Below are positions 1-64,000 of a stretch of DNA of 64,000 bases, piece by piece. How positions within the stretch are numbered: position 1 is the stretch's first letter; every line of letters begins with the position of its first letter. The stretch is from assembly GCA_019459455.1 (NCBI GenBank), contig JAIBEX010000021.1, positions 62,001-126,000 on the forward strand, written 5' to 3'. The position numbers and the translations under genes are program-made. The DNA is from Weeksellaceae bacterium. Its GTDB lineage: Bacteria > Bacteroidota > Bacteroidia > Flavobacteriales > Weeksellaceae. A model generated the notes under the pieces. The model did no database searches. It saw only the letters and a program-made list of their open reading frames with translations, and was not told where the DNA came from.

Positions 1-30
1 TGTTCCCTCCTTACCTGAGCGGAAAATTAT

Positions 31-723
31 TCAGATCATCTTCCCATAATTCCACGCCGCAATGAAAATCCCCGCAGTTTCCGTACGAAGCCGTTGGGAT
101 CCCAATGAAACGGCATGAACACCGGCCTCGGCCAGCATTTTAATCTCGTTTAGGCTGAAATCTCCTTCGGGACCAATCAAAAAAGTGGTGTTTTCCGATA
201 ATGGAATCTCTTTCAGATTTACTCTATCAAATGCCTCTTCACAATGTGCAATAAAAGTGTTGGCCGGATTAATGGTCTTAATGAAATTCGGAAGTTTTAC
301 CAGGTCATTGATTTGAGGAAAATGAAACCTTAAAGACTGTTTGGAGGCGGCAACGGCCTGCTTTTGTATTCTTTCAAAATTAAGATTACGTCTTTCCGAT
401 TTTTCCGTGAGGAGGAACGTGATTTCGGAGACCCCTAGTTCCGTCGCTTTTTCAACAAAGAACTCTGTACGGTCCATGTTTTTTGTTGGCGCAATCGCAA
501 TGTGGAGCCGGGGAGTAAAAGGTGGAATTGCTTTAAGTAACTCAGTGACCCCCAGAGTAATCTTTTTTCCTTCAAAGATCAGGTTGCCGGTAGCAGCATT
601 GCCTTTTCCATCTGTTAGGGTAATCTCCTCATTCGCCCTCATCCGCAGTACCTTTACAATGTGCTGCTGTTCATCCTCATCAATTTTAACGGTGGGGAGT
701 ATTTCGCCAAAAAATAATTTCAT
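31..723 (-). CDS. rsmE: 16S rRNA (uracil(1498)-N3)-methyltransferase RsmE
   Basis: RsmE uses S-adenosylmethionine to methylate N3 of U1498 of 16S rRNA in the 30S subunit. The 230-residue product has the family's usual length. The first 70 or so residues are the PUA-like RNA-binding part (EQQHIVKVLRMR). The rest is the SPOUT knot, with IGPEGDFS near residue 183 and LGSQRLRTETAG near the end, which build the AdoMet pocket. The gene begins 16 bases after the tsaD stop on the same strand, so the two are probably cotranscribed, tsaD first. The first ATG is taken as the start, and the N-terminal MKLFFG fits the family. Confidence 0.95.
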   Translation of the reverse strand: MKLFFGEILPTVKIDEDEQQHIVKVLRMRANEEITLTDGKGNAATGNLIFEGKKITLGVTELLKAIPPFTPRLHIAIAPTKNMDRTEFFVEKATELGVSEITFLLTEKSERRNLNFERIQKQAVAASKQSLRFHFPQINDLVKLPNFIKTINPANTFIAHCEEAFDRVNLKEIPLSENTTFLIGPEGDFSLNEIKMLAEAGVHAVSLGSQRLRTETAGIFIAAWNYGKMI

Positions 724-739
724 GTGTTTTGAAAGTTAA

Positions 740-1783
740 TTAACCTTTACCCTGCTCCAGTTCCGATACAAGGTCATAGCGGGCAGTAGCTGAAACAGAT
801 AAGTCTGCGAATTCGCCGCGCTCAAACTTCAGTTTTGCAACCATGGCAATCATGGCTGCATTGTCGGTGGTATACTCAAACTTGGGAATGTAAATTTGCC
901 AACCCACTTTTTCCTGATTTTCTGTCATTGCAGCTCTGAGCCTTGAATTGGCTGAAACTCCACCGGCGATTGCAACTTCGTGAATTCCGAGGTCCGCAGC
1001 TGCTTTCTGCAGTTTCTCCATTAGAATTTCCACGATGCTTTTCTGAACAGACGCGCACAGGTCATTCATGTTTTCTTTAATGAAGTCAGGGTTTTTTTTC
1101 AACTCCTTTTGAATGAAATAAAGGACAGAAGTTTTGATACCGCTGAAGGAATAGTCATAATTCTCAAGCCGAGGCTTGTTGAACTTGAAGGCGTTTTCGT
1201 TCCCTTCCTTCGCAAGACGGTCAATGATGGGTCCGGCTGGATAATCAAGACCAAGGATTTTGCCTATTTTATCGAAGGCTTCACCAGCGGCATCGTCCAT
1301 TGTTTTCCCGATGACCTGCATTTCAAAATAATCCTTCACAAGGACAATCATGGTGTGTCCACCGCTTACGGTTAGGCACAAAAATGGAAATTTAGGCGGC
1401 ACAGGATTTGCATCTTCAATGAAATGCGCTAAAATATGCGCCTGCAGGTGGTTTACCTCAATTAACGGAACGTTCAGACTCATAGCCAGCGACTTTGCAA
1501 AGGAGGTGCCGACTAGAAGTGAACCAAGCAGTCCGGGACCTCGTGTAAATCCAATGGCAGCAATATCATTTTGTTGTATATTTGCTTTGCTTATGCACTG
1601 CTTTACTACGGGAATAATGTTTTGCTGATGCGCACGGGATGCCAGCTCCGGAACTACTCCACCATACAGGTTGTGTATTTCCTGGTTGGCGGCAATGTTG
1701 GAGAGGATTTTGTTTCCCACGATTATCGCAGCCGAAGTATCGTCGCAGGACGATTCTATACCTAAAATTATTGACTCGTTCAT
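740..1783 (-). CDS. tsaD: tRNA N6-threonylcarbamoyladenosine synthase subunit TsaD
   Basis: TsaD transfers the threonylcarbamoyl group to A37 of tRNAs that read ANN codons, working with TsaB, TsaE and TsaC. The 347-residue product starts MNESIILGIESSCDDTS, the standard ASKHA N-terminus. His112 and His116 (NHLQAH) bind the catalytic metal, SGGHT is near residue 140, and TTDNAAMIA lies near the C-terminus. An upstream in-frame ATG at 1990 would add 69 Cys/Ser-rich residues that are antisense to tamB, so the start at 1783 is preferred. That start is 4 bases from the divergent tamB ATG. rsmE follows 16 bases downstream. Confidence 0.95.
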   Translation of the reverse strand: MNESIILGIESSCDDTSAAIIVGNKILSNIAANQEIHNLYGGVVPELASRAHQQNIIPVVKQCISKANIQQNDIAAIGFTRGPGLLGSLLVGTSFAKSLAMSLNVPLIEVNHLQAHILAHFIEDANPVPPKFPFLCLTVSGGHTMIVLVKDYFEMQVIGKTMDDAAGEAFDKIGKILGLDYPAGPIIDRLAKEGNENAFKFNKPRLENYDYSFSGIKTSVLYFIQKELKKNPDFIKENMNDLCASVQKSIVEILMEKLQKAAADLGIHEVAIAGGVSANSRLRAAMTENQEKVGWQIYIPKFEYTTDNAAMIAMVAKLKFERGEFADLSVSATARYDLVSELEQGKG

Positions 1784-1787
1784 TACA

Positions 1788-4700
1788 ATGGCAAATATAG
1801 AGAATAATAAAAACAGTAACGAACAGCAACCAAATACAATTCCTGAAAAGATTGAAGAACGGGTTGAGCAGGTAAAGGAGGTTGTTTCCGATGTGGTGCA
1901 GCATCCTGTGGAATCGGCTGGAGCTATTGTGGAGCAGGCTGCAAAAGATGTAACCGACTTAAAATGGTGGGCTAAGCTTTTACTCATCATTTTCTGGGCA
2001 GGCCTTTCATTGGGTGTACTTGCCCTTATTGCGGTTAATTTACCGGTAACAAAAAGATGGGCGGCAAACCAGGCGCTTCAGATCCTCAACCAGGATTTTA
2101 AAGCTGAAATGACCACACGGGACGTTCAGGTGGATTATTTTGGCGATGTCCTTGTTAAAGGCCTGATAATAAAAGATTATAAAGGACTCGAGTTTATTAA
2201 AGCCCGTGAATTTCGGGCGAATTCGAATTGGATCGCCCTCGCGAGGAATGCCATTTCCGGCAACAGTAACTCCCTTAGTTTTGATGCTTTAACGCTGACT
2301 GAAGCCAATATAAAAGTGGTCACCTACAAAGGAGACAGTATTTCAAATTTCATAAGGTATACAAACAATTTTGATTCCGGCAAGAAAGCAGATCCTACAA
2401 AACCACCATTTCAGTTGAACTCCCGGATAGAACTTATTAATTCTAAACTTTCCATCATCAACCAGAACAGTGAAGGTGAGGACGGCCATTGGTTGCTTGC
2501 AGAAAACCTGAACCTTCGGGCTCCCAGTGTCCGTGTGAACGGAGGCGATGTTTTTGCGCAAGTCAACAATCTGAATTTCACAACGACCCGCTGGGGTAAA
2601 AAGCATACCGTTGATACATTTTCAGCAGATATATCGCTAACCGACCAATTTCTTTCTTTGCGCGACCTTACCCTGTATACCGATCATACCCTCCTGCAGG
2701 GCAACGTCAGATTCTTCCTGAACAATGGTTCATGGGCAGATTTTGCAAAGAAGGTTCGCTGGGATATGGACGTGAAGCAAGGCAGCCAGGTAAGCGGTTA
2801 CGATATCAGCTATTTTGTAACGGACTGGGACAATTACAAACCTGTGAACCTTTCCGGAAATATGAGGGGACCGTTGAATAGCTTCTACCTCAGCAATTTT
2901 GTAATGGGAAACCAGGATGTAAGCATCCGTACAGGAACAATGAAACTTGCAAACCTGATGGAAGGTAAGTTTGTGATCGAGACCAACGACCTTTCTACCG
3001 ATTTCACCTATAAAGGTCTGAAGGCAATGCTTCCGACTTTCATCTCCAAAAAAATGAAGAATTTCGCCGATGATTTTGGCAGGCTCAAGTACCGGGGAGC
3101 TGTACGTCTGATGCCCGAACAGATCTTCATACCACGAGGAAATTTAATTACGGGCATTGGGCGCGCAAACATCAGAAACTTCTACCTGACAGACTACAGC
3201 ACCGACATGCCTAAATACAAAGGATATGCGGAAGTCTTTGACCTGAACACGTCGGCCATCACAAAAAGCAAGCAGGTGGGCCTCATCACCGGAAAATTTA
3301 ATCTCGACGGCCAAAGTTTCGATGTGAATACCATGAGGCTGCGCACCCGCTCGCAAATCGCAAGTATTGAAATTCTGGATAAGGTGATTAACAATGTTTA
3401 TCTGGATGGATTACTGGACCGGCGAACCTATAACGGCATCATCAATGTAAATGACGAACAGGCCCGGGCCAACATAAAAGGATTAATCGATTTCAGATCC
3501 AGCCGTATTCTGGCTGATGTGAATGCGGATATACAACATTTGAACATCAACTATTTCACCGGAGGAAGTGGAAGCCAGGTCATGAGCGGACAAATAGACG
3601 GAAAGATTGCGATGACGAGCCTGAATGACATGACTCTGGACGCAGAACTGAACAATCTGAATTTTGCAACAGCTACTCAGAAATTCAATATTCCGAATGC
3701 TAAGGTGAAGGCATTTTTCGAAAACGGAAACAGGGTGGTCTCTGTAGATGCTCCCGGTGCAGTGAGCGGGAAAGTTACAGGCCGTTACAACCTGGGTGAT
3801 CTTGCGGGAATGGTCCAAAACGGACTTAATAAGATATTGGTTGGTCCGCCACCAAGAAAACTTTATCGCGGCCAGCACTTCAACATGGAATTTGACATCA
3901 AGCAGGATTTGGTGAACTATTTCATGCCAGATCTTAGAATCCCGAAAGGTGCATTTGTGAATGGGTCGTATGACGGAAATGCAAACAATCTCGTCCTGAA
4001 CCTTGATGCAACCGAACTGAGGTATTACATGACCAAAAAAGAAGAGATTACTGATGCGGACCGCGCATTAGCATCTACGAATCCTGAATATAAAATTAAC
4101 CAGCGGGACCTCATCAGCAGGGACAGTGCGATGGTCAACAACCTGGTGGTCCGGATCAATACGGCGAATCTTGAGGAACAAATCTTTGCAAAGGTGGACC
4201 GGGCGGAGTATAACAAGAATGTCTTTAAGGACGTAACCATTACCGGACGGAACGAAAGCAACCAGCTGCTCCGCATAGCCACTAATTTTAAACACGGGAC
4301 GCCAGAGGAGGAAGTCAACGAGGAACTGAAGTCATATGCAGTCAACATCAATCAAACGACCAACAGTGCCGGTGATTATGTAATCAGGTTTGACCCAACC
4401 GCAGTCAGTTTCAACAATGTAGCCTGGAACATAGATACAAGTCCCGAATTAAACCATTCCATAACCTACCGCAGGAAAAGCAAAGATTTCCTCATTGAAA
4501 ATTTGAGGATATATTCCGAAACCAGCGAAATATTGCTGAAAACAGCCCTATTTAAATCGGCTAAGGATTTTGAAGCGGATGCGGAAGTGAAGAATATGCA
4601 GATTGCCAAGCTTTTGGAAATGCAGTCCGGTGGTAACTCCCTGGATATTCAGGGCGTAGCGAACGGCAGCATCAATATTAAAATGAACCAGAATAATCTG

Positions 4701-6545
4701 GAGCCGCTTATTGACTTGAAAGTGGACAATATCACCATGAATAAAGAGGACCTTGGGAATATCGTAATTAATGCGAAAAACAGTTCAGTTCCCAATGTAT
4801 TCGATATTGAAGCGCAGGTCATTTCTGCTGGCATAATCGGGGATAACAACCTCCTGGTATCGGGAACGATCAATAACAATACAGCATCACCTACTCTTAA
4901 TATTAAGGCGAACATGAACGACTTTGACCTTAAGTTTGCGAATCAGTTTGTTAAAGGTGTTTTCAGTAACATGCGCGGAAAAGCAAACGGGGTTCTTACC
5001 GTAACAGGAACGCTCAAGGATGTAGACTATAGCGGGGATATTGCACTGAACCAGTTCGGGCTGAAACTCGATTTTACAGGTGTTGATTACTCTTTTCAGG
5101 ACACCGTGATCCCACTTTCACGCGGGCGCGCCATCCTGAATGATATTGGAGTACGGGACGGAAGGGCCAACTCCAACGGAACCATTTCCGGAGCCATCTA
5201 TTTTGAAACCATGGCCTCCATGGCAGTCGAACTCATCATGCGGGCAGACAACCTGCTAATGCTGAATACTACGCAAAAGGATTATGACCTCTTCTGGGGA
5301 AGAATTTACGGTCAGGGAGACCTTTATGTTTCCGGTCCGGTAAAAGCATTAAGCATCCAGACCCCGAATATGAGGGCACTTAACAACAGTGTTTTCACCT
5401 TCAACTCCAACTCGACTTCCAATGTGGAGGAATTCAAGATGTTGAGGTTCCTGAAGGAAGATGATAAAGGCGTAATTACTCTGGAAGACAAAAAAAGGAC
5501 AGGAGCCAACATGAATGTGGATTTTAACCTGGCAGTGGATAAAGGAACTACGGTAAATGTACTCGTGGGAGACGATATCGGAAATATTTCGGTACGTGGA
5601 TTATCCAACGACCTCCGGTTCCTTATGGCCAGAACCGGAAATATCGAAATGAACGGCAGTTATATTGTTGATAACGGAACCTTCACTTCAAAGGCCGTTT
5701 TGAACAGGACTTTCCAGATTGTGCAGGGCAGCAGCATCCGCTGGGACGGCGACGCGCTTACTCCGGCACTCGACATCACCGCCAATTACATGAGAACAGT
5801 TTCCAATGCGGGTGACTACCTTGGCGTCGGTTCACTTCAGCCCGTAAACGTACTCCTGCAAACAAGGATTACCCAGACCCTCAACAATCCCAAGATTGAA
5901 CTGGGAGTTTCTGCGGTGGATGTTTCCAGCCAGATCAGGGAAACACTTGCAGCGAAGATGAACCAGGAAGATGAAAAGGTAATCCAGTTTGGATCTGTAC
6001 TGCTGCTCAACCGGTTCAATACCACCTCCTCCGGACTGGATGTGGGCAACATTGCTGAAAGTACGGGCTACAACTTACTGTTCAGACAGCTTGGGTCCGT
6101 TCTTAACACCATCAGCAACGAATTTCAGATCGACCTTAATTATGTTAGAGGCGACGAAGCCTCCAATACCGGCGACCGGGCGAATGCCGGAGTTAGCTTT
6201 GCCCTTTCGCCCAGGGTGAAGGTAAAAACTGGATTGGGAATTCCATTATCCGGGGGAGCCGAGTCCACAGACCGAGATTTACTGTCGGGTGAAGGCACCG
6301 TGGAAATCGATGTATCAAAAAAGAACGACGGCACACTGCTTTTAAGAGGGTATTCAAAACCGATGAATATTGGGATGGGTAGTAGCGGTTCCAACGGGGC
6401 TGCCAATCAGACCTATGGAGGTGGTGTTGTTTGGAGTAAAAGTTTCAATACCATCTTCAAAAGAAAGAAAAAAGAGAAAACCGCTGCACCGGAACAGGAG
6501 ACCAAGACCGTTGAATCAGAAAAAAAAGATTCAATTAAGTCATGA
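1788..6545 (+). CDS. tamB: translocation/assembly module TamB-like protein (DUF490 C-terminus)
   Basis: This 1585-residue AsmA/TamB-type protein is probably a periplasm-spanning protein that moves lipids or helps place outer-membrane proteins. A charged N-terminus of about 60 residues precedes one membrane segment (about residues 66-85, LLLIIFWAGLSLGVLALIA). A very long beta-rich region follows with the repeating pattern of the TamB groove, and the last ~450 residues match the conserved TamB domain (GNIEMNGSYIVDNGTF, ALTPALDITANY). The C-terminal tail is lysine-rich. The start is the ATG at 1788. A longer frame from 1671 would lie inside tsaD antisense and is rejected. The partner TamA/BamA-type barrel is not in this window. 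Confidence 0.9.
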   Translation: MANIENNKNSNEQQPNTIPEKIEERVEQVKEVVSDVVQHPVESAGAIVEQAAKDVTDLKWWAKLLLIIFWAGLSLGVLALIAVNLPVTKRWAANQALQILNQDFKAEMTTRDVQVDYFGDVLVKGLIIKDYKGLEFIKAREFRANSNWIALARNAISGNSNSLSFDALTLTEANIKVVTYKGDSISNFIRYTNNFDSGKKADPTKPPFQLNSRIELINSKLSIINQNSEGEDGHWLLAENLNLRAPSVRVNGGDVFAQVNNLNFTTTRWGKKHTVDTFSADISLTDQFLSLRDLTLYTDHTLLQGNVRFFLNNGSWADFAKKVRWDMDVKQGSQVSGYDISYFVTDWDNYKPVNLSGNMRGPLNSFYLSNFVMGNQDVSIRTGTMKLANLMEGKFVIETNDLSTDFTYKGLKAMLPTFISKKMKNFADDFGRLKYRGAVRLMPEQIFIPRGNLITGIGRANIRNFYLTDYSTDMPKYKGYAEVFDLNTSAITKSKQVGLITGKFNLDGQSFDVNTMRLRTRSQIASIEILDKVINNVYLDGLLDRRTYNGIINVNDEQARANIKGLIDFRSSRILADVNADIQHLNINYFTGGSGSQVMSGQIDGKIAMTSLNDMTLDAELNNLNFATATQKFNIPNAKVKAFFENGNRVVSVDAPGAVSGKVTGRYNLGDLAGMVQNGLNKILVGPPPRKLYRGQHFNMEFDIKQDLVNYFMPDLRIPKGAFVNGSYDGNANNLVLNLDATELRYYMTKKEEITDADRALASTNPEYKINQRDLISRDSAMVNNLVVRINTANLEEQIFAKVDRAEYNKNVFKDVTITGRNESNQLLRIATNFKHGTPEEEVNEELKSYAVNINQTTNSAGDYVIRFDPTAVSFNNVAWNIDTSPELNHSITYRRKSKDFLIENLRIYSETSEILLKTALFKSAKDFEADAEVKNMQIAKLLEMQSGGNSLDIQGVANGSINIKMNQNNLEPLIDLKVDNITMNKEDLGNIVINAKNSSVPNVFDIEAQVISAGIIGDNNLLVSGTINNNTASPTLNIKANMNDFDLKFANQFVKGVFSNMRGKANGVLTVTGTLKDVDYSGDIALNQFGLKLDFTGVDYSFQDTVIPLSRGRAILNDIGVRDGRANSNGTISGAIYFETMASMAVELIMRADNLLMLNTTQKDYDLFWGRIYGQGDLYVSGPVKALSIQTPNMRALNNSVFTFNSNSTSNVEEFKMLRFLKEDDKGVITLEDKKRTGANMNVDFNLAVDKGTTVNVLVGDDIGNISVRGLSNDLRFLMARTGNIEMNGSYIVDNGTFTSKAVLNRTFQIVQGSSIRWDGDALTPALDITANYMRTVSNAGDYLGVGSLQPVNVLLQTRITQTLNNPKIELGVSAVDVSSQIRETLAAKMNQEDEKVIQFGSVLLLNRFNTTSSGLDVGNIAESTGYNLLFRQLGSVLNTISNEFQIDLNYVRGDEASNTGDRANAGVSFALSPRVKVKTGLGIPLSGGAESTDRDLLSGEGTVEIDVSKKNDGTLLLRGYSKPMNIGMGSSGSNGAANQTYGGGVVWSKSFNTIFKRKKKEKTAAPEQETKTVESEKKDSIKS
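1792..1799 (-). promoter_or_regulatory. candidate -7 element for tsaD inside tamB codons 2-4
   Basis: On the minus strand this reads TATATTTG, an exact match to the Bacteroidetes -7 box TAnnTTTG, ending 8 bases before the tsaD ATG. No good -33 TTTG is found at the usual spacing, so the call rests on the -7 box alone. It would give an almost leaderless tsaD transcript. Confidence 0.45.
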
Positions 6546-6596
6546 TTATTAAGTTAAACATAACATTGCGTTAATTATCGTTAATATATTTCATAT

Positions 6597-6628
6597 TTTG
6601 TATAGTTTAATAATTTTTCGTAAATTTG
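6597..6628 (+). promoter_or_regulatory. Bacteroidetes-type promoter of the Lrp/AsnC gene
   Basis: TTTG at 6597-6600, a 20-base spacer and TAAATTTG at 6621-6628 match both boxes of the Bacteroidetes sigma consensus exactly. The Lrp/AsnC start codon follows 44 bases after the -7 box, so a short leader of about 37 bases is expected. Confidence 0.75.
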
Positions 6629-6672
6629 CAAAAAATACAGCGATTTATTAATAATTATACAATCAAAATAAA

Positions 6673-7143
6673 ATGAATTATCAGTTAGATGACATCGACA
6701 AGAAAATCCTTGACTTCCTTGTAAAAAATACCAGAATGCCCTTTACAGAAATCGCCAAACAGATGGATGTTTCGGCAGGAACCATCCACGTCAGGGTTAA
6801 GAAAATGGAGGATGCAGGAATTATACTGGGATCTTCTTTAAGTATTGACTACGGTAAACTGGATTATCATTTTACCGCATTCATCGGAATTCTGCTTACC
6901 AAATCCAACCGTACCCAGGAAGTACTAAAGGAACTCTCTACGATACCGAATGTGGTGGAAGCCAGTGTGATTTCCGGTAAATACAATATCTTCTGTAAAG
7001 TACGGGCTAAAAACACAGAGGATGCCAAGAGAATCATCTATATGATTGATGACATCCAGGACGTGATGAGAACGGAGAGTATGATTTCCATGGAAGAATA
7101 TTTAAGCGATAAAAACAGGCTTATCGACGCCGTGAAAATCTAA
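6673..7143 (+). CDS. Lrp/AsnC family transcriptional regulator
   Basis: This 156-residue DNA-binding regulator has the full family layout. An N-terminal winged helix (residues about 5-55, LDDIDKKILDFLVKNTRMPF then TEIAKQMDVSAGTIHVRVKKM) is followed by the RAM/AsnC ligand domain (about 65-145). Such proteins form dimers and octamers that sense amino acids. The gene has its own consensus promoter at 6597 and its own terminator at 7165, so it is monocistronic. Nothing nearby indicates its ligand, and autoregulation is common in the family but not shown here. Confidence 0.92.
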   Translation: MNYQLDDIDKKILDFLVKNTRMPFTEIAKQMDVSAGTIHVRVKKMEDAGIILGSSLSIDYGKLDYHFTAFIGILLTKSNRTQEVLKELSTIPNVVEASVISGKYNIFCKVRAKNTEDAKRIIYMIDDIQDVMRTESMISMEEYLSDKNRLIDAVKI

Positions 7144-7164
7144 TAATATTAGAAAATACCTTTT

Positions 7165-7203
7165 AAGAAACTTATGAAGATATTCGTAAGTTTCTTTATT
7201 TTT
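7165..7203 (+). terminator. rho-independent terminator of the Lrp/AsnC gene
   Basis: AAGAAACTTA (7165-7174) pairs with TAAGTTTCTT (7187-7196) around a 12-base loop, followed by a T-rich run. It excludes an upstream ATG at 7174 as the start of the next gene, since that codon lies inside the stem. Confidence 0.6.
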
Positions 7204-7209
7204 ACACCC

Positions 7210-7587
7210 ATGGAAAGCAAAGAATTCGCAAACGAATCGCCAAAGAAGGATTTGGGATTTATACTCTCGCTCCTCGCACTTCTGGTGTTCAGCATCATGG
7301 GAACAGGGGTGGATGTGGACCAGTATCTCCAGCATACAGAACTGAAGATTCCAAAGTGGTATTTCTACATCATCTTTTCTGTAGATGTACTGATATTGCT
7401 GTCGCTCGTGCTTATTTTCTTTTACAGAAAGATAGGCGTTGTTCTGTTCCCGCTGTTGGTAGGTGCACATTTTTATTATCACATCTATTATCTTGGTACC
7501 TTTCTTTATACGGATGTCACCTCCCTGTTCCTCTTTACAGGAATAGGACTGCTTGCTTTTATTCCAAAATGGCAGTTTTTTAAATAA
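7210..7587 (+). CDS. small four-helix integral membrane protein, unknown function
   Basis: The 125-residue product begins MESKEFANESPKKD and then has about four hydrophobic segments: about 16-34 (FILSLLALLVFSIMG), 47-69 (FYIIFSVDVLILLSLVLIFF), 74-95 (IGVVLFPLLVGAHFYYH) and 103-119 (LFLFTGIGLLAFIP). No catalytic motif or known family was recognised. The Rrf2 regulator starts 11 bases after its stop, so the two are probably cotranscribed. The ATG at 7174 would add 12 residues but lies in the upstream terminator stem. The near-consensus TATTTTTA just before the chosen ATG may be its -7 box. Confidence 0.7.
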   Translation: MESKEFANESPKKDLGFILSLLALLVFSIMGTGVDVDQYLQHTELKIPKWYFYIIFSVDVLILLSLVLIFFYRKIGVVLFPLLVGAHFYYHIYYLGTFLYTDVTSLFLFTGIGLLAFIPKWQFFK

Positions 7588-7598
7588 TTCCGTGGACC

Positions 7599-8030
7599 AT
7601 GTTTTCTAAAGCCTGCGAATACGCGATAAAAGCGGCGATTTATGTGGCAAAGCAAAGCCTTCAGAAAGAACTGGTGAATGTAAAACAGGTGGCCCAATCG
7701 ATTGATGCACCTGTGGCCTTTACTGCGAAGATCCTGCAGCAGCTTAACCGCGTTAATATCCTGGAGTCCGTTCGAGGTAAGCATGGCGGTTTTGCGTTCG
7801 CTGAGGACCGGCAGAAGGAAACCATGATCATTGATCTCGTAACACTCTTTGACGGTGACGGCCTCTTCACCAACTGCGGGTTGGGCCTTAGCAAATGTTC
7901 TTCAGAAAATCCATGTCCCGTGCACGATGATTTTAAGATCGTTCGCGATAATCTGGAGGCCATGACGCGCAAATATTCCTTCTATGACCTTGCTGTAAAA
8001 ACGGAAAACGGCCTTGCCTGGCTGAAATAA
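7599..8030 (+). CDS. Rrf2 family transcriptional regulator with three-cysteine cluster site
   Basis: The 143-residue product has an Rrf2 winged helix (residues 1-75: CEYAIKAAIYVAK, then VRGKHGGFAFA in the wing). It ends with Cys93, Cys100 and Cys106 spaced C-x6-C-x5-C, the place where IscR and NsrR bind an iron-sulfur cluster. It is therefore likely to sense nitric oxide, oxygen or Fe-S status. The adjacent downstream gene is the NO/Fe-S repair protein Ric, with a palindrome over its promoter, which favours an NsrR-like role. That link is inferred from position. It follows the small membrane protein gene by 11 bases. Confidence 0.9.
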   Translation: MFSKACEYAIKAAIYVAKQSLQKELVNVKQVAQSIDAPVAFTAKILQQLNRVNILESVRGKHGGFAFAEDRQKETMIIDLVTLFDGDGLFTNCGLGLSKCSSENPCPVHDDFKIVRDNLEAMTRKYSFYDLAVKTENGLAWLK

Positions 8031-8048
8031 AATTTTTATTATTAAATA

Positions 8049-8062
8049 GGATAAATTTGTCC
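8049..8062 (+). promoter_or_regulatory. candidate Rrf2 operator (palindrome) over the ric promoter
   Basis: GGATAAATTTGTCC is a 14-base palindrome with one mismatched pair (T against G). It covers the -33 box of the ric promoter. A second half-site TTTGTCC lies at 8084-8090 over the -7 box, and outer arms ATAGGA (8046-8051) and TCCTAT (8088-8093) are inverted, giving the region overall dyad symmetry. Repression by the neighbouring Rrf2 protein is inferred. Confidence 0.5.
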
Positions 8063-8087
8063 GAATTAAAAATATTGCCTATTTTTG
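8056..8087 (+). promoter_or_regulatory. Bacteroidetes-type promoter of ric
   Basis: TTTG at 8056-8059, a 20-base spacer and TATTTTTG at 8080-8087 match both consensus boxes. The ric ATG lies 25 bases after the -7 box. Both boxes overlap half-sites of the palindrome described at 8049. Confidence 0.75.
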
Positions 8088-8112
8088 TCCTATAATTTTA
8101 AAATAAAGTACA

Positions 8113-8826
8113 ATGTTGACCAAAGAAAAAACAATAGGCGATTTCGTTGCCGAAGATTTCAGAACTGCAGAAGTTTTTAAAAAATACCATATCGATTTCT
8201 GCTGCAAAGGCGGAAGAACGGTAGAAGAAGCGTGCGAAAAGAAAAATGTAAACCCGGAAGACATCTATAAAGAACTGGACGAGGTCGCGAACAGAAAAGC
8301 TGCAGACATCGATTTCAATTCCTGGCCGTTGGATTTACTGGCCGATTATGTGGAGAAGACCCATCACCGGTATGTAGAAGAAAAGTCGGCAATGCTTATT
8401 CCGTATTTAAATAAATTGTGCAAAGTTCACGGTGACAGACATCCGGAACTTTTTGAAATCAATGAACTTTTCCTGGGTAGTGCACAGGATTTGGCTGCTC
8501 ACATGAAAAAAGAGGAACTTATCCTTTTCCCGTTCATTAAGAAAATGGTGGAAGCCAAAAGAACTGGTGAGGGATTGGAATCACCAGGTTTCGGAACAGT
8601 AGAAAACCCTGTTGCCATGATGAAAGAGGAACACGAAGCCGAAGGGGACCGCTTTGTAAAGATTTCCGAACTCACCAACAGTTACCAGTTTCCAGAGGAT
8701 GCCTGCGGAACGTACCAAGTCACCTTTAAAATGCTGGAAGATTTCGAAAACGACCTTCACAAACACATTCACCTGGAAAATAACATCCTCTTCCCGAAAG
8801 CGATTGCGATGGAGAAAACATTTTAA
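8113..8826 (+). CDS. ric: iron-sulfur cluster repair di-iron protein Ric (ScdA/YtfE)
   Basis: Ric restores iron-sulfur centres damaged by nitric oxide or oxidants. The 237-residue protein has the ScdA N-terminal domain (about 5-60) with the paired cysteines Cys30-Cys31 in DFCCKGG. A hemerythrin-like four-helix domain (about 75-230) follows, whose likely di-iron ligands include His84/85, His130, Glu134, His174, Glu177 and the HIHLEN segment at 218-223. Length and order match the family. The gene has its own promoter with an operator-like palindrome and its own terminator, and follows the Rrf2 regulator by 82 bases, so it is probably induced by nitrosative stress. Confidence 0.93.
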   Translation: MLTKEKTIGDFVAEDFRTAEVFKKYHIDFCCKGGRTVEEACEKKNVNPEDIYKELDEVANRKAADIDFNSWPLDLLADYVEKTHHRYVEEKSAMLIPYLNKLCKVHGDRHPELFEINELFLGSAQDLAAHMKKEELILFPFIKKMVEAKRTGEGLESPGFGTVENPVAMMKEEHEAEGDRFVKISELTNSYQFPEDACGTYQVTFKMLEDFENDLHKHIHLENNILFPKAIAMEKTF

Positions 8827-8850
8827 TTTTCATAGTAGTTTTAGTTTGCT

Positions 8851-8884
8851 AAACCGCTCCGGAAGATATCTGAAGCGGTTTTTT
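8851..8884 (+). terminator. rho-independent terminator of ric
   Basis: AAACCGCT (8851-8858) pairs with AGCGGTTT (8874-8881), followed by further T residues. It lies 24 bases after the ric stop. Confidence 0.75.
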
Positions 8885-8910
8885 CGTGAAAGTTTAATCT
8901 ACTTTCGCTA

Positions 8911-9096
8911 TTAGAACAGCGCAACCTGCAGAACTCCTCCAATATTATTTTCATTATGCTTCAGCGGTCCGTAATATTCCATGTTGGCACCGATACCGAA
9001 AGCAAATTCTTTATAGGTAAGTCCGGCATAACTTCGGGTGTGTAAATCAGCCGATATCACGTGTACTTTATCAGCTGTTGGTAAACAATATTCGCT
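8911..9096 (-). pseudogene. C-terminal remnant of a beta-barrel-like outer membrane protein
   Basis: A start-less minus-strand frame of 61 residues lies between a TGA at 9097-9099 and a TAA at 8911-8913. Its end reads YAGLTYKEFAFGIGANMEYY, then LKHNENNIGGVLQVALF, with alternating polar/aromatic residues and a terminal Phe as in the last strands of outer-membrane barrels. There is no start codon except an internal Met, and the 5' part is overlapped by the small lipoprotein gene. The parent family was not recognised. It may be the tail of a deleted gene. Confidence 0.45.
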
Positions 9097-9400
9097 TCAC
9101 ATGTTGGTCTGAATAGCCCAATTCCAGTATTTTGTTTTTATCTGAGATATTTTCAACAGATTTTATTTTCCCTTTCCTTAGGAGTTTTTGAAACTTCTTA
9201 TAAGTGATCTCAGCCCCATTGAACAGATAAACAGTTTGTTCATCATGTTTATTGATTGTATCATTTATCTTTATGCGGGTGTTGTGATATTCGTACGGTT
9301 GATTATAATCAACTATCGGCGCCTTTTTGTCTAATTTATAGTTGCTATGAGTGCCACAGGACACGAAAGTGAACGATAGAATGATGATGAAGTTTTTCAT
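9071..9400 (-). CDS. small putative lipoprotein, unknown function
   Basis: The 109-residue product begins MKNFIIILSFTFVSCGTHSN. The hydrophobic stretch ending VSC-G is a lipoprotein signal with Cys15 as the lipidated residue. The mature part is polar and short (YKLDKKAPIVDY... KILELGYSDQHVKRILF) and matches no family I recognise. The Met at 9400 is chosen over one six codons upstream because the signal peptide then starts MKN. Its 3' end overlaps the barrel remnant at 8911-9096, suggesting this spot was rearranged. It could be a late addition specific to this strain. Confidence 0.6.
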   Translation of the reverse strand: MKNFIIILSFTFVSCGTHSNYKLDKKAPIVDYNQPYEYHNTRIKINDTINKHDEQTVYLFNGAEITYKKFQKLLRKGKIKSVENISDKNKILELGYSDQHVKRILFTNS

Positions 9401-9439
9401 AAGTGTTTGTGTTAGCAATTGTTAAGCGTATGATATGTA

Positions 9440-9470
9440 AATATAAAAAAACACGCCCGAAAGCGTGTTT
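9440..9470 (-). terminator. rho-independent terminator of the transketolase genes
   Basis: On the minus strand AAACACGC pairs with GCGTGTTT (plus positions 9449-9456 and 9463-9470) around the loop TTTCGG, followed by a run of T. It begins 24 bases past the transketolase C-subunit stop. Confidence 0.8.
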
Positions 9471-9494
9471 AAAAAATATGATTTAGAAAAAAAT

Positions 9495-10442
9495 CTATCT
9501 TTCTATAATTCTTTTTACGGCTTCCTTCACCGCAGCAGAATCGATTTTGTATTTTTTCATCAGTTCCGCAGGTGTTGCAGATTCGCCGAAGGTATCATTT
9601 ACGGCTACAAATTCCTGAATCGTCGGGCTTTTTCTTGAAAGCATTCCCGCAACCGATTCGCCCAATCCACCGAGGTAGTTGTGCTCTTCAGCAGTTACAA
9701 TCTTGCCTGTTTTTTCCACTGATTTCAGGATGATTTCTTCATCCAGAGGTTTGATGGTGTGAATGTTAATGACTTCACATGAAATTCCTTCCTTTTCAAG
9801 TTCATCTGCCGCAACCAGAGATTCCCAAACCAAATGCCCCGTAGCCACGATGGTTACATCGGTCCCTTCCTGCAACAGTATTCCTTTGCCGATTTCAAAC
9901 GGCATATCTTCCGGTATGAAAACAGGAACCACAGGTCTTCCGAATCTCAAATAAACCGGTCCTTCAAAATCAGCTATCGCCAAAGTTGCGGCTTTGGTCT
10001 GGTTATAATCACAGGTGTTGATTACCGTCATGCCCGGAAGCATTTTCATCATCCCGATGTCTTCCAGAACCTGGTGCGTTGCACCGTCTTCACCCAGAGT
10101 CAAACCTGCGTGGGATGCACAGATCTTTACATTCTTGTTGGAGTAAGCGATGGACTGACGGATCTGGTCGTAAACCCGCGAAGTAGAAAAGTTCGCGAAA
10201 GTTCCCGTGAAAGGAATTTTTCCGTTAATCGTAAGCCCGGCGGCGATTCCCATCATATTCGCTTCTGCGATACCGACCTGGATAAACCGTTCCGGAGCTT
10301 TTTCAATGAATTTCTCCATTTTCAAAGATCCGATAAGGTCGGCGCAAAGGGCAACGACGTTAGGGTTGTTATCCGCAAGTTCAGCCAGTCCGGCTCCGAA
10401 ACCGCTTCTTGTATCTTTTTTATCTAAAACTTGATATTTCAT
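9495..10442 (-). CDS. transketolase, C-terminal subunit
   Basis: This 315-residue protein carries the pyrimidine-binding and C-terminal transketolase domains. QVGIAEANMMGIAAGL near residue 57 holds the catalytic Glu that activates thiamine diphosphate, and the C-terminal domain ends in ATGHLVWESLVAADEL, INIHTIKPLDEE and EEHNYLGGLGE. With the N-terminal subunit encoded just upstream (10551-11402) it would form one split transketolase in the non-oxidative pentose phosphate pathway. Splitting is common in Bacteroidota and in deoxyxylulose-synthase-like pairs. The 108-base gap between the halves holds an inverted repeat. A terminator follows at 9440. Confidence 0.92.
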   Translation of the reverse strand: MKYQVLDKKDTRSGFGAGLAELADNNPNVVALCADLIGSLKMEKFIEKAPERFIQVGIAEANMMGIAAGLTINGKIPFTGTFANFSTSRVYDQIRQSIAYSNKNVKICASHAGLTLGEDGATHQVLEDIGMMKMLPGMTVINTCDYNQTKAATLAIADFEGPVYLRFGRPVVPVFIPEDMPFEIGKGILLQEGTDVTIVATGHLVWESLVAADELEKEGISCEVINIHTIKPLDEEIILKSVEKTGKIVTAEEHNYLGGLGESVAGMLSRKSPTIQEFVAVNDTFGESATPAELMKKYKIDSAAVKEAVKRIIER

Positions 10443-10459
10443 ATTATTTTTTGCAATCA

Positions 10460-10547
10460 GCTTTTTGCATTTGGCTTCTTGCTGTTTTTTTTTGTTAAAA
10501 TTTAATGTCTTAAATCGGCTAATGGCAAGTTGCTAAAAGCCAAAAGC
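10460..10547. repeat. 23-base imperfect inverted repeat between the transketolase genes
   Basis: The left arm (10460-10482) and the reverse complement of the right arm (10525-10547) agree at 18 of 23 positions. The arms begin GCTTTTTGCA and GCTTTTGGCT, flank a 42-base T-rich centre, and could fold as a long hairpin in the transcript. This may be a short dispersed intergenic repeat or a processing/attenuation element between the two subunit genes. Copies elsewhere were not seen in the window. Confidence 0.55.
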
Positions 10548-10550
10548 GGT

Positions 10551-11402
10551 TTAATAATCGGCCGGACCTTCCAGGTAAAGCTGTTTGAAAGCCGTATCCA
10601 GTTGCTCGTCGTTAGGTGCCTTGCCATGCCATGAGTGGGTTCCCATCATATAATCCACTCCAAATCCCATTTCGGTATGAAGGATGATGGCTACCGGTTT
10701 TCCGTTTCCGGTTTCTGCTTTTGCCCTTTCAAGGATTGAAATTACCGTTTCAAGGTCGTTTCCGTTTTTCTCGTTCAGGACTTTCCATCCGAAAGCTTCC
10801 AGTTTTGCATGGAGGTCGCCCAGACTCAAAACATCATCAGTGTCACCGTCAATCTGCCGGTTGTTATAATCAATGGTTGCAATTACATTATCCACTTTAT
10901 TATGAGCCGCAAACATCAAAGCTTCCCAAATCTGGCCTTCCTGTAATTCACCGTCGCCGTGAAGCGTGTATACCAAAGAGGAATCACCGTCTAATTTTTT
11001 TCCCAAAGCAGCTCCAATCGCTACCGATAAACCTTGTCCTAAAGATCCGGAAGCAATACGAACGCCCGGAAGCCCTTCATGGGTGGTGGGGTGACCCTGA
11101 AGTCTGGAATCCAGTTTTCTGAAAGTTTTCAGTTCCTCAACCGGGAAAAATCCGAATCTTGCCAGGGTAGAGTAGAACACGGGTGAAATGTGCCCGTTGG
11201 AAAGGAAGAAAAGGTCCTCGTTTTTTCCTTCCATGGTAAAGGGAAGTTTGTAATCCATCACTTTCCCGTAGAGCGCTGTGAAATACTCTGTACAGCCCAG
11301 ACTTCCGCCGGGATGGCCTGAATTGACGGCGTGAACCATTCTTAAAATGTCTCTTCTAATCTGTGTTGTAAGAGATTTCAGCTCTTCAATACTTTTACTC
11401 AT
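10551..11402 (-). CDS. transketolase, N-terminal subunit
   Basis: The 283-residue protein is the thiamine-pyrophosphate-binding half of a split transketolase. It has the N-terminal HAVNSGHPGGSLGCTEY segment near residue 25 and the Mg/ThDP motif LHGDGELQEGQIWEA near residue 146, followed by DYNNRQIDGDT. Near the C-terminus are HTEMGFGVDYM and HSWHGKAPN. It precedes the C-terminal subunit gene on the same strand, separated by an inverted repeat. A consensus -7 box lies 21 bases upstream of the ATG. Confidence 0.92.
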   Translation of the reverse strand: MSKSIEELKSLTTQIRRDILRMVHAVNSGHPGGSLGCTEYFTALYGKVMDYKLPFTMEGKNEDLFFLSNGHISPVFYSTLARFGFFPVEELKTFRKLDSRLQGHPTTHEGLPGVRIASGSLGQGLSVAIGAALGKKLDGDSSLVYTLHGDGELQEGQIWEALMFAAHNKVDNVIATIDYNNRQIDGDTDDVLSLGDLHAKLEAFGWKVLNEKNGNDLETVISILERAKAETGNGKPVAIILHTEMGFGVDYMMGTHSWHGKAPNDEQLDTAFKQLYLEGPADY

Positions 11403-11422
11403 TATGTAGATTTATTTGCGTG

Positions 11423-11454
11423 CAAATTTACAAATTTTTAGCGGTTAAGGGAAA
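11423..11454 (-). promoter_or_regulatory. promoter of the split transketolase genes
   Basis: On the minus strand TTTC (plus 11451-11454), a 20-base spacer and TAAATTTG (plus 11423-11430) match the Bacteroidetes promoter, exact at -7 and three of four at -33. The start codon is 21 bases downstream. Confidence 0.6.
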
Positions 11455-11487
11455 TGAAAAATCCGGGTTTGTAGCCCGGATATTTCA
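11455..11487 (-). terminator. rho-independent terminator of the symporter gene
   Basis: ATCCGGG (11461-11467) pairs with CCCGGAT (11475-11481). With one mismatch the stem extends to TGAAA/TTTCA. The minus strand has a T run after the stem. It lies about 40 bases past the symporter stop and just upstream of the transketolase promoter. Confidence 0.75.
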
Positions 11488-11524
11488 TTAAAGTAACTCT
11501 TCAAAGATTCAAACCCAGACAAGA

Positions 11525-13108
11525 TTAATCTCGCACCACTGTATTCTGTTCCTGCGACCTGATCAGCCACAATCCAATAAAAGTCAGCAGTCCGTTCAGC
11601 ATGATAAGTTCCACACCAATCCGGTAATCCGTATTTTGGGTCACCAGGTAATTGATGATATAGGTCAAACATGGCGCAAGTAAAGTCACCACGATGATGG
11701 CGTATTTCTTTGTAATCTGATGTTTTGTCAATATCCCGAAAGCAAAAAGTCCCAGAAGCGGTCCGTAGGTGTACCCTGCGACTTCCATGATCAGATAGAC
11801 AATTGATTTATCGTCAATGGCTTTAAAAATCATAATGAGTACAAAGAAAACAACTGTAAAAATAAGGTGAATTTTCATCCTTTGTCTTTTCTTTTGCTTT
11901 TCTGATTTGGTGGTGTCCTCATTGATGTTCAGCAAATCAACACAGTAGGAACTGGTAACAGCCGTTAAAGCACCGTCGGCCGACGGAAAGAGCGCCGAAA
12001 TTAAACCGATAATAAAGATGACGGAGATAAACAGCGGAAAATATCCCTGCAGAGAAAGTGCGGGAAACAGGTCGTCGCCCATAATGTTGTTGATGGCGCC
12101 TGTTGTCGCATCTTTAAAGCCAAAAACGTTGGTGATGCTTTCTTTGCCATTCACAATGTCCACAATTCTGCCGTATTCCGCACCGTTCTCCATGGCGAAA
12201 AGGTAGAGGAGCCCTCCCAGAAAAAGGAAGGCCAGATTAACGAGCAAAAGCGTAACTGCAAAAGTGAGCATATTTTTTTTGGAATTCTTCAGGTTGTCCA
12301 CCGAAATATTTTTCTGCATCATTTCCTGGTCCAGTCCGGTCATCGCTATGGTGATGAACATCCCGCCCAGAATGGTTTTCAGAAAAAACGTTTTGGAATT
12401 GACATCGGAATTTATGAAATGCGTATAGTTTTTATCTGCAAGAATATTGTATGCCTGGCCTGCCGACAGGTCTAAATTGGACAGGATATAAACGATGCAC
12501 CCAATGAGACTGAGGATCATAAAAGAGGTTTGCAGCGTATCGGTTATGACGATGGTCTTTACACCACCTTCGAAGGTATAAAGCAAGACCATCAGTAAAA
12601 TTACGGCTGCGGTGACCCAAAAAGGCACACCAAGTCCCTGCAGAAGAAAAATCTGCAGCACATTTACGACCAGGTAGAGTCTTGCTGTAGCACCGATGGA
12701 ACGGGAAACAATGAAAAATAAAGAACCTATTTTGTGCGCTTCCACATTGAACCTGCGTCCCAGGTAGGTGTAAATGGAAGTAAGATTCATTTTGTAGTAC
12801 AGCGGTAAAAGGACGAATGCCACAATGAAATAGCCAATGAAAAAGCCGATAACGAGCATATAATATTCAAATCCCCCGAAAGGATAATCGCCCGCAGTCA
12901 TTTTTCCCACCGTTCCCGGCACAGAAATAAAAGTGACGCCGCTCAGACTCGTTCCAATCATCCCAAACGCGACAAGCCACCACTTGCTTTTTTTGTTTCC
13001 AATAAAGAACGACTGGTTGTCGGCATTCCTGCTGGTTAGATATGCAATGACAAGTAAACCGATAAAGTAGACGAAAACAAATAGGAGCAAAATCGTTGCT
13101 GAGTTCAT
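11525..13108 (-). CDS. sodium:solute symporter (SSS family)
   Basis: This 527-residue inner-membrane transporter has about 13 hydrophobic segments, in line with the SSS (SGLT/PutP) fold. Family marks include NADNQSFFIGNKKSKWWLVA at the N-terminal end, GTSLSGVTFISVPG in the first core helices, YTYLGRRF and GGVKTIVITDTLQ in the middle, and the conserved LISALFPSADGALTAVTSS near residue 365. The substrate cannot be told from sequence alone. Sugars, amino acids, sialic acid or carboxylates are all possible. It stands alone with its own terminator at 11455 and a candidate -7 box at 13128. Confidence 0.92.
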   Translation of the reverse strand: MNSATILLLFVFVYFIGLLVIAYLTSRNADNQSFFIGNKKSKWWLVAFGMIGTSLSGVTFISVPGTVGKMTAGDYPFGGFEYYMLVIGFFIGYFIVAFVLLPLYYKMNLTSIYTYLGRRFNVEAHKIGSLFFIVSRSIGATARLYLVVNVLQIFLLQGLGVPFWVTAAVILLMVLLYTFEGGVKTIVITDTLQTSFMILSLIGCIVYILSNLDLSAGQAYNILADKNYTHFINSDVNSKTFFLKTILGGMFITIAMTGLDQEMMQKNISVDNLKNSKKNMLTFAVTLLLVNLAFLFLGGLLYLFAMENGAEYGRIVDIVNGKESITNVFGFKDATTGAINNIMGDDLFPALSLQGYFPLFISVIFIIGLISALFPSADGALTAVTSSYCVDLLNINEDTTKSEKQKKRQRMKIHLIFTVVFFVLIMIFKAIDDKSIVYLIMEVAGYTYGPLLGLFAFGILTKHQITKKYAIIVVTLLAPCLTYIINYLVTQNTDYRIGVELIMLNGLLTFIGLWLIRSQEQNTVVRD

Positions 13109-13127
13109 TTTTTTGAAATTTAATGAG

Positions 13128-13135
13128 CAAATATA
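13128..13135 (-). promoter_or_regulatory. candidate -7 element of the symporter gene
   Basis: TATATTTG on the minus strand, 19 bases upstream of the symporter ATG, matches TAnnTTTG. No clear TTTG at the -33 distance. Confidence 0.4.
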
Positions 13136-13163
13136 GTTTTTTTGCGGTATTCGGACGCCTATT

Positions 13164-13286
13164 TTAATCGTGGAGGGTAAAATTGCAGTATCTATAGGAG
13201 GTCATTCCATAGCTGTCGGCATATTCGATGATTTTTATCAACCTGTCTTCAGCATAGGATTTTAATATAAATTCAGTAACAGCTGT
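13164..13286 (-). pseudogene. possible decayed gene fragment in the 13109-13368 gap
   Basis: The 260-base gap holds no complete gene. A minus-strand frame with no start codon gives 40 residues (EFILKSYAEDRLIKIIEYAD, then SYGMTSYRYCNFTLHD, stop) with protein-like composition. A plus-strand frame from 13266 to 13352 reads HVGHDKDLDLENLLIDTIKA before its stop. Both end in stops and lack starts, as expected for remnants of deleted genes, but chance open frames of this size are also common. Confidence 0.25.
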
Positions 13287-13368
13287 TTATGTCACGTTGG
13301 ACATGATAAGGATTTAGACTTAGAAAATCTTCTGATTGACACTATTAAAGCCTTTTAATATTTTATTT

Positions 13369-13986
13369 TTAGAAATTTGAATAATATTTAAGGATTGGAA
13401 GGTTCTCCTCGAATTTATTAGTCGTATAGAGCAGTTTCAATATTTCGCTGTATAGAAGTCTTTGATTATAGGTCATATCCCCAGCGATAAAACCATTCCT
13501 AAAATGCTTGCCGTTATAGAGAATGCTGAAATTGCATGAAGTTCCATCAATGTATGTTCCTTCGATTCTTCGGAAATCCTTTTCCGAAAGTTTATTTATT
13601 ATTTCCCTTAATGTCTCCAGTTCCGCGTCTTTCAATACAACCGCATAGGGTTGAATGGCTTTTTCTTTATCGGTGAGTTCGGCTGTGCTTTTGCCGTCTT
13701 TTCTTGGAGGTGGGGGAGGTTCCGGATTAAACGGATAAATATTTCTGAATAGCAGATATTTCTTTTCAAAACTAATGATGACCTCCGTATTATGCGACAA
13801 AGCGGGTTGGAAAACAAAGGTGAATAATTCCGGCGTCTTGCCTTGGTTTGGAAATTGTTCTATGCCCTGGGTTTCCTCAGGTCCCGGTTTTGCACCGTTT
13901 ATGTTAAAGCGCGAATAAAAAATTAAGCTAACTAAAATCAGTGCTGTGGTACCCGCGCCGAATAATATCTTTTTCGTAGTAGTCAT
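13369..13986 (-). CDS. membrane-anchored protein of unknown function
   Basis: The 205-residue product has a single N-terminal hydrophobic segment (about 7-26, ILFGAGTTALILVSLIFYS) that is a membrane anchor or uncleaved signal. A polar periplasmic part follows, with a proline run EPPPPPRK near residue 92. It then has a conserved-looking C-terminal half (LKDAELETLREIINKLSEKD, GTYIDGTSCNFSILYNGKHF). No family was recognised. It lies 9 bases after the GNAT gene and may be the third gene of a pirin-GNAT-unknown transcript. Confidence 0.7.
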   Translation of the reverse strand: MTTTKKILFGAGTTALILVSLIFYSRFNINGAKPGPEETQGIEQFPNQGKTPELFTFVFQPALSHNTEVIISFEKKYLLFRNIYPFNPEPPPPPRKDGKSTAELTDKEKAIQPYAVVLKDAELETLREIINKLSEKDFRRIEGTYIDGTSCNFSILYNGKHFRNGFIAGDMTYNQRLLYSEILKLLYTTNKFEENLPILKYYSNF

Positions 13987-13995
13987 CAGTTGAAA

Positions 13996-14280
13996 TTATG
14001 CTAACACATCCTGCAATTCTACATTTCTTGCGATGGTTACTTTCGCATAAGGACAAAGCGGAATGACTTTTTTGCCATTTTTTCGTGCATATTCAACGCC
14101 CGCATGCACCAGCTGTTTTGCAAGTCCCTTACCGTTATAGGCTTCATCCACTTCGGTATGGTCTATGATGAATTTGTCATCTCCCGCCCAGGTGTACGTC
14201 ATTTCTCCGGCCTTTTTCCCGTCAAAATAAATTTCGAATGCGCCTTTTTTTTCGTTGTTGAGGTGTTTAATTTCTGTCAT
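13996..14280 (-). CDS. small GNAT-fold N-acetyltransferase (YjdJ type)
   Basis: This 94-residue protein of the short COG2388/YjdJ branch of the GNAT superfamily shows EIYFDGKKAGEMTY, the strand-turn IIDHTEVDEAYNGKGLAKQL with the acetyl-CoA pyrophosphate loop, and VIPLCPYAK near the C-terminus. These are all hallmarks of the branch. Its acceptor is unknown. It starts 23 bases after the pirin stop and ends 9 bases before the next gene, so it is probably cotranscribed with both. Confidence 0.9.
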   Translation of the reverse strand: MTEIKHLNNEKKGAFEIYFDGKKAGEMTYTWAGDDKFIIDHTEVDEAYNGKGLAKQLVHAGVEYARKNGKKVIPLCPYAKVTIARNVELQDVLA

Positions 14281-14303
14281 AGTTCCAATTTTGTTGATTT
14301 CCT

Positions 14304-15203
14304 TTATCTGTTTTTTAAAATGGCCTTCGGAAGTGGAACATACTCATCTTCATCGCCCGGAACCTGAGGGAAGACCTCTTTATTCTGGTCAAACCAGTCC
14401 TGTTTTGCCCTTTCAATGACTTCTTTCTCGGAACTGACGAAATTCCAGAATATAAAACGTTCTTCAGCAAATGGTTCACCGCCAAAAAGGTACACCGTGG
14501 CATTTTCACTCATCACGAATTCGCACAGGGAGGCGTTTTTTGCAATCAAAAGCTGCTTTCCACCGAAGGTATTGCCTTCGATATTTACCGTTCCATTCAG
14601 GACGTACATGGCCACTTCGCCAAAAAGGTCACTGCCGATGTTTATTTTTTGTGCTCTCTCACTTTTGATCTCAAGGAAAAACAGCCTGGAATGAACGGGC
14701 ACGGGTGATTTCCTGCCGAAAAGTTCCCCCGCGATCAGTTTAAACTGAAGCTCACCTTCTGTCCAGCTGGGAATATCAGCTGCTTCAGTATGGTGAAATG
14801 TAGGTTCGCTTTGCTCCAGCTCTTTTGGCAGCCCGACCCAGATCTGAAATCCGTGCAGGTATTTTTCCGTATGTCTTAAATACTCTGGTGTACGTTCGGA
14901 ATGGACCACACCTCTTCCCGCGGTCATCCAGTTCACAGCGCCGGGTTTTATCTCAATATCGCTACCCAAACTATCTTTATGCTGTATGGAACCTTCCAGA
15001 AGATAGGTAAGCGTTGAAAGTCCGATATGCGGATGCGGTGCGACGTCCAGATTCTGATAATCCTTAAGTGCCGCAGGGCCCATGTGATCGATGAAGACAA
15101 AAGGTCCGACAGCCCTTTTTTCCCGAAACGGTAGAAGGCGTCCGACCAGGAAGTTTCCGATGTCCGCCGCTTTTTCTTCAATGATGAGTCCGATATTTGA
15201 CAT
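14304..15203 (-). CDS. pirin family protein (bicupin)
   Basis: This 299-residue two-cupin protein has the pirin metal site His57 and His59 (APHPHIGLSTLTYLLEG) with His101 and Glu103 (GRGVVHSERTPE), spaced as in characterised pirins. Bacterial pirins can oxidise quercetin or bind metabolic enzymes, and the role here is unknown. The ATG at 15203 gives the family N-terminus (MSNIGLII). An in-frame Met 14 codons upstream adds hydrophobic residues and is rejected. It heads the pirin-GNAT-13369 gene group. Confidence 0.9.
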   Translation of the reverse strand: MSNIGLIIEEKAADIGNFLVGRLLPFREKRAVGPFVFIDHMGPAALKDYQNLDVAPHPHIGLSTLTYLLEGSIQHKDSLGSDIEIKPGAVNWMTAGRGVVHSERTPEYLRHTEKYLHGFQIWVGLPKELEQSEPTFHHTEAADIPSWTEGELQFKLIAGELFGRKSPVPVHSRLFFLEIKSERAQKINIGSDLFGEVAMYVLNGTVNIEGNTFGGKQLLIAKNASLCEFVMSENATVYLFGGEPFAEERFIFWNFVSSEKEVIERAKQDWFDQNKEVFPQVPGDEDEYVPLPKAILKNR

Positions 15204-15354
15204 GATTGTAGATTTTAGGTTACAGGTAAGAAGTAAAAGGTCCACCGAATCTTTTTTGGGAATTGTCTTTCAACCATCTGCACGAATTTACTAATAATTA
15301 ATAATATCGATGCCTCAGGCTTCTTTATTACTGCTTAGGCGTGCCTGCTTGCGG

Positions 15355-16401
15355 CTATTTTGCTCCTAAACGCCTCTTCACTTCCGGAATGACCTGTGTG
15401 CCGAAGAGTTCAATCGATTTAATGGTAAGTTCGTGCGGAACGAAACCCAGACTTGCCTGGGCAAAGAATCTTGTAAATCCGAAAAGTTCATGCTCGTAGA
15501 CGATTTTGTCGACCACCTGCGCTACGTCTCCCACCATCAGGGAGCCTTCGGGTGCACGCATGAATTCAAACTGCTGTCTGGACATAGGCTGCCAGCCACG
15601 GCTTTTGCCCACACGGTCCATCATCTGGGCGTAATATGGGAAGAAATCATCGGCGGCTTTTTCTCCGTGTTCGCCGATGAACATATGGTTGTTGATTCCA
15701 ACCTGTAAATCTTCGGGTTTTATGCCATTTTCAAGCGCCGATTTTTTATAAAGACTGATAAAAGGCGTGAACTGACGGGGCATCCCACCAATTATTGCCA
15801 GCATCAGCGGAAGATGAAGCTTAGCCGCTCTCAAAGCTGAGGCCGGAGTTCCTCCCGCGGCAAGCCAAACCGGCATTGAACCGTTCAGGGCTCTTGGATA
15901 AACGCCTAAATCATGAATGGGAGCCCGGAGATTGCCACTCCAGGTTACTTTTTCGGATTCGTTTATTTTGAGCAAAAGATCTAGTTTTTCTTCAAAAAGT
16001 TCATCATAGTCATTCAGATCAAATCCGAACAGGGGGAACGATTCAATGAAGGAGCCGCGGCCAGCCATTATCTCTGCCCGGCCTCCGGAAATAGCATCCA
16101 CCGTAGCGAACTGCTGATAGACCCGCACCGGATCCTCGGAACTGAGTACGGTAACCGCGGTTGAAAGTTTTATGTTTTTTGTGATGGCAGCAGCTGCACC
16201 AAGTACGGTAGTCGGTGATGATACTGCATAGTCCGGACGGTGGTGCTCGCCAATTCCGAATACATCAATTCCAAGTTCGTCGGCAAGTTTTATTTCTTCT
16301 AAAAGGTCTTTTATTCTCTGGTGGGCATTGATGCCCTTGCCCGCCACCGTTTCGGGAGCCATGTCAGCAAAAGTCATCAGGCCAAATTCGATTTTTTTCA
16401 T
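15355..16401 (-). CDS. LLM class flavin-dependent oxidoreductase (bacterial luciferase-like)
   Basis: This 348-residue TIM-barrel protein of the luciferase-like monooxygenase family starts MKKIEFGLMTFADM. It has DVFGIGEHHRPDYAVSSP near residue 52 (flavin-binding strand), KLSTAVTVLSSEDPVRVYQQ near residue 80 and the family GRAEIMAGRGSFIESFPLFG. It probably uses FMNH2 or F420 and oxygen on an unknown substrate. The start at 16401 is used because an upstream Met adds 17 unrelated residues and the -7 box lies at 16428. It is distinct from the frameshifted paralogue at 41885. Confidence 0.92.
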   Translation of the reverse strand: MKKIEFGLMTFADMAPETVAGKGINAHQRIKDLLEEIKLADELGIDVFGIGEHHRPDYAVSSPTTVLGAAAAITKNIKLSTAVTVLSSEDPVRVYQQFATVDAISGGRAEIMAGRGSFIESFPLFGFDLNDYDELFEEKLDLLLKINESEKVTWSGNLRAPIHDLGVYPRALNGSMPVWLAAGGTPASALRAAKLHLPLMLAIIGGMPRQFTPFISLYKKSALENGIKPEDLQVGINNHMFIGEHGEKAADDFFPYYAQMMDRVGKSRGWQPMSRQQFEFMRAPEGSLMVGDVAQVVDKIVYEHELFGFTRFFAQASLGFVPHELTIKSIELFGTQVIPEVKRRLGAK

Positions 16402-16427
16402 AGATGTACTTCGTGATTTATCATAGA

Positions 16428-16435
16428 CAAAAATA
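16428..16435 (-). promoter_or_regulatory. candidate -7 element of the luciferase-like gene
   Basis: TATTTTTG on the minus strand matches TAnnTTTG and ends 26 bases before the ATG at 16401. It supports that start over the longer frame. Confidence 0.4.
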
Positions 16436-16499
16436 CAGATCTCTGGACCCAAATCTCTTGATGTAAGTTAAGTATTGCGAAGGGCTTTGGAGCGAACTG

Positions 16500-17906
16500 T
16501 CAGTCTTCCGACTTCATATTATCACCATCCCTGGTGTGAAGGCGCCGGAAGACAAAGCCTGAAAGGATGGTGAGCAAGCCTACGACGACGAACGTATAGC
16601 GGAAAGCCAGATGCGGATTGCCGTGCATTAAGGGGGTGTTGCTTTCAAATAGTTTCAGAACAATGAGACCGAAAGCGATTCCGAAGCCGATGGCGAGCTG
16701 CTGGTTTACAGCAAGCAGCGAATTTCCGCTGCTCGTATGGGAATTGCGTAAATCCGCAATGGAAATCGTATTCATTGAAGTAAACTGTATCGAGTTGAAA
16801 AATCCTAATACCGCAATGATGGGAACAAACCACCAGATCGAATTTTTTATTCCCGGGATGCCAAGACAACAGATCAGGATTCCGATTATGAAGGTATTCG
16901 TCATCAAAGTCCTTCGGTAACCGAAGGTGTTCAGGATCCTGATTACGGAGGACTTCCCGAACATTGCGGTCAAAGCCATAGGCGCCACAATCCAGCCTGA
17001 AACGACGGCAGTTTCACCGTAGGAAATTTGGATCATGAGGGGTAAAAGTAGGGGTATGCTGCTGATGCCCAGCCGTGTAGCAAGGTTGCCCAGGATTCCG
17101 ACGCGGAAAGTCCGGACCTGGAAGAGATTCAGTGGGAAAATAGGATTGGCAGTCCTGCTGGCATGCCGGTAATAGTAGTAAATCATCAGGAAACCAAGGA
17201 TGAAGATAAGGAGGACGGGTGTGGTATGCGTAGCCGTTCCGAAAAGTTCCAGGGATACCGACAGCAGCAGTGAAGCCGAGGCAAAAATCAGGAATCCTTT
17301 CAAATCAAAAGTCATCTGGTCCGACGTGTAATCCGGCATGTATTTTAAACTCAGGGCAATTCCCACAAGTCCGATAGGGATGTTGATGAGGAAAATCCAA
17401 TGCCAGGAGAGGTAATCCACCATATATCCTCCGACCACGGGTCCGAGCACAGGTCCTATGAGAGCGGGAACAATCGCATAGTTCATCGCGGGAAGGAGTT
17501 CGTTTTTGTCGAAAGTTCTGATCAGTGCCAGTCGTCCGACCGGCGTCATAAGGCTTCCCCCGATGCCCTGTAACACACGGGCGATGACGAGTTGGGTAAG
17601 GTTTTGTGAAACTGCACAGAACAGAGATCCCAAACTGAACACCACAATAGAGAAAATGAAAACTTTTTTGGTCCCGAATTTATCAGCCAGAAAACCGCTT
17701 ACGGGCATGAAAAGTGCCAGGGTCAGCACATAACTGATAATCGCGTTCTGCATGTTCAGCGGCGATTCGTTAAGGTCTTTGGCAATGGAGGGAAGGGAAG
17801 TATTCAGGATGGTAGAGTCCAGCATCTGCATGAAGATGGACGTGGCAAGAATGAAAGGAAGTATTTTTTTAGTGGGGGTATCGAATGTATTTGCAGAGTC
17901 CGGCAT
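16500..17906 (-). CDS. MFS drug exporter, DHA2 family (14 helices)
   Basis: This 468-residue proton-driven efflux protein has the DHA2 motifs LDSTILNTSLPSIAKDL in helix 1, GFLADKFGTKKVFIFSI between helices 2 and 3 (motif A), VIARVLQGIGGSLMTPVGR in helix 4 (motif B) and GPVLGPVVGGYMVDYLSWHW in helix 5 (motif C). It resembles EmrB/QacA. No membrane-fusion partner gene is adjacent, so it may work alone. Substrates are unknown. It lies upstream of the luciferase-like gene, which has its own -7 box. Confidence 0.93.
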   Translation of the reverse strand: MPDSANTFDTPTKKILPFILATSIFMQMLDSTILNTSLPSIAKDLNESPLNMQNAIISYVLTLALFMPVSGFLADKFGTKKVFIFSIVVFSLGSLFCAVSQNLTQLVIARVLQGIGGSLMTPVGRLALIRTFDKNELLPAMNYAIVPALIGPVLGPVVGGYMVDYLSWHWIFLINIPIGLVGIALSLKYMPDYTSDQMTFDLKGFLIFASASLLLSVSLELFGTATHTTPVLLIFILGFLMIYYYYRHASRTANPIFPLNLFQVRTFRVGILGNLATRLGISSIPLLLPLMIQISYGETAVVSGWIVAPMALTAMFGKSSVIRILNTFGYRRTLMTNTFIIGILICCLGIPGIKNSIWWFVPIIAVLGFFNSIQFTSMNTISIADLRNSHTSSGNSLLAVNQQLAIGFGIAFGLIVLKLFESNTPLMHGNPHLAFRYTFVVVGLLTILSGFVFRRLHTRDGDNMKSED

Positions 17907-18012
17907 GCTTCGGCTGCATCAAAAAGTGAACCTAAAAGCCTTGGATTTCCCGGCGTTAGAAATTAACATAATTGCCGGAGATGTGAATCCAGTTCAGAAC
18001 TGAAAATAAACT

Positions 18013-18043
18013 GCAAAAAAAAACCTGCCGGAAATGGCAGGTT
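18013..18043 (-). terminator. rho-independent terminator of the 18049 gene
   Basis: AACCTGCC (18022-18029) pairs with GGCAGGTT (18036-18043) around a 6-base loop, and the minus strand continues into nine T residues. It lies just after the stop of the secreted-protein gene. Confidence 0.85.
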
Positions 18044-18048
18044 GTGTT

Positions 18049-18864
18049 TTAGTATTTTCTTTCACGGTGTTCGACGTCCGTCCAGGGTCCGCCGTCTTTC
18101 GTATATCTAACAAAAATATAGTCCTCAAAATTTTCGGTTTTGTAGACAATATTGCTGTTGCCTACTGGGAAAGCGGTGATATAATAATAATTCACATCGC
18201 TTTTCACTTTTTTATCTCCCATTTGTGCCTTCTCAGGAACATAGTTGGGGAAAGAATAATTGGGAAGGATTGATTTCAATTCAGAATAGAATACCTCATT
18301 TTTCTTCTCATTCGGTATAATGTCTACAATTTTGTATTTGTCCTCATCAATCCACAGGTACTGAATCTTCTGTTCCTGTGTTTTTGAATTTTCGGAAGTA
18401 AACGAATACAGTTTCTTTGGAATCAGTGTTACAATTCTTTCCGGTTTCACTACTGAAAAATATTTTTCATTCTGCGGATCCACATAGGTGTTAAGATTAA
18501 GCGCCATTACAGGATTTGTCCAGTCTTTATTTTTAAAGTACTGATCCAGTGATAATTCGGCCTCGTCTCTAAACGCTTTATTTTCTTTCGTTAAAGTTTT
18601 TGTTGGGAGCTGTGGGGTGATCTCTTTGATAAATGAATACAGAACCTTTGGTTTTATGCCATCCAAATGAGGATAGGCCTTCAGCTGCTCCATTCTGGTT
18701 AACCAATAGTACTGCTGGTAAAAATCCTCCTTATCCTTTGCTTTTACGCTTTTGTAGGAAACGCCCAGTTTTTTTGAATTCATTACAGACTCAAACTTAT
18801 TCTGTGCAAACGATAAGTTGAAAGCCAGTAATGCTGTAAAAAGTAGAATTATGTTTCTTTTCAT
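18049..18864 (-). CDS. secreted protein of unknown function
   Basis: The 271-residue product has a clear Sec signal peptide (MKRNIILLFTALLAFNLSFA, cut before Gln). The mature part is polar and lysine-rich, with YQQYYWLTRMEQLKAYPHLD, SLDQYFKNKDWTNPVMALNL and IQYLWIDEDKYKIVDIIP. No catalytic motif, lipobox or type IX sorting domain is seen. It is monocistronic with its own terminator at 18013 and a candidate -7 box at 18890. Family not recognised. Confidence 0.7.
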   Translation of the reverse strand: MKRNIILLFTALLAFNLSFAQNKFESVMNSKKLGVSYKSVKAKDKEDFYQQYYWLTRMEQLKAYPHLDGIKPKVLYSFIKEITPQLPTKTLTKENKAFRDEAELSLDQYFKNKDWTNPVMALNLNTYVDPQNEKYFSVVKPERIVTLIPKKLYSFTSENSKTQEQKIQYLWIDEDKYKIVDIIPNEKKNEVFYSELKSILPNYSFPNYVPEKAQMGDKKVKSDVNYYYITAFPVGNSNIVYKTENFEDYIFVRYTKDGGPWTDVEHRERKY

Positions 18865-18889
18865 TTTTTATGAATTTTTTATCAATGTT

Positions 18890-18897
18890 CAAATATA
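18890..18897 (-). promoter_or_regulatory. candidate -7 element of the 18049 gene
   Basis: TATATTTG on the minus strand, 25 bases upstream of the ATG, matches TAnnTTTG. The nearest TTTG lies 25 bases further upstream, wider than usual. Confidence 0.4.
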
Positions 18898-19048
18898 GTT
18901 ATTTATTGGATAATTTTATAAGCAAAATGTTAAAATTCAAATTAATTAATATCGACTCAATTTCGGAAAAGCAGCAAAATCCGGCGGAAACATGCGCAGG
19001 ATCAGCTATTTACAAAATTGAATTTTTTTTTAATATTAGGGCGTAGTG

Positions 19049-20716
19049 TTAATATGACTCCTCGTGGACATTTACGGCTCTGCCGCTTGGATCACTCATT
19101 TTCTTAAAGGCTTCGTCCCATTCCAGGGCTATTGGGGTGGAACATGCAACCGAGGGTACGGATGGAACCGTTGCTGCAGCAGCTTCACTTGGGAAATGCT
19201 CTTCAAATATTGACCGGTAACGGTATTCTTCCTTATTTTGAGGCGTGTTTAAGGGAAAGCGGAATTTCGCGCTGACCATCATTTCGTCTGAAACTTCCTG
19301 TTCCGCCAGATTTTTTAGTGAATCTATCCAGGAGTAGCCAACCCCATCCGAAAACTGTTCCTTTTGTCTCCAGGTAATATCTGCAGGAAGCAGGTCCTCA
19401 AAAGCCTTCCTTAAAACCCATTTCTCCATTTTCCCTTCTGCAGCACTAATCATTTTACTTTTAGGATTCACGGTCATTGCGACATCCATGAATTCCTTGT
19501 CCAGAAAAGGAACACGGCCTTCAATTCCCCAGCTCATCAGGGCTTTGTTTGCCCGTAAACAGTCGTAAAGATGAAGTTTTCCCAGTTTGCGCACCGTTTC
19601 CTCATGGAATTCCCTTGCATTCGGAGCTTTGTGGAAATAGAGATAACCGCCGAACAGTTCGTCGCTACCTTCACCGGAAAGCACCATCTTTATCCCCATT
19701 GATTTGATGACTCTCGCAAGCAAATACATTGGAGTGGAAGCCCTGACCGTAGTGACGTCGTACGTTTCCAGATGGTAAATCACATCACGGACTGCATCCA
19801 GACCTTCCTGGACGGTAAAATGGACCTCGTGATGGATGGAACCAATGTGGTCCGCCGCTTTTTGTGCGGCTACAAGATCAGGAGAACCTTCCAGGCCTAC
19901 GGCGAAACTGTGAAGACGGGGGTACCAGGCTTCTTCCGTGTCCCCACTTTCAATACGGTTCCTTGCATATTTCGCAGTTACGGCGGCGATGATGGACGAA
20001 TCCAGTCCCCCCGACAGCAGGACACCGTATGGCACATCACTCATGAGCTGGCGGTGAACTGCAGCCTCCAGGCTTTTTCGGATTGCATCAATGTCTGTAT
20101 CTTCCTCTTTAACATTTGCATAATCTTCCCAGTCGCGGTGATACCATTTCCGCATTTCATATCCGTCACCGCTGTACAAATAATGTCCGGGTAAAAAGGT
20201 TTCAATGGATTTGCATATCCCTTCCAGTGCTTTGAGTTCTGAAGCCACATAATAATTGCCATTCCGGTCCCACCCCTGATAGAGCGGACAGATTCCCATA
20301 TGATCGCGTCCCACCAGATAAACCTTGTTTTCACTGTCATACAGGGCAAAAGCATAGATGCCGTTCAGTTTTTCCAAGAAATTTTTCCCGTCCCTTCGAT
20401 AGAGCGCCAGAATGACTTCACAGTCGGAATGGGTCAGAAATTCGTATTCGGGAAATTCCGCACGAAGTTCCTTATGGTTGTAGATTTCACCGTTTACAGC
20501 CAACACGACTTTTCCGTCTTTTGTGAAAAGTGGCTGCTTACCGGAAGCGGGGTCTACAATGGCCAGTCGCTCATGGGAGAATATTACGTTTTCATCCTGA
20601 AAGATTCCGCTCCAGTCCGGACCGCGGTGACGGACTTTCCTGGACATTTCCAGTATCTGTGGCCTTAGGGTTTCAATCTTTTGTTTTGCGTCGAGCAGAC
20701 AAACAATTCCGCACAT
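19049..20716 (-). CDS. asnB: asparagine synthase B (glutamine-hydrolysing)
   Basis: AsnB makes asparagine from aspartate, ATP and glutamine-derived ammonia in the cytoplasm. The 555-residue protein starts MCGIVCLL, which puts the Ntn glutaminase nucleophile at Cys2, so the ATG two codons upstream is rejected. The glutaminase domain (about 1-200) has HRGPDWSGI and NGEIYNHKELR. The synthetase domain has the pyrophosphatase loop LLSGGLDSSIIAAV near residue 235 and SGEGSDELFGGYLYFHKAPN. The family length is about 550. It has its own promoter and no cotranscribed partner. Confidence 0.95.
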   Translation of the reverse strand: MCGIVCLLDAKQKIETLRPQILEMSRKVRHRGPDWSGIFQDENVIFSHERLAIVDPASGKQPLFTKDGKVVLAVNGEIYNHKELRAEFPEYEFLTHSDCEVILALYRRDGKNFLEKLNGIYAFALYDSENKVYLVGRDHMGICPLYQGWDRNGNYYVASELKALEGICKSIETFLPGHYLYSGDGYEMRKWYHRDWEDYANVKEEDTDIDAIRKSLEAAVHRQLMSDVPYGVLLSGGLDSSIIAAVTAKYARNRIESGDTEEAWYPRLHSFAVGLEGSPDLVAAQKAADHIGSIHHEVHFTVQEGLDAVRDVIYHLETYDVTTVRASTPMYLLARVIKSMGIKMVLSGEGSDELFGGYLYFHKAPNAREFHEETVRKLGKLHLYDCLRANKALMSWGIEGRVPFLDKEFMDVAMTVNPKSKMISAAEGKMEKWVLRKAFEDLLPADITWRQKEQFSDGVGYSWIDSLKNLAEQEVSDEMMVSAKFRFPLNTPQNKEEYRYRSIFEEHFPSEAAAATVPSVPSVACSTPIALEWDEAFKKMSDPSGRAVNVHEESY

Positions 20717-20756
20717 AATCAATAGGTTTAAGTGGTTATTAATTAAGATTCTAATG

Positions 20757-20791
20757 CAAACATAGAATTTAACTTTAAAAAAGAAAACAAA
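20757..20791 (-). promoter_or_regulatory. promoter of asnB
   Basis: On the minus strand TTTG (plus 20788-20791), a 23-base spacer and TATGTTTG (plus 20757-20764) match the Bacteroidetes consensus at the upper spacing limit. The start codon lies 40 bases downstream in an AT-rich leader. Confidence 0.5.
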
Positions 20792-20887
20792 AAATTTATT
20801 TTAAAGAAAATAATATTTAGATTTCTTTAAAAAGCGTAAAATTTTAAGTTGAGAATGTCTTGAGCTTAAATTTACTTTAAATTTTTC

Positions 20888-20918
20888 ACACAAAAAAAAG
20901 CAACCCGAAGGTTGCTTT
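20888..20918 (-). terminator. rho-independent terminator of the rRNA methyltransferase gene
   Basis: AAAGCAACC (20897-20905) pairs with GGTTGCTTT (20910-20918) around a four-base loop that reads TTCG on the minus strand, followed by a T run. It sits 22 bases past the methyltransferase stop. Confidence 0.85.
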
Positions 20919-20939
20919 AACATGAATTTCTGTCAGTTT

Positions 20940-22145
20940 CTAAGCGTTTCGGCCGATGAGTGCCATATAAAATCCGTCAAAACCATCGCTCGGCATTACT
21001 TTTTCTTCTTTCAGCAAAGTAAATTCGGGGTTGTTTTTCAGGAATATTTCAACCTGTTCATTATTTTCACTCGGCAAAATGGAGCAGGTGGCATAGATCA
21101 TCTTCCCGCCTTTCTTCAGGATTTTTGAATAGTCCTGCAGGATTTGCTGCTGTTCTTTCTTAATGCGGTCTATGAAGTCCTGGTCAATTTTCCATTTGGA
21201 ATCCGGGTTCCTTTTCAGTACACCCAATCCCGAACATGGAGCATCAATGAGAAGGCGGTCTGCCTTTTCGTGCAGTCTTTTTATGACTTTATTGTCATCA
21301 ATGAAGCGGGTTTCAATATTGTGTGCTCCTGCTCTTTTGGCCCTCCGCTTCAGCTCGGCAAGTTTCCATTCGTAAATGTCAAGAGCGATTATCTGTCCTT
21401 TGTTTTTCATTAAAGCGGCCAGGTGAAGCGTTTTTCCGCCGGCACCGGCACACGCGTCCACCACACGCATCCCTTCCTGTACATCCAGCAGCTGCCCGAT
21501 TTTTTGGGACGAGGCATCCTGCACTTCGAACAGTCCGTCCTTAAACGCTGATGTAAGGAATACATTCTTTTTTTCCTCCAGCTGTACTGCATCCGGGTAA
21601 TTGCGGATCTGGAAACTTTCCACGTTTTCGTCCTTCAGGTCGGAAACAAGTTCTTTTGGGGTTGTCTTAAGCGTATTGGCCCGCAGGATGGTTGGTGCCT
21701 GCTGGTTCAGAGCGTCCATCTCTTTCTCCCAGTTTCTGCCCAGTTCCTTCTCCATGGTTTCCGCCAGCCATTCCGGAATGGAATGTTCAATCGCCTTGTT
21801 CGGTACTGTATTCTTTTTTAGTTTAGTCAGAATGTCGGCACTTTTAATTCCGTCGAATTCTTCAAACTTTTTGTAATGCGTTTTGCTCCACAGGCAGTAG
21901 GCAAGGATGAGTTTGTAGATATTGGTGGGTTTTGCGCTTTCGCCCATATAATATTCAAGGCGTTTTTTCCAGCGGATGATGTCGTAGAAAATCTGGGAAA
22001 CGACCTTGCGGTCTTCGCTACCCCATTTTTTATGGGCTTTTAGAAGTCTTTCTATGACCTTATCGGCGTATTTTCTTTCCTGAAAAAAGGTTTCCTGTAA
22101 AGCGTCGTGGATTCCAATCAGTAAGTTGCGGTGTATGAGTTCCAT
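20940..22145 (-). CDS. 16S rRNA cytosine-C5 methyltransferase, RsmB/NOL1-NOP2-sun type
   Basis: This 401-residue RNA m5C methyltransferase has an N-terminal helical NusB-like part (about 1-130), then the AdoMet domain with VVDACAGAGGKTLHLAALM near residue 235. The two catalytic cysteines lie in LLIDAPCSGLGVLKRNPDSK and MIYATCSILPSENNEQ. The most likely substrate is 16S rRNA C967 (RsmB) or a nearby cytosine, which sequence alone does not settle. The ATG at 22145 is preferred, as a longer frame starts inside the -7 box at 22182. It has its own terminator at 20888. Confidence 0.9.
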   Translation of the reverse strand: MELIHRNLLIGIHDALQETFFQERKYADKVIERLLKAHKKWGSEDRKVVSQIFYDIIRWKKRLEYYMGESAKPTNIYKLILAYCLWSKTHYKKFEEFDGIKSADILTKLKKNTVPNKAIEHSIPEWLAETMEKELGRNWEKEMDALNQQAPTILRANTLKTTPKELVSDLKDENVESFQIRNYPDAVQLEEKKNVFLTSAFKDGLFEVQDASSQKIGQLLDVQEGMRVVDACAGAGGKTLHLAALMKNKGQIIALDIYEWKLAELKRRAKRAGAHNIETRFIDDNKVIKRLHEKADRLLIDAPCSGLGVLKRNPDSKWKIDQDFIDRIKKEQQQILQDYSKILKKGGKMIYATCSILPSENNEQVEIFLKNNPEFTLLKEEKVMPSDGFDGFYMALIGRNA

Positions 22146-22181
22146 AAGTGGTTGTGCCTCTGAAGTTGATTTTAGGCTCTG

Positions 22182-22189
22182 CAAAAATA
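22182..22189 (-). promoter_or_regulatory. candidate -7 element of the rRNA methyltransferase gene
   Basis: TATTTTTG on the minus strand matches TAnnTTTG and ends 36 bases before the ATG at 22145. The -33 position is weak. Confidence 0.4.
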
Positions 22190-22209
22190 GTGATTAATTT
22201 GAACAACGT

Positions 22210-22231
22210 ACCATCGTCCTTGTACGATGGT
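22210..22231. other. perfect 8-bp hairpin without a T run
   Basis: ACCATCGT (22210-22217) and ACGATGGT (22224-22231) are perfectly inverted around the loop CCTTGT. Neither strand has a following T run, so a standard terminator is unlikely. It sits between the murB-22267 transcript and the -7 box of the methyltransferase gene, and could be a protein-binding site or a terminator without a U tract. Confidence 0.4.
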
Positions 22232-22266
22232 GAACTGGTTAGATAGGTTATTTAGATAAACAGGAT

Positions 22267-22518
22267 TCACAAGTTTGTTTTCACGATCTTATTTTTAAAA
22301 AAGAGCAGTATAACAGTTAAGGCTACAGCGACAGCAATGTAAATTTTCATGTATCGTATTACTGCACATAAGTCCGTTCCAGTAATACCGGAGATACAGC
22401 CACCGGGGCTTTCAGTTTCGTATTTTAGGCCTACCATTGTATTTAAAATACCGAAAATATTTATTGGTATCGATATAATGAGCATTAAAATTAAGATGAA
22501 AAAATATTTTTTCCCCAT
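22267..22518 (-). CDS. small two-helix membrane protein, unknown function
   Basis: The 83-residue product has two hydrophobic segments, about 5-25 (YFFILILMLIISIPINIFG) and 57-75 (MKIYIAVAVALTVILLFF). Between them is a loop with two cysteines (GGCISGITGTDLCAV). The ATG overlaps the murB stop by one base (TGATG), which points to translational coupling. No family was recognised. The loop may face the periplasm, where the cysteines could form a disulfide. Confidence 0.65.
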   Translation of the reverse strand: MGKKYFFILILMLIISIPINIFGILNTMVGLKYETESPGGCISGITGTDLCAVIRYMKIYIAVAVALTVILLFFKNKIVKTNL

Positions 22519-23537
22519 CAGATAATATTTACCTCCCTCTCCAGTTCAATACCAAATTTATCTTTCACCGAATCGATGATCATCGCAGAGAAGTCGAAGA
22601 TTTCTTTCCCGGAAGCGTTACCGGTTTTATTGACGATTACCAGTGCCTGTTGTTCATGAGACGCTACATTTCCGATCTGTTTCCCCTTCCAGCCGCATTG
22701 TTCTATAAGCCAGCCAGCCGGTACTTTTACCAGATTGCCACCTGGATAGTTTGGAATTTCGGGAAATCTTTCCTGAACTTCACTGAACTGTTCCGCAGGA
22801 ATGGTCGGATTCTTAAAGAAGCTGCCAGCATTTCCCAAAACCTTGGGATCGGGAAGTTTGCTCTGGCGAATGTTAATGACGGCTCTGGAAATATCCTGAA
22901 TGGTTGGATTGCCAATTCCAAGTTTTTCCAGTTCCGATTGAATTGCGCCGTAGTCGGTTTTGATTAAATGATTCTTTCTTGTCAGTTTGAAGGTGACCTC
23001 CAGGATTACGTACTTTCCTTTGCCTGCCAGTTTGAAGATGGAATCCCGGTATCCGAAACGGCACTGTTCATGGCTGAATTCCTCGGTTTCCAAAGTTTCG
23101 AGGTTCAAAACCAAACAACGCACAAAAGTATCTTTGATCTCAGTCCCGTAAGCGCCGATATTCTGCATGGGTGAGGTGCCCACATTTCCGGGAATCAGGG
23201 AAAGGTTTTCCAGTCCTCCGTAATTCTGCCTCAGGGAGAACTGTACAAACGCATGCCAGTTTTCCCCTGCCTTTGCGGTGACCAAAACTTCATTTTCACT
23301 TAAAATCTCTTCGGAAATTCCTTTTAAATTAAGCTGTATAACAAGTCCCGCAAAATCTCCTGTGAAAAGGATATTCGAACCGCCTCCGAGGATAAGCGTC
23401 GTTTGATGATTGATTTTCGCAAATTCCAAAGCAAATTTCAACCCATAGAGATCTGAAACTTCTGCAAAATACCTGGCAGAAACGTTAACCCGGAACGTGT
23501 TGTGTTCCTTTAAGGAAATATTTTCGTGAATGATCAT
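22518..23537 (-). CDS. murB: UDP-N-acetylmuramate dehydrogenase MurB
   Basis: MurB is the FAD enzyme that reduces UDP-GlcNAc enolpyruvate to UDP-MurNAc in peptidoglycan synthesis. The 339-residue protein is the longer type I form. It has LILGGGSNILFTGDFAG near residue 50, NLSLIPGNVGTSPMQNIGAY with the substrate-binding loop, FGYRDSIFK near residue 163, LPDPKVLGNAGSFFKNPTIP (carrying the catalytic Ser) and AGWLIEQCGWKGKQIG. It starts MIIHENISLKEHNTFRV, typical of the family. The next gene on the strand overlaps its stop by one base. Confidence 0.95.
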   Translation of the reverse strand: MIIHENISLKEHNTFRVNVSARYFAEVSDLYGLKFALEFAKINHQTTLILGGGSNILFTGDFAGLVIQLNLKGISEEILSENEVLVTAKAGENWHAFVQFSLRQNYGGLENLSLIPGNVGTSPMQNIGAYGTEIKDTFVRCLVLNLETLETEEFSHEQCRFGYRDSIFKLAGKGKYVILEVTFKLTRKNHLIKTDYGAIQSELEKLGIGNPTIQDISRAVINIRQSKLPDPKVLGNAGSFFKNPTIPAEQFSEVQERFPEIPNYPGGNLVKVPAGWLIEQCGWKGKQIGNVASHEQQALVIVNKTGNASGKEIFDFSAMIIDSVKDKFGIELEREVNII

Positions 23538-23603
23538 GCTAAATCGTTTCTAAATTTCGGCTGAAGCCAACTCTATGTGACGAAGTCATACAGGAAGGAA
23601 ATC

Positions 23604-24809
23604 CTACAGATTAAACGCTATCTTGTATTTCTGAAGGGCATCGTTCAGCAACTCAACACTTCTGCGTAAATCCGCCTCTTTCAGTACGTAAGCGATACGG
23701 ACCTGTTTTTTACCGAGTGCCGGGTTGCTGTAGAATCCGCCCGCCGGAGCAACCATAATCGTTTCGCCGTTGTGCGAATAATGTTCCAGAAGCCATTGTG
23801 CAAACTTGTCGGAATCGTCTACAGGAAGTTCTGCCACACAGTAAAAGGCACCTTTCGGTTTCGGGCAGATGACGCCGGGAATCCCGTTCAGTAGATCCAC
23901 GAGTACATTCCTTCTGTGGGTATATTCGTCCCGGACTTTCGTAATGTAGTCGGTATCGTTTTTGTGTGCTGCTGCAGCCGCAATCTGACCCAAAAGGACA
24001 GGGGAAAGTCTTGCCTGTGCAAACAGCATCGCCGCATCGTGAATGGTTTTGGAGCGGGTAATCATACAACCAATCCGGGCACCACACATGGAATAACGTT
24101 TGGATTCTGAATCGATTACGATGCAGTTTTCGGCCAGTTCAGGAAATTCAAACATGGAAACCTGCTGTTTTCCGTCGTATACATATTCACGGTAAACTTC
24201 GTCGGAAATAATGACAATGTCGTGCTTCAAAGCAATATCTGCCAGTTTTTTAAGTTCCTCACGGGTATAAAGATAACCTGTTGGATTTCCCGGGTTACAG
24301 ATGATGATGGCACGGGTTTTCGGGGTGATCTTTTTTTCAAATTCTTCAATTGGAGGCAGTGCAAATCCGGTATCGATTGTGGAAGGAACGGCAACAACAT
24401 GTAGATTAAATGTACTGGTAAAACCATTGTAATTCGCATAATAGGGTTCCGGAATAATGACTTCATCACCATCATCGCATAAAGTGGAAAGCGCGAAATT
24501 CAGCGCCTCGGATCCACCGTTGGTCACAATGAAGTTGTCGGTTGTTAAATCGCTGAAACCTAACGAATGATAGTAGTCTTTCAATGCCGTTCTGTACTCC
24601 AGGTTTCCTTCGGAAAGGGCGTATTCCAAAACCTTCAGATCAATATTTTTCAGAGCGTTGATGGCGGTTTCGGGGGTATCTATATCGGGCTGTCCGATGT
24701 TGAGGTGATAAACTTTAATCCCTTTCTGCTTGGCTTGTATGGCATAAGGAACCAACTTTCGAACCGGCGAGGCAGGCATATGCGCTGCTCTGTTTGATAT
24801 TTTCGGCAT
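23604..24809 (-). CDS. pyridoxal phosphate-dependent aminotransferase, class I (aspartate aminotransferase-like)
   Basis: The 401-residue fold-type I aminotransferase starts MPKISNRAAHMPASPVRKL. It has HLNIGQPDIDTPE near residue 42, TNGGSEALNFALST near residue 102, CNPGNPTGYLYTREEL near residue 178, ISDEVYREYVYDG, and the Schiff-base lysine in DSESKRYSMCGARIG with the conserved Arg. The most likely reaction is aspartate or aromatic transamination. The start at 24809 is chosen because an upstream frame to 24890 adds 27 unrelated residues and would span the -7 box at 24827. It is divergent from the 24943 gene. Confidence 0.9.
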   Translation of the reverse strand: MPKISNRAAHMPASPVRKLVPYAIQAKQKGIKVYHLNIGQPDIDTPETAINALKNIDLKVLEYALSEGNLEYRTALKDYYHSLGFSDLTTDNFIVTNGGSEALNFALSTLCDDGDEVIIPEPYYANYNGFTSTFNLHVVAVPSTIDTGFALPPIEEFEKKITPKTRAIIICNPGNPTGYLYTREELKKLADIALKHDIVIISDEVYREYVYDGKQQVSMFEFPELAENCIVIDSESKRYSMCGARIGCMITRSKTIHDAAMLFAQARLSPVLLGQIAAAAAHKNDTDYITKVRDEYTHRRNVLVDLLNGIPGVICPKPKGAFYCVAELPVDDSDKFAQWLLEHYSHNGETIMVAPAGGFYSNPALGKKQVRIAYVLKEADLRRSVELLNDALQKYKIAFNL

Positions 24810-24826
24810 TATATTTAGAATTTTTA

Positions 24827-24834
24827 CAAATTTA
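24827..24834 (-). promoter_or_regulatory. candidate -7 element of the aminotransferase gene
   Basis: TAAATTTG on the minus strand, 17 bases upstream of the ATG at 24809, matches TAnnTTTG. A TTTG at plus 24863-24866 is 28 bases away, wider than usual. Confidence 0.4.
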
Positions 24835-24942
24835 AGAATTTTTTCAGGAGTCACCATAGCCGCAAAGCCTCCATTTGACTTTACGGCCACTCCTTTTTGC
24901 GCAAATGTCCCGGTTTTTTTGAAATTATGTTAATTTAGCCAC

Positions 24943-25437
24943 ATGAAAAGGATTCTTCTTCTTTCAGACACCCATTCCTATATTGATGGCCGGATCCTCG
25001 AATATGCAGCGAAGGCCGATGAAGTGTGGCATTGCGGTGATTTTGGAAGTTATGAAGTGTTGCATGCGCTGGAAGAATTGAAACCACTAAGAGGCGTTTT
25101 TGGAAATATTGACAATGAGAAAATCAGAAAGTGTGTGCCTGAAGTCAACCGTTTCAAGTGCGAAGATGTGGAAGTCCTCATGATCCACATTGGCGGTTAC
25201 CCGGGGAAGTACACCACGGTTGCAAGAAAAGAAATCTTGGAAAAGGCACCAAAACTTTTCATTTCAGGCCATTCCCATATCCTGAAAGCAATGTATGATG
25301 ACAAAAACAAACTGCTCCACCTGAATCCCGGGGCTTGCGGGAAGGAAGGCTGGCACCGGATGCGTACCATGATGCGCTTTGAAATTGACGGCAGCGAAAT
25401 CACCAATTTAGAAATCATTGAATTAGGTCCAAAATAA
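24943..25437 (+). CDS. YfcE/MJ0936-type metallophosphoesterase
   Basis: This 164-residue phosphodiesterase of the calcineurin-like superfamily has the full metal-site series in order: LLLSDTHS (residues 4-11), HCGDFGS (30-36), GVFGNID (51-57), LMIHIGGYPG (79-88), ISGHSHI (108-114) and LHLNPGACG. Homologues hydrolyse phosphodiesters with Mn or Ni, and the natural substrate is unknown. Its TAA shares a base with the ATG of the Smr gene (TAATG), so the two are translationally coupled. Confidence 0.92.
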   Translation: MKRILLLSDTHSYIDGRILEYAAKADEVWHCGDFGSYEVLHALEELKPLRGVFGNIDNEKIRKCVPEVNRFKCEDVEVLMIHIGGYPGKYTTVARKEILEKAPKLFISGHSHILKAMYDDKNKLLHLNPGACGKEGWHRMRTMMRFEIDGSEITNLEIIELGPK

Positions 25438-25931
25438 TGAAAATAGGCGATAAAGTTTCAGTTTTGGACGAGGACCTGAACGGGTCTGTGACTTCTGTAC
25501 ACGGGAATATGGTCGTCTTCCGCGACCAGCATGGGTTTACGCATCAGTATCCAAAAGAAAAACTGGTTCTTCAGAATCCTTCCATTTATGAAGGCTTGCA
25601 GATTGAGATGAAGCAGGAGCACCGGAAAAATTTTTCTAAAAAACACAACAAAAAACCCTTGGTCCTTGACCTTCATTTTGAAAACCTGGTGAAATATCCC
25701 GCTCATTACAGCAGCTTTGAACGCCTATTCATGCAGAAAGAAAAACTACTGGAAACCATTGACTTTTGCCGCCGCAATCACCTTAAACATCTTGAAATAA
25801 TACACGGAATTGGGGAAGGGACGCTGCAGAAAATGGTACATGAGGTGCTGAAAAGCCAAACCCGGCTGGAATTCCATAACAATGAAATCCTGCACCACCA
25901 GTCCGGCTCCGTAACCGTTAGATTTGACTGA
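25437..25931 (+). CDS. Smr domain protein with KOW-like N-terminus (DUF2027/MutS2-like)
   Basis: The 164-residue product has a small beta-rich N-terminal part (MKIGDKVSVLDEDLNGSVTS, about 1-60) that resembles the MutS2-type KOW segment. The C-terminal Smr domain has VLDLHFEN near residue 77 and LEIIHGIGEGTLQKMVHEVL near residue 120. Smr domains nick or bind DNA or cleave RNA, as in ribosome rescue by MutS2. The protein may be a stand-alone nuclease or binding factor. It is coupled to the metallophosphoesterase gene by a one-base overlap and meets a convergent gene 2 bases after its stop. Confidence 0.85.
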   Translation: MKIGDKVSVLDEDLNGSVTSVHGNMVVFRDQHGFTHQYPKEKLVLQNPSIYEGLQIEMKQEHRKNFSKKHNKKPLVLDLHFENLVKYPAHYSSFERLFMQKEKLLETIDFCRRNHLKHLEIIHGIGEGTLQKMVHEVLKSQTRLEFHNNEILHHQSGSVTVRFD

Positions 25932-25933
25932 AT

Positions 25934-26245
25934 CTAATCTTTAGGCAGCAATGTGAAACTGGAAGCCACGAAAGTTTTACCTTTTATTTCACCGGAAACT
26001 TTGGCTTTCCTGATGGCATTGCAGAAGCCTTCATCCGCATGTGCATCACCGTGATCATTGAGCCCGGTTCCCACGACGTCATAGATTTGTTTGTCAATTC
26101 TGACCGTCAGTGCACATCCTTTATCGGTTTTCTGTTTAAACTGACACATGCCGCAGGAAGCTTCCACGGTTTGATTGCTGATTTTTTTCTGTGCAAAAAT
26201 GGAGACAGAAATCATCATGAGAAATAGGAGAAATATTCTTTTCAT
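25934..26245 (-). CDS. small secreted cysteine-rich protein (DUF6370-like)
   Basis: The 103-residue product has a signal peptide (MKRIFLLFLMMISVSIFAQ) and a short mature part with four cysteines. Three lie in VEASCGMCQFKQKTDKGCAL (a CxxC plus another Cys 11 residues later) and one in DEGFCNAIRKA. VVGTGLNDHGDAHADEGFC also carries two His, so metal binding is plausible. Assignment to DUF6370 is from memory of the family pattern. The Met at 26245 is chosen over one 16 codons upstream because it gives the signal peptide. It is convergent with the Smr gene at 2 bases. Confidence 0.75.
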   Translation of the reverse strand: MKRIFLLFLMMISVSIFAQKKISNQTVEASCGMCQFKQKTDKGCALTVRIDKQIYDVVGTGLNDHGDAHADEGFCNAIRKAKVSGEIKGKTFVASSFTLLPKD

Positions 26246-26355
26246 TACAACATATTTTATTGTGTTTAAAGGTATAAAATTTAAAAGTATCAATTGCTGT
26301 GCTGATAAATTTCACATTTAAGAAGCGCCCGCTTCCCAGGCCGGGAATTATTTAA

Positions 26356-26363
26356 TAAATTTG
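26356..26363 (+). promoter_or_regulatory. candidate -7 element of the DUF3822-rsmD transcript
   Basis: TAAATTTG matches TAnnTTTG and ends 11 bases before the DUF3822 ATG. No matching TTTG at -33. The leader would be very short. Confidence 0.4.
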
Positions 26364-26374
26364 TCCTCTTCAAG

Positions 26375-27091
26375 ATGGAAAAATTAAATTTACTCTTTAC
26401 TAAAGACGGGATCTTTTACCAGATACTGCGTAACAAAAACATTCAGGAAGAAGCTTCTTTTTTTTTAAATGAAGAGAACTCTGACCAGACCGTTGGGGCA
26501 AAGCTGGATGAGATTCTTGAAAGGAAATTCTCTGAGATTACTGTCGTATCAGCTCTAAACCATTTTACGCTGATGCCGGAAGGATTTGAACATCACGAGT
26601 TGGGTTATGACCTCATTGCCTACAACTCACTGCTGGAAAAGGAAAATGAGGAATTGATGCTTTCCGTAAATAAAAAATTTGGCGTACAGTTTTACTATAC
26701 CTTTCCAAAGGATTTTTACAGAAGCATTAAGAATACCGCTGTTTCTGCCAAGTTTAATTTTTCCGGCGAGAAATTCCTGAATTCGATTACGTCCAAGGGA
26801 GGTAAAGAAATCCATATTAACCTCTATCATAACCAATGCGAATTTTTTGCCCTGGACGGACGGAAAATCATCCTTTATAATAACCTGGATGTAAATTCTG
26901 AAGTTGACTTTCTTTATTTCATTATGTTCAGTCTGAGCAAGATAGGTTTTGGATTAAGTGAGACCAAATTCTTTGTGTACGGTGAGACTTCCGAAAACGA
27001 GACCTTTATTTCCGAACTGCAGAAATTCGTGAAAAATCTTAAAATTGTTTATGACAACCTGCCGAAGAAAAAATTTCTGGTTAATTCCTAA
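26375..27091 (+). CDS. DUF3822 family protein
   Basis: The 238-residue cytoplasmic protein has the features of the Bacteroidota family DUF3822: LLFTKDGIFYQILRNKN at the start, HFTLMPEGF near residue 66, NKKFGVQFYYTFPKDF near residue 100 and a C-terminal ISELQKFVKNL. No signal, membrane segment or catalytic motif is seen. rsmD follows 48 bases downstream on the same strand, a neighbourhood often seen for this family, so a link to rRNA or translation is possible but unproven. Confidence 0.85.
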   Translation: MEKLNLLFTKDGIFYQILRNKNIQEEASFFLNEENSDQTVGAKLDEILERKFSEITVVSALNHFTLMPEGFEHHELGYDLIAYNSLLEKENEELMLSVNKKFGVQFYYTFPKDFYRSIKNTAVSAKFNFSGEKFLNSITSKGGKEIHINLYHNQCEFFALDGRKIILYNNLDVNSEVDFLYFIMFSLSKIGFGLSETKFFVYGETSENETFISELQKFVKNLKIVYDNLPKKKFLVNS

Positions 27092-27139
27092 AACAGGGGG
27101 AGCGTCCTTATCTTTAATTTCATATTTTTAAATAAAAAA

Positions 27140-27724
27140 ATGTACAGAATCATTGCCGGAAAATGGAAAGCGAAAAGAATTGCTGCTCCAAAAAACTTTG
27201 ATGTAAGGCCTACCACCGACTTTGCAAAGGAAGCTTTGTTCAGCATTCTGGAAAACCGCTATGACTTGGCGTACACCTCCGTCTTGGATCTTTTTGCGGG
27301 TATTGGCTCCATTTCACTGGAATTTGCTTCGCGGGAGTGCCCGGACCTTACAGCCGTTGAGATGAACCCCAAACACTGCGCCTTTATCAACAGTACTGCT
27401 GCGGAATTAGATATGTCGCTGCAGGTCAATGTGCAGAGAGGTGACGTTTTCGAATGGTTAAAGAAAAACCGAAGTAAAAAGCAGTATGACATCGCTTTTG
27501 CAGACCCGCCGTTTGATTTGGAAGAGAAGAAATATGAAGAACTGATTTCTTTAATCCTAAACAACGGATATCTGAAGGAAAATGGACTTCTGATCCTGGA
27601 ACACCAAACGAAGAAGGCTCCGAAGCATCCGAACCTTACCGAGACCCGGAAATATGGGAACGTAAGTTTTTCCTTATTGAGTCCCAATGCGCCGGCAGAA
27701 AATCAGATCTTTTTAGGTTCGTAG
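27140..27724 (+). CDS. rsmD: 16S rRNA (guanine(966)-N2)-methyltransferase RsmD
   Basis: RsmD methylates N2 of G966 in 16S rRNA during 30S assembly. The 194-residue protein has the standard start MYRIIAGKWKAKRI and RPTTDFAKEALFSIL. The AdoMet motif is SVLDLFAGIGSISLEFASR near residue 47, and the N2-methylation motif is IAFADPPFDLEEKK near residue 117 (DPPF). Length fits the family. Its 3' end overlaps the convergent histidine-phosphatase gene by 22 bases. It follows DUF3822, probably in one transcript. Confidence 0.95.
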   Translation: MYRIIAGKWKAKRIAAPKNFDVRPTTDFAKEALFSILENRYDLAYTSVLDLFAGIGSISLEFASRECPDLTAVEMNPKHCAFINSTAAELDMSLQVNVQRGDVFEWLKKNRSKKQYDIAFADPPFDLEEKKYEELISLILNNGYLKENGLLILEHQTKKAPKHPNLTETRKYGNVSFSLLSPNAPAENQIFLGS

Positions 27725-28179
27725 AAGAAAATAAGTCTTTTATCGGCATTTTCAAATTCCGACCAGGAATTGCAGTTCACTTCAAAACCGGCAACCCCAC
27801 AGGTAGGGAACAGAAAAACATCTTCAGTCATGGTATTCGCAAAGTTAGAAATCCCGTTGTTGTGTGAAAAAAGCGCAACAGAATTTACACTGTCCCCCAA
27901 ATCATAAAGCACCGAAAGAATGTTGCTTTCAGACGGCTGATACAGTTTTTCATTGGTCTTTAACTCAATATGATAAGTCTGGTTGAAAATTTCGCACGTA
28001 CTGAGTGCACGGACCGCCGGACTGGAAACCAAATGGTCAATCTTAATGCCTTGACTCTTCAGGAAATTAGACATTTTTTCGGCATCCTCTAAACCGCGTT
28101 CCGCAAGCGGACGGTCAAAATCAGCGGTGTCTTCCGGCCAGTCACTCTTGGCATGGCGTACAAGGATTAGTTTTTTCAT
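27703..28179 (-). CDS. SixA-type histidine phosphatase family protein
   Basis: This 158-residue single-domain member of the RHG phosphatase superfamily has LILVRHAKSDW at residues 4-14 (catalytic His in RHAKS), DRPLAERGLEDA, SSPAVRALSTCEIF and a distal SHNNGISNFA supplying the second active-site His. It resembles SixA, which removes phosphate from histidine phosphotransfer domains, but the substrate here is unknown. The last 22 bases overlap rsmD on the other strand. Confidence 0.88.
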   Translation of the reverse strand: MKKLILVRHAKSDWPEDTADFDRPLAERGLEDAEKMSNFLKSQGIKIDHLVSSPAVRALSTCEIFNQTYHIELKTNEKLYQPSESNILSVLYDLGDSVNSVALFSHNNGISNFANTMTEDVFLFPTCGVAGFEVNCNSWSEFENADKRLIFFYEPKKI

Positions 28180-28275
28180 TTCCTTTGATTCATTTGGGAA
28201 AATAAAATTATAAATAATTTTTCATTTAAATGTACTTCCGCAACACATCAGTAAAATGAAACCGCTAAAAATTCT

Positions 28276-28283
28276 TAAATTTG
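28276..28283 (+). promoter_or_regulatory. candidate -7 element of the ruvX-def transcript
   Basis: TAAATTTG matches TAnnTTTG and ends 6 bases before the ATG at 28290. A TTG at 28281 lies inside it and is therefore unlikely to be the ruvX start. Confidence 0.45.
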
Positions 28284-28289
28284 CAGACT

Positions 28290-28706
28290 ATGGGGCAAAT
28301 GATGGCAATTGATTACGGTAAGAAGCGCACGGGAATTGCCGTTACCGATGATTTGAAGATGATTGCCAGCGGCCTGGAGACGGTGGAAACCGTGAAGCTC
28401 TTTGATTTTTTTAAATCCTATTTCACACATCATAAGGTGGAAGCAGTTGTTGTAGGATTGCCTACCGATTTGCAGGGTAAGGTATCGGAAGTGGAGAGCG
28501 ATATTCTGGAGTTCATTTCTGTATTTGAAAAACAGCATCCGGGAATTGACGTACATCGGATGGATGAACGTTTTACTTCCAAAATGGCGTCATTCTATAT
28601 TTCACAGAGTGGCAAAAGCAAAAAGAAACGGCAGGAAAAAGGTCTGATCGACAAAGTGAGCGCCACCATTATATTACAGAATTTTTTAGAACAGATACAA
28701 AAATGA
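28290..28706 (+). CDS. ruvX: Holliday junction resolvase-like RuvX/YqgF (pre-16S rRNA nuclease)
   Basis: This 138-residue RNase H-fold protein of the YqgF family is thought to trim the 5' end of 16S rRNA. It starts MGQMMAIDYGKKRTGIAVTD, with the first acidic catalytic residue in AIDYG. It has VVVGLPTDLQG near residue 53, MDERFTSKMA near residue 95 and KGLIDKVSATIILQNFL at the end with the last catalytic Asp. The start at 28290 is used because the TTG at 28281 lies in the -7 box. Its stop overlaps the def start by four bases (ATGA). Confidence 0.92.
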   Translation: MGQMMAIDYGKKRTGIAVTDDLKMIASGLETVETVKLFDFFKSYFTHHKVEAVVVGLPTDLQGKVSEVESDILEFISVFEKQHPGIDVHRMDERFTSKMASFYISQSGKSKKKRQEKGLIDKVSATIILQNFLEQIQK

Positions 28707-29275
28707 TATTACCCATTCGTTCCTTCGGAGATCCGGTTTTAAGGAAAGTAGGTCATGAGATTGGTCAGGATTATCCACACCTCGAGGAGTTGATAGCAAA
28801 TATGTTTGAAACGATGCACAGTGCGAGCGGCATTGGACTGGCTGCGCCGCAAATCGGACTGGATATCCGCCTTTTTTGTGTTGATGTTTCGCCTTTGGCC
28901 GAAGACGAAGATTATGAAGATATTGCGGAAGAACTTAAAAATTTCCGCAAAGTATTCATCAATGCAAAAATCCTTGAGGAAAGCGGGGCGGAGTGGAAGT
29001 TTAACGAAGGTTGCCTTTCCATACCCGATGTGCGGGAGGATGTAAAACGCAAAGAAACCATCCTGATTGAGTATTTTGATGAGAATTTTGTGAAGCATAC
29101 GGAAACTTTTTCCGATATTCGTGCCCGTGTTATTCAGCATGAGTACGATCATATAGAAGGAACACTTTTTACCGACCACCTGTCGTCACTGAAAAAGAAA
29201 CTGGTGAAAGGGAAGTTGGCAAAGATCATGCAGGGAGATGTGAGCGTAAATTATAAGATGAGGTTTCCAAAGTAA
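28703..29275 (+). CDS. def: peptide deformylase
   Basis: Def removes the formyl group from nascent N-terminal methionine. The 190-residue protein has all three active-site motifs: GIGLAAPQIG at 43-52, EGCLSIP with Cys104, and QHEYDH with His146, Glu147 and His150, the metal ligands and base. It overlaps ruvX by four bases, so translational coupling is likely. The matching formyltransferase gene fmt lies about 700 bases downstream on the other strand. Confidence 0.96.
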   Translation: MILPIRSFGDPVLRKVGHEIGQDYPHLEELIANMFETMHSASGIGLAAPQIGLDIRLFCVDVSPLAEDEDYEDIAEELKNFRKVFINAKILEESGAEWKFNEGCLSIPDVREDVKRKETILIEYFDENFVKHTETFSDIRARVIQHEYDHIEGTLFTDHLSSLKKKLVKGKLAKIMQGDVSVNYKMRFPK

Positions 29276-29357
29276 TGGTGCATCCTCATTGCTGAACAAA
29301 GAACAGTTTGAATTGGCTGCGGCAATTGCCGGGGACTAAAAATAAAAATAAAAGATT

Positions 29358-29921
29358 ATGGAGTTAGAAAAAATCATTTCAATTTCAGGCAAGCCAGGGC
29401 TTTACAAGCTGGTTTCCCAACTAAAGAACGGATTCATTATTGAAGATGTTACCACCAAGAAGAAAGTAAGCATAGGAAATTCCAGCCAGGTGAGTTTGTT
29501 GGACAATATTGCAATGTTCACCTTTGACAAGGAAGTTGCCTTGTTTGAAGTTTTTGAAAACATTGGAAAAGCGAACGGTTTCACTCCAACGATTTCCCAT
29601 AAATCCACGGATGCAGAGCTAAGAACGTTCATGGATACGGCACTTCCCAATTACGATACGGACAGGGTGTACCTTTCCGATATTAAAAAATTGGTTCAGT
29701 GGTACAACATCCTCCATACTGCAGGCTTCATTACTTCTGAGAGCTTTATAAAGCCTGAAGAAAATGCGGATGAGAGCACGTCGGACGAAAAGATTGACCT
29801 AAAGCAGGAAACGAAGAAGGCGGCAGTGGGTAAAACTGAAAAAGCTCCTACCCCTAAGATAAAGGCATCTACATCAGCCGCCAAATCAGCGCCAAAAAGT
29901 ACCCACAGAAAGCAGGGATAG
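29358..29921 (+). CDS. DUF5606 family protein
   Basis: The 187-residue protein has the DUF5606 N-terminal region (MELEKIISISGKPGLYKLVS, VTTKKKVSIGNSSQVSLLDN, residues 1-130). A low-complexity Lys/Ala/Ser/Thr tail follows (about 140-187, TEKAPTPKIKAST) and is probably disordered. Function is unknown, and the family is known mainly from Bacteroidota. It follows def by 82 bases on the same strand and ends at a strong terminator, so it is probably the last gene of the ruvX-def transcript. Confidence 0.85.
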   Translation: MELEKIISISGKPGLYKLVSQLKNGFIIEDVTTKKKVSIGNSSQVSLLDNIAMFTFDKEVALFEVFENIGKANGFTPTISHKSTDAELRTFMDTALPNYDTDRVYLSDIKKLVQWYNILHTAGFITSESFIKPEENADESTSDEKIDLKQETKKAAVGKTEKAPTPKIKASTSAAKSAPKSTHRKQG

Positions 29922-29945
29922 GCCTAAGAAAATCGAATTTAAAGA

Positions 29946-29977
29946 ACTTTGCCAGGATCATTGGCAAAGTTTTTTTA
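29946..29977 (+). terminator. rho-independent terminator of the ruvX-def-DUF5606 transcript
   Basis: ACTTTGCCA (29946-29954) pairs with TGGCAAAGT (29962-29970) around a 7-base loop, followed by six further T. The T run overlaps the fmt stop codon on the other strand. Confidence 0.85.
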
Positions 29978-30925
29978 TGAGATGAGGCTAATGTTCTCAA
30001 AAGTGCGCAGGCCGTTCAGAAAATCTTTGACGCTCATCCTTTTCTTACCTTCCAGTTGCACCTCTTCCGGTATATAAAAGCCGTCTTCTGTTGAGATTTT
30101 GAATGTGTTCTTATCGATATAGAGCACTCCTGAAGGATTTTTACTACCTGTTTTGTCTATTTTTCCGCTGTAAATCTTCAGGAATTTATCCTCATCACCA
30201 ATTTTCAGTTTCGTGAAAGCACATGGGTAGGGTGACATTCCCCTGATGAAGTTATGCACCGATCCGGAATCCTGCTGCCAGTTGATCTTTGTATCCTCCT
30301 TGAAAATCTTGAAGGCGTTCTTCGGATATTCAGTATGCGGTTGCGGGTGCTCAGTCAGCGACTCCAACGCAAGTCCGTCCAGCGTTTTTACCACCAGTTT
30401 TGCGCCGGTCTCCATGAGCCGGTCATGAAGCATCCCTGCATTTTCTTCGGGATGGATCTCCACTTCTTCCTGAAGGAGTATGTTGCCCTCATCTATTTTA
30501 TCGTTAATGAAAAAAGTGGTTACTCCTGTCTTCGTTTCGCCATTTATAATCGCAAAATTGATGGGCGCAGCCCCACGGTAATCCGGAAGGAGGGAAGCGT
30601 GTAGATTAAAAGTCCCCAACGGCGGCATCTGAAAGAGCACCTTCGGCATCATTCTGAAAGCTACCACTACAAACACATCAGCATTCAATTTCCTTATCTG
30701 TTCCAGAAAGTCGGTATTACGAAGTTTTTCAGGCTGGTAGACGGGCAATCCATTTTCGGACGCATATATTTTTACGGGTGACTCGTGTATTTTCTGTCCA
30801 CGTCCGCTTGCTTTATCAGCAACCGTTACAACGCCCACAACTTCATGTCGTGATTGGTGGATGGACTGAAGACAGGCTTTTGCAAAGTCTGGGGTACCAA
30901 AAAAAACGATTTTTAATGAATTCAT
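29975..30925 (-). CDS. fmt: methionyl-tRNA formyltransferase
   Basis: Fmt adds the formyl group to initiator Met-tRNA from 10-formyl-THF. The 316-residue protein has IVFFGTPDFAKACLQSI at the start, ASGRGQKIHESPVKIYA near residue 39, the catalytic Asn/His region GTFNLHASLLPDYRGAAPIN near residue 103, and the C-terminal anticodon-binding domain (about 205-316). recQ lies upstream on the same strand, 35 bases away. It pairs functionally with def, encoded convergently nearby. Confidence 0.95.
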   Translation of the reverse strand: MNSLKIVFFGTPDFAKACLQSIHQSRHEVVGVVTVADKASGRGQKIHESPVKIYASENGLPVYQPEKLRNTDFLEQIRKLNADVFVVVAFRMMPKVLFQMPPLGTFNLHASLLPDYRGAAPINFAIINGETKTGVTTFFINDKIDEGNILLQEEVEIHPEENAGMLHDRLMETGAKLVVKTLDGLALESLTEHPQPHTEYPKNAFKIFKEDTKINWQQDSGSVHNFIRGMSPYPCAFTKLKIGDEDKFLKIYSGKIDKTGSKNPSGVLYIDKNTFKISTEDGFYIPEEVQLEGKKRMSVKDFLNGLRTFENISLIS

Positions 30926-30960
30926 ATAAGTGACGTTGTATTTACTGTTATGAAGTTGAA

Positions 30961-32859
30961 TTAAGGCAGGGCATACGTTCGGAAATTAAGCATCTTCACT
31001 TTGCCGGCATCCAACAGAAGGATGAGATGTTCAAGGATTTTCTCTTTCTGGCAGTGATTCAACTGTATGGAAATCTCATCGGCAGTGCAGGCCTGTTTTC
31101 CAAGGATGTTCAGGATTTCCTCCGTAATACTTGTTGGGGAATGACCTTTCTTTGCTTCACATACCGCGCACTTGCCACAATCATTTGAAACCTTCTCTCC
31201 AAAATAGGAGAGGATAAGCCGCATTTTACAGTAGTTCTGGTTACGGATGTAGAATTTCATCTCTTCCCACTTCTGGAGTTTGTTTTTCTGTATCTGCTGA
31301 AAGAGATTCCAGTATTTACCAGCTGTTGAGCGGTCGTCGCGGTGTTTCAAAAATTTTATGCTGGAAAGTGCACCGTCTATGAACTCCAAATGTCCGCTTT
31401 TCTGTAGTTCACGTATCCTTTCTTTAAGAAGCAGTACATCAACGCCTATTTTGGCGCTTAAATTTACTTCACTAAACATGACTTTATGCGTAGAAATCCC
31501 CGAGAGGTTCCTTAGCAGCAGTTCCATAAAGTAAGCATCTTTTCGTGGGAGAAGGTCAATTTCATAGGGTTCAATTTTCATCTCAAGCGAAGAGAGGCTC
31601 TTACTGCTGTTTACAAAAATGAGTTCCTGATTGTGAAGGAAATTGAGGATGTTTTTTATTTTCCCTGTGGAGCAGCGGCTTACCCTTTTCAGCGTTTCAA
31701 TGTGAAGTTGGAATATTTTCTCAGGAAGATCGGTTTCTGCAATCTGGAAAAGTGAATAGAGGTATGTTATAACTTCCGTAAACTCTGATTTATTTGGAAT
31801 CTGGTATTTTAAAAGTTGATCAAAATTATCAAGTTCCTGTTCATTCCATAAAAGAAATGCATAGCTTTCCTGTCCGTCGCGACCTGCTCTTCCTATTTCC
31901 TGGTAGTAGTTTTCCAGACTGGCGGGAGAGGAGAAATGAATGACGAACCTTACATTTTCCTTGTCAATCCCCATTCCAAAAGCATTGGTGGAAATAAGAA
32001 CCTGATCAGGGCTTGTGACCCAGTGATTCTGTTTTTGTTTCTTTTCTTTTAATGTTAAACCGGCATGAAAAAAGTCCACATTATCTATACGGTTATTCTT
32101 GAGAAACCGCGTCAGTTCTTCGGCCTCCTTCCGAGTTCTTGTATAGATGATTCCTGCATTCCTGCTGTACCGCAACAGATCGTGGATCCGCTGGTATTTA
32201 TCGGAAATCTTATCGGTAAAAATCTTGATGTTTTCCCGTCTGAAACTTTTCTGGAATATTTTTGGCTCCCTGAAATCAAGCTTTTGGGTAATCTCCTGAA
32301 GTACTTTGGGAGTAGCTGTGGCTGTAAGTGCCAGACAGGCAATGCCGGCATGTTCTGTTCTGAAATTTTTAATGTTCTGATAACTTGGCCTGAAGTCCTG
32401 TCCCCATTCGGAAATACAGTGGGCCTCATCCACCGCAATGAATGAAATTTCTATATCCTGTATATTCTGAAGGAATGTAGGGTTATTCAACCGTTCGGGA
32501 GAAACGTACAGTAGTTTGGTAATGCCCTCCCTGCATCGGCCAAAAATGACCTCAGTTTCAAAATCATCTAATTCAGAGGATATATATTCTGCTTCAATGC
32601 CATTGTTCTTAAGCTGAAAAACCTGGTCCCGCATGAGTGCAAGGAGGGGAGAGACTACAAGGCAAGTGCCCTCTAATATAAGTGCCGGCAATTGGAAACA
32701 GAGAGATTTACCTCCGCCCGTTGGCAGAAGCGCAACGGTGTCCTTTCCTGAAATGACCGCATCGATTATTTCCTCCTGACTGTCACGAAAGGCCGTATGT
32801 CCCCAGAAATGTTTTAAGGTTTGGATTTTTAAGTCGTTCAAGTCTTGCGGCGAAACCAT
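30961..32859 (-). CDS. recQ: RecQ family ATP-dependent DNA helicase (short form)
   Basis: The 632-residue 3'-5' DNA helicase acts in recombinational repair. In order it has FRDSQEEIIDAVISGKD (motif 0), LLPTGGGKSLCFQLPAL (motif I), AVDEAHCISEWGQDFRPSY (motif II), LALTATATP (motif III), ISTNAFGMGIDKENVRFV (V) and YQEIGRAGRDGQ (VI). A zinc site follows with Cys residues in YCKMRLILSYFG and NDCGKCAVCEA. The C-terminal region is short and no clear HRDC domain is seen, so this is the shorter of the RecQ forms. It starts about 20 bases after a terminator that ends ompA. Confidence 0.93.
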   Translation of the reverse strand: MVSPQDLNDLKIQTLKHFWGHTAFRDSQEEIIDAVISGKDTVALLPTGGGKSLCFQLPALILEGTCLVVSPLLALMRDQVFQLKNNGIEAEYISSELDDFETEVIFGRCREGITKLLYVSPERLNNPTFLQNIQDIEISFIAVDEAHCISEWGQDFRPSYQNIKNFRTEHAGIACLALTATATPKVLQEITQKLDFREPKIFQKSFRRENIKIFTDKISDKYQRIHDLLRYSRNAGIIYTRTRKEAEELTRFLKNNRIDNVDFFHAGLTLKEKKQKQNHWVTSPDQVLISTNAFGMGIDKENVRFVIHFSSPASLENYYQEIGRAGRDGQESYAFLLWNEQELDNFDQLLKYQIPNKSEFTEVITYLYSLFQIAETDLPEKIFQLHIETLKRVSRCSTGKIKNILNFLHNQELIFVNSSKSLSSLEMKIEPYEIDLLPRKDAYFMELLLRNLSGISTHKVMFSEVNLSAKIGVDVLLLKERIRELQKSGHLEFIDGALSSIKFLKHRDDRSTAGKYWNLFQQIQKNKLQKWEEMKFYIRNQNYCKMRLILSYFGEKVSNDCGKCAVCEAKKGHSPTSITEEILNILGKQACTADEISIQLNHCQKEKILEHLILLLDAGKVKMLNFRTYALP

Positions 32860-32884
32860 GCGGTAAAAGTATGAAATCTATTTT

Positions 32885-32920
32885 TTTTAAAAAGAAAAAG
32901 CCACGCTATGCGTGACTTTT
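32885..32920 (-). terminator. rho-independent terminator of ompA
   Basis: AAAAGCCACGC pairs with GCGTGACTTTT (32896-32920) around TAT with one C-A mismatch. The minus strand continues in a T-rich run. It lies just past the ompA stop and before recQ. Confidence 0.75.
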
Positions 32921-32942
32921 ATTCCAGATATTTATTTCTGAA

Positions 32943-34367
32943 TTATTTAGCTTCGAAGTATACTCTTCTGTTTGCTCTGTTTTTCCATTCAGGACACTTA
33001 GTAGCAGGTTCGCATTCAGGGTATTTAAGGTCTTTCTCACCTCTACCTACCGATTCGATTTTACCGCTGTTAACTCCGTTTTGGACCAGATAATTTTTAA
33101 CATTGTTCGCTCTTCTTTCTGAGAGTCTCTGGTTGTATGCATCAGAAGCTCTGGTATCAGTACCACCAACCACTCTGTAAGAACCGTCTGTAGAATTAAT
33201 GTAATTTACAGCGTTATTTAGAATTGGAGTGTTGGAAGGTAAAATTCTGTCTGAATTGAGGTCAAATTCAATTCCTTCAAGAGTTCTTGTGTCATCTGAA
33301 ATCACACCGCCTGTTGATGGGGCTGAAGTTGGACATCCGTCATTTTCTACAGGTCCCGGTACAGTAACACATTTGTCGTAAAGGTCAATTACCCCGTCAA
33401 GGTCCGTGTCAAAAGCAACACCGGCACCGTCAACTCTAGCACCTGCAGGAGTATCAAGCTGTCTGTCCCAATCGTCACAAACACCATCATTATCATTATC
33501 ACCAGCCTTACAAACTTCGATATCCTGATTTTTATCAGCTAACACATCAAGTTTATAATAAATTTCCTGAAGTGGGTCATGCCAGAATAAATGTGATTGG
33601 TGTTTACCGAGTTTAAATGTAAGACCTAAAGTAGTGTTAAAAAATTTGTCGGATACTTGGGGTAAGCCGTCAAACATGGTGTCTCCAGTGTAAACAAACA
33701 TTGCACGGCCTTCAACATCAACCCTATTATTTACTTTGTACTTTAATCCACTACCTGCTTGTCCGAACCATGAAAACCCAGGATTAAATGGTTTAACCTC
33801 TGCTGCTAGCCTTTGTCCTGCCATATCCTCCACATAAGCTCTATAGGACAACGTTCCAATACCCGCGTACCCATGGAGTGCCCATCTATAAGGGGATTTA
33901 TTATCCACTCTCCTTAAAAGGTTTGAGAAGTTAATGTCACCTAAAAGTGAGATAGCATCGTATTGAGTTCTACCACCAATCGGAGCTGACGCAGTTGCAT
34001 CGCTGTTTTTAGTGTTAAACCATCCCTGTCTTGTTTCTCCTCGATCGTACTGAAGTTTCAATCCAAAAGCATGGGTGATGGCTTTGTCAATACTTAAATA
34101 TGCTGAGTAGCCAAAAACATTATCTCCACCGTTGTCTCCATCTTTAATAGATGTAAGGTCAGCAAACTGTACCAACGGCACTCCGACTCCGGCAGAAATG
34201 GCCCAGTCGTTAAATCTTTTTGATTCCTGTGTAAAAGGATAAACATTGGCAGAACCTGATGAATACGTGTTGGGATACTCATTACTGGTTACTGCAATAG
34301 AATCCTGCGCAAACGAAGCCACTGGTAGTGACAATGCCAATGCAAGAATAGCGGTATTTACTCTCAT
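32943..34367 (-). CDS. ompA: OmpA family protein with TSP type-3 repeats
   Basis: This 474-residue outer-membrane protein anchors the outer membrane to peptidoglycan. It has a Sec signal (ending LPVASFAQ) and an N-terminal beta-barrel (about 45-270, ISAGVGVPLV... TLGLTFKLG). Calcium-binding thrombospondin type-3 repeats follow (about 295-350, DNDNDGVCDDWD, DTDLDGVIDLYDKC). The C-terminal OmpA peptidoglycan domain (about 365-474) has FDLNSDRILP, RLSERRANNVKNYLVQNG and NRANRRVYFEAK. Cysteines in the CEPATKCPEW insert may form a disulfide. A leader of about 140 bases separates it from folK and holds no clear consensus promoter. Confidence 0.95.
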   Translation of the reverse strand: MRVNTAILALALSLPVASFAQDSIAVTSNEYPNTYSSGSANVYPFTQESKRFNDWAISAGVGVPLVQFADLTSIKDGDNGGDNVFGYSAYLSIDKAITHAFGLKLQYDRGETRQGWFNTKNSDATASAPIGGRTQYDAISLLGDINFSNLLRRVDNKSPYRWALHGYAGIGTLSYRAYVEDMAGQRLAAEVKPFNPGFSWFGQAGSGLKYKVNNRVDVEGRAMFVYTGDTMFDGLPQVSDKFFNTTLGLTFKLGKHQSHLFWHDPLQEIYYKLDVLADKNQDIEVCKAGDNDNDGVCDDWDRQLDTPAGARVDGAGVAFDTDLDGVIDLYDKCVTVPGPVENDGCPTSAPSTGGVISDDTRTLEGIEFDLNSDRILPSNTPILNNAVNYINSTDGSYRVVGGTDTRASDAYNQRLSERRANNVKNYLVQNGVNSGKIESVGRGEKDLKYPECEPATKCPEWKNRANRRVYFEAK

Positions 34368-34509
34368 AATTTATAATTTTAATGTTAATAATTGATTTTT
34401 TTAAATGTGCAGGATGCAGACAGTCTTTGTCTTTCTTCAGTGCTGAGATGTCCCTTTCATCTGGTGCAGCTGTTACCGACTTTGTTGATGATAAATTTAT
34501 TTTCATATG

Positions 34510-34941
34510 TTATGATTTTGCATGTGTTTTCAAATCATTAAGTAGCTCTTGTGAAAACGCCCTTTCAAACAAATGTTTGTTGTGGGGTACCTTGAGTTTT
34601 TTTGAAAAAAAAATCAAACTTTCAAAAGTTACAATATCGATGTCTATGACACGATCTGTGTAGTGACCAACAACGGCTGAATCATTTATCCGTCCCATAT
34701 CCACTTCAATACGTTTCACGTTATTCAGTAACTTTGTGGGCGAAAAATGTGTATTTATCAACACTGCAATATTACAAAAAATATTTGTACTAGCAAATTC
34801 CACTGCCTCAGTTGCAATAAATTTGCTTTTTATTAAAATCCTGCAGTCACTTTGCTGTAGCAACTCTAATGCCATTTTAACATTTTTTTTGGAATCTCCC
34901 AAATTACTTCCAAGTAACAAAACAGCCTCATGTTGCGACAT
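34510..34941 (-). CDS. folK: 2-amino-4-hydroxy-6-hydroxymethyldihydropteridine diphosphokinase FolK
   Basis: FolK (HPPK) transfers pyrophosphate from ATP to hydroxymethyl-dihydropterin in folate synthesis. The 143-residue protein has VLLLGSNLGDSKKNV near the start, TDRVIDIDIVTFES near residue 95 with the two Asp that bind Mg, and the distal KVPHNKHLFERAF. Its ATG is 22 bases from the divergent sppA start, and its likely -7 box lies inside sppA. The other folate gene, folB, is about 22 kb away. Confidence 0.92.
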   Translation of the reverse strand: MSQHEAVLLLGSNLGDSKKNVKMALELLQQSDCRILIKSKFIATEAVEFASTNIFCNIAVLINTHFSPTKLLNNVKRIEVDMGRINDSAVVGHYTDRVIDIDIVTFESLIFFSKKLKVPHNKHLFERAFSQELLNDLKTHAKS

Positions 34942-34963
34942 ATCGTAAAATTCAATTATTTAT

Positions 34964-36724
34964 ATGAAAAGTTTTTTCAGAAATGTACTGGCAAATATAG
35001 TGGCAATATTGCTTATTGGGGGAGTATTCTTCGTTTTATTTATGGTTATGATGCTGATGACTGCCGCGGCTGGGGATCAAAAAACAGACGTGAAAAAGAA
35101 TTCGGTTCTGACCCTGGATTTCAAAACCCACATTATCGACAGTCCAAGTGAGGACCAGAAAGGTATTTTTGCCTTTCAGGAGAAATCAAAAAATGTAATG
35201 GTTTATGATGCACTGGAGGCCATCAGGAAAGCCAAGACCGACGACAAAATTAAAGGTATCAGTATCGAGACCGACTTTATTAACGCGGGCATGACCCATC
35301 TCGACAACCTCCGCGCCGCGTTGGAAGACTTCAAGAAATCTGGCAAGTTTGTTTTAGCTTATGGAAATACAGTGTCTCAACCTGCCTATTATCTGGGGTC
35401 CGTTGCAGACCAGTATTATCTTAATCCTTCCGGAGGCATTGAGCTTAAGGGGATGGCCACGGAAGTGATGTATATGAAAAGCTTTGCCGATAAATACGGT
35501 ATAGGCCTGGAGATTATACGTCACGGAAAGTATAAGGCCGCCGTTGAACCCTATATGCGCGATGATATGTCGCCCGAGAACAGGGAGCAGCTTTCCACCC
35601 TCCTGAATGACATCTGGAATGTAACCTCAGCTAAAATAGCCGTTTCCCGGAAAATGAATGCGGGCCAGCTAAAGACTGTAGTGGACAGTCTGTACGGAGT
35701 TATTCCTGAGTTAAGTGTACAACATAGGCTTGCAGATAAACTGCTTCAGAAAACAGAATATGATAATCTGATAAAAACGAGGCTGAAGGTGGACGCAGAT
35801 GATGATTTAAACAAAATATCATTTTCCAAGTATATCAGTTCCTATAAGGAGGATGATGATAAATACAAAGACAGTCAGGTTGCTGTACTTTACGCATCGG
35901 GAGCCATTTATAACGGAGAAGGCTATAGTGATGTATATGCAAAGAATTTTGTAAAGGAAATAAAGAAACTTGCCGAAGATAAAAAAGTAAAAGCGGTCGT
36001 TTTCCGTATTAATTCCCCGGGAGGAAGTGCAAACGCATCCGACGAGATTCTCTTCGAACTTCAACAGCTTAAAAAGAAAAAGCCGCTCATTGTTTCATTT
36101 GGAGATTATGCCGCTTCCGGAGGTTATTATATCGCCATGGCTGCCGACAAGATATATTCTGAAAAAAATACGATCACCGGATCTATAGGTGTTTTTGGAA
36201 TGATTCCCTACCTGAAGGAAATGGCGAACAAAAACGGGATCCATTCTTACGGGGTGAGTACAAATGCCAATTCCAATAACTTTTCAATGATTAATGGGGT
36301 TTCTCCAGGTACGGTGAATATTCTTACGAAAAGCGTGGAGGGTACTTACAAAAGATTTGTTCACTTCGTGACCCAAAACCGGAAGAAATCCTTTGCTCAG
36401 ATCGATGAGATAGGCGGCGGTCGGGTATGGTCCGGAACCCGGGCAAAGCAGATCGGTCTTGTAGATGAGTTAGGGACGCTTAATGATGCAGTCGCCTTTG
36501 CAGTGGGTAAAGCCAAACTCAAAAACTATAAGGTTTCGGAATATCCTAAAAAGCGCTCTCAGTTCGAGCAGTTTTTTGAAGACCTGGAAGAAGATGAGAT
36601 TTCTGCAAGGTTCATTCGGAATAAGATCGGCAAGGAAAATTACAAGATCTTTGAACAGATCACCAACCCTAAATTTGAGGCGGGTGTCATGATGGGCATG
36701 CCTTACACGATAAAAATTCAATAA
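34964..36724 (+). CDS. sppA: signal peptide peptidase SppA, 67K type
   Basis: SppA degrades cleaved signal peptides in the inner membrane. The 586-residue long-form protein has an N-terminal membrane segment (about 12-36) and two peptidase-S49 repeats. The general base lysine is Lys191 in RHGKYKAAVEPY in the first repeat. The nucleophile is Ser385 in GDYAASGGYYIAMAAD in the second, with INSPGGSANASDEI preceding it. Both dyad residues are present, so the enzyme should be active. It is followed by a 15-bp perfect terminator. Confidence 0.95.
   Translation: MKSFFRNVLANIVAILLIGGVFFVLFMVMMLMTAAAGDQKTDVKKNSVLTLDFKTHIIDSPSEDQKGIFAFQEKSKNVMVYDALEAIRKAKTDDKIKGISIETDFINAGMTHLDNLRAALEDFKKSGKFVLAYGNTVSQPAYYLGSVADQYYLNPSGGIELKGMATEVMYMKSFADKYGIGLEIIRHGKYKAAVEPYMRDDMSPENREQLSTLLNDIWNVTSAKIAVSRKMNAGQLKTVVDSLYGVIPELSVQHRLADKLLQKTEYDNLIKTRLKVDADDDLNKISFSKYISSYKEDDDKYKDSQVAVLYASGAIYNGEGYSDVYAKNFVKEIKKLAEDKKVKAVVFRINSPGGSANASDEILFELQQLKKKKPLIVSFGDYAASGGYYIAMAADKIYSEKNTITGSIGVFGMIPYLKEMANKNGIHSYGVSTNANSNNFSMINGVSPGTVNILTKSVEGTYKRFVHFVTQNRKKSFAQIDEIGGGRVWSGTRAKQIGLVDELGTLNDAVAFAVGKAKLKNYKVSEYPKKRSQFEQFFEDLEEDEISARFIRNKIGKENYKIFEQITNPKFEAGVMMGMPYTIKIQ
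34992..34999 (-). promoter_or_regulatory. candidate -7 element of folK inside sppA codons 10-12
   Basis: TATATTTG on the minus strand matches TAnnTTTG and lies 50 bases upstream of the folK ATG. It is coded in sppA as Ala-Asn-Ile (GCAAATATAG), the same decamer that encodes the tsaD -7 box inside tamB. Confidence 0.4.
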
Positions 36725-36743
36725 TTGAATCTGGTTTAAACTA

Positions 36744-36777
36744 AAATTCCCTCTCCGATGCTTCGGAGAGGGAATTT
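36744..36777. terminator. bidirectional rho-independent terminator (sppA / GlsB-type gene)
   Basis: AAATTCCCTCTCCGA (36744-36758) pairs perfectly over 15 bp with TCGGAGAGGGAATTT (36763-36777) around TGCT. AT-rich flanks on both sides suit it to end both the plus-strand sppA and the minus-strand gene at 36795. Confidence 0.9.
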
Positions 36778-36794
36778 AATTTTGTTTAGTGCGG

Positions 36795-37049
36795 TTATCC
36801 GCGTCTTGTTGCCATACCGTAGATCCAGAGGACAAGTAATGCTCCAACTACAGCAAGAATGATACTTCTGAAATCGAAATCATCTACTGTTCCCCATCCT
36901 AGCATACTTCCAATCCAACCTCCAACGAAGGCTCCTACAATACCTAGAATAATAGTCAAAAGCCAACCCATTCCCTGGTTTCCTGGCATAATGAATTTAG
37001 CGATTGCACCTGCAATAAGACCAAAAATGATCCAAGTTAAAATACCCAT
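36795..37049 (-). CDS. GlsB/YeaQ/YmgE family stress-response membrane protein
   Basis: This 84-residue integral membrane protein of the transglycosylase-associated family has three hydrophobic segments: ILTWIIFGLIAGAIAKFIMP (about 3-22), WLLTIILGIVGAFVGGWIGS (29-48) and IILAVVGALLVLWIYGMA (62-79). It also has the conserved GNQGMGWL loop. Members are induced by stress in other bacteria, but their molecular function is unknown. It is convergent with sppA and stands alone. Confidence 0.93.
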   Translation of the reverse strand: MGILTWIIFGLIAGAIAKFIMPGNQGMGWLLTIILGIVGAFVGGWIGSMLGWGTVDDFDFRSIILAVVGALLVLWIYGMATRRG

Positions 37050-37174
37050 AGTTTTAAAAATTTAATGTTAATAATATTTATTGATTTACTTTTGATAAGC
37101 TAAAGTTAGACCTTTTTCAGATACTGGTAGTAAATAGTTGAAATATTGTAAAAAAACTAAAAAATTTTAAAAAA

Positions 37175-38128
37175 CTACTTCCTTCTGAAGAAGGAGTCCA
37201 CGAACTCCTCTCCATTGAAGAGTTGGAGGTCATGCATTTTTTCGCCGACCCCAATATATTTTACCGGTATCTGAAACTGATCAGAAATTCCGATGACTAC
37301 GCCTCCTTTTGCAGTTCCGTCCAGCTTCGTCACTGCCAAGGCACTTACTTCCGTTGCTGCTGTGAACTGTTTCGCCTGTTCAAAGGCATTTTGTCCTGTA
37401 GACCCGTCTAAAACCAAAAGGATTTCGTGAGGGGCATCCGGAATTACTTTCTGCATCACCCTTTTGATCTTGGTAAGTTCATTCATAAGGTTGACCTTGT
37501 TGTGAAGACGTCCTGCGGTATCTATAATTGCAACATCGGCACCTTGTGCCAGCGCACTCTGCACGGTGTCGAAAGCGACCGAAGCAGGATCGGAGCCCAT
37601 GCTTTGCTTTACGACGGGCACTCCCACACGTTCACTCCAGATTACCAATTGGTCCACTGCGGCGGCACGGAAGGTGTCGGCAGCGCCCAGGACTACTTTC
37701 TTTCCTTCGGATTTGAACTGATGCGCAAGTTTTCCGATGGTAGTTGTTTTCCCGACCCCATTAACGCCCACCACCATGATGATATAGGGTTTTTTGGAGC
37801 TGTCGATAGTTTGGGTCCCGGCATGTGGATTTTCCAGTAGGAGACCTGTGATTTCTTCGCGAAGGATTTTATCAAGTGCTTCAGTTCCGACATATTTGTC
37901 GCGGGCGACACGGGCTTCAATCCTTTCTATGATTTTAATGGTGGTAGCGGCACCTACATCGGAACCGATAAGGATCTCTTCCAGGTCATCCAGTACCTCC
38001 TCATCAACCTTGCTTTTTCCGACTACAGCTTTTGAAATTTTTTCAAAGAAACCTTGGTTCGATTTTTCCAGGCCATGGTCAAGTGTTTCCTTTTCCTCCT
38101 TGTTGAATATTTTTTTAAACCAACTCAT
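37175..38128 (-). CDS. ftsY: signal recognition particle receptor FtsY
   Basis: FtsY is the membrane receptor for SRP-bound ribosomes. The 317-residue protein has a short acidic/charged N-terminus, the helical N domain (about 15-95), and the G domain with VVGVNGVGKTTTIGKLAHQF (G1), GAADTFRAAAVDQL (I box), IDTAGRLHNKVNLMNEL (G3) and AVTKLDGTAKGGVVIG (G4-G5). It is the short FtsY form lacking a long acidic A domain, as usual in this phylum. It has a leader of about 110 bases with its -7 box placed within the upstream terminator region. Confidence 0.95.
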   Translation of the reverse strand: MSWFKKIFNKEEKETLDHGLEKSNQGFFEKISKAVVGKSKVDEEVLDDLEEILIGSDVGAATTIKIIERIEARVARDKYVGTEALDKILREEITGLLLENPHAGTQTIDSSKKPYIIMVVGVNGVGKTTTIGKLAHQFKSEGKKVVLGAADTFRAAAVDQLVIWSERVGVPVVKQSMGSDPASVAFDTVQSALAQGADVAIIDTAGRLHNKVNLMNELTKIKRVMQKVIPDAPHEILLVLDGSTGQNAFEQAKQFTAATEVSALAVTKLDGTAKGGVVIGISDQFQIPVKYIGVGEKMHDLQLFNGEEFVDSFFRRK

Positions 38129-38241
38129 ATTTTTAGATATCAGATTACAGACACCGGATGTCTGATTTGTTATTTACATTGCAGCGGCTCCTTCACCAAT
38201 CGTGTTTTTTCCAGAAGGAATCCCCTTAAAGGCTATAGGTA

Positions 38242-38249
38242 CAAAGATA
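38242..38249 (-). promoter_or_regulatory. candidate -7 element of ftsY
   Basis: TATCTTTG on the minus strand matches TAnnTTTG. It lies at the tail of the ribosomal-gene terminator and gives a leader of roughly 105 bases. The leader contains a small CAGACA/TGTCTG hairpin at 38149-38165. Confidence 0.4.
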
Positions 38250-38281
38250 AATAAAAAACTACCCAAAAAATTTGAGTAGTT
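38245..38281 (-). terminator. rho-independent terminator of the rpmB-rpmG-DUF4295 transcript
   Basis: AACTAC (38257-38262) pairs with GTAGTT (38276-38281), and after one mismatch CAAA pairs with TTTG. The minus strand continues TTTTTTATTT. It lies 25 bases past the DUF4295 stop. Confidence 0.75.
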
Positions 38282-38305
38282 CAATATCAATACGTGCTGA
38301 TGGAA

Positions 38306-38458
38306 TTATTTCTTTAGGAAAGCATCTACATCATCAGCGTTCATTACTTTTTCTTCGAAAATGTATGCTCCTGTTTTAGGAGATCTGCTCATTTTCACCA
38401 CTTTAGCCATCTTTTTGGAGGTGGCGTCTTTCAGGGTTGCTACAACTTTCTTTGCCAT
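38306..38458 (-). CDS. DUF4295 family protein (small, ribosomal-gene associated)
   Basis: This 50-residue basic protein reads MAKKVVATLKDATSKKMAKV, then VKMSRSPKTGAYIFEEKVMN and ADDVDAFLKK. Family DUF4295 is found in Bacteroidota directly after the L28 and L33 genes, as here: it starts 21 bases after rpmG, and the terminator at 38245 ends the three genes. Its small size, charge and position suggest a ribosome-associated or ribosomal protein, which is inference. Confidence 0.92.
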   Translation of the reverse strand: MAKKVVATLKDATSKKMAKVVKMSRSPKTGAYIFEEKVMNADDVDAFLKK

Positions 38459-38479
38459 TGTAAAATATCTTTATAGAGA

Positions 38480-38662
38480 TTACTTAATTTCTTTGTGAAC
38501 AGTATATTTCTTAAGGACAGGATTGTATTTTTTTAGCTCCAGTCTTTCAGTAGTGTTCTTTTTATTCTTGGTAGTGATGTATCTGCTCATTCCGGCTACA
38601 CCAGTTTCCTTATGCTCCGTGCATTCCAGGATTACCTGAACTCTGTTACCTTTTTTTGCCAT
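38480..38662 (-). CDS. rpmG: 50S ribosomal protein L33
   Basis: This is the 60-residue L33 of the large ribosomal subunit, near the E site. It starts [20 protein letters not shown] and has the typical [20 protein letters not shown] and [14 protein letters not shown] ending. Only one cysteine is present (Cys14), so it is not the four-cysteine zinc-binding form. It lies 9 bases after rpmB and 21 before DUF4295 in one transcript. Confidence 0.97.
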
Positions 38663-38671
38663 GATTGCTAA

Positions 38672-38908
38672 TTATTTAATAAATCCGTTTCTTTTTCCTC
38701 TTTGAACTGCTTCTTCGATACCAACCTTGTTGATAACTCTCAATCCGTGAGCAGAAACTTTCAGTGTGATGCTTTCTTCTGTCTCCGGAATGTAAAATTT
38801 CTTCTCCAATAAGTTAATTTCAAAACGACGTTTCGTTTTGTTATTAGCGTGGGAAACGTTGTTACCAACCATTGCACGCTTTCCTGTTATTTGGCAAATT
38901 CTTGACAT
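38672..38908 (-). CDS. rpmB: 50S ribosomal protein L28
   Basis: This is the 78-residue L28, with MSRICQITGKRAMVGNNVSH and NKTKRRFEINLLEKKFY. It ends with VSAHGLRVINKVGIEEAV as usual. It is the first gene of the rpmB-rpmG-DUF4295 transcript and has a full consensus promoter 40 bases upstream. Confidence 0.97.
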   Translation of the reverse strand: MSRICQITGKRAMVGNNVSHANNKTKRRFEINLLEKKFYIPETEESITLKVSAHGLRVINKVGIEEAVQRGKRNGFIK

Positions 38909-38947
38909 ATCTCGATGTTCTTTTTACGACTTGATTATTTGAGTGTG

Positions 38948-38979
38948 CAAAACTATGAAGAAAATATTACTTAGACAAA
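38948..38979 (-). promoter_or_regulatory. promoter of the rpmB-rpmG-DUF4295 transcript
   Basis: On the minus strand TTTG (plus 38976-38979), a 20-base spacer and TAGTTTTG (plus 38948-38955) match both Bacteroidetes boxes exactly. The rpmB ATG is 39 bases downstream of the -7 box. Confidence 0.75.
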
Positions 38980-39006
38980 TATTTACAAATTAAATATCTG
39001 TATTTT

Positions 39007-40653
39007 TTACTTTTTAGCTTTTGAAGCGTCTCTTGTTCGCTGTAACTTCTTTAGCAGGGTATAAAATATCAGGAATCCTAATGCAAATATACTGATTCTC
39101 GACAGCAGGTCGCCGGTACGCGTATAAAAAGTCTGCCCTTCATAAAGGTTTATTTTGGCAAAAAGAGTAGTCCTGTCACCATAAAAAGTATCGGCTTCAA
39201 TATCTCCTTTCGCATTGATGTGCGCGGAAATACCGCTGTTGGCAGCACGCGCAATTTCCCTCCTGGTCTCTATGGCCCGCAGTCTTGCATAAGCCAGAAG
39301 CTGTTTGTGTCCCTGCGTAACACCCCACCAGCTGTCATTGGTCATAATAGCAAGGAAGTTCGCTCCGGCTTTCACATATTCGGTGGTAAACTCACCATAA
39401 ATACTTTCATAACAGACAATTGGGGCCAGTTTACCGTTGTTGTACGGGTTGGAGAACACCTTACGTTTTTCATCTGTCCCGAGGGAAGCCACCGTTCCGC
39501 CAAGGTTAAGCATAGCATCACCCAGAACAGGCTTAAGTACTCCGATATACGGAAATATTTCAACACCGGGAACCAGTTTGCCTTTGTGATATACCTGTGC
39601 CGTTTGATTTGGAGCAACCTGGATAGCGCTGTTGTAGCTCTCCACCCATACACCCTGTCCGCTCTTATAGGCATTGGTTGGAGCGTCATTTTCATTCATA
39701 AAAAGGCGGTGCGATGAAATGCCGGTCGCGAAGACGGAGCCGGTTTTTTTGGCAGTAAAATCTTTAATGGTATTCAGAAGGGAGTTTTGCTCAAACCCGG
39801 TTTCCGAAATGGAACCATATCCAGGAATTGAGGTTTCAGGACCTATATAATAATCAATTTGTCCTTTCGAATTTTTTTCAGCCAGATCCAGCAATTCATT
39901 CAGGATCTGAACACTGTCTTTAGCATATTTTTCGGTGTAAGGATCCAGTTCGGGCTGCAGCAGCAGAACACTTACCTGTCCGGATGGTTTTTCATCGAAT
40001 GAATGATATTTAATCAGGGAAATACCCATGGGAACAAATATACCAGCTGCTAAGATTGCCGAGTTCCTGATCAGTGTTTTCCGTTTCCTGCCTGCCTCCC
40101 AGATTCGAAGTGCATAGAAAGCGTATACGTTCACCAGAAGGATCCAGAAACTGCCGCCAGTTGCACCAAAGGTATCGTACCACTGTATGAGTTGAGGATA
40201 ATCCGCAAAAGCATTTCCGAGGTTCAGCCAGGGCCATGTTAATTCCCATTCCAGGTGGAATTTTTCAAAGGCCATCCAGACCGCAACAAAGAAAACAAGC
40301 CCCCAATAAGTACCCTGTATTCTCTTATACCAATGGTACAGGGTGAAAACTGAAGCATAAAGCAGCGAATTTGTTATAACCGGAATGACTACTGCGGCAA
40401 TGGAGTGCGTGCCGTCGGGGTTTTTGGAGCCATACAGCCATCCGGTCGTTACTATATTCCAAATGATGAAGGTAAGGTATGACAGGCCAAAGACCGTCCA
40501 GCCTTTGCGTTTGATCTCTGAGAATTTAGAGATATTGTGCTCAGCCATCAGCAGCGGAACCAGAGCGAAAAAGAGGAAGAAAGGCAGCCCGTATGTGGGC
40601 CAAGAAATGCTTAAGAGGAGCGCCGAAATTAGGGATAAGACAAAATACTTCAT
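39007..40653 (-). CDS. lnt: apolipoprotein N-acyltransferase
   Basis: Lnt adds the third acyl chain to the N-terminal cysteine of lipoproteins. The 548-residue inner-membrane protein has several N-terminal hydrophobic segments (about 1-215) and a periplasmic nitrilase domain. Its triad is Glu273 (YYIGPETSIPGYG), Lys357 (VYHKGKLVPGVEIFPYIG) and Cys414 (APIVCYESIYGEF), and the last membrane segment is near residue 520. The usual FGE after LVP is GVE here. The start MKYFVLSLI at 40653 is chosen over a Met six codons upstream. Confidence 0.92.
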   Translation of the reverse strand: MKYFVLSLISALLLSISWPTYGLPFFLFFALVPLLMAEHNISKFSEIKRKGWTVFGLSYLTFIIWNIVTTGWLYGSKNPDGTHSIAAVVIPVITNSLLYASVFTLYHWYKRIQGTYWGLVFFVAVWMAFEKFHLEWELTWPWLNLGNAFADYPQLIQWYDTFGATGGSFWILLVNVYAFYALRIWEAGRKRKTLIRNSAILAAGIFVPMGISLIKYHSFDEKPSGQVSVLLLQPELDPYTEKYAKDSVQILNELLDLAEKNSKGQIDYYIGPETSIPGYGSISETGFEQNSLLNTIKDFTAKKTGSVFATGISSHRLFMNENDAPTNAYKSGQGVWVESYNSAIQVAPNQTAQVYHKGKLVPGVEIFPYIGVLKPVLGDAMLNLGGTVASLGTDEKRKVFSNPYNNGKLAPIVCYESIYGEFTTEYVKAGANFLAIMTNDSWWGVTQGHKQLLAYARLRAIETRREIARAANSGISAHINAKGDIEADTFYGDRTTLFAKINLYEGQTFYTRTGDLLSRISIFALGFLIFYTLLKKLQRTRDASKAKK

Positions 40654-40696
40654 AGTTGTAGCAACTTTCATTAACCTGAATTTATTTCAGAAGGGT

Positions 40697-40704
40697 CAAA
40701 TTTA
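40697..40704 (-). promoter_or_regulatory. candidate -7 element of lnt
   Basis: TAAATTTG on the minus strand matches TAnnTTTG, 43 bases upstream of the lnt ATG. No exact TTTG at -33. Confidence 0.4.
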
Positions 40705-40767
40705 ACATTTAAAAACGGAATCATAAACTTAGGACAGTTTGCCGCCAAGCCATTCTAATAAAAGCGC

Positions 40768-40775
40768 TATCTTTG
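40768..40775 (+). promoter_or_regulatory. candidate -7 element of the zinc-ribbon gene
   Basis: TATCTTTG matches TAnnTTTG and ends 14 bases before the ATG at 40790. A TTTG at 40738-40741 is 26 bases away, slightly beyond the usual spacing. It argues against the longer frame from 40739. Confidence 0.45.
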
Positions 40776-40789
40776 TGCTGCTAAAAATT

Positions 40790-41128
40790 ATGGAAATGAA
40801 CGACACCATTATCTGTCCAAAATGTAAATCAGAATTTACCTACGCACAGGACAATCTGCAGGTTTGTTCCCAGTGTTTTCATGAATGGGATCCTGCGGAC
40901 GCGCAGAACGAGAACGTGATCCTGGACAGCAACGGTAACGAACTACACAATGGCGACAGCGTCGTGGTCATTAAGGATTTACCTGTGAAAGGTGCCCCAA
41001 AACCGGTTAAGGCAGGCACGAAAGTAAAAAATATAAGGCTTAGGCCGGATTCAGATCACAATATCGACTGTAAGATCGATGGATTTGGCTCGATGACGCT
41101 AAAATCGGAGTTTGTAAAGAAAGCATAA
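40790..41128 (+). CDS. PhnA/YjdM zinc-ribbon domain protein
   Basis: This 112-residue cytoplasmic protein has an N-terminal zinc ribbon ([13 protein letters not shown] and [13 protein letters not shown], four cysteines) and the PhnA C-terminal domain ([20 protein letters not shown], then [20 protein letters not shown] and [16 protein letters not shown]). Though named for alkylphosphonate use, members are widespread without phosphonate genes and their role is unclear. No phosphonate gene is nearby. The start at 40790 is chosen because the -7 box lies at 40768. Confidence 0.92.
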
Positions 41129-41325
41129 GGGAACAAAAAAAGGAAAGATTTGGACAGTGTTCTAAATCTAAGACTTTGATTGCATAAATGCTAATTTCAG
41201 TCTAAAGGCAGAAAGAGAATTAACCAAAAATTTCCTTGTCGTGAGAAAACTTATGTGTTTTACATTTCAAATTTCCTGCCAATCTCATCGCGAGTTATCA
41301 ACAAACTAACATCAACATATTTAAC

Positions 41326-41880
41326 ATGTTCAGAACCTTCAGTACGGTAAAACAGCAGAAATTCACTATTGGCAAGGTATTGCTTTTTCTCATGATTGCG
41401 GATGTTATCGTGATTGTGGGTCTGCTTGCTCTGGCCATGTTTCCGCAATTCTACCGTAAAAAAGATTTTCTTCTGGAAAGTACTTTTACGCTCAATATGG
41501 TTTTGGTTGGGATATTCCTCCTGGCAGCACTCAATTATGTTATTTTCAATGCCAAAAGTAAGTCCAGACCCAACGGTAAAATTGAACTGCTCGAAAATGA
41601 AGTCGTGTTTGAAGACCGGACCATTCCTCTCAGCCAAATTGAAAAGATCAGGATTATCGGTAACGACGTTAAAGGAGACTTCCGGGGCTTTATTTCAAAG
41701 GGCATCCGAAATCAGCTAATCGTGACCCTGAAAGATGGCACCGCACTACAGGCGCTTTTTGAGCAGACAAAAGAAAACAGCGTACTCGGCAAAAAAGATA
41801 TTCTGGCCATCTATCATCAGCAGGGTAAGCTTTCCGATTCAAATTTTCAGAACATCCTCCGGAACACCAATTATTACTAA
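41326..41880 (+). CDS. two-helix membrane protein with PH-like cytoplasmic domain, unknown function
   Basis: The 184-residue product has two hydrophobic segments, about 17-40 (VLLFLMIADVIVIVGLLALAM) and 56-75 (LNMVLVGIFLLAALNYVIFN). A C-terminal beta-rich domain follows (about 84-150, KIELLENEVVFEDRTIPLSQ and LIVTLKDGTALQALF), with the strand pattern of bacterial PH-like domains. No enzyme motif is seen. The 197-base gap upstream holds no clear promoter or gene. It is convergent with the frameshifted gene 4 bases away. Confidence 0.65.
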   Translation: MFRTFSTVKQQKFTIGKVLLFLMIADVIVIVGLLALAMFPQFYRKKDFLLESTFTLNMVLVGIFLLAALNYVIFNAKSKSRPNGKIELLENEVVFEDRTIPLSQIEKIRIIGNDVKGDFRGFISKGIRNQLIVTLKDGTALQALFEQTKENSVLGKKDILAIYHQQGKLSDSNFQNILRNTNYY

Positions 41881-41884
41881 ACTG

Positions 41885-42879
41885 CTATAACGCCATTACC
41901 GCATTCCTGCAGATTTCATAGGATTTCTTCCGTGCATCGTGATCATAAATATGAGAGGTGAACATCATTTCATCCACCTGATATCCTTTCTGAAAGTCAC
42001 TGATCTGTTTCTTAACGGTCGCTTCACTGCCGATAAAGCTGTACCGCAGTTTCTGTAGCACGCCTGCTTTTTCCATAGGATTCCAAAGTTTGTCCATGTC
42101 TTCCACAGGCGGCGAATAAGGCTTCCGATCATTTCGGATGATGTTGATGAAGGCCTGATAAAGCGTGGTGGCTAATTTATTCGCCTCGCTGTCAGTCTCC
42201 GCTGCTATTCCGTTTACGCACGAAATGATATACGGTTTAGGGAATTCCGAACTCGGTTTATAGTTTTCGCGGTAAATATCAAACGCAAATCCCATCATTT
42301 CCGGTGCGAAATGCGCCGCAAAGGCATAAGGCAACCCATATTCCGCCGCCAACCAGGCACTGTCGGTACTTGAACCCAGTATATAAATCGGGATGTCGCA
42401 TCCTTCACCGGGGATCGCCCTTACCAGGCTTTCGGAATTTTCAACAGAAAAATAGCGCTGCAATTCCCGGATTTGCCTGGGAAACTGTTCATTGATGATC
42501 AACGGATTTCTACCGAGGGCTTTGGCCGTTAAGCCGTCCGTGCCGGGCGCCCGTCCAACTCCCAAATCGATGCGTCCGGGGAAAAGGCTTTCCAGGGTTC
42601 CGAACTGTTCCGCAATGACCAGCGAACTGTGGTTAGGCAGCATAATTCCTCCCGAACCCACCCGTATCTTCTGAGTTCCGTTGGCAATAAAACCAATGAG
42701 GACAGAGGTCGCAGAACTGGCAATACTCGCCATATTGTGATGTTCTGCCAGCCAAAAACGCTTGTAATCGAGTTTCTCTGTAAACCGCGCCAGTCCAGAC
42801 TGTCGTTGAAGGTGTCGTGTATGGTCTTGTCCTGCTTAACGGGAGCTAAATCGAGAACGGATATATCAAATTTTTTCAT
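41885..42879 (-). pseudogene. LLM class flavin-dependent oxidoreductase, frameshifted
   Basis: The N-terminal part reads [20 protein letters not shown] and HDTFNDSL in one frame, then switches to [20 protein letters not shown] and [20 protein letters not shown] in another. One base appears to be missing at about 42793-42796 (after the codons for Ser-Leu). With it restored the product would be about 331 residues and full length for this luciferase-like family ([40 protein letters not shown]). It is either a recent pseudogene, a sequencing error, or rarely a programmed shift. The start overlaps the helicase stop by 14 bases. Confidence 0.85.
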
Positions 42880-44998
42880 TTTTTTCTTTGATGTGTTGGT
42901 GGTGGTTGAGCAGAATCCGGATCTCGTTGAATTCAAATTCGTTCGGAAGCGCTTTCTTCCACTCGCTTAAACTCTCGTGGGAATTTTTCCGGAATTCCTT
43001 TTCGAATAGCTTAATCTTTTCCTTAGCGAAGATCCTGCTAAGGTCCAGAAGGCCCTGTTCCGCAAATTTTGCTAAGTGTCCGTAAATGGTTTCGGTAACC
43101 AGGCCCCGTTCCCGGGAAATTTCGGGTATGGTTTTTCCGTTTTCAAAAAGCTGGAAGGTCAGGATGTGCGAAGGTACTTTTGCAATCTTTGCAGTTACAG
43201 GAATGTCATTTGCCTTGTCAAAAAGCGGGACATCCAGCAACTGTACCGACTTCAGGCCGTTCAGATAGTCTTCCAGATCGTCCAGGAAAACGCGGAAATC
43301 CTCGTTGTACTGTTTTAAACCTTTGGTGCCTTTATTTTCGGCATAAAAATCCTTTAAGGGTGCAAAAACTTTTGCATTCAGGTTACTGAAAAAGAAATTT
43401 ACTGCACCTTTGGCCTTGATTTCCACCTCGCTCCATTCTTCACTTCCGCTGATGAATTTCTGTGTTTTCTGACGGATAATCTTCTCAAATTTTTCAAAGA
43501 TGCCGTCAAAATTTCCCGTTTCTGCTTTTATGGATTCGTAAAGGAATTTTATTTTCTCCTTATCAAGGATTTTACTGCTGCGGGTGGACTGATGCCACGT
43601 CTCAAGGGCGGGCCGAACCCATCGGGAGTCGAGTCGGTTAATGATTTTGTGGATGCTGTAATCGTACTTCTCTGATTTCAGGATTTCCTCCACACGGTCG
43701 TTGGCATGGGTATCGTCCTGAAACTTCGATACTCGTTTGTCTGAGAAAATCACTTCGGGAGTAATCCTGGATTTAAGAACAATCCCCTCCAGGGTCCGGC
43801 ATCGTGAAAGGGCCACGTACACCTGGCCGGAGGCAAAAGATTTTCCCGCATCAATAATGAGCCGGTCAAAGGTCAGACCCTGCGATTTATGAATGGTAAC
43901 GGCCCAGGCCAGGCGGATAGGATATTGGTTGAAACTTCCCAATACTTCCTCCTTAATGGTTTTGTCTTCGGCCAGGGAATATCTTTTCTGCTCCCAAATC
44001 TCTTTTTTAAGTTTATAAGGCTCATCCTGCCCGTCAATGATCACCGTAATTTCTTTTTCGTCCAAATCCACCACCTCGGCCAGTTTACCATTGAAATATT
44101 TTCTTTCGCCACTTGCATCATTTCGTATGAACATCACCTGTGTACCCACCTTCAGTTCCAGAACTTCATCATTTGGAAACTGGTTCTCGTTGAAGTTTCC
44201 GTCGATTTCCGCTCTGAACGAATAGGATTTCCCCGGTAATTCCGCCAGCTTTTTTCGGTTTATCTCATCGGCCATCCGGTTGTGGGAAGTCAAATAAACG
44301 TACGGTTCGTCGGTAGGTTCAAAATCGGGAATATATCTTTCATTAAGTATATCAAAATCAATATCACCGATTTCGCCATCGCGTATTTCATTCAGGATTT
44401 CCAGGAACTTCTCGTCGGTCTGCCGGTAAACGGTTGTCAGTTCAATTGTGATCAGTGGAAGTTCCTTCAGGGCATGACTTTCAAAAAAAAAGGGAGAGCC
44501 GTAGTGTAGCTTTAAGACATGCTCATCCCTGACCACCGGCGGCAGCTGGTACAAGTCACCAATAAAAAGCATTTGGACCCCGCCGAAGCGTTGTTGATTC
44601 CGGCGGACATGGCGCAGGGAGAAGTCCATCATATCCAGTACATCTGCCCTAAGCATGGAAACTTCATCAATGATGATGAGTTCAATTTCACGCAGCAGTT
44701 TCAGTTTGTCCTTGCGGTACTTGAAATGGTGCATTAGATCAGCAATATTCAGTGCTAAGTTTCCATCAACGCGATCCGTAGTGGGCAAAAAGGTGCGCAG
44801 GGGAAGGCCGAACATGGAATGTATGGTCACGCCACCTGCGTTTATTGCTGCAATACCCGTGGGTGCTACCACGATGTGTTTTTTACAAGTATTTTTTACA
44901 AACTCCGTAAGGAACGTAGTCTTACCGGTCCCGGCCTTTCCGGTGAGGAAAATGCTGCGGCTGGTATGTTCGGCGAGTTCGAAGAGTTGCTTGTTCAT
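42866..44998 (-). CDS. Pif1/RecD-like helicase with C-terminal HTH domain
   Basis: This 710-residue superfamily 1 ATPase has IFLTGKAGTGKTTFLTEFV (Walker A, near residue 17), IELIIIDEVSMLRADVLDMM (Walker B), LFIGDLYQLPPVV (motif III), AVTIHKSQGLTFDRLIIDAG (motif V) and VYVALSRCRTLEGI (motif VI). The C-terminal part adds a helical region and a winged-helix segment of the HTH_40 kind (TIPEISRERGLVTETIYGHL, near residue 635). It probably unwinds DNA or R-loops. It is head-to-head with the lipoprotein gene at 45107 and overlaps the frameshifted monooxygenase gene at its stop. Confidence 0.9.
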   Translation of the reverse strand: MNKQLFELAEHTSRSIFLTGKAGTGKTTFLTEFVKNTCKKHIVVAPTGIAAINAGGVTIHSMFGLPLRTFLPTTDRVDGNLALNIADLMHHFKYRKDKLKLLREIELIIIDEVSMLRADVLDMMDFSLRHVRRNQQRFGGVQMLFIGDLYQLPPVVRDEHVLKLHYGSPFFFESHALKELPLITIELTTVYRQTDEKFLEILNEIRDGEIGDIDFDILNERYIPDFEPTDEPYVYLTSHNRMADEINRKKLAELPGKSYSFRAEIDGNFNENQFPNDEVLELKVGTQVMFIRNDASGERKYFNGKLAEVVDLDEKEITVIIDGQDEPYKLKKEIWEQKRYSLAEDKTIKEEVLGSFNQYPIRLAWAVTIHKSQGLTFDRLIIDAGKSFASGQVYVALSRCRTLEGIVLKSRITPEVIFSDKRVSKFQDDTHANDRVEEILKSEKYDYSIHKIINRLDSRWVRPALETWHQSTRSSKILDKEKIKFLYESIKAETGNFDGIFEKFEKIIRQKTQKFISGSEEWSEVEIKAKGAVNFFFSNLNAKVFAPLKDFYAENKGTKGLKQYNEDFRVFLDDLEDYLNGLKSVQLLDVPLFDKANDIPVTAKIAKVPSHILTFQLFENGKTIPEISRERGLVTETIYGHLAKFAEQGLLDLSRIFAKEKIKLFEKEFRKNSHESLSEWKKALPNEFEFNEIRILLNHHQHIKEKNEKI

Positions 44999-45045
44999 GT
45001 CGTAAAATTAGTTAAAATTAACCTCAGGGAAAACCGGGTGGATTT

Positions 45046-45074
45046 TTTGTTGCTGATATTTTTATCTAAATTTG
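45046..45074 (+). promoter_or_regulatory. promoter of the 45107 lipoprotein gene
   Basis: TTTG at 45046-45049, a 17-base spacer and TAAATTTG at 45067-45074 match both boxes of the consensus. The ATG follows 32 bases after the -7 box. Confidence 0.65.
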
Positions 45075-45106
45075 GGCTTCAATCCAGAATAAACCGTGCT
45101 GTAAAA

Positions 45107-45577
45107 ATGAAAAATTACCTCTTCGTCCTGCTGTGCATTGCAAGTTTAGTAGCCTGCAAATCGAAAAAGCCCTTTGTTGATGTGGAAACGCTGCCTAAAG
45201 ATGTTGCCCTGAAACCGGACCGTGTGAATGGCGCTTCGGAAGAGGAGGTACTTGCTAAGGAAGCTGAAGATTTAAGAATCATGATGGCTTCAATTGATTC
45301 TCTGGGCAATTCCAGGATGTGTTCGAACGCAGATGACTGGCGGATTACGCCCCTTGGTTCTAAACCTTGCGGAGGGCCGGCCTCTTATATGGCATATCAC
45401 AAGGAGGTGGAGGTGGAGATCATCCCTGTAATCCAGGAATACACTAGGCGACAGGCGCTTTTCAACCAGAAAAGAAATCTTTTTTCGGACTGCGCTATTG
45501 AACCCCAGCCCTCAGGCCTGCAGTGTGAGGGCGGCAAAGCCGTATTACTGCACAGCAGCCAACCCTCATCGGATTAA
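45107..45577 (+). CDS. putative lipoprotein, unknown function
   Basis: The 156-residue product starts MKNYLFVLLCIASLVACKSK, a lipoprotein signal with Cys17. The mature part has an acidic helical region (EEEVLAKEAEDLRIMMASID) and four or more cysteines (MCSNADDW, KPCGGPAS, SDCAIEPQ, LQCEGGK) that may pair in the periplasm. No family was recognised. Its TAA overlaps the YihY stop on the other strand in the shared TTAA at 45574-45577. It has its own consensus promoter. Confidence 0.8.
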   Translation: MKNYLFVLLCIASLVACKSKKPFVDVETLPKDVALKPDRVNGASEEEVLAKEAEDLRIMMASIDSLGNSRMCSNADDWRITPLGSKPCGGPASYMAYHKEVEVEIIPVIQEYTRRQALFNQKRNLFSDCAIEPQPSGLQCEGGKAVLLHSSQPSSD

Positions 45578-46548
45578 ATCATGGAATCGCCGGCAGTCTT
45601 TGAATTGTCGGGCAAAACCGGACTTGCACCATCAACGACTTCATTTGTTTTTTCAACAGCAACCATTTGTGGACTCCACTTCGCATGCCGGGAGGGCTGG
45701 ATCCGATACCCTTTCTTCTTGGAATAGACTTTTGTGAATTCAGCTCCCAGGAAAATCAGTTGGCAGGTATAGTTAAACCACAGCATTAGCAGAATTACCG
45801 TTCCGGCGGCACCAAAAGTGGAGGTGGGCTTAAAAGTGTCAAAGTAGTAGGTAATCAGGTATTTTCCTATCGTAAAAAGGACGGCGGTGGCGAATGCACC
45901 GGTCCAGACGGATTTCCAGGAAATATCCACATCCGGCAGCACTTTGAACATAAATGCAAACAGGGTGATCGTAACAAGGAAGCCTACGCCAATATTAATA
46001 AGCTGTATGAGGACGAAAGTTTCAACAGTGAATTTACGGACAATCCAGTCGTTTGCCAGGCCAATAAATGAAGACAGCAGGAGGGTGATAAGGAGCAGGA
46101 AGGCAATTACGAGTATCATTCCCAATGAGTTGGCGCGGTCCAGGATGTACTTTTGCCAGGCTTTCTTTGGCGCAGCCTCCACATCCCATAATTTGTTTAA
46201 AGATTTCTGAAGCTGAAAAAATACGGACGTGGCACCAAAAACCAATGTGGCAACCCCGAAGGCTTTCATCCAGACATTTTCTTTGTCGATCATGCCGCTT
46301 ACCACCATTTCTTCCACACTTTTCCCCACGTCATGACCCATCATACTGCCCACAAACCTGGTTATTTCGCCGCGGACGGCCTCTTCTCCGAAGAATATGC
46401 CGGCCACCCAAATAACGATGATCAGTAATCCAGGAACCGAAAAAATGGCACTGTAGGCAAGACTGGCAGCATCGGTTCCCACGTCGCGTGCGCTCCAGTC
46501 TTTAAAGGTTACGACGATAATTTCCCAAAATTCCTTCAGTTTTTTCAT
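45574..46548 (-). CDS. YihY/virulence factor BrkB family membrane protein
   Basis: This 324-residue inner-membrane protein has about six hydrophobic segments. It shows the family features DAASLAYSAIFSVPGLLIIV near residue 27, FGATSVFFQLQKSLNKLWDV near residue 103, and the C-terminal TSTFGAAGTVILLMLWFNYT followed by IFLGAEFTKVY. An acidic/polar tail follows. Function is unknown, and the old name ribonuclease BN is wrong for this family. The Met at 46548 is chosen over one three codons upstream. Confidence 0.92.
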   Translation of the reverse strand: MKKLKEFWEIIVVTFKDWSARDVGTDAASLAYSAIFSVPGLLIIVIWVAGIFFGEEAVRGEITRFVGSMMGHDVGKSVEEMVVSGMIDKENVWMKAFGVATLVFGATSVFFQLQKSLNKLWDVEAAPKKAWQKYILDRANSLGMILVIAFLLLITLLLSSFIGLANDWIVRKFTVETFVLIQLINIGVGFLVTITLFAFMFKVLPDVDISWKSVWTGAFATAVLFTIGKYLITYYFDTFKPTSTFGAAGTVILLMLWFNYTCQLIFLGAEFTKVYSKKKGYRIQPSRHAKWSPQMVAVEKTNEVVDGASPVLPDNSKTAGDSMI

Positions 46549-46626
46549 ATAGAGCAATATGGAAAACCGAGTCCAATTATAATGCCTTTTGGAAAATAGG
46601 TAAATATTTTGCTGGCTATAGCGCGA

Positions 46627-47178
46627 TTACAGCGTGTCGAATTGTGAACTGAGCATAAAGTATCGGTGAACATCCAAAAATTCGCCCTGATGGAAATATT
46701 CCTGCTTCAGAAGGCCCTCATATTCCATTCCTGCTTTTTGCATCACCCTGCCGGACGCGGGGTTGTAAAGGAAATGGGTCGCATAAAGTTTGTTGAGCTT
46801 CAACTCCCCAAATCCAAATATCAAAACGGCCTTCAGTGCTTCGGTCAGGTAACCTTTTCCCCAATATTCCCTCCCCAGCCAATAGCCAATTTCAGCCTTA
46901 TGATGCTCCATATTATGATGCAGGCCGATGATACCAATAAGTTTTCCCACAGCTTTCTCGCGGATGGCAAAACGCCAGGATTCCCCGGATTCTATACCAG
47001 CATTGCATGCGGCAAACCATTTGTCGGCATCTTCCCTGGTGTATGGAAAAGGAATATTAAAGAGATTCTTCGAGAAGTCCTCGGTTGAATTTATCTGCAG
47101 TATAAAATCGTCCAGATCGCTTTCGGTAGGCTGGTTCAAAAGGAGGCTATCGGTTTGTAATTCCGGATACTTTTGCAT
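46627..47178 (-). CDS. GNAT family N-acetyltransferase (RimJ/RimL type)
   Basis: This 183-residue acetyltransferase of the ribosomal-protein-alanine group (Acetyltransf_3) shows ELQTDSLLLNQPTESDLDDF at the start, GKLIGIIGLHHNMEHHKAEI and GYWLGREYWGKGYLTEAL with the acetyl-CoA loop. It ends with NPASGRVMQKAGMEYEGLL. Substrate unknown. Upstream Met codons at 47214 and 47196 are possible starts, and the Met at 47178 gives the usual N-terminus. Confidence 0.9.
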   Translation of the reverse strand: MQKYPELQTDSLLLNQPTESDLDDFILQINSTEDFSKNLFNIPFPYTREDADKWFAACNAGIESGESWRFAIREKAVGKLIGIIGLHHNMEHHKAEIGYWLGREYWGKGYLTEALKAVLIFGFGELKLNKLYATHFLYNPASGRVMQKAGMEYEGLLKQEYFHQGEFLDVHRYFMLSSQFDTL

Positions 47179-47312
47179 CTGTTCAACTTGAAACATTACA
47201 CTATTTATCATCAAGAATAATCTCTTAGGTATGAATAAGAATTTTCCACTAAATAAGACTGCAATAGGTTTATATCCGGGTATCCATCTAGCTGCCCGAT
47301 TTCCAACCGATT

Positions 47313-47825
47313 TTATTTATACCAACCGGAATACTTCACGTAATTGTTCGCAATGCGGTTCACTTCACCTTCCAACAGTTCAGATGAGATGTCCTTTATT
47401 TTCCTGGCCGGGATTCCTCCCCAAACCTCACCCGATTTTATATGGGTTCCCTGCGTTACTACCGATCCGGCGCCGACAATGGAGTTGCTTTCCACCAGGC
47501 AGTCATCCATCACGATCGCGCCCATGCCAATGAGTACATTGTCTTTTATGTTGCAGCCGTGAACGATAGCGTTGTGGCCAATGGAAACATTGTTTCCGAT
47601 CGTAAGTGGGAATTTTTCGTATGTGCAGTGCAGCATCGCATTGTCCTGCACATTTACCTTGTCACCCATCTTAATGTAGTGTACGTCGCCGCGGATTACT
47701 GCATTGTACCAAATGCTGCAGTCCGTACCCATCGTTACATCGCCGATGATGGTGGCGCTTTCCGCTAAAAAACAGTTTTCTCCGATTTGTGGGGTTTTCC
47801 CCAACAGTTCTTTTATCAATGCCAT
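47313..47825 (-). CDS. gamma-carbonic anhydrase family protein (left-handed beta-helix)
   Basis: The 170-residue hexapeptide-repeat trimer has repeats such as SATIIGDVTMGTDCSIWYNA and VIRGDVHYIKMG. The zinc ligands are His66 (MLHCTYE), His84 and His89 (SIGHNAIVHGC), spaced as in YrdA-type proteins. Carbonic anhydrase activity is not certain for this branch. The start at 47825 (MALIKELLGKTPQIGENCF) is preferred over a longer frame from 47885. It is divergent from the Nfu gene, 106 bases apart. Confidence 0.92.
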   Translation of the reverse strand: MALIKELLGKTPQIGENCFLAESATIIGDVTMGTDCSIWYNAVIRGDVHYIKMGDKVNVQDNAMLHCTYEKFPLTIGNNVSIGHNAIVHGCNIKDNVLIGMGAIVMDDCLVESNSIVGAGSVVTQGTHIKSGEVWGGIPARKIKDISSELLEGEVNRIANNYVKYSGWYK

Positions 47826-47910
47826 TGTTTGTTGATTCTTAATTGATAGTTGAGTTTCTGGGTATTGAGAATATCTAAATTCCAAATTCCGAAAGCCGGT
47901 ATATAATCCG

Positions 47911-47918
47911 TATTTTTG
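47911..47918 (+). promoter_or_regulatory. candidate -7 element of the Nfu gene
   Basis: TATTTTTG matches TAnnTTTG and ends 13 bases before the Nfu ATG. The -33 position is weak. Confidence 0.4.
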
Positions 47919-47931
47919 CCATTCAAATTTA

Positions 47932-48819
47932 ATGAATAAAATGAGACAAATTATTATAGAACCTACCGAAAACCCGAAAGTGATGAAGTTTGTGGCAGAC
48001 TACACGCTGATTCCGGGTTCACTGGAACTGGACCGGACTTCAGATATAACAGAAATTCCTTTGGCGCAGGAACTGTTTAACTATCCGTTTGTGGACCGGA
48101 TCTTCATTACCGCCAATTTTATTGCGGTTGCCAAACAGGACAGTGTGGAATGGGAATTTGTATCAGAGAGTCTGAAGAATGTTATAGAGGACGAACTTCT
48201 TGCCAACCCACGCATCTATCTGCAGAAAAAGAGGGAAATGTATCAGATTTACGCAGAGATGACCCCCAACCCTGCAGTGATGAAATTTGTGTCGAGCAAA
48301 CTCCTGCTGGATGGTTTTGTGGAAGTGAAAGGCATGGAAGCAGCTGCCCAGGTACCTTTGGCGGAAGCCATTTTTAAGGAATTCGAATTTACAAGGGAAG
48401 TCTTCATTTCTGATAATTTTGCCGCAGTAACTAAGGATGACTCGGTGCAGTGGCATGAAGTGATGGTAGCGGTAAGGGCTTTCATTGCGGAATACCTGCA
48501 GAACGGCGGTGCCATTTCCAATCTTACCGCGCAGAAGCACGAGAGTCCCGTGGAAAACATCATCAACAGGGATTATACAGACAAAGAACAGAAGATTTCG
48601 GATATTTTGAATGAATATGTAGCTCCGGCTGTGGAAAATGACGGCGGAAAAATATCGCTTCTGGAATATGACGAAGCTTCAAAAACGGCAAAAATGCTGC
48701 TCCAGGGAGCATGTTCCGGCTGTCCAAGTTCTACGGCCACCCTAAAGGGCGGCATTGAAAATCTGCTGAAACAGTTTGTACCTGACTTGGTCGAAAAAGT
48801 GGAAGCGGTAAACGGATAA
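47932..48819 (+). CDS. NifU-like Fe-S carrier with two Nfu N-terminal domains
   Basis: This 295-residue iron-sulfur cluster carrier has two tandem Nfu_N domains, PTENPKVMKFVADYTLIPGS (about 9-90) and MTPNPAVMKFVSSKLLLDGF (about 108-190). The second begins with almost the same pattern as the first. The C-terminal NifU domain (about 215-295) has the cluster-binding CxxC in LLQGACSGCPSSTATLKGGI. Nfu proteins deliver [4Fe-4S] clusters to target enzymes such as NadA, which is encoded about 7 kb away. hemH follows after 52 bases. Confidence 0.93.
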   Translation: MNKMRQIIIEPTENPKVMKFVADYTLIPGSLELDRTSDITEIPLAQELFNYPFVDRIFITANFIAVAKQDSVEWEFVSESLKNVIEDELLANPRIYLQKKREMYQIYAEMTPNPAVMKFVSSKLLLDGFVEVKGMEAAAQVPLAEAIFKEFEFTREVFISDNFAAVTKDDSVQWHEVMVAVRAFIAEYLQNGGAISNLTAQKHESPVENIINRDYTDKEQKISDILNEYVAPAVENDGGKISLLEYDEASKTAKMLLQGACSGCPSSTATLKGGIENLLKQFVPDLVEKVEAVNG

Positions 48820-48871
48820 CCGCCTTATTCCTGGAATTAAGTTTTTTATTTCAAAATTAAATCAGCTGAAA

Positions 48872-49942
48872 TTGCAAAATATACAGTCCGTTAATGCGGA
48901 AACCGGAACCCGAAATTCAAAAAAAGGTATTTTACTGGTCAATCTCGGCTCTCCGAAGTCAACCGACGTCAAAGATGTTAAAAAATACCTGGACGAGTTT
49001 TTGATGGACGAAAAAGTGATCGATTACCGTTGGTTTTTCCGTTCGCTTCTGGTGCAGGGTATTATTCTGAATACCAGGCCACCCAAATCCGCAGCTGCAT
49101 ATAAAACGGTTTGGACCGACGAAGGTTCACCACTCATCGTCATCACCAAAAAAATTAAGGAAAAATTACAGAAACTGGTCGACGTTCCCGTTGAAATCGG
49201 GATGAGATACGCTGAACCCAGCATTGAATCTGGAATCCGCAAGCTCACTGAGCAGGGGATTACTGAAATTGTCCTTTTTCCACTCTATCCGCAATATGCG
49301 ATGAGTACAACGGAAACCGTAGTAGATAAAGCGGAGGAAGTCCGCAAAAAGTTTTTCCCCGGGATCAGCATTAATTATGTGCAGCCTTTCTACAACCGTG
49401 AAATCTACATTGACTGTCTGGCTGAAAGTATCCGTGAAAAACTGCCGGAAAACTACGATGCGCTGCAGTTTTCCTATCACGGTGTTCCCGAGCGGCATAT
49501 TTACAAGACCGATCCCACGAAGACCTGTAATCTGAACGACTGCTGTTCGCGTGAAAGCAACCCAAGCCATCAGTTCTGCTACCGGCATCAGTGTTTTAAG
49601 ACTACCGAAACCGTCATTCAGAAGCTCAATATTCCAAAGGAAAAAACCGTGATTTCGTTTCAGTCTCGCTTAGGAAAAGACAAATGGATCGAACCTTATA
49701 CTGATGAAACCCTTGAAAATCTGCCTAACAAGGGGGTGAAGAATCTGGCTATCGTGTGTCCGGCCTTCGTTTCCGACTGTCTGGAGACCCTGGAAGAGAT
49801 TTCGGTAGAAGGAAAGGAGGAATTCCTGCACGCGGGTGGCGAAAACTTTCACTACATTCCCTGTCTGAACGATGAAGACCGCTGGATTGAAGTCGTGAAA
49901 ACCTTATGTGAAGAAAAGCTGAACGATTTTTACCTTTCCTGA
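48872..49942 (+). CDS. hemH: ferrochelatase
   Basis: HemH inserts iron into protoporphyrin (or coproporphyrin) in the last steps of heme synthesis. The 356-residue protein has KGILLVNLGSPKS near residue 18, LFPLYPQYAMSTTETV near residue 135, FSYHGVPERHIY with the metal-binding His203, and SFQSRLGKDKWIEPYTDETL near the C-terminus. No ATG precedes GILLVNLGSP. The only start candidate is the TTG at 48872, giving an N-terminal extension of about 18 residues. Cysteines 219, 224, 225, 236 and 241 cluster just after His203 and may bind an Fe-S centre or form disulfides. Confidence 0.92.
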   Translation: MQNIQSVNAETGTRNSKKGILLVNLGSPKSTDVKDVKKYLDEFLMDEKVIDYRWFFRSLLVQGIILNTRPPKSAAAYKTVWTDEGSPLIVITKKIKEKLQKLVDVPVEIGMRYAEPSIESGIRKLTEQGITEIVLFPLYPQYAMSTTETVVDKAEEVRKKFFPGISINYVQPFYNREIYIDCLAESIREKLPENYDALQFSYHGVPERHIYKTDPTKTCNLNDCCSRESNPSHQFCYRHQCFKTTETVIQKLNIPKEKTVISFQSRLGKDKWIEPYTDETLENLPNKGVKNLAIVCPAFVSDCLETLEEISVEGKEEFLHAGGENFHYIPCLNDEDRWIEVVKTLCEEKLNDFYLS

Positions 49943-49944
49943 GT

Positions 49945-51156
49945 TTAGCGCACCGGAGTTCTGAATTCGCCGTAACCCAGTAAACCGTCATAATTGCGTC
50001 CGAAAGGGGTGTAATACAGATACGCCTGGTAAAGGTTTTCAGTCTGCCAGAAGTTTCCGTTGATCTCACCGAAGTTCAGCGCCCCTCCACCATGTTTTGT
50101 CGCTAACACATAGTTGTAGAAACCCTGTTTCAGATAGATTTTTGCGACATACATCTTTTCTTTTTCATCGTAAAACATCTGGTTTTCTTTGGCCGGGATA
50201 AAATCGTTGAAACCGCCCAGAACATAGAGTTCCTTATCCATTTTTTCAGATTCCAGGGCGAAATGTACCCAGGAATAATCGGCTTCATTATCGGCTGCAC
50301 GTTCGATTCCCAGATCATTCCTGCGGAAATAGAAAGCACCGTTTACATCTGGCTGATACTGGTAGTTCTGCGGAAAGGCCCAGACAGGGTACAGGTAAGT
50401 ATAGTTGGTCCCTTCGATGTGTTCGACACCTGCAATCATGTCTACCGGCTGGTTGATGATCTTGTTGTCGAGATAATAAAATTCCATATTGCCGGGGAAT
50501 GCCAGTGTCATCTGCTGGAACAGGATTCTGTTTCCAAGTGTAGAGGTTGGCCTTTGGTTGTAAGCTGCAACATTGTGGTTGTTGTTCTGGATAAGGTTAA
50601 GACTCACAGAGTTGATGTTCTGTATAAGCCCAGAACCTTTGCCCACGGCCTGTACCTCCACCCGCTGGTTAATCATAGGATTACGCGCATCGCTGGTGCG
50701 GCTTACATTCACCCCTACCTCGGCTCCGTCTTCCACTACGGAGAAGCGCTTGGTGAAAAATGGTTTTGCCGCGCTGTCCTGGTAAACGATCAATTCAAAG
50801 TTTCCGGAAATCTTTGGCTGAATTTTGTCGTTCGGAAACGTCAGTGTGTAGTTTGTATATTTTTGAAAGGTATTGAAAGAATACTGAAACTGATCGATGA
50901 GTCCGTTCAGGCTGCCGGTGGCATATTCGGTGAAGAAAAGTCCGTCATCCTCCCAGTTGCGGTCCAGGTGTTTTATGGTGTACCGGAAAATAGTGCTGGA
51001 GTTGGAGAGGTCATCAAACCTCAAAATCAGCCTATCATTAAAACCGATTACCGGTGTTTCATCATTGGTTTGAGGATTGAAAAGCTGTATACTCCGGATC
51101 TCCTGGCCGGAAATGAGCGAACACAGTAAAATAAAAAAAAAGGATAATGATTTCAT
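49945..51156 (-). CDS. type IX secretion system plug protein (DUF5103)
   Basis: This 403-residue secreted protein has signal peptide MKSLSFFFILLCSLISGQ and the DUF5103 domain across most of its length (IRSIQLFNPQTNDETPVIGF; DDLSNSSTIFRYTIKHLDRN; IVYQDSAAKPFFTKRFSVVE). It ends in a beta-rich region (LYVLGGFNDFIPAKENQMFY; LKQGFYNYVLATK). In Flavobacterium this family plugs the extracellular side of the SprA (type IX) translocon. No other type IX gene is in the window. The start at 51156 is chosen because it gives the signal peptide. It is convergent with hemH, 2 bases apart. Confidence 0.85.
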   Translation of the reverse strand: MKSLSFFFILLCSLISGQEIRSIQLFNPQTNDETPVIGFNDRLILRFDDLSNSSTIFRYTIKHLDRNWEDDGLFFTEYATGSLNGLIDQFQYSFNTFQKYTNYTLTFPNDKIQPKISGNFELIVYQDSAAKPFFTKRFSVVEDGAEVGVNVSRTSDARNPMINQRVEVQAVGKGSGLIQNINSVSLNLIQNNNHNVAAYNQRPTSTLGNRILFQQMTLAFPGNMEFYYLDNKIINQPVDMIAGVEHIEGTNYTYLYPVWAFPQNYQYQPDVNGAFYFRRNDLGIERAADNEADYSWVHFALESEKMDKELYVLGGFNDFIPAKENQMFYDEKEKMYVAKIYLKQGFYNYVLATKHGGGALNFGEINGNFWQTENLYQAYLYYTPFGRNYDGLLGYGEFRTPVR

Positions 51157-51226
51157 CTGCACGAAGATAACGAAAATTGAGCCAAATTGTTGCAGTACCA
51201 GCGGATGCAATATATGATGAAAAGCT

Positions 51227-51234
51227 TATTTTTG
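51227..51234 (+). promoter_or_regulatory. candidate -7 element of the MBL hydrolase gene
   Basis: TATTTTTG matches TAnnTTTG and ends 17 bases before the ATG at 51252. It lies inside the longer frame from 51177, supporting the shorter start. Confidence 0.4.
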
Positions 51235-51251
51235 CGGCTAATACTTTCCTT

Positions 51252-51887
51252 ATGCTTCAGATAAAATCATTCACCTTCAATCCCTTTTCGGAAAATACCT
51301 ATGTTGTTTTTAACGGCAATGGCAATGCATTCATCATTGATCCGGGTAATTTCAGCGAATCGGAAACAGCGCAACTTCAGAAATTTATAGTGGACCACAG
51401 TTTGACTGTTCAGAATATCCTTTTAACCCATGCCCATATTGACCATGTTTTGGGTCTGCAGTGGGCTTTTGATACATTTAATGTACCGGTCCTAATGCAT
51501 GACCTAGATCAGGAAATCCTGGACAGAAACCCTATGGATGCGAACCGGTTTGGCTTTTTCTTCAAGCCATTCATCGGCGAAATCCAGTATCTAAAAGAAA
51601 ATGACACGGTTTCACTGAACGCCGATACATTCCAGGTGCTGCATGTTCCCGGACATTCACCCGGAAGCATTGTATATTATTCAGAAGCCTCTAAACTGAT
51701 GATTTCCGGTGACGTCCTGTTTGAAGGCAGCATAGGAAGAACCGACCTGTACAAAGGAAATCATGAACAACTGATTGAGAACATCACCGCCAAACTTTTT
51801 CTTTTGGATGGGGATACGGAAGTTTACAGCGGACACGGAAACCCCACCTCAATAGGGTTTGAGAGGGACCATAATCCTTTTTTCTAA
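51252..51887 (+). CDS. MBL fold metallo-hydrolase (glyoxalase II-like)
   Basis: This 211-residue metallo-beta-lactamase-fold hydrolase has the two-metal site LLTHAHIDHVLGLQ (HxHxDH, near residue 58), LHVPGHSPGSIVYY, MISGDVLFEGSIGRTDLYKG and a final SGHGNPTSIGFE. It resembles the YcbL type of hydroxyacylglutathione hydrolase. The substrate is unknown. The start at 51252 (MLQIKSFTFNPF) is the usual family N-terminus. Confidence 0.93.
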   Translation: MLQIKSFTFNPFSENTYVVFNGNGNAFIIDPGNFSESETAQLQKFIVDHSLTVQNILLTHAHIDHVLGLQWAFDTFNVPVLMHDLDQEILDRNPMDANRFGFFFKPFIGEIQYLKENDTVSLNADTFQVLHVPGHSPGSIVYYSEASKLMISGDVLFEGSIGRTDLYKGNHEQLIENITAKLFLLDGDTEVYSGHGNPTSIGFERDHNPFF

Positions 51888-51931
51888 CCGGTTGCCATCG
51901 TATTGCCTCCAATCAAATGCCCGCAGTTACT

Positions 51932-52492
51932 TTATGCCTTCCACTTGATATTACAGCCCATGCTCGGTCGCTGCAGTTCCTCCTGAGGCGCGCCGGCCAA
52001 AAGGTTTTCAAAAGCGACGATTAAATCCTCACCGGTGATTTCTTTTTGGTTTCCGGGTCTGGAATCATCCATCTGACCACGGTAAATAAGATCCAGTTTT
52101 TCATCAAAAAAGAAAAAATCAGGAGTGCAGGCCGCGTCGTATGCTTTTGCAACAGCCTGGCTTTCATCATAGAGATAGGGAAAGTCAAATTTTCTTTCCA
52201 TCTGGAATTCCACCATTTTTTCGGGTGAATCTGCCGGATATTTTTCAACATCATTCGCGTTGATGGCAATGAATTCTATTCCTTTATCATTGTAATCCTC
52301 GTAAAGTTCAGCGATTTTATCAATCACATGCAGCACAAACGGGCAGTGGTTACACATGAAGATGACCAGCGTGCCTTTTTCACCCTTCAGTTCTTCCAGT
52401 GACTGGGTCTCATTGCTGTGCGAAGGATTCGGAAGTTCGAAAAAAGGAGCTTTCGTTCCGAGTTCTAACATATTGGAGGGAGTGTTTGCCAT
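51932..52492 (-). CDS. thioredoxin-like protein (AhpC/TSA-type redoxin)
   Basis: This 186-residue thioredoxin-fold protein has the ELGTKAPFFELPNPSHSN start and the redox motif IFMCNHCPFVLHVIDK (CxxC, near residue 46-52). It also has AINANDVEKYPADSP, the cis-Pro loop ACTPDFFFFDEKLDLIYRGQ, and a conserved Cys in the RPSMGCNIKWKA ending. It may be a peroxiredoxin or a disulfide reductase. It lies 2 bases after the miaA stop, in one transcript with miaA. Confidence 0.9.
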   Translation of the reverse strand: MANTPSNMLELGTKAPFFELPNPSHSNETQSLEELKGEKGTLVIFMCNHCPFVLHVIDKIAELYEDYNDKGIEFIAINANDVEKYPADSPEKMVEFQMERKFDFPYLYDESQAVAKAYDAACTPDFFFFDEKLDLIYRGQMDDSRPGNQKEITGEDLIVAFENLLAGAPQEELQRPSMGCNIKWKA

Positions 52493-52494
52493 TT

Positions 52495-53412
52495 TTATCT
52501 GTTTTGTGGTTTGATGTTCAGTTTATTGAGCAAAGATAAGGATTCCTGAAGGGAGTTTTCGAAATTAACCCAATGGATGTTTTCTTCTTTCCGGTACCAC
52601 GTCAGCTGGCGTTTTGCAAATCTCCGGGAATTCTTTCTTATTTCATCCAGGGCAAAATCCAGCGGCCACTCACTGTCGAAATAACGGAACAGTTCAGCAT
52701 AGCCTACGGTTTGCAGTGCGACATTCTCACGGAATGGAAGCAGCGATTTGGCTTCATCAAGTAAGCCGTCCTGCACCATCTGGCCCACCCGGCTGTTGAT
52801 TCTTTCGTAAATGATTTCCCGTGGCGCTTCAATCCCGATCCGGATCACTTCAAAATCCCGTTTCGGAGTATGTTCCGCTATATTTACGGTATAAGTTTTC
52901 CCGGTTTGCCAAATGATGTCGATCGCCCGCAGCAGCCTGCGGTGATTGTCCTTATCGACCAGTCTGTAGTATTCCGGATCGAGTTGCCGCAAAAGGTTCT
53001 GCAGGCCTGCAATGCCTTCGTTTCCAAATACATTTTCCAGCTTTTTTTGGTTTTCCAGGTTGGCCTCGGGTAAATCGTTAAGCCCCGCAAGTACCGCTTT
53101 CTCGTACATCATGCTTCCGCCCACCATCACTACTACCTCATGTTTCTTAAACAGTTCATCAATTTTTTTAAGCGCATCTTTTTCAAATTGGCCAATGGAA
53201 TAATAGTCCTTCACCGAAAGATGTCCGATGAAATGATGCGGAACCTCGCACAAGTCTTCAGCGGACGGGGTGGCAGTACCAATCTTCATTTCTTTGAAAA
53301 ACTGCCGGGAATCGCAGGAAATGATCTCGGTGTCGAAATACTTTGCAATTCCGATGGCCAGCTTTGTTTTGCCGATTCCGGTAGTTCCGATTACGGAGAT
53401 TAACTTTTTCAC
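52495..53412 (-). CDS. miaA: tRNA dimethylallyltransferase
   Basis: MiaA adds an isopentenyl group to A37 of tRNAs reading UNN codons. The 305-residue protein has KKLISVIGTTGIGKTKLAIG (P-loop, residues 2-21), ISCDSRQFFKEMKIGTATPS, GGSMMYEKAVLAGL, and the C-terminal RKNSRRFAKRQLTWYRKEEN. No ATG lies at the natural N-terminus, so the GTG at 53412 (GTG AAA AAG) is the best start. It is divergent from yicC at 53520. The thioredoxin-like gene follows after 2 bases. Confidence 0.93.
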   Translation of the reverse strand: MKKLISVIGTTGIGKTKLAIGIAKYFDTEIISCDSRQFFKEMKIGTATPSAEDLCEVPHHFIGHLSVKDYYSIGQFEKDALKKIDELFKKHEVVVMVGGSMMYEKAVLAGLNDLPEANLENQKKLENVFGNEGIAGLQNLLRQLDPEYYRLVDKDNHRRLLRAIDIIWQTGKTYTVNIAEHTPKRDFEVIRIGIEAPREIIYERINSRVGQMVQDGLLDEAKSLLPFRENVALQTVGYAELFRYFDSEWPLDFALDEIRKNSRRFAKRQLTWYRKEENIHWVNFENSLQESLSLLNKLNIKPQNR

Positions 53413-53494
53413 GGTGCAAATTTCCCATTTTTTTTTCAGAAAGCCGTTGTTTTGAAATATAAAGGACAAGGCCCGGGTTTCCTTCAATAATTTT

Positions 53495-53502
53495 TATCTT
53501 TG
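53495..53502 (+). promoter_or_regulatory. candidate -7 element of the yicC gene
   Basis: TATCTTTG matches TAnnTTTG and ends 17 bases before the ATG at 53520. Confidence 0.45.
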
Positions 53503-53519
53503 TTACCTAATTAAATTCT

Positions 53520-54377
53520 ATGATTTTATCCATGACCGGCTTCGGAAGAAGCGAAGGGGTCTTTGAAGGCAAAAAAATTACGGTCGATATCAAGTCTCTG
53601 AACAGCAAGTCGTTCGACCTGAACATCAAGATGCCGCTGCGGTACAAAGAGAAGGAGTTTGAGATCCGTAAGATGCTGAATGACCGTATCATGCGTGGAA
53701 AAGTAGACTGCTACATCACCATGGAAAACATGAACAGCTCTGGTGATACGGCTGTTAATGTGGAGCTTGTTAAATCATATATGGCGGAACTGAAGAACAT
53801 GGCTTCTGACGGTCCGGATTTCGAATATCTGAAAATGGCCGTGCGGATGCCCGATGCGATTTCTGCAAAAACAGATGAAATCAACGAAAATGAATGGGTC
53901 TTGCTGACACAGCTCCTGGAGGAAGCACTCATAAAATTTGCGAGTTTCAGGAAAACGGAAGGTGATATCCTGCATGAAGAGCTTAAAAGGAACATTCACA
54001 ACATTGAAACTTACCTTTCTATGGTGGTGCCGTATGAGGGAGTCCGTCTGGAGGCGGTAAGGGAACGGTATCAGAACACGCTGAAGGAGTTTGGGAACAT
54101 AGATGAGACGCGTTTCTATCAGGAACTGGCCTACTACACCGAAAAACTGGATATTTCTGAGGAAAAAGTCCGTTTGGTCCAGCACCTAAAATATTATACC
54201 GAGGTCATGAAGAATGAGAACCTGAACGGAAAAAAACTCGGTTTCATTTCTCAGGAAATTGGCCGGGAAATCAACACTTTAGGGTCAAAAGCAAACCACG
54301 CAGAAATACAGAAACTAGTCGTGATGATGAAGGATGACCTGGAAAAAATCAAAGAGCAGACGTTAAATGTTCTTTAG
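53520..54377 (+). CDS. YicC/YloC family endoribonuclease
   Basis: The 285-residue protein starts MILSMTGFGRSEG, the family signature. It has DIKSLNSKSFDLNIKMPLRY near residue 23, LVVMMKDDLEKIKEQTLNVL at the end and SQEIGREINTLGSKANHAEI near residue 240. YicC members cleave RNA, and in E. coli take part in sRNA (RyhB) decay. The guanylate kinase gene follows in the same direction, the same order seen in many bacteria. A hairpin at 54404 lies between them. Confidence 0.93.
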   Translation: MILSMTGFGRSEGVFEGKKITVDIKSLNSKSFDLNIKMPLRYKEKEFEIRKMLNDRIMRGKVDCYITMENMNSSGDTAVNVELVKSYMAELKNMASDGPDFEYLKMAVRMPDAISAKTDEINENEWVLLTQLLEEALIKFASFRKTEGDILHEELKRNIHNIETYLSMVVPYEGVRLEAVRERYQNTLKEFGNIDETRFYQELAYYTEKLDISEEKVRLVQHLKYYTEVMKNENLNGKKLGFISQEIGREINTLGSKANHAEIQKLVVMMKDDLEKIKEQTLNVL

Positions 54378-54403
54378 GATGAGGTTCAGACAGAACGGCA
54401 ATT

Positions 54404-54421
54404 TCACAGTTTGCGCTGTGA
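54404..54421 (+). other. hairpin between yicC and gmk without a clear T run
   Basis: TCACAG (54404-54409) pairs with CTGTGA (54416-54421) around TTTGCG, and AA/TT extend the stem with a bulge. No run of T follows directly. It may shape the gmk leader rather than end transcription. The near-consensus TATTTTTC lies shortly downstream. Confidence 0.3.
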
Positions 54422-54467
54422 GAAATCTTTGCGGTTAAAACATTATTTTTCGACATCATATATATTC

Positions 54468-55031
54468 ATGAATAAAGTTATCATTTTTTCAGCACCTTCC
54501 GGCAGCGGTAAGACTACATTGGTGAAACACTGTCTGCAAACATTTCCGCAACTGGCATTCTCAGTTTCATGTACGACCCGGAAGTCCCGCGGTACAGAAG
54601 AGGACGGCATCGATTATCATTTTATATCACCTGCTGAATTCAGGGAGAAAATTGCGGAGGATGCTTTTGTCGAATTTGAAGAAGTATATGCGGATAAATA
54701 TTACGGAACACTGAAGTCGGAAGTGGAACGGATTTGGGCTCAGGGTAAGGCCGTTATTTTTGATGTGGATGTGAAAGGCGGGGTTTCCCTGAAAAGATAT
54801 TTCGCGGATAAGGCACTTTCCATTTTTATCATGCCCCCCTCCATTGAAGAACTGGAAAAGAGACTGATTTCAAGGGGTACAGATGATGCTGCAACCATTA
54901 GAACCAGGATTGATAAAGCCCATGAAGAGTTGGCTTTCAAAGATAGATTTGATATTGCCATAGTCAATGATGATCTTGATAAAGCAAAAGAGCAGATTGT
55001 AGAAATCGTAGAAAACTTTCTTCGTTCATGA
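54468..55031 (+). CDS. gmk: guanylate kinase
   Basis: Gmk converts GMP to GDP with ATP. The 187-residue protein has KVIIFSAPSGSGKTTLVKHC (P-loop, residues 3-22), FSVSCTTRKSRGTEEDGIDY near residue 36 for GMP binding, EFEEVYADKYYGTLKSEVER near residue 70 and TIRTRIDKAHEELAFKDRFD. The Met at 54468 is chosen because an upstream frame adds 19 residues through a hairpin. The last four bases overlap the next gene. Confidence 0.95.
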   Translation: MNKVIIFSAPSGSGKTTLVKHCLQTFPQLAFSVSCTTRKSRGTEEDGIDYHFISPAEFREKIAEDAFVEFEEVYADKYYGTLKSEVERIWAQGKAVIFDVDVKGGVSLKRYFADKALSIFIMPPSIEELEKRLISRGTDDAATIRTRIDKAHEELAFKDRFDIAIVNDDLDKAKEQIVEIVENFLRS

Positions 55032-55759
55032 GGATTGCAATCATCGGTTGCGGTTGGGTAGGCAATAGGTTAGTCAAATTCCTGACAGAGAAAGACCACC
55101 AGGTTATTGCTACTACGACTTCGTCTGAAAAAATTCCGGAACTTCAGTCCTTGGGCGCGGAAGTTCATTTGCTCGACTTTGGAAAAAATTATAAACAGGA
55201 TTTTTTAAAGTCAGCCGACGTAGCCATTTTCAGCATGCCCATCTCGCGCGACAGTTGGTTTGAGGGTTTCAAGAAATTGGAAAGCACATTTCCAAAAACA
55301 TTGCTTTTCAGTTCTACTGGAATTTACCCACTGAAAAACGGTATTTTTACGGAAGACGATGAATATGATTTACGTAGCGATATCCTTGTTGCAGAGAACG
55401 TGGTCCTTGATAAGTTTCCGCAGACAACAGTTCTGCGCTTTGGTGGTTTGATGGGAGATGAAAGGTCCCTGCAAAACTTTTTCAGCCGTAAAAAACCGCC
55501 GCATCCGGAAAAAAAGGTCAACTATGTACACTATGCGGATATTTTACCCATTGTGGAACTGTTTTTGACCTCTGAACCGCACCATAAATTCTACAATATT
55601 GTGGCTCCCGAACATCCGGCGATAGGGGAGATTTTAAATATAGAAACAGAGGGTAAGTCTGCTCAGCCAGACGACGTTAACGACAGGATTGTTTCTTCCC
55701 GGCGCCTTATTCAAGAATTTAATTATACATTTATTCATCCGAATCCTAAATATTTTTAA
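55028..55759 (+). CDS. Rossmann-fold NAD(P)-dependent oxidoreductase/epimerase-like
   Basis: The 243-residue protein has the dinucleotide motif IIGCGWVGNRLVKFL (GxGxxG, residues 5-19) of the extended SDR kind. LLFSSTGIYPLKNG (Ser-Thr-x-x-x-Tyr region) follows near residue 97, then RFGGLMGDERSLQNFF, NYVHYADILPIVELFL and FYNIVAPEHP. It resembles YeeZ-type NAD-dependent epimerase relatives. Substrate unknown. It overlaps gmk by four bases and is followed 3 bases later by nadA. Confidence 0.88.
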   Translation: MRIAIIGCGWVGNRLVKFLTEKDHQVIATTTSSEKIPELQSLGAEVHLLDFGKNYKQDFLKSADVAIFSMPISRDSWFEGFKKLESTFPKTLLFSSTGIYPLKNGIFTEDDEYDLRSDILVAENVVLDKFPQTTVLRFGGLMGDERSLQNFFSRKKPPHPEKKVNYVHYADILPIVELFLTSEPHHKFYNIVAPEHPAIGEILNIETEGKSAQPDDVNDRIVSSRRLIQEFNYTFIHPNPKYF

Positions 55760-55762
55760 CCC

Positions 55763-56782
55763 ATGAGTATTCAAAATTTAGATAAAGCGAAATCAAATCT
55801 GCCGGTAAGGGGATTTCTTAAAATAGACGACCTCATTATACCTCAGGGAGCCGCTTTAGTGCAGGCCATCCTGGACCTTAAAAAAGAAAAGAACGCAGTG
55901 ATTCTGGCACATTATTATCAACCACCGGCCATCCAGGACATCGCCGATTTTTTGGGAGACTCGCTTCAGTTAGCGAGACAGGCTAAAGATACCGACGCCG
56001 ATATGATTGCCTTTTGCGGCGTCCATTTCATGGCAGAAGCGGCAAAAATACTGAACCCAACTAAAAAAGTGGTACTTCCGGACACGCAGGCCGGCTGTTC
56101 ACTTGCGGACGGCTGCAGTGATGAAGGCCTTCGGGCCATGCGCGCGCAGTATCCAAATGCGCTTATCGCCACCTACATCAACTGTAATGCGGAAACCAAA
56201 GCAGAATCGGACATCATTGTAACGAGTTCCAACGCGGAGACCATTATAAAATCCTTACCCCAGGACCGCCCAATTATTTTCGCACCCGATAAAAACCTTG
56301 GCGCCTGGCTGACAAAAAAAACCGGCCGCGACATGATTCTCTGGGACGGAAGCTGTATTGTCCATGAAGCCTTTTCCATGGAAAGGATTGCAACACAACT
56401 TGCGGACAATCCTGACGCAAAACTCATTGCGCACCCCGAAAGTGAATCGGCAGTGCTGGATTTGGCTCATTTTATCGGATCAACGTCCGCATTGCTGAAT
56501 TATGTGGAAAAAGACGACAGTCAGAAATTCATTGTCGCTACGGAAGAAGGAATCCTGCACGAAATGAAGAAGCGCGCCCCTCATAAAGAACTTATACCGG
56601 CACTTGTTTTTGATGAAAGCTGCAACTGCTCCGAATGTTTTTATATGAAGCGAAACACGATGGAAAAACTTTACCTGTGCATGAAATACGAACTGCCGGA
56701 AATTTTAATTGAAGAAGACCTGCGCTTAAGGGCTTTGAAGCCTATTGAAACCATGCTGGAAATGAGTAAAACGATTAAATGA
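55763..56782 (+). CDS. nadA: quinolinate synthase A
   Basis: NadA condenses iminoaspartate with dihydroxyacetone phosphate to quinolinate for NAD synthesis, using a [4Fe-4S] cluster. The 339-residue protein has ILAHYYQPPAIQDIADFLGD (residues 48-67), FCGVHFMAEAAKILNP, LPDTQAGCSLADGC and HPESESAVLDLAHFIGSTSA. Candidate cluster ligands are Cys112 or Cys85, Cys198 (WDGSCIVHE) and the CNCSEC group at 287-292. It lies 3 bases after the Rossmann gene in the gmk group. nadB and nadC are not in the window. Confidence 0.95.
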   Translation: MSIQNLDKAKSNLPVRGFLKIDDLIIPQGAALVQAILDLKKEKNAVILAHYYQPPAIQDIADFLGDSLQLARQAKDTDADMIAFCGVHFMAEAAKILNPTKKVVLPDTQAGCSLADGCSDEGLRAMRAQYPNALIATYINCNAETKAESDIIVTSSNAETIIKSLPQDRPIIFAPDKNLGAWLTKKTGRDMILWDGSCIVHEAFSMERIATQLADNPDAKLIAHPESESAVLDLAHFIGSTSALLNYVEKDDSQKFIVATEEGILHEMKKRAPHKELIPALVFDESCNCSECFYMKRNTMEKLYLCMKYELPEILIEEDLRLRALKPIETMLEMSKTIK

Positions 56783-56880
56783 TGTGAGAATTGTGATGTG
56801 ATGATTTGCTTCAAAACGTTATAACTTTATCATAATTGTAGAATATACAGCATATTAAGTCTTCATCATCTGCAAAAAAA

Positions 56881-57255
56881 ATGAAAGAAATGACCTCCAA
56901 AATCCTTCTTGAAAACCTGAAAATATTCGCGTATCACGGAGTTCTGCCCGAAGAAACGATCCTCGGAACGTACTACATTATCAATGTGGAAGTTCATGCT
57001 GATCTTTGGAAGGCTTCTGAAAGTGATGATTTGAAGGATACGATTAACTATGCTGTAATCAACAGCATCATTCATGAGGAAATGAAGGTTCCATCAAAAC
57101 TCTTGGAACATGTCATTGGCCGCATTTTTAATAGATTGGAATATGCTTTTCCACGAATTTCCTTTATCAGGGTCAGGCTTACCAAGACCAATCCGCCCAT
57201 GCAGGGAGAAATGCACGGCGTAAGCGTGGAAATGGAAAAACAATGCAATAAGTAA
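56881..57255 (+). CDS. folB: dihydroneopterin aldolase FolB
   Basis: FolB cleaves dihydroneopterin in folate synthesis. The 124-residue protein has the family marks KILLENLKIFAYHGVLPEET (residues 7-26) and GTYYIINVEV, with DTINYAVINSIIHEEM in the middle. Near the end are VIGRIFNRLEYAF and IRVRLTKTNPPM, with the catalytic Lys in LTKTNPP. It follows nadA by 98 bases. The Met at 56881 or at 56893 may be the start. Confidence 0.93.
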   Translation: MKEMTSKILLENLKIFAYHGVLPEETILGTYYIINVEVHADLWKASESDDLKDTINYAVINSIIHEEMKVPSKLLEHVIGRIFNRLEYAFPRISFIRVRLTKTNPPMQGEMHGVSVEMEKQCNK

Positions 57256-57269
57256 GGGTTATTTGCAGT

Positions 57270-58646
57270 TTGTATAAAAATTCACCATTGAAAATCCTCA
57301 ATTTTCTTTTCTTACTTTTCTTTTTCTGCATCGGAGCGCAGGAGCAGCCTCCTGCTCATGATTTTCCGCGCATCCGTTCATCGGTTGCAGTTCCAGTGCG
57401 GATTCCGCTATCGGAAATTTCTTCCCTCGTCAATGCCTCTGTAAAGGATTTAATCTTTGAAGATCAGTCGTATACCGATAACAACAACGACCAGTTTAAG
57501 GTAAAAGTCTGGAAAACCCGGCCAATACGACTTGTTGGCGGCACGAAACAGAACCTCCTGATCGAGGTCCCGCTCAGAATCTGGGCGGAAAAAGGCATTG
57601 GAACCCTGGGTGTCTATTCCTACCAAAACACCAACTTCGAGACCGTGATGTATTTCAATACAGAGATTGCTTTACTGAATAATTGGACCATGGTGACTAA
57701 AACGTCGCCCATGGGTTTCAAATGGGTCAGTAAACCCATGCTGGACTTTGGTAAGATTAAGATTCCCGTAACTAATATGGTGGAAGCAAGCCTTAGAAAA
57801 CAGCAGTTGGAATTCAGTAAGAAAATTGATGAGCTTATGCTCCGGCAGCTCGACCTCCAACCTTATGCCGTACTGGCGTGGAACCAGTTTGCACAGCCTT
57901 TCCATGTATCGGAAGAGTACAGCACCTGGCTTAAGATTACACCGGTGGGTGTGAAGGTAACGCCCCTGGTTTTTTACGGAAATGCTATTGATGTGAATAT
58001 CGGAATCGATACCTATTCCGAAACCTTCACCGGAAATAAGCCACAGGCGGCTACCCTAGTAAAGAAAGTTCAGGATTTCGCTTCGGTTCCGTCTCTTCCC
58101 GACCGTTTTTTGCTGCAGACTACGGCAAATATTCCGTTTAGCGAGGCAACGCGTATTGGCCAACAGCTGTTCCTCGATAGGGAATTCGATTTCCTCGAAG
58201 GAAAGTCGAAGATAAAAATTAACGGCGTTAAAGTTTACGGAGAGCTGGATCGGGTCATCATTGAGGCCACGACAGCAGGGACGGTGGATGGAACGTCGGT
58301 TATTTCGGGAATTCCTGTTTACGATGAGGTGAAGAGAATGATCGTACTGTCGGATACCACCTTTAAACTTAAAACTAAAAACATTCTGCAGAAAGGTGCA
58401 GCGCTTCTTTTTCGGAACCGGATTGTTAATATGATTGAAGAGGAATACGGCATTCCGACAGCAGAAATAGAGGATATGGCCAGGAAAGGTATTCACGAAA
58501 GTTTCAACAGGGAATATTATAAAGGTTTGAAAATGAGCGGTAAAGTTCTGAATCTGAAGCCTTCAAAAATAATCATGAACCCTAATGGTCTGACCGCTGT
58601 TATTGATACCGAAGCACAGCTACACCTTATGGTGCAAGGGCTGTAA
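57270..58646 (+). CDS. DUF4403 family secreted/outer-envelope protein
   Basis: The 458-residue protein has an N-terminal signal (LKILNFLFLLFFFCIGAQEQ) and a DUF4403 domain over the rest (IRSSVAVPVRIPLSEISSLV; LLIEVPLRIWAEKGIGTLGV; LKITPVGVKVTPLVFYGNAI; GKVLNLKPSKIIMNPNGLTA). The pattern resembles a lipid-binding TULIP-like fold, which is inference. No ATG lies at the N-terminus. The start is either TTG at 57270 or TTG at 57288, the latter giving MKILNFLFLLFFFCIG. It follows folB by 14 bases. Confidence 0.85.
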   Translation: MYKNSPLKILNFLFLLFFFCIGAQEQPPAHDFPRIRSSVAVPVRIPLSEISSLVNASVKDLIFEDQSYTDNNNDQFKVKVWKTRPIRLVGGTKQNLLIEVPLRIWAEKGIGTLGVYSYQNTNFETVMYFNTEIALLNNWTMVTKTSPMGFKWVSKPMLDFGKIKIPVTNMVEASLRKQQLEFSKKIDELMLRQLDLQPYAVLAWNQFAQPFHVSEEYSTWLKITPVGVKVTPLVFYGNAIDVNIGIDTYSETFTGNKPQAATLVKKVQDFASVPSLPDRFLLQTTANIPFSEATRIGQQLFLDREFDFLEGKSKIKINGVKVYGELDRVIIEATTAGTVDGTSVISGIPVYDEVKRMIVLSDTTFKLKTKNILQKGAALLFRNRIVNMIEEEYGIPTAEIEDMARKGIHESFNREYYKGLKMSGKVLNLKPSKIIMNPNGLTAVIDTEAQLHLMVQGL

Positions 58647-58688
58647 GCATTTTTTCAGTAAATTATTTTTTAAAAATAAATAAAAGGT

Positions 58689-58696
58689 TATATTTG
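58689..58696 (+). promoter_or_regulatory. candidate -7 element of tRNA-Cys
   Basis: TATATTTG matches TAnnTTTG and ends 11 bases before the tRNA 5' end. Confidence 0.5.
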
Positions 58697-58707
58697 CACA
58701 CCCAAAT

Positions 58708-58778
58708 GGTTCTTTGGCCGAGTGGTTAGGCAGTGGTCTGCAACACCACGTACAGCGGTTCGAATCCGCTAGGAACCT
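58708..58778 (+). tRNA. tRNA-Cys (GCA)
   Basis: The 71-base tRNA folds as a full cloverleaf. The acceptor GGTTCTT pairs with AGGAACC (one wobble), the D arm is GCC/GGC, and the anticodon arm is GTGGT/ACCAC with loop CTGCAAC. The T arm is AGCGG/CCGCT with TTCGAAT. The anticodon GCA is at 58740-58742. The discriminator base is T, as in cysteine tRNAs. CCA is not encoded. A terminator follows at 58782. Confidence 0.96.
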
Positions 58779-58781
58779 CAT

Positions 58782-58816
58782 AGGCGAGTAATTGTTAATC
58801 AATTACTTGCCTTTTT
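58782..58816 (+). terminator. rho-independent terminator of tRNA-Cys
   Basis: AGGCGAGTAATTG (58782-58794) pairs with CAATTACTTGCCT (58800-58812) with one wobble around TTAAT, then a T run. Confidence 0.85.
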
Positions 58817-58937
58817 ATTTTAAGAGTTTTTATTGTTTTTAACACTCCGTTAACACTTGTTTGGTTCCAAATTTGGCATTACCCTGTCAACTGTGAAATG
58901 CAGTAAACATTTTTAATTAGAATTAAAAATTAGAATT

Positions 58938-59486
58938 ATGAAGAATATATTATTAGCAGGAGCGGTGTCAGTTTTAATGTTGACTGCCTGTAAAAAAGAC
59001 AATCAAGTAGCGGAAAAATCACTGGAGCAGCAGAAAATTGAATTTCAACAGCGTCAGTTAGAGATAGAGAAACAGAAATTGGCCATTGAAAAAGAGAGAA
59101 TGGCATATGAAACACAGAAAAAAGCAGACAGTGTTGCCGAAGTACAACAGGCACGACAGGCCAGGGCTTCTTCAGCAAGAACCAACGTTGTTCGCGAAAC
59201 CAAAACTGTTTATGTGGATAATACACCAAGATACAGTTCATCGGGATCAAATTCAAGTTCAGGTAACAATACCGGAACCGTGCAGCAGGCTCCACAAAAA
59301 CAAGGCATGAGCCATACCGCTAAGGGTACCATTGTTGGTGCAGTGACCGGTGCAGCAGCGGGTGCACTTTTGAATAAGAAAAGCAGAGCCGGGGGTGCTG
59401 TAGTTGGAGGTATCATTGGTGGTGCAACAGGATATACCATCGGTAGATCAGTTGACAAAAAGCAAGGAAGAATACCCAGCAATTAA
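58938..59486 (+). CDS. lipoprotein with coiled coil and YMGG-like glycine zipper
   Basis: The 182-residue product starts MKNILLAGAVSVLMLTACKK, a lipoprotein signal with Cys18. A coiled coil rich in Glu, Gln and Lys follows (about 25-75, KIEFQQRQLEIEKQKLAIEK), then a Ser/Gly/Asn linker (about 100-115). Last is a glycine-zipper region (about 128-172, GTIVGAVTGAAAGALL, AVVGGIIGGATGYTIGRSV) that likely inserts in a membrane. Function unknown. A 10-base palindrome CCAAATTTGG lies at 58867-58876 upstream. It is monocistronic with terminator at 59511. Confidence 0.88.
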   Translation: MKNILLAGAVSVLMLTACKKDNQVAEKSLEQQKIEFQQRQLEIEKQKLAIEKERMAYETQKKADSVAEVQQARQARASSARTNVVRETKTVYVDNTPRYSSSGSNSSSGNNTGTVQQAPQKQGMSHTAKGTIVGAVTGAAAGALLNKKSRAGGAVVGGIIGGATGYTIGRSVDKKQGRIPSN

Positions 59487-59510
59487 CAGAAACAACAATC
59501 ATACAATAGA

Positions 59511-59541
59511 AAAGACTGCTTATTTTTAAGCAGTTTTTTTT
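59511..59541 (+). terminator. rho-independent terminator of the glycine-zipper gene
   Basis: ACTGCTTA (59515-59522) pairs with TAAGCAGT (59527-59534) around TTTT, then more T. The M3 peptidase stop on the other strand lies just past it. Confidence 0.85.
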
Positions 59542-59546
59542 GGTTT

Positions 59547-61562
59547 CTATCCGAATGCCCGCTTCAGAAGACTCTCCACCTTCGGTTCACTACCTCTGAA
59601 GTTTTTGTAAAGTTCCATGGGGTCTTTTGTTCCGCCAGCTGCGAGCAGGACTTTATATTTTGCAGCGATTTCCGGATTGAAGATTCCGTTTTCCTTGAAA
59701 TACTGGAAGGCGTCCGCATCCAGGACCTCTGCCCACTTGTACGAATAATAACCCGCGGAATATCCACCCTGGAAGATGTGTGAAAAACTGGTGCTCATCG
59801 CCGTTTCCGGATTGGAAGGGTAAAGGTTGGTGGCTTTCGTTTCTTCCACTTCAAAGGTTTTGATGTCGCCTACTTTATCGGCATTGCTGTGGTAAGCCAT
59901 ATCCAACAGTCCGAAACCAAGTTGGCGTAAGGTTTGGTAGCCTTCCAGGAAATTTTTTGAAGCCGATATTTTCTGGATTTTATCGTCGGGCAGTATTTCT
60001 CCCGTTTTATAATGTTTTGCGAAGGTTTTCAGGAATTCCGGTTCGTAACAGAAATTTTCCAGAAATTGCGATGGAAGTTCAACGAAATCCCATTTTACAG
60101 AGGTTCCCGAAAGGTTGGGATAGGTTGTATCGGCCAGGACTCCGTGAAGCGCATGACCAAACTCGTGGAAAAGGGTGGTCACTTCCTGAAAGGTCAGCAG
60201 GCTTGGCGTGTCGGCTCCGGGTTTGGAAAAATTACACACTACGGAGATATGAGGCCTGAAATTGAGACCGTTTTTTTTATATTGGCTCTTAAAACTCGTC
60301 ATCCACGCGCCGGCTCTCTTACCCTTTCTGGGGAAATAGTCCACATAAAGAAGCGCCTTGAATGTTCCGTTTTCGAAGATTTCGTAGGTTTTGACCTCCT
60401 CGTGGTACTTCTGGATTTCGTGCGTTTCCAAAAAATGAAGATCGAAAAGTTGCTTCGCCAGGCCGAACACAGCTTCCTGAACTTTCTCCAGCTGGAAATA
60501 GGGTTTCAGTTCTTCATCATCAATATCAAATTTCTGTTTCCGGAGTTTTTCTGCGTAAAAGTTGTGGTCGTAGCTTTCCATCGTCTCAATGCCGTCGGCT
60601 TTCGCAAGTACTTTCAATTCGGCTATTTCTTTCTCCGCATACGGTTTAGCCTTTTCAAGCAGTTCATGCAGGAAGGCGGTCACCTGATCGGGGGTTTTAG
60701 CCATGCGCTCTTCCAGAACATAATCGGCGAAGTTTTTATAACCTAAAAGTTGTGCTTTCTCCTGCTTCAGGCTCACGATTTCCCGAATGAGGTTCTGATT
60801 GTCGAATTCATTGTTGCTGAAGGATTTTTTTCCGTTTGCGAGAGCCAATTCCTTCCGCAGATCGCGGTTTTCCGCATAGGTCATGAACGGAAGGTAACTT
60901 GGGTACTGAAGCGTGACTACAAAACCCTCCAGATTCCGTGTCTTTGCTTCCTCGCGGTATTGATCCATTATGGGCTCCGGAATTCCTGCGAGTTCCCCTG
61001 CGTCGGTGATGTGCCTGAAATAACTGTTGGTTTCTGCTAAAACGTTCTGTCCGTACTGCAGTGTTTTTTTTGAAAGCTGGATACTGATGTCCTTGAATTT
61101 CTCTTTATCAGCATTGTTCAGCAGTGCGCCGCTCCTTACAAAACCCTTGTACGTTTCGGTGAGTAGCATTTCCTGTTCTTCATTCAGTTTGTACATCTCT
61201 TTTTCGTCATACACTTTCTTTATTCTTTCGAACAGTTTGGAATTCTGGGAGATTTTCGCTGAATATTCTGCTAAAAGGGGGGAGACTTCCTGCGCGATTT
61301 TTTGTATTTCGTCATTCGTTTCCGCTGAATTCAGGTTGAAGAATATCCCTGATACGACATCCAGTTTTTCACCGGAGAAAGCCAGTGCTTCTATAACGTT
61401 TTCAAAAGTAGGTTCATTGCGATTTTCTGCTATGTTATTAATTTCCTGTTCCGAAATTTTAATAAGTTCCCGGAAAGCAGGGAGGAAATGTTCCTCTTTG
61501 ATATCGTTGAACGGTGCAGACTGATGTTTGGTTTGAAAAGTTTCTAATAGAGGGTTTTGCAT
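59547..61562 (-). CDS. M3 family metallopeptidase (oligopeptidase A/Dcp type)
   Basis: This 671-residue zinc peptidase of the thimet/Dcp family has the active-site FHEFGHALHGVL with His466, Glu467 and His470. Downstream are the third-ligand and substrate regions LPSQFLENFCYEPEFLKTFA and FSHIFQGGYSAGYYSYKWAE. The N-terminal half is the helical domain (about 1-250). No signal peptide is seen, so it is probably cytoplasmic and degrades short peptides. A -7 box lies at 61627, sharing the gap with the divergent SRPBCC promoter. Confidence 0.95.
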   Translation of the reverse strand: MQNPLLETFQTKHQSAPFNDIKEEHFLPAFRELIKISEQEINNIAENRNEPTFENVIEALAFSGEKLDVVSGIFFNLNSAETNDEIQKIAQEVSPLLAEYSAKISQNSKLFERIKKVYDEKEMYKLNEEQEMLLTETYKGFVRSGALLNNADKEKFKDISIQLSKKTLQYGQNVLAETNSYFRHITDAGELAGIPEPIMDQYREEAKTRNLEGFVVTLQYPSYLPFMTYAENRDLRKELALANGKKSFSNNEFDNQNLIREIVSLKQEKAQLLGYKNFADYVLEERMAKTPDQVTAFLHELLEKAKPYAEKEIAELKVLAKADGIETMESYDHNFYAEKLRKQKFDIDDEELKPYFQLEKVQEAVFGLAKQLFDLHFLETHEIQKYHEEVKTYEIFENGTFKALLYVDYFPRKGKRAGAWMTSFKSQYKKNGLNFRPHISVVCNFSKPGADTPSLLTFQEVTTLFHEFGHALHGVLADTTYPNLSGTSVKWDFVELPSQFLENFCYEPEFLKTFAKHYKTGEILPDDKIQKISASKNFLEGYQTLRQLGFGLLDMAYHSNADKVGDIKTFEVEETKATNLYPSNPETAMSTSFSHIFQGGYSAGYYSYKWAEVLDADAFQYFKENGIFNPEIAAKYKVLLAAGGTKDPMELYKNFRGSEPKVESLLKRAFG

Positions 61563-61626
61563 TTCTGTTCTGATTTTATGTCCTTAGATGTGGTGCTGTG
61601 GAGCTGTTTTAAGGTGTAAATTTACT

Positions 61627-61634
61627 CAAAATTA
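61627..61634 (-). promoter_or_regulatory. candidate -7 element of the M3 peptidase gene
   Basis: TAATTTTG on the minus strand matches TAnnTTTG. It lies 64 bases upstream of the ATG, 5 bases from the divergent -7 box at 61640. Confidence 0.4.
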
Positions 61635-61639
61635 TATTT

Positions 61640-61647
61640 TATATTTG
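61640..61647 (+). promoter_or_regulatory. candidate -7 element of the SRPBCC gene
   Basis: TATATTTG matches TAnnTTTG and ends 19 bases before the ATG at 61667. Confidence 0.45.
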
Positions 61648-61666
61648 TTCCTAAAATTAAACCATT

Positions 61667-62185
61667 ATGAAAACTTTCCTTAAAATCCTTCTTGCAGCAG
61701 TCGTGGTTCTTCTCATCGCCATGTTTGCAATTGGTAAAGCTTACCATTTCGAAAAGTCAATCGTGATCAATGCTCCGGCTGAGAAGATCTATCAGAACAT
61801 GAATTCAATGAAGGCATTCAACCGGTGGAATCCCTGGATGGAGCTGGATCCGAATATGAAAGTGGAATATTCGGGTAACTCCGGACAGATTGGTGACCAA
61901 TACTGCTGGGATGGGAACGGGGATGCTGGAAAAGGCTGCCATACCATTACAGCACTGGTCCCGAATCAGCAACAGTCAACAAAAATGCTGTTTATGAAAC
62001 CGTTTGAAAGTGATGCTACTTCCAATATTATCCTTACACCAAACGGAAATTCCACTAAAGTGACCTGGGATATGGATTGCGAGCTGGATTATCCGATGAA
62101 CCTGATGTCTATTTTTATGGATGGGCAAATGGATAAATCATACGGCAGCGGCTTGGCAAAACTTAAGGAAATCTCGGAGAAATAA
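61667..62185 (+). CDS. SRPBCC family protein with N-terminal membrane anchor
   Basis: The 172-residue product has one N-terminal hydrophobic segment (about 4-23, FLKILLAAVVVLLIAMFAIG). A START-like ligand-binding domain of the polyketide-cyclase type follows (about 30-170): KSIVINAPAEKIYQNMNSMK, FNRWNPWMELDPN and VTWDMDCELDYPMNLMSIFM. The ligand is unknown. It has its own promoter and a terminator at 62204. Confidence 0.88.
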   Translation: MKTFLKILLAAVVVLLIAMFAIGKAYHFEKSIVINAPAEKIYQNMNSMKAFNRWNPWMELDPNMKVEYSGNSGQIGDQYCWDGNGDAGKGCHTITALVPNQQQSTKMLFMKPFESDATSNIILTPNGNSTKVTWDMDCELDYPMNLMSIFMDGQMDKSYGSGLAKLKEISEK

Positions 62186-62203
62186 ACACACACAATCTTA
62201 ATC

Positions 62204-62230
62204 GGCCGGGCTGTAGTCCGGTTTTTTTTG
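62204..62230 (+). terminator. terminator of the SRPBCC gene
   Basis: CCGG (62206-62209) pairs with CCGG (62218-62221) as a short GC-rich stem, followed by eight T. The stem is weak, so confidence is moderate. Confidence 0.5.
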
Positions 62231-62300
62231 AAAGGTACAAGTCAGGTCATAGTTGTTTTCGCTGCGGTGGCATCAGATCCTAAAATAAATCTGCACATTT

Positions 62301-62331
62301 TTTGTTTTAAATGGGTTAACTTTTATATTTG
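62301..62331 (+). promoter_or_regulatory. promoter of the Gre-like gene
   Basis: TTTG at 62301-62304, a 19-base spacer and TATATTTG at 62324-62331 match both consensus boxes exactly. The ATG is 52 bases after the -7 box. Confidence 0.7.
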
Positions 62332-62382
62332 AGTTAAATTAATAAATCGGTTGGTCCAGGATACGGAAACTTAAGAACGCAT

Positions 62383-62832
62383 ATGCAGAAGGCTGTTTAC
62401 AATAAGAATGATTTGCGGAATTACGTAAAGGAAATGATTTCAGGCAAGGTTAAAACCCTGGAGTTTTATCTGAATTTTACATTGGAAGCCAGCCGCGAAA
62501 TAAAAAAGACCACAAAGTACGACTCCATTCGGGAGGAAATCCAGAGTGAAATCTACCACCTGGACAAACAGATGTTTACTCTTAAAAACATGCAGCGCGA
62601 GATGCAGAGGGTACTCAACACAACCTCGGAAACGATTAATCTGGGTTCTGTGGTCATCACCAATAAAGCAAGGTTTTATATCTCGGTTTCCCTGGGCGAA
62701 TTTTTTTATGAAGGCGACCGCTTTTATGCAATTTCCGAAGAAAGTCCCATGGCCAAAATGATGAAAGGCAAGAAGGTGGGTACAGAATTCACGCTTAACA
62801 ACATCCACCAGCGGATAGAAGAAATTCTGTGA
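62383..62832 (+). CDS. Gre-like transcription factor (coiled coil plus GreA/GreB C-terminal domain)
   Basis: The 149-residue product has an N-terminal helical, probably coiled-coil part (about 5-80, including YDSIREEIQSEIYHLDKQMF and LKNMQREMQRVL). A C-terminal beta domain (about 85-149) follows the GreA/GreB pattern: LGSVVITNKARFYISVSLGE, then YAISEESPMAKMMKGKKVGT and EFTL. This suggests a secondary-channel factor that binds RNA polymerase. The usual acidic tip residues cannot be assigned by eye. It has its own perfect promoter. Confidence 0.75.
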   Translation: MQKAVYNKNDLRNYVKEMISGKVKTLEFYLNFTLEASREIKKTTKYDSIREEIQSEIYHLDKQMFTLKNMQREMQRVLNTTSETINLGSVVITNKARFYISVSLGEFFYEGDRFYAISEESPMAKMMKGKKVGTEFTLNNIHQRIEEIL

Positions 62833-62913
62833 ATCTTTCAGCTGGTTTTAGCTACATTGCAGCGCACCGCCGGTTGGTCTTTTGATAAAATCTGTTCCTA
62901 ATCCAAATCTTCT

Positions 62914-62921
62914 TACTTTTG
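62914..62921 (+). promoter_or_regulatory. candidate -7 element of the nitroreductase gene
   Basis: TACTTTTG matches TAnnTTTG and ends 4 bases before the ATG, which would make the message leaderless. Confidence 0.35.
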
Positions 62922-62925
62922 CATA

Positions 62926-63435
62926 ATGGATGAAGCCCAAATTCTAAAACACATCATCGAAAGCAGGAAAAGCAGCTTCCCGAGAGATTATACTGATCAG
63001 GAAATTCCACATGAAATTCTTGAAGAAATCCTGAATTCTGCCCGCTTTGCCCCAAATCATAAGAAAACAAAACCATGGCGGTTCCAGCTTTTTCGCAAAA
63101 ATGAGAAAGCAGGACTGGGACAGAAATTAGCCGAAATTTATAAGGAAACAACCCCATCCCAAATCTTTCTTGAGAAAAAATACATAGATATTTCCTCTAA
63201 AATTTCAAGGGCTGATGCGGTAATCACCGTGTCGGTGAATTTCAGCGGTCTCGTTCCGGAATGGGAGGAGATTGCGGCCGTGGCAATGGCGGTTCAGAAT
63301 ATGTATTTAACATGTACTGCGCATAAAGTGGGTTGTTACTGGAGTACTCCTGGCATGATTAAACATATTGATGAATATCTGCAGCTGGAGCCCAACCAGA
63401 AATGTTACGGCCTCTTTTATCTGGGTAAAATTTAA
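62926..63435 (+). CDS. nitroreductase family protein
   Basis: This 169-residue FMN-dependent reductase of the YdjA-like short branch has HIIESRKSSFPRDYTDQEIP at the start (Arg and Ser that hold FMN phosphate) and ILNSARFAPNHKKTKPWRFQ. It also has EEIAAVAMAVQNMYLTCTAH, GCYWSTPGMIKHI and a final YGLFYLGKI. The cofactor site is complete. Substrate unknown. It lies 94 bases after the Gre-like gene. Confidence 0.92.
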   Translation: MDEAQILKHIIESRKSSFPRDYTDQEIPHEILEEILNSARFAPNHKKTKPWRFQLFRKNEKAGLGQKLAEIYKETTPSQIFLEKKYIDISSKISRADAVITVSVNFSGLVPEWEEIAAVAMAVQNMYLTCTAHKVGCYWSTPGMIKHIDEYLQLEPNQKCYGLFYLGKI

Positions 63436-63493
63436 TCCTCTCCCAAATTCCACTTTTTTTTAGGCTTGCATTTTTTAGATTGCAAAATTTGAC

Positions 63494-63501
63494 TATCTTT
63501 G
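63494..63501 (+). promoter_or_regulatory. candidate -7 element of rpsP
   Basis: TATCTTTG matches TAnnTTTG. TTTT at 63471-63474, 19 bases upstream, is one base off the -33 box. The leader of about 40 bases contains a small hairpin GGGA/TCCC at 63519-63531. Confidence 0.5.
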
Positions 63502-63547
63502 CACACTTAATATTTAACGGGACGAGATCCCACAAAATCAAACATTT

Positions 63548-64000
63548 ATGTCAGTAAAAATTAGATTACAAAGACACGGTAAAAAAGGGAAACCTTTCTT
63601 CCACATCGTAGTTGCAGATGCCAGAGCTAAAAGAGATGGTAAATTCATCGAAAAGTTAGGGATCTACAACCCAATTACAAACCCTGCAACAATTGAACTT
63701 AACGTTGATGCCGCCGTGAAGTGGTTAAACAACGGTGCTCAGCCAAGTGATACGGCAAGAGCGATTCTTTCTTACAAAGGTGCCCTTTACAAAAAACACC
63801 TGATGGGTGGAGTTGCAAAAGGTGCTTTTGACGAGGCTGAAGCTGAAAAGAGATTCGGTGCATGGCTTGAAGAAAAAGAGAAGCAGGTATCCGGCAAATC
63901 AGAAGGTTTGGCACAATCTAAAGCAGATGCTAAAAAAGCAGCTTTGGATGCTGAAACTAAAGTGAATCAGGCGAGACTTGATGCAGCTGCAAAAATTGAA
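63548..64000 (+). CDS. rpsP: 30S ribosomal protein S16 (3' end outside the window)
   Basis: The first 151 residues are present and the gene runs off the window. The conserved S16 part is [40 protein letters not shown] and [20 protein letters not shown], then [14 protein letters not shown] (residues 1-75). After it comes a long Lys/Ala/Glu-rich helical extension (about 85 onward) common in Bacteroidota. It is expected to be the first gene of an rpsP-rimM or rpsP-trmD group, which lies beyond the end. Confidence 0.95.

Follow-up and report, generated by a model that had tools for sequence, protein, structure and literature searches.

The question raised by this locus is whether a palindrome lying over the promoter of ric, a gene for Fe-S cluster repair, is the operator of the Rrf2-family regulator encoded just upstream, and what that regulator might sense. 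NsrR is the Rrf2-family, NO-sensing [Fe-S] repressor of E. coli, Neisseria, Nitrosomonas, Bacillus and Streptomyces, and the initial annotation of the locus, made from the sequence alone, had proposed an NsrR-like NO or Fe-S switch for ric. The window referred to below is the whole stretch of DNA that was analysed, 64,000 nucleotides from a Weeksellaceae bacterium (contig JAIBEX010000021.1, positions 62,001 to 126,000). The genes of the locus are:

6673–7143, forward strand: Lrp/AsnC-family regulator, a syntenic neighbour and at most a candidate member of the switch
7213–7587, forward strand: small membrane protein of 124 aa, with no Pfam or NCBIfam match, ending 11 nt before rrf2
7599–8030, forward strand: rrf2-family regulator of 143 aa (PF02082, 77 bits, cut-off 30; TIGR00738, 77.3 bits, cut-off 73.3)
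8113–8826, forward strand: ric, ScdA/YtfE-type di-iron Fe-S cluster repair protein of 237 aa (TIGR03652, 245 bits, cut-off 205; ScdA_N and hemerythrin domains)

The small membrane protein gene is probably co-transcribed with rrf2. Its product is 54–86% identical and syntenic in 29 relatives of two genera (that of the window and Kaistella), the gene is also kept before rrf2 in several other named Weeksellaceae, and the protein may be a new partner in the response to NO.

The elements between rrf2 and ric were located as follows:

8044–8067, forward strand: 24-bp operator AAATAGGATAAATTTGTCCGAATT, from the alignment of 30 ric promoters, pattern matches in relatives and recurrence beside rrf2 outside the family
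8049–8062, forward strand: palindromic core GGATAAATTTGTCC, with one mismatched pair in seven
8056–8059, forward strand: −33 element TTTG, within the operator
8080–8087, forward strand: −7 element TATTTTTG (TAnnTTTG) of the ric promoter
8084–8090, forward strand: TTTGTCC, the second half-site of the initial annotation, overlapping the −7 box

The pairing of TTTG with TAnnTTTG is the Bacteroidetes-type promoter consensus. Here the two elements are 20 nt apart, and the full −33/−7 pattern has only four occurrences in the window, both strands summed; the sequence thus bears out both the promoter of ric and the near-perfect palindrome over its −33 box that had been described. Although GGAYAAATTTRTCC has a single exact copy in the whole 2.59-Mb genome, palindromicity alone is common: the window holds 117 14-mers with one mismatched pair or none, and for a perfect palindrome with up to two mismatches 0.55 matches were expected by chance and one was seen. 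On the evidence of the window by itself it would be taken for chance, and it is comparison across genomes that makes it convincing.

For this comparison the rrf2–ric intergenic stretch was read out in relatives. In the 30 aligned ric promoters the operator has a mean column identity of 93%, against 55% in the 45 nt upstream, so that the palindrome is conserved at the ric promoters of relatives. The TAnnTTTG box is present at the −7 position in all 30, and its distance from TTTG is 19–22 nt throughout and exactly 20 nt in 22 of them. The conserved element has 24 bp (8044–8067), longer than the 14-bp core originally marked. It reads AATTmGGATAAATTTGTCCGAATT in these promoters, and the family consensus is AATTmGGAyAAATTTrTCCkAATT. 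Two further elements of the initial annotation did not survive the alignment. Its second half-site is mostly −7 box and recurs in four of the 30 promoters, most of the others having TTTGTA, while the inverted outer arms ATAGGA and TCCTAT occur together in one of the 30, that of the window. Both are, as far as the alignment tells, chance resemblances.

Whether the operator goes with the gene or with the regulator can be seen where the two are separated. In G084 and G174 a distance of 17 kb separates ric from rrf2; in both genomes the operator stands before ric (L127, L081), and none was found behind rrf2 (L030, L031). Of 57 family genomes that have an rrf2 ortholog, 43 contain a site for the 24-mer with up to three mismatches, and of 57 that lack one, 11 do, counts that are not independent, as the family comparison is dominated by the genus Kaistella; a reversed-pattern control gave sites in four genomes with the ortholog and in one without. 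Several sites in the 11 ortholog-less genomes lie at a more distant rrf2 (L096, L098, L099), at ric (L094) or at nirK (L095), and the other 14 ortholog-bearing genomes had no site within three mismatches of the 24-mer. By the evidence of these positions, the operator goes with the gene that is regulated and is linked to this Rrf2.

These genome searches used patterns with mismatches, and some matches were discarded. Several exact 14-mer matches in ortholog-less genomes, mostly GGATAAATTTATCC, fall at promoters of unrelated genes or inside coding genes such as the neighbour of ftsZ in genus g21. L056, L102, L103 and L140 are among the matches situated within open reading frames, which were taken as chance. 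A separate case is Riemerella anatipestifer (L153), which has an rrf2 ortholog (59%) with neither ric behind it nor an operator nearby, either by decay or through other targets.

The comparison was extended to the phylum by scanning 84,980 species genomes with an alignment of the Rrf2 protein. The best 80 loci span Weeksellaceae, Flavobacteriaceae, Saprospiraceae, Chitinophagales and Cytophagales. A site matrix trained on Weeksellaceae sites only, applied to 250 bp up- and downstream of rrf2, found a site beside rrf2 in 52 of the 64 loci outside Weeksellaceae (49 upstream, 29 downstream); 12 of the 64 had no site near rrf2. Matrices with symmetrically permuted columns gave a mean of 0.6 loci, with one permutation, presumably nearly the same matrix, reaching 40. 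Nearly all upstream sites start 53–74 nt before the rrf2 start codon, mostly 60–68 nt, and a TAnnTTTG box follows 42 of the 78 sites, mostly at 19–21 nt. An independent, order-wide search with a degenerate palindrome gave seven genomes outside the family, at least six with the site at rrf2 (the exception being L229), and its reversed-pattern control gave no matches. Judged by these comparisons, the palindrome is a real, conserved DNA switch that stands beside the same Rrf2 regulator across Bacteroidota. The simplest reading of the near-fixed distance before rrf2 is autoregulation, which the lineage of the window would, again on the simplest reading, have lost, its rrf2 following the small membrane-protein gene at 11 nt.

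The genes behind rrf2 in the best 80 loci are mostly ric, and otherwise hmp (NF009805, 511 bits), truncated globins, large COX1/NorB-like proteins and others. In seven loci (L159, L162, L178, L181, L192, L193, L208) a protein of about 600 aa starting with TENWxxSPGxxGT replaces ric beside rrf2; that of L159 belongs to the CcoN/COX1 superfamily and is possibly an unusual NO reductase or oxidase. In Flavobacteriaceae the surroundings of rrf2 and ric repeatedly include a conserved protein of some 165 aa (L163–L165, L168, L170, L175, L184–L186, L188, L194, L195, L098), whose His and Glu residues form a hemerythrin-like pattern but which has no match in Pfam. A degenerate half-operator, ATAAAGGATAAAAAGGTCTTAAAA, was seen 12–16 nt behind rrf2 in L163, L170, L172, L175, L183 and others, its left half fitting the operator and its right half not.

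Within the family, the search for the motif in relatives found it at promoters of NO and denitrification genes as well, the list comprising ric, nirK, norCB, azurin and rrf2. The operator precedes nirK in 24 loci, a few tens of bases from the start codon (the nirK call rests on TIGR02376, 353 bits, for a representative and on near-identical protein starts or tblastn for the others). It also precedes, at distances in the same range, azurin (L133, TIGR02695), a DUF2249 protein (L090), an alginate-export-type porin (L124) and a second rrf2 paralog (L107, L113, L115, L122, L126, L132, L137). This paralog, starting MLSKTCEYALRAM, shares the Cys/His pattern of the window's Rrf2 and is preceded by an operator copy of its own, and the two regulators may compete for one operator.

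In the genome of the window, the 24-mer with up to three mismatches occurs at two places, before ric and before norC, and no Fe-S assembly (isc/suf) site was seen at that threshold. The second site (G000:C1:18427-18450) has three mismatches and no clear −33 box, and about 11 nt separate it from the norC-norB start codon; the products of these two genes have NorC and NorB among solved structures (3o0r, 4xyd) as their best matches. Before norCB of a sister species (G053) the 14-bp core is perfect, and a TACATTTG box follows 20 nt downstream. By profile search rrf2 is the sole PF02082 gene of the window's genome, so that if an Rrf2 protein reads both the ric and the norC sites it must be this one, and the same protein probably controls norCB there.

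The nirK promoters of Kaistella have, in addition, a conserved TGATAAAACTCA box of Crp/Fnr-like type (TGA-N6-TCA) upstream of the −33 region. It lies about 30–40 nt upstream of the operator start in L079, L109–L112, L114, L116, L120, L123, L125, L128, L129, L134–L136 and L143, and suggests a second, activating input at nirK.

The regulator itself was rightly recognized as an Rrf2 protein by the initial annotation, which counted three cysteines in it; there are four, C6, C93, C100 and C106. TIGR00738 is matched by 48 of 48 relatives, and an AlphaFold2 model (pLDDT 91) has the winged-helix Rrf2 fold, with CymR, RsrR, NsrR and IscR as the best PDB fold matches. The pattern CX6CX5CX2H (C93-X6-C100-X5-C106-X2-H109) is invariant in 80 of 80 relatives, and position 7 is Glu in 79 of 80. 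The cluster ligands of ScNsrR are C93, C99 and C105 with Asp8 of the partner subunit, and those of E. coli IscR are C92, C98, C104 and His107 (PMC5411485). Since E7 aligns with Asp8 of NsrR (phmmer alignment) and H109, three residues past the third Cys, corresponds to the IscR ligand His107, the two candidates for the fourth ligand are equally placed by sequence.

Assignment as an NsrR or IscR ortholog was rejected, as the curated cut-offs are missed by far: 32.6 bits against 182 for the NsrR equivalog profile NF008240 and 40.4 bits against 207.55 for the IscR profile TIGR02010. The best equivalog model, also below its cut-off, is the SUF regulator (64 bits), followed by IscR and RirA, all above NsrR, and by profile search and fold together the protein is about equidistant from RsrR, CymR, IscR and NsrR. 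On profile and alignment evidence it is best described as an Rrf2 subfamily of its own, for which an NsrR-like function is supported and NsrR orthology is not; the functional likeness is claimed because of the targets.

The reading that accounts best for these observations, and that we hold to be likely with good confidence, is that the adjacent Rrf2 protein is an NsrR-like NO/Fe-S repressor of Bacteroidota and that it has the 24-bp palindrome as its operator. From the conservation and positions of the operator, the target genes and the linkage to rrf2, we infer the binding, the cluster, the sensing of NO and the sign of regulation. The Rrf2 dimer would carry an Fe-S cluster held by C93, C100 and C106 with either H109 or E7 of the partner. 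Loaded with the cluster and bound to the operator, it would cover the ric −33 box and block RNA polymerase; exposure to NO or cluster loss would release it, and ric would be expressed for the repair of damaged Fe-S centres. Its targets in relatives would be nirK, azurin and rrf2 itself, to which neighbourhood adds hmp and NO-reductase-like genes.

Two operator placements, both of which would block the promoter, are envisaged: at ric and rrf2 the TTTR within the operator serves as the −33 element, and at nirK the TAnnTTTG included in the operator, GGA-TAAATTTG-TCC, serves as the −7 element, with the FNR/CRP-like box upstream. It is from this overlap with the −33 box (ric, rrf2) or the −7 box (nirK) that a repressor is argued. 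The mismatched T/G pair in GGATAAATTTGTCC would give the transcribed orientation exactly its TTTG and TAnnTTTG promoter letters; at many sites of Flavobacteriaceae TTTA stands in place of TTTG.

Other explanations were weighed against this one. That the palindrome is an accident of an AT-rich promoter was suggested by the frequency of such palindromes in the window and by a match count at the chance level, and is refuted by its conservation in 30 promoters and about 50 loci of other families, far above controls; its probability is now negligible. It is also improbable, if less extremely so, that some other factor, such as an NO or oxygen regulator of the Crp/Fnr type, binds the palindrome, and that the linkage of the palindrome to rrf2 reflects co-regulation rather than binding by Rrf2. 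The NO regulator otherwise known from Bacteroides, HcpR2, is a Crp/Fnr protein (PMC1274295), and the additional FNR/CRP-like box at nirK might be taken to point the same way, but the operator does not resemble a Crp/Fnr site and is found next to that box, outside it. Moreover, it tracks the Rrf2 subfamily phylum-wide at a near-fixed distance before the rrf2 start, which is a pattern of autoregulation.

More serious, though still unlikely, is an Rrf2 protein acting as an Fe-S or iron-status sensor of the IscR, SufR or RirA type, with ric under Fe-S homeostasis and not directly under NO. The order of the profile scores, in which the SUF-regulator, IscR and RirA models all exceed NsrR, fits such a sensor, as does H109 at the position of the IscR ligand His107 (PMC5411485). 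The alignment of E7 with the NsrR ligand Asp8 is a counterpart to the latter, and the remaining targets, nirK, norCB, azurin, hmp and globins, concern the handling of nitrite and NO rather than Fe-S assembly, for which the window's own genome offers no further site within three mismatches of the 24-mer.

The NsrR-like switch put forward by the initial annotation is thus supported by the conservation of the operator and by its targets, and Bacteroidota very probably have, on this comparative evidence, an NsrR-like NO response with its own DNA code. A more specific version, which we favour somewhat less than its contrary, has a separate Bacteroidota Rrf2 subfamily acquiring NO control independently of NsrR, with operator halves doubling as −33 or −7 elements so that promoters could be shut by one sequence at either of two places; in denitrifying Kaistella, two paralogs would share that operator.

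Soils, sewage and the sea all harbour abundant Bacteroidota, and many of the members examined in this analysis have nirK or NO-reductase genes. With operator and regulator defined, the regulons that serve nitrite reduction, defence against NO and the repair of Fe-S centres could be predicted phylum-wide, and the operator is a short DNA sequence open to testing. No NsrR/Rrf2 NO regulon in Bacteroidota, Flavobacteria or Kaistella was found in the open-access literature, subscription journals and RegPrecise lying outside the scope of that search, and the novelty of a Bacteroidota NsrR-type switch is accordingly provisional. Rodionov et al. treated Bacteroides under HcpR2 only (PMC1274295).

The system shares with HcpR2 (Bacteroides, Porphyromonas) an NO-related regulation in the same phylum; it differs in protein family and in motif (GTAACnnnnGTTAC for HcpR2), and HcpR2 controls mostly hcp only (PMC1274295). 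The resemblance to E. coli IscR (C92, C98, C104, H107) lies in the Rrf2 fold and the C...C...C-X2-H pattern, whereas the spacing is CX6C rather than CX5C, the targets are NO/nitrite genes with no isc/suf site seen within three mismatches of the 24-mer, and the IscR profile score is 40 against 208 bits. The closest parallel is NsrR, with which the protein has in common the Rrf2 fold and three conserved cysteines (invariant in 80 of 80). Its sequence lies far under the NsrR model cut-off, has CX6C where ScNsrR has CX5C (C93, C99, C105), and has Glu7 in place of Asp8. The DNA sites differ too, as the initial annotation had remarked: a 24-bp, even-length palindrome, GGAyAAATTTrTCC at its core, stands against the published gATGyAT-N5-ATrCATc (PMC1274295) or the 23-bp S. 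coelicolor site. As in NsrR systems (PMC1274295, PMC9268430), the predicted regulon concerns NO and nitrite and includes ric/ytfE, hmp, norB and nirK, with hmp and the globins here by neighbourhood only, and the operator lies over promoter elements, sometimes with an FNR site upstream. The arrangement at nirK, with the TGATAAAACTCA box of Crp/Fnr type upstream of the operator, resembles that of enterobacterial hcp, which according to Rodionov et al. has an Fnr site upstream and an NsrR site downstream (PMC1274295).
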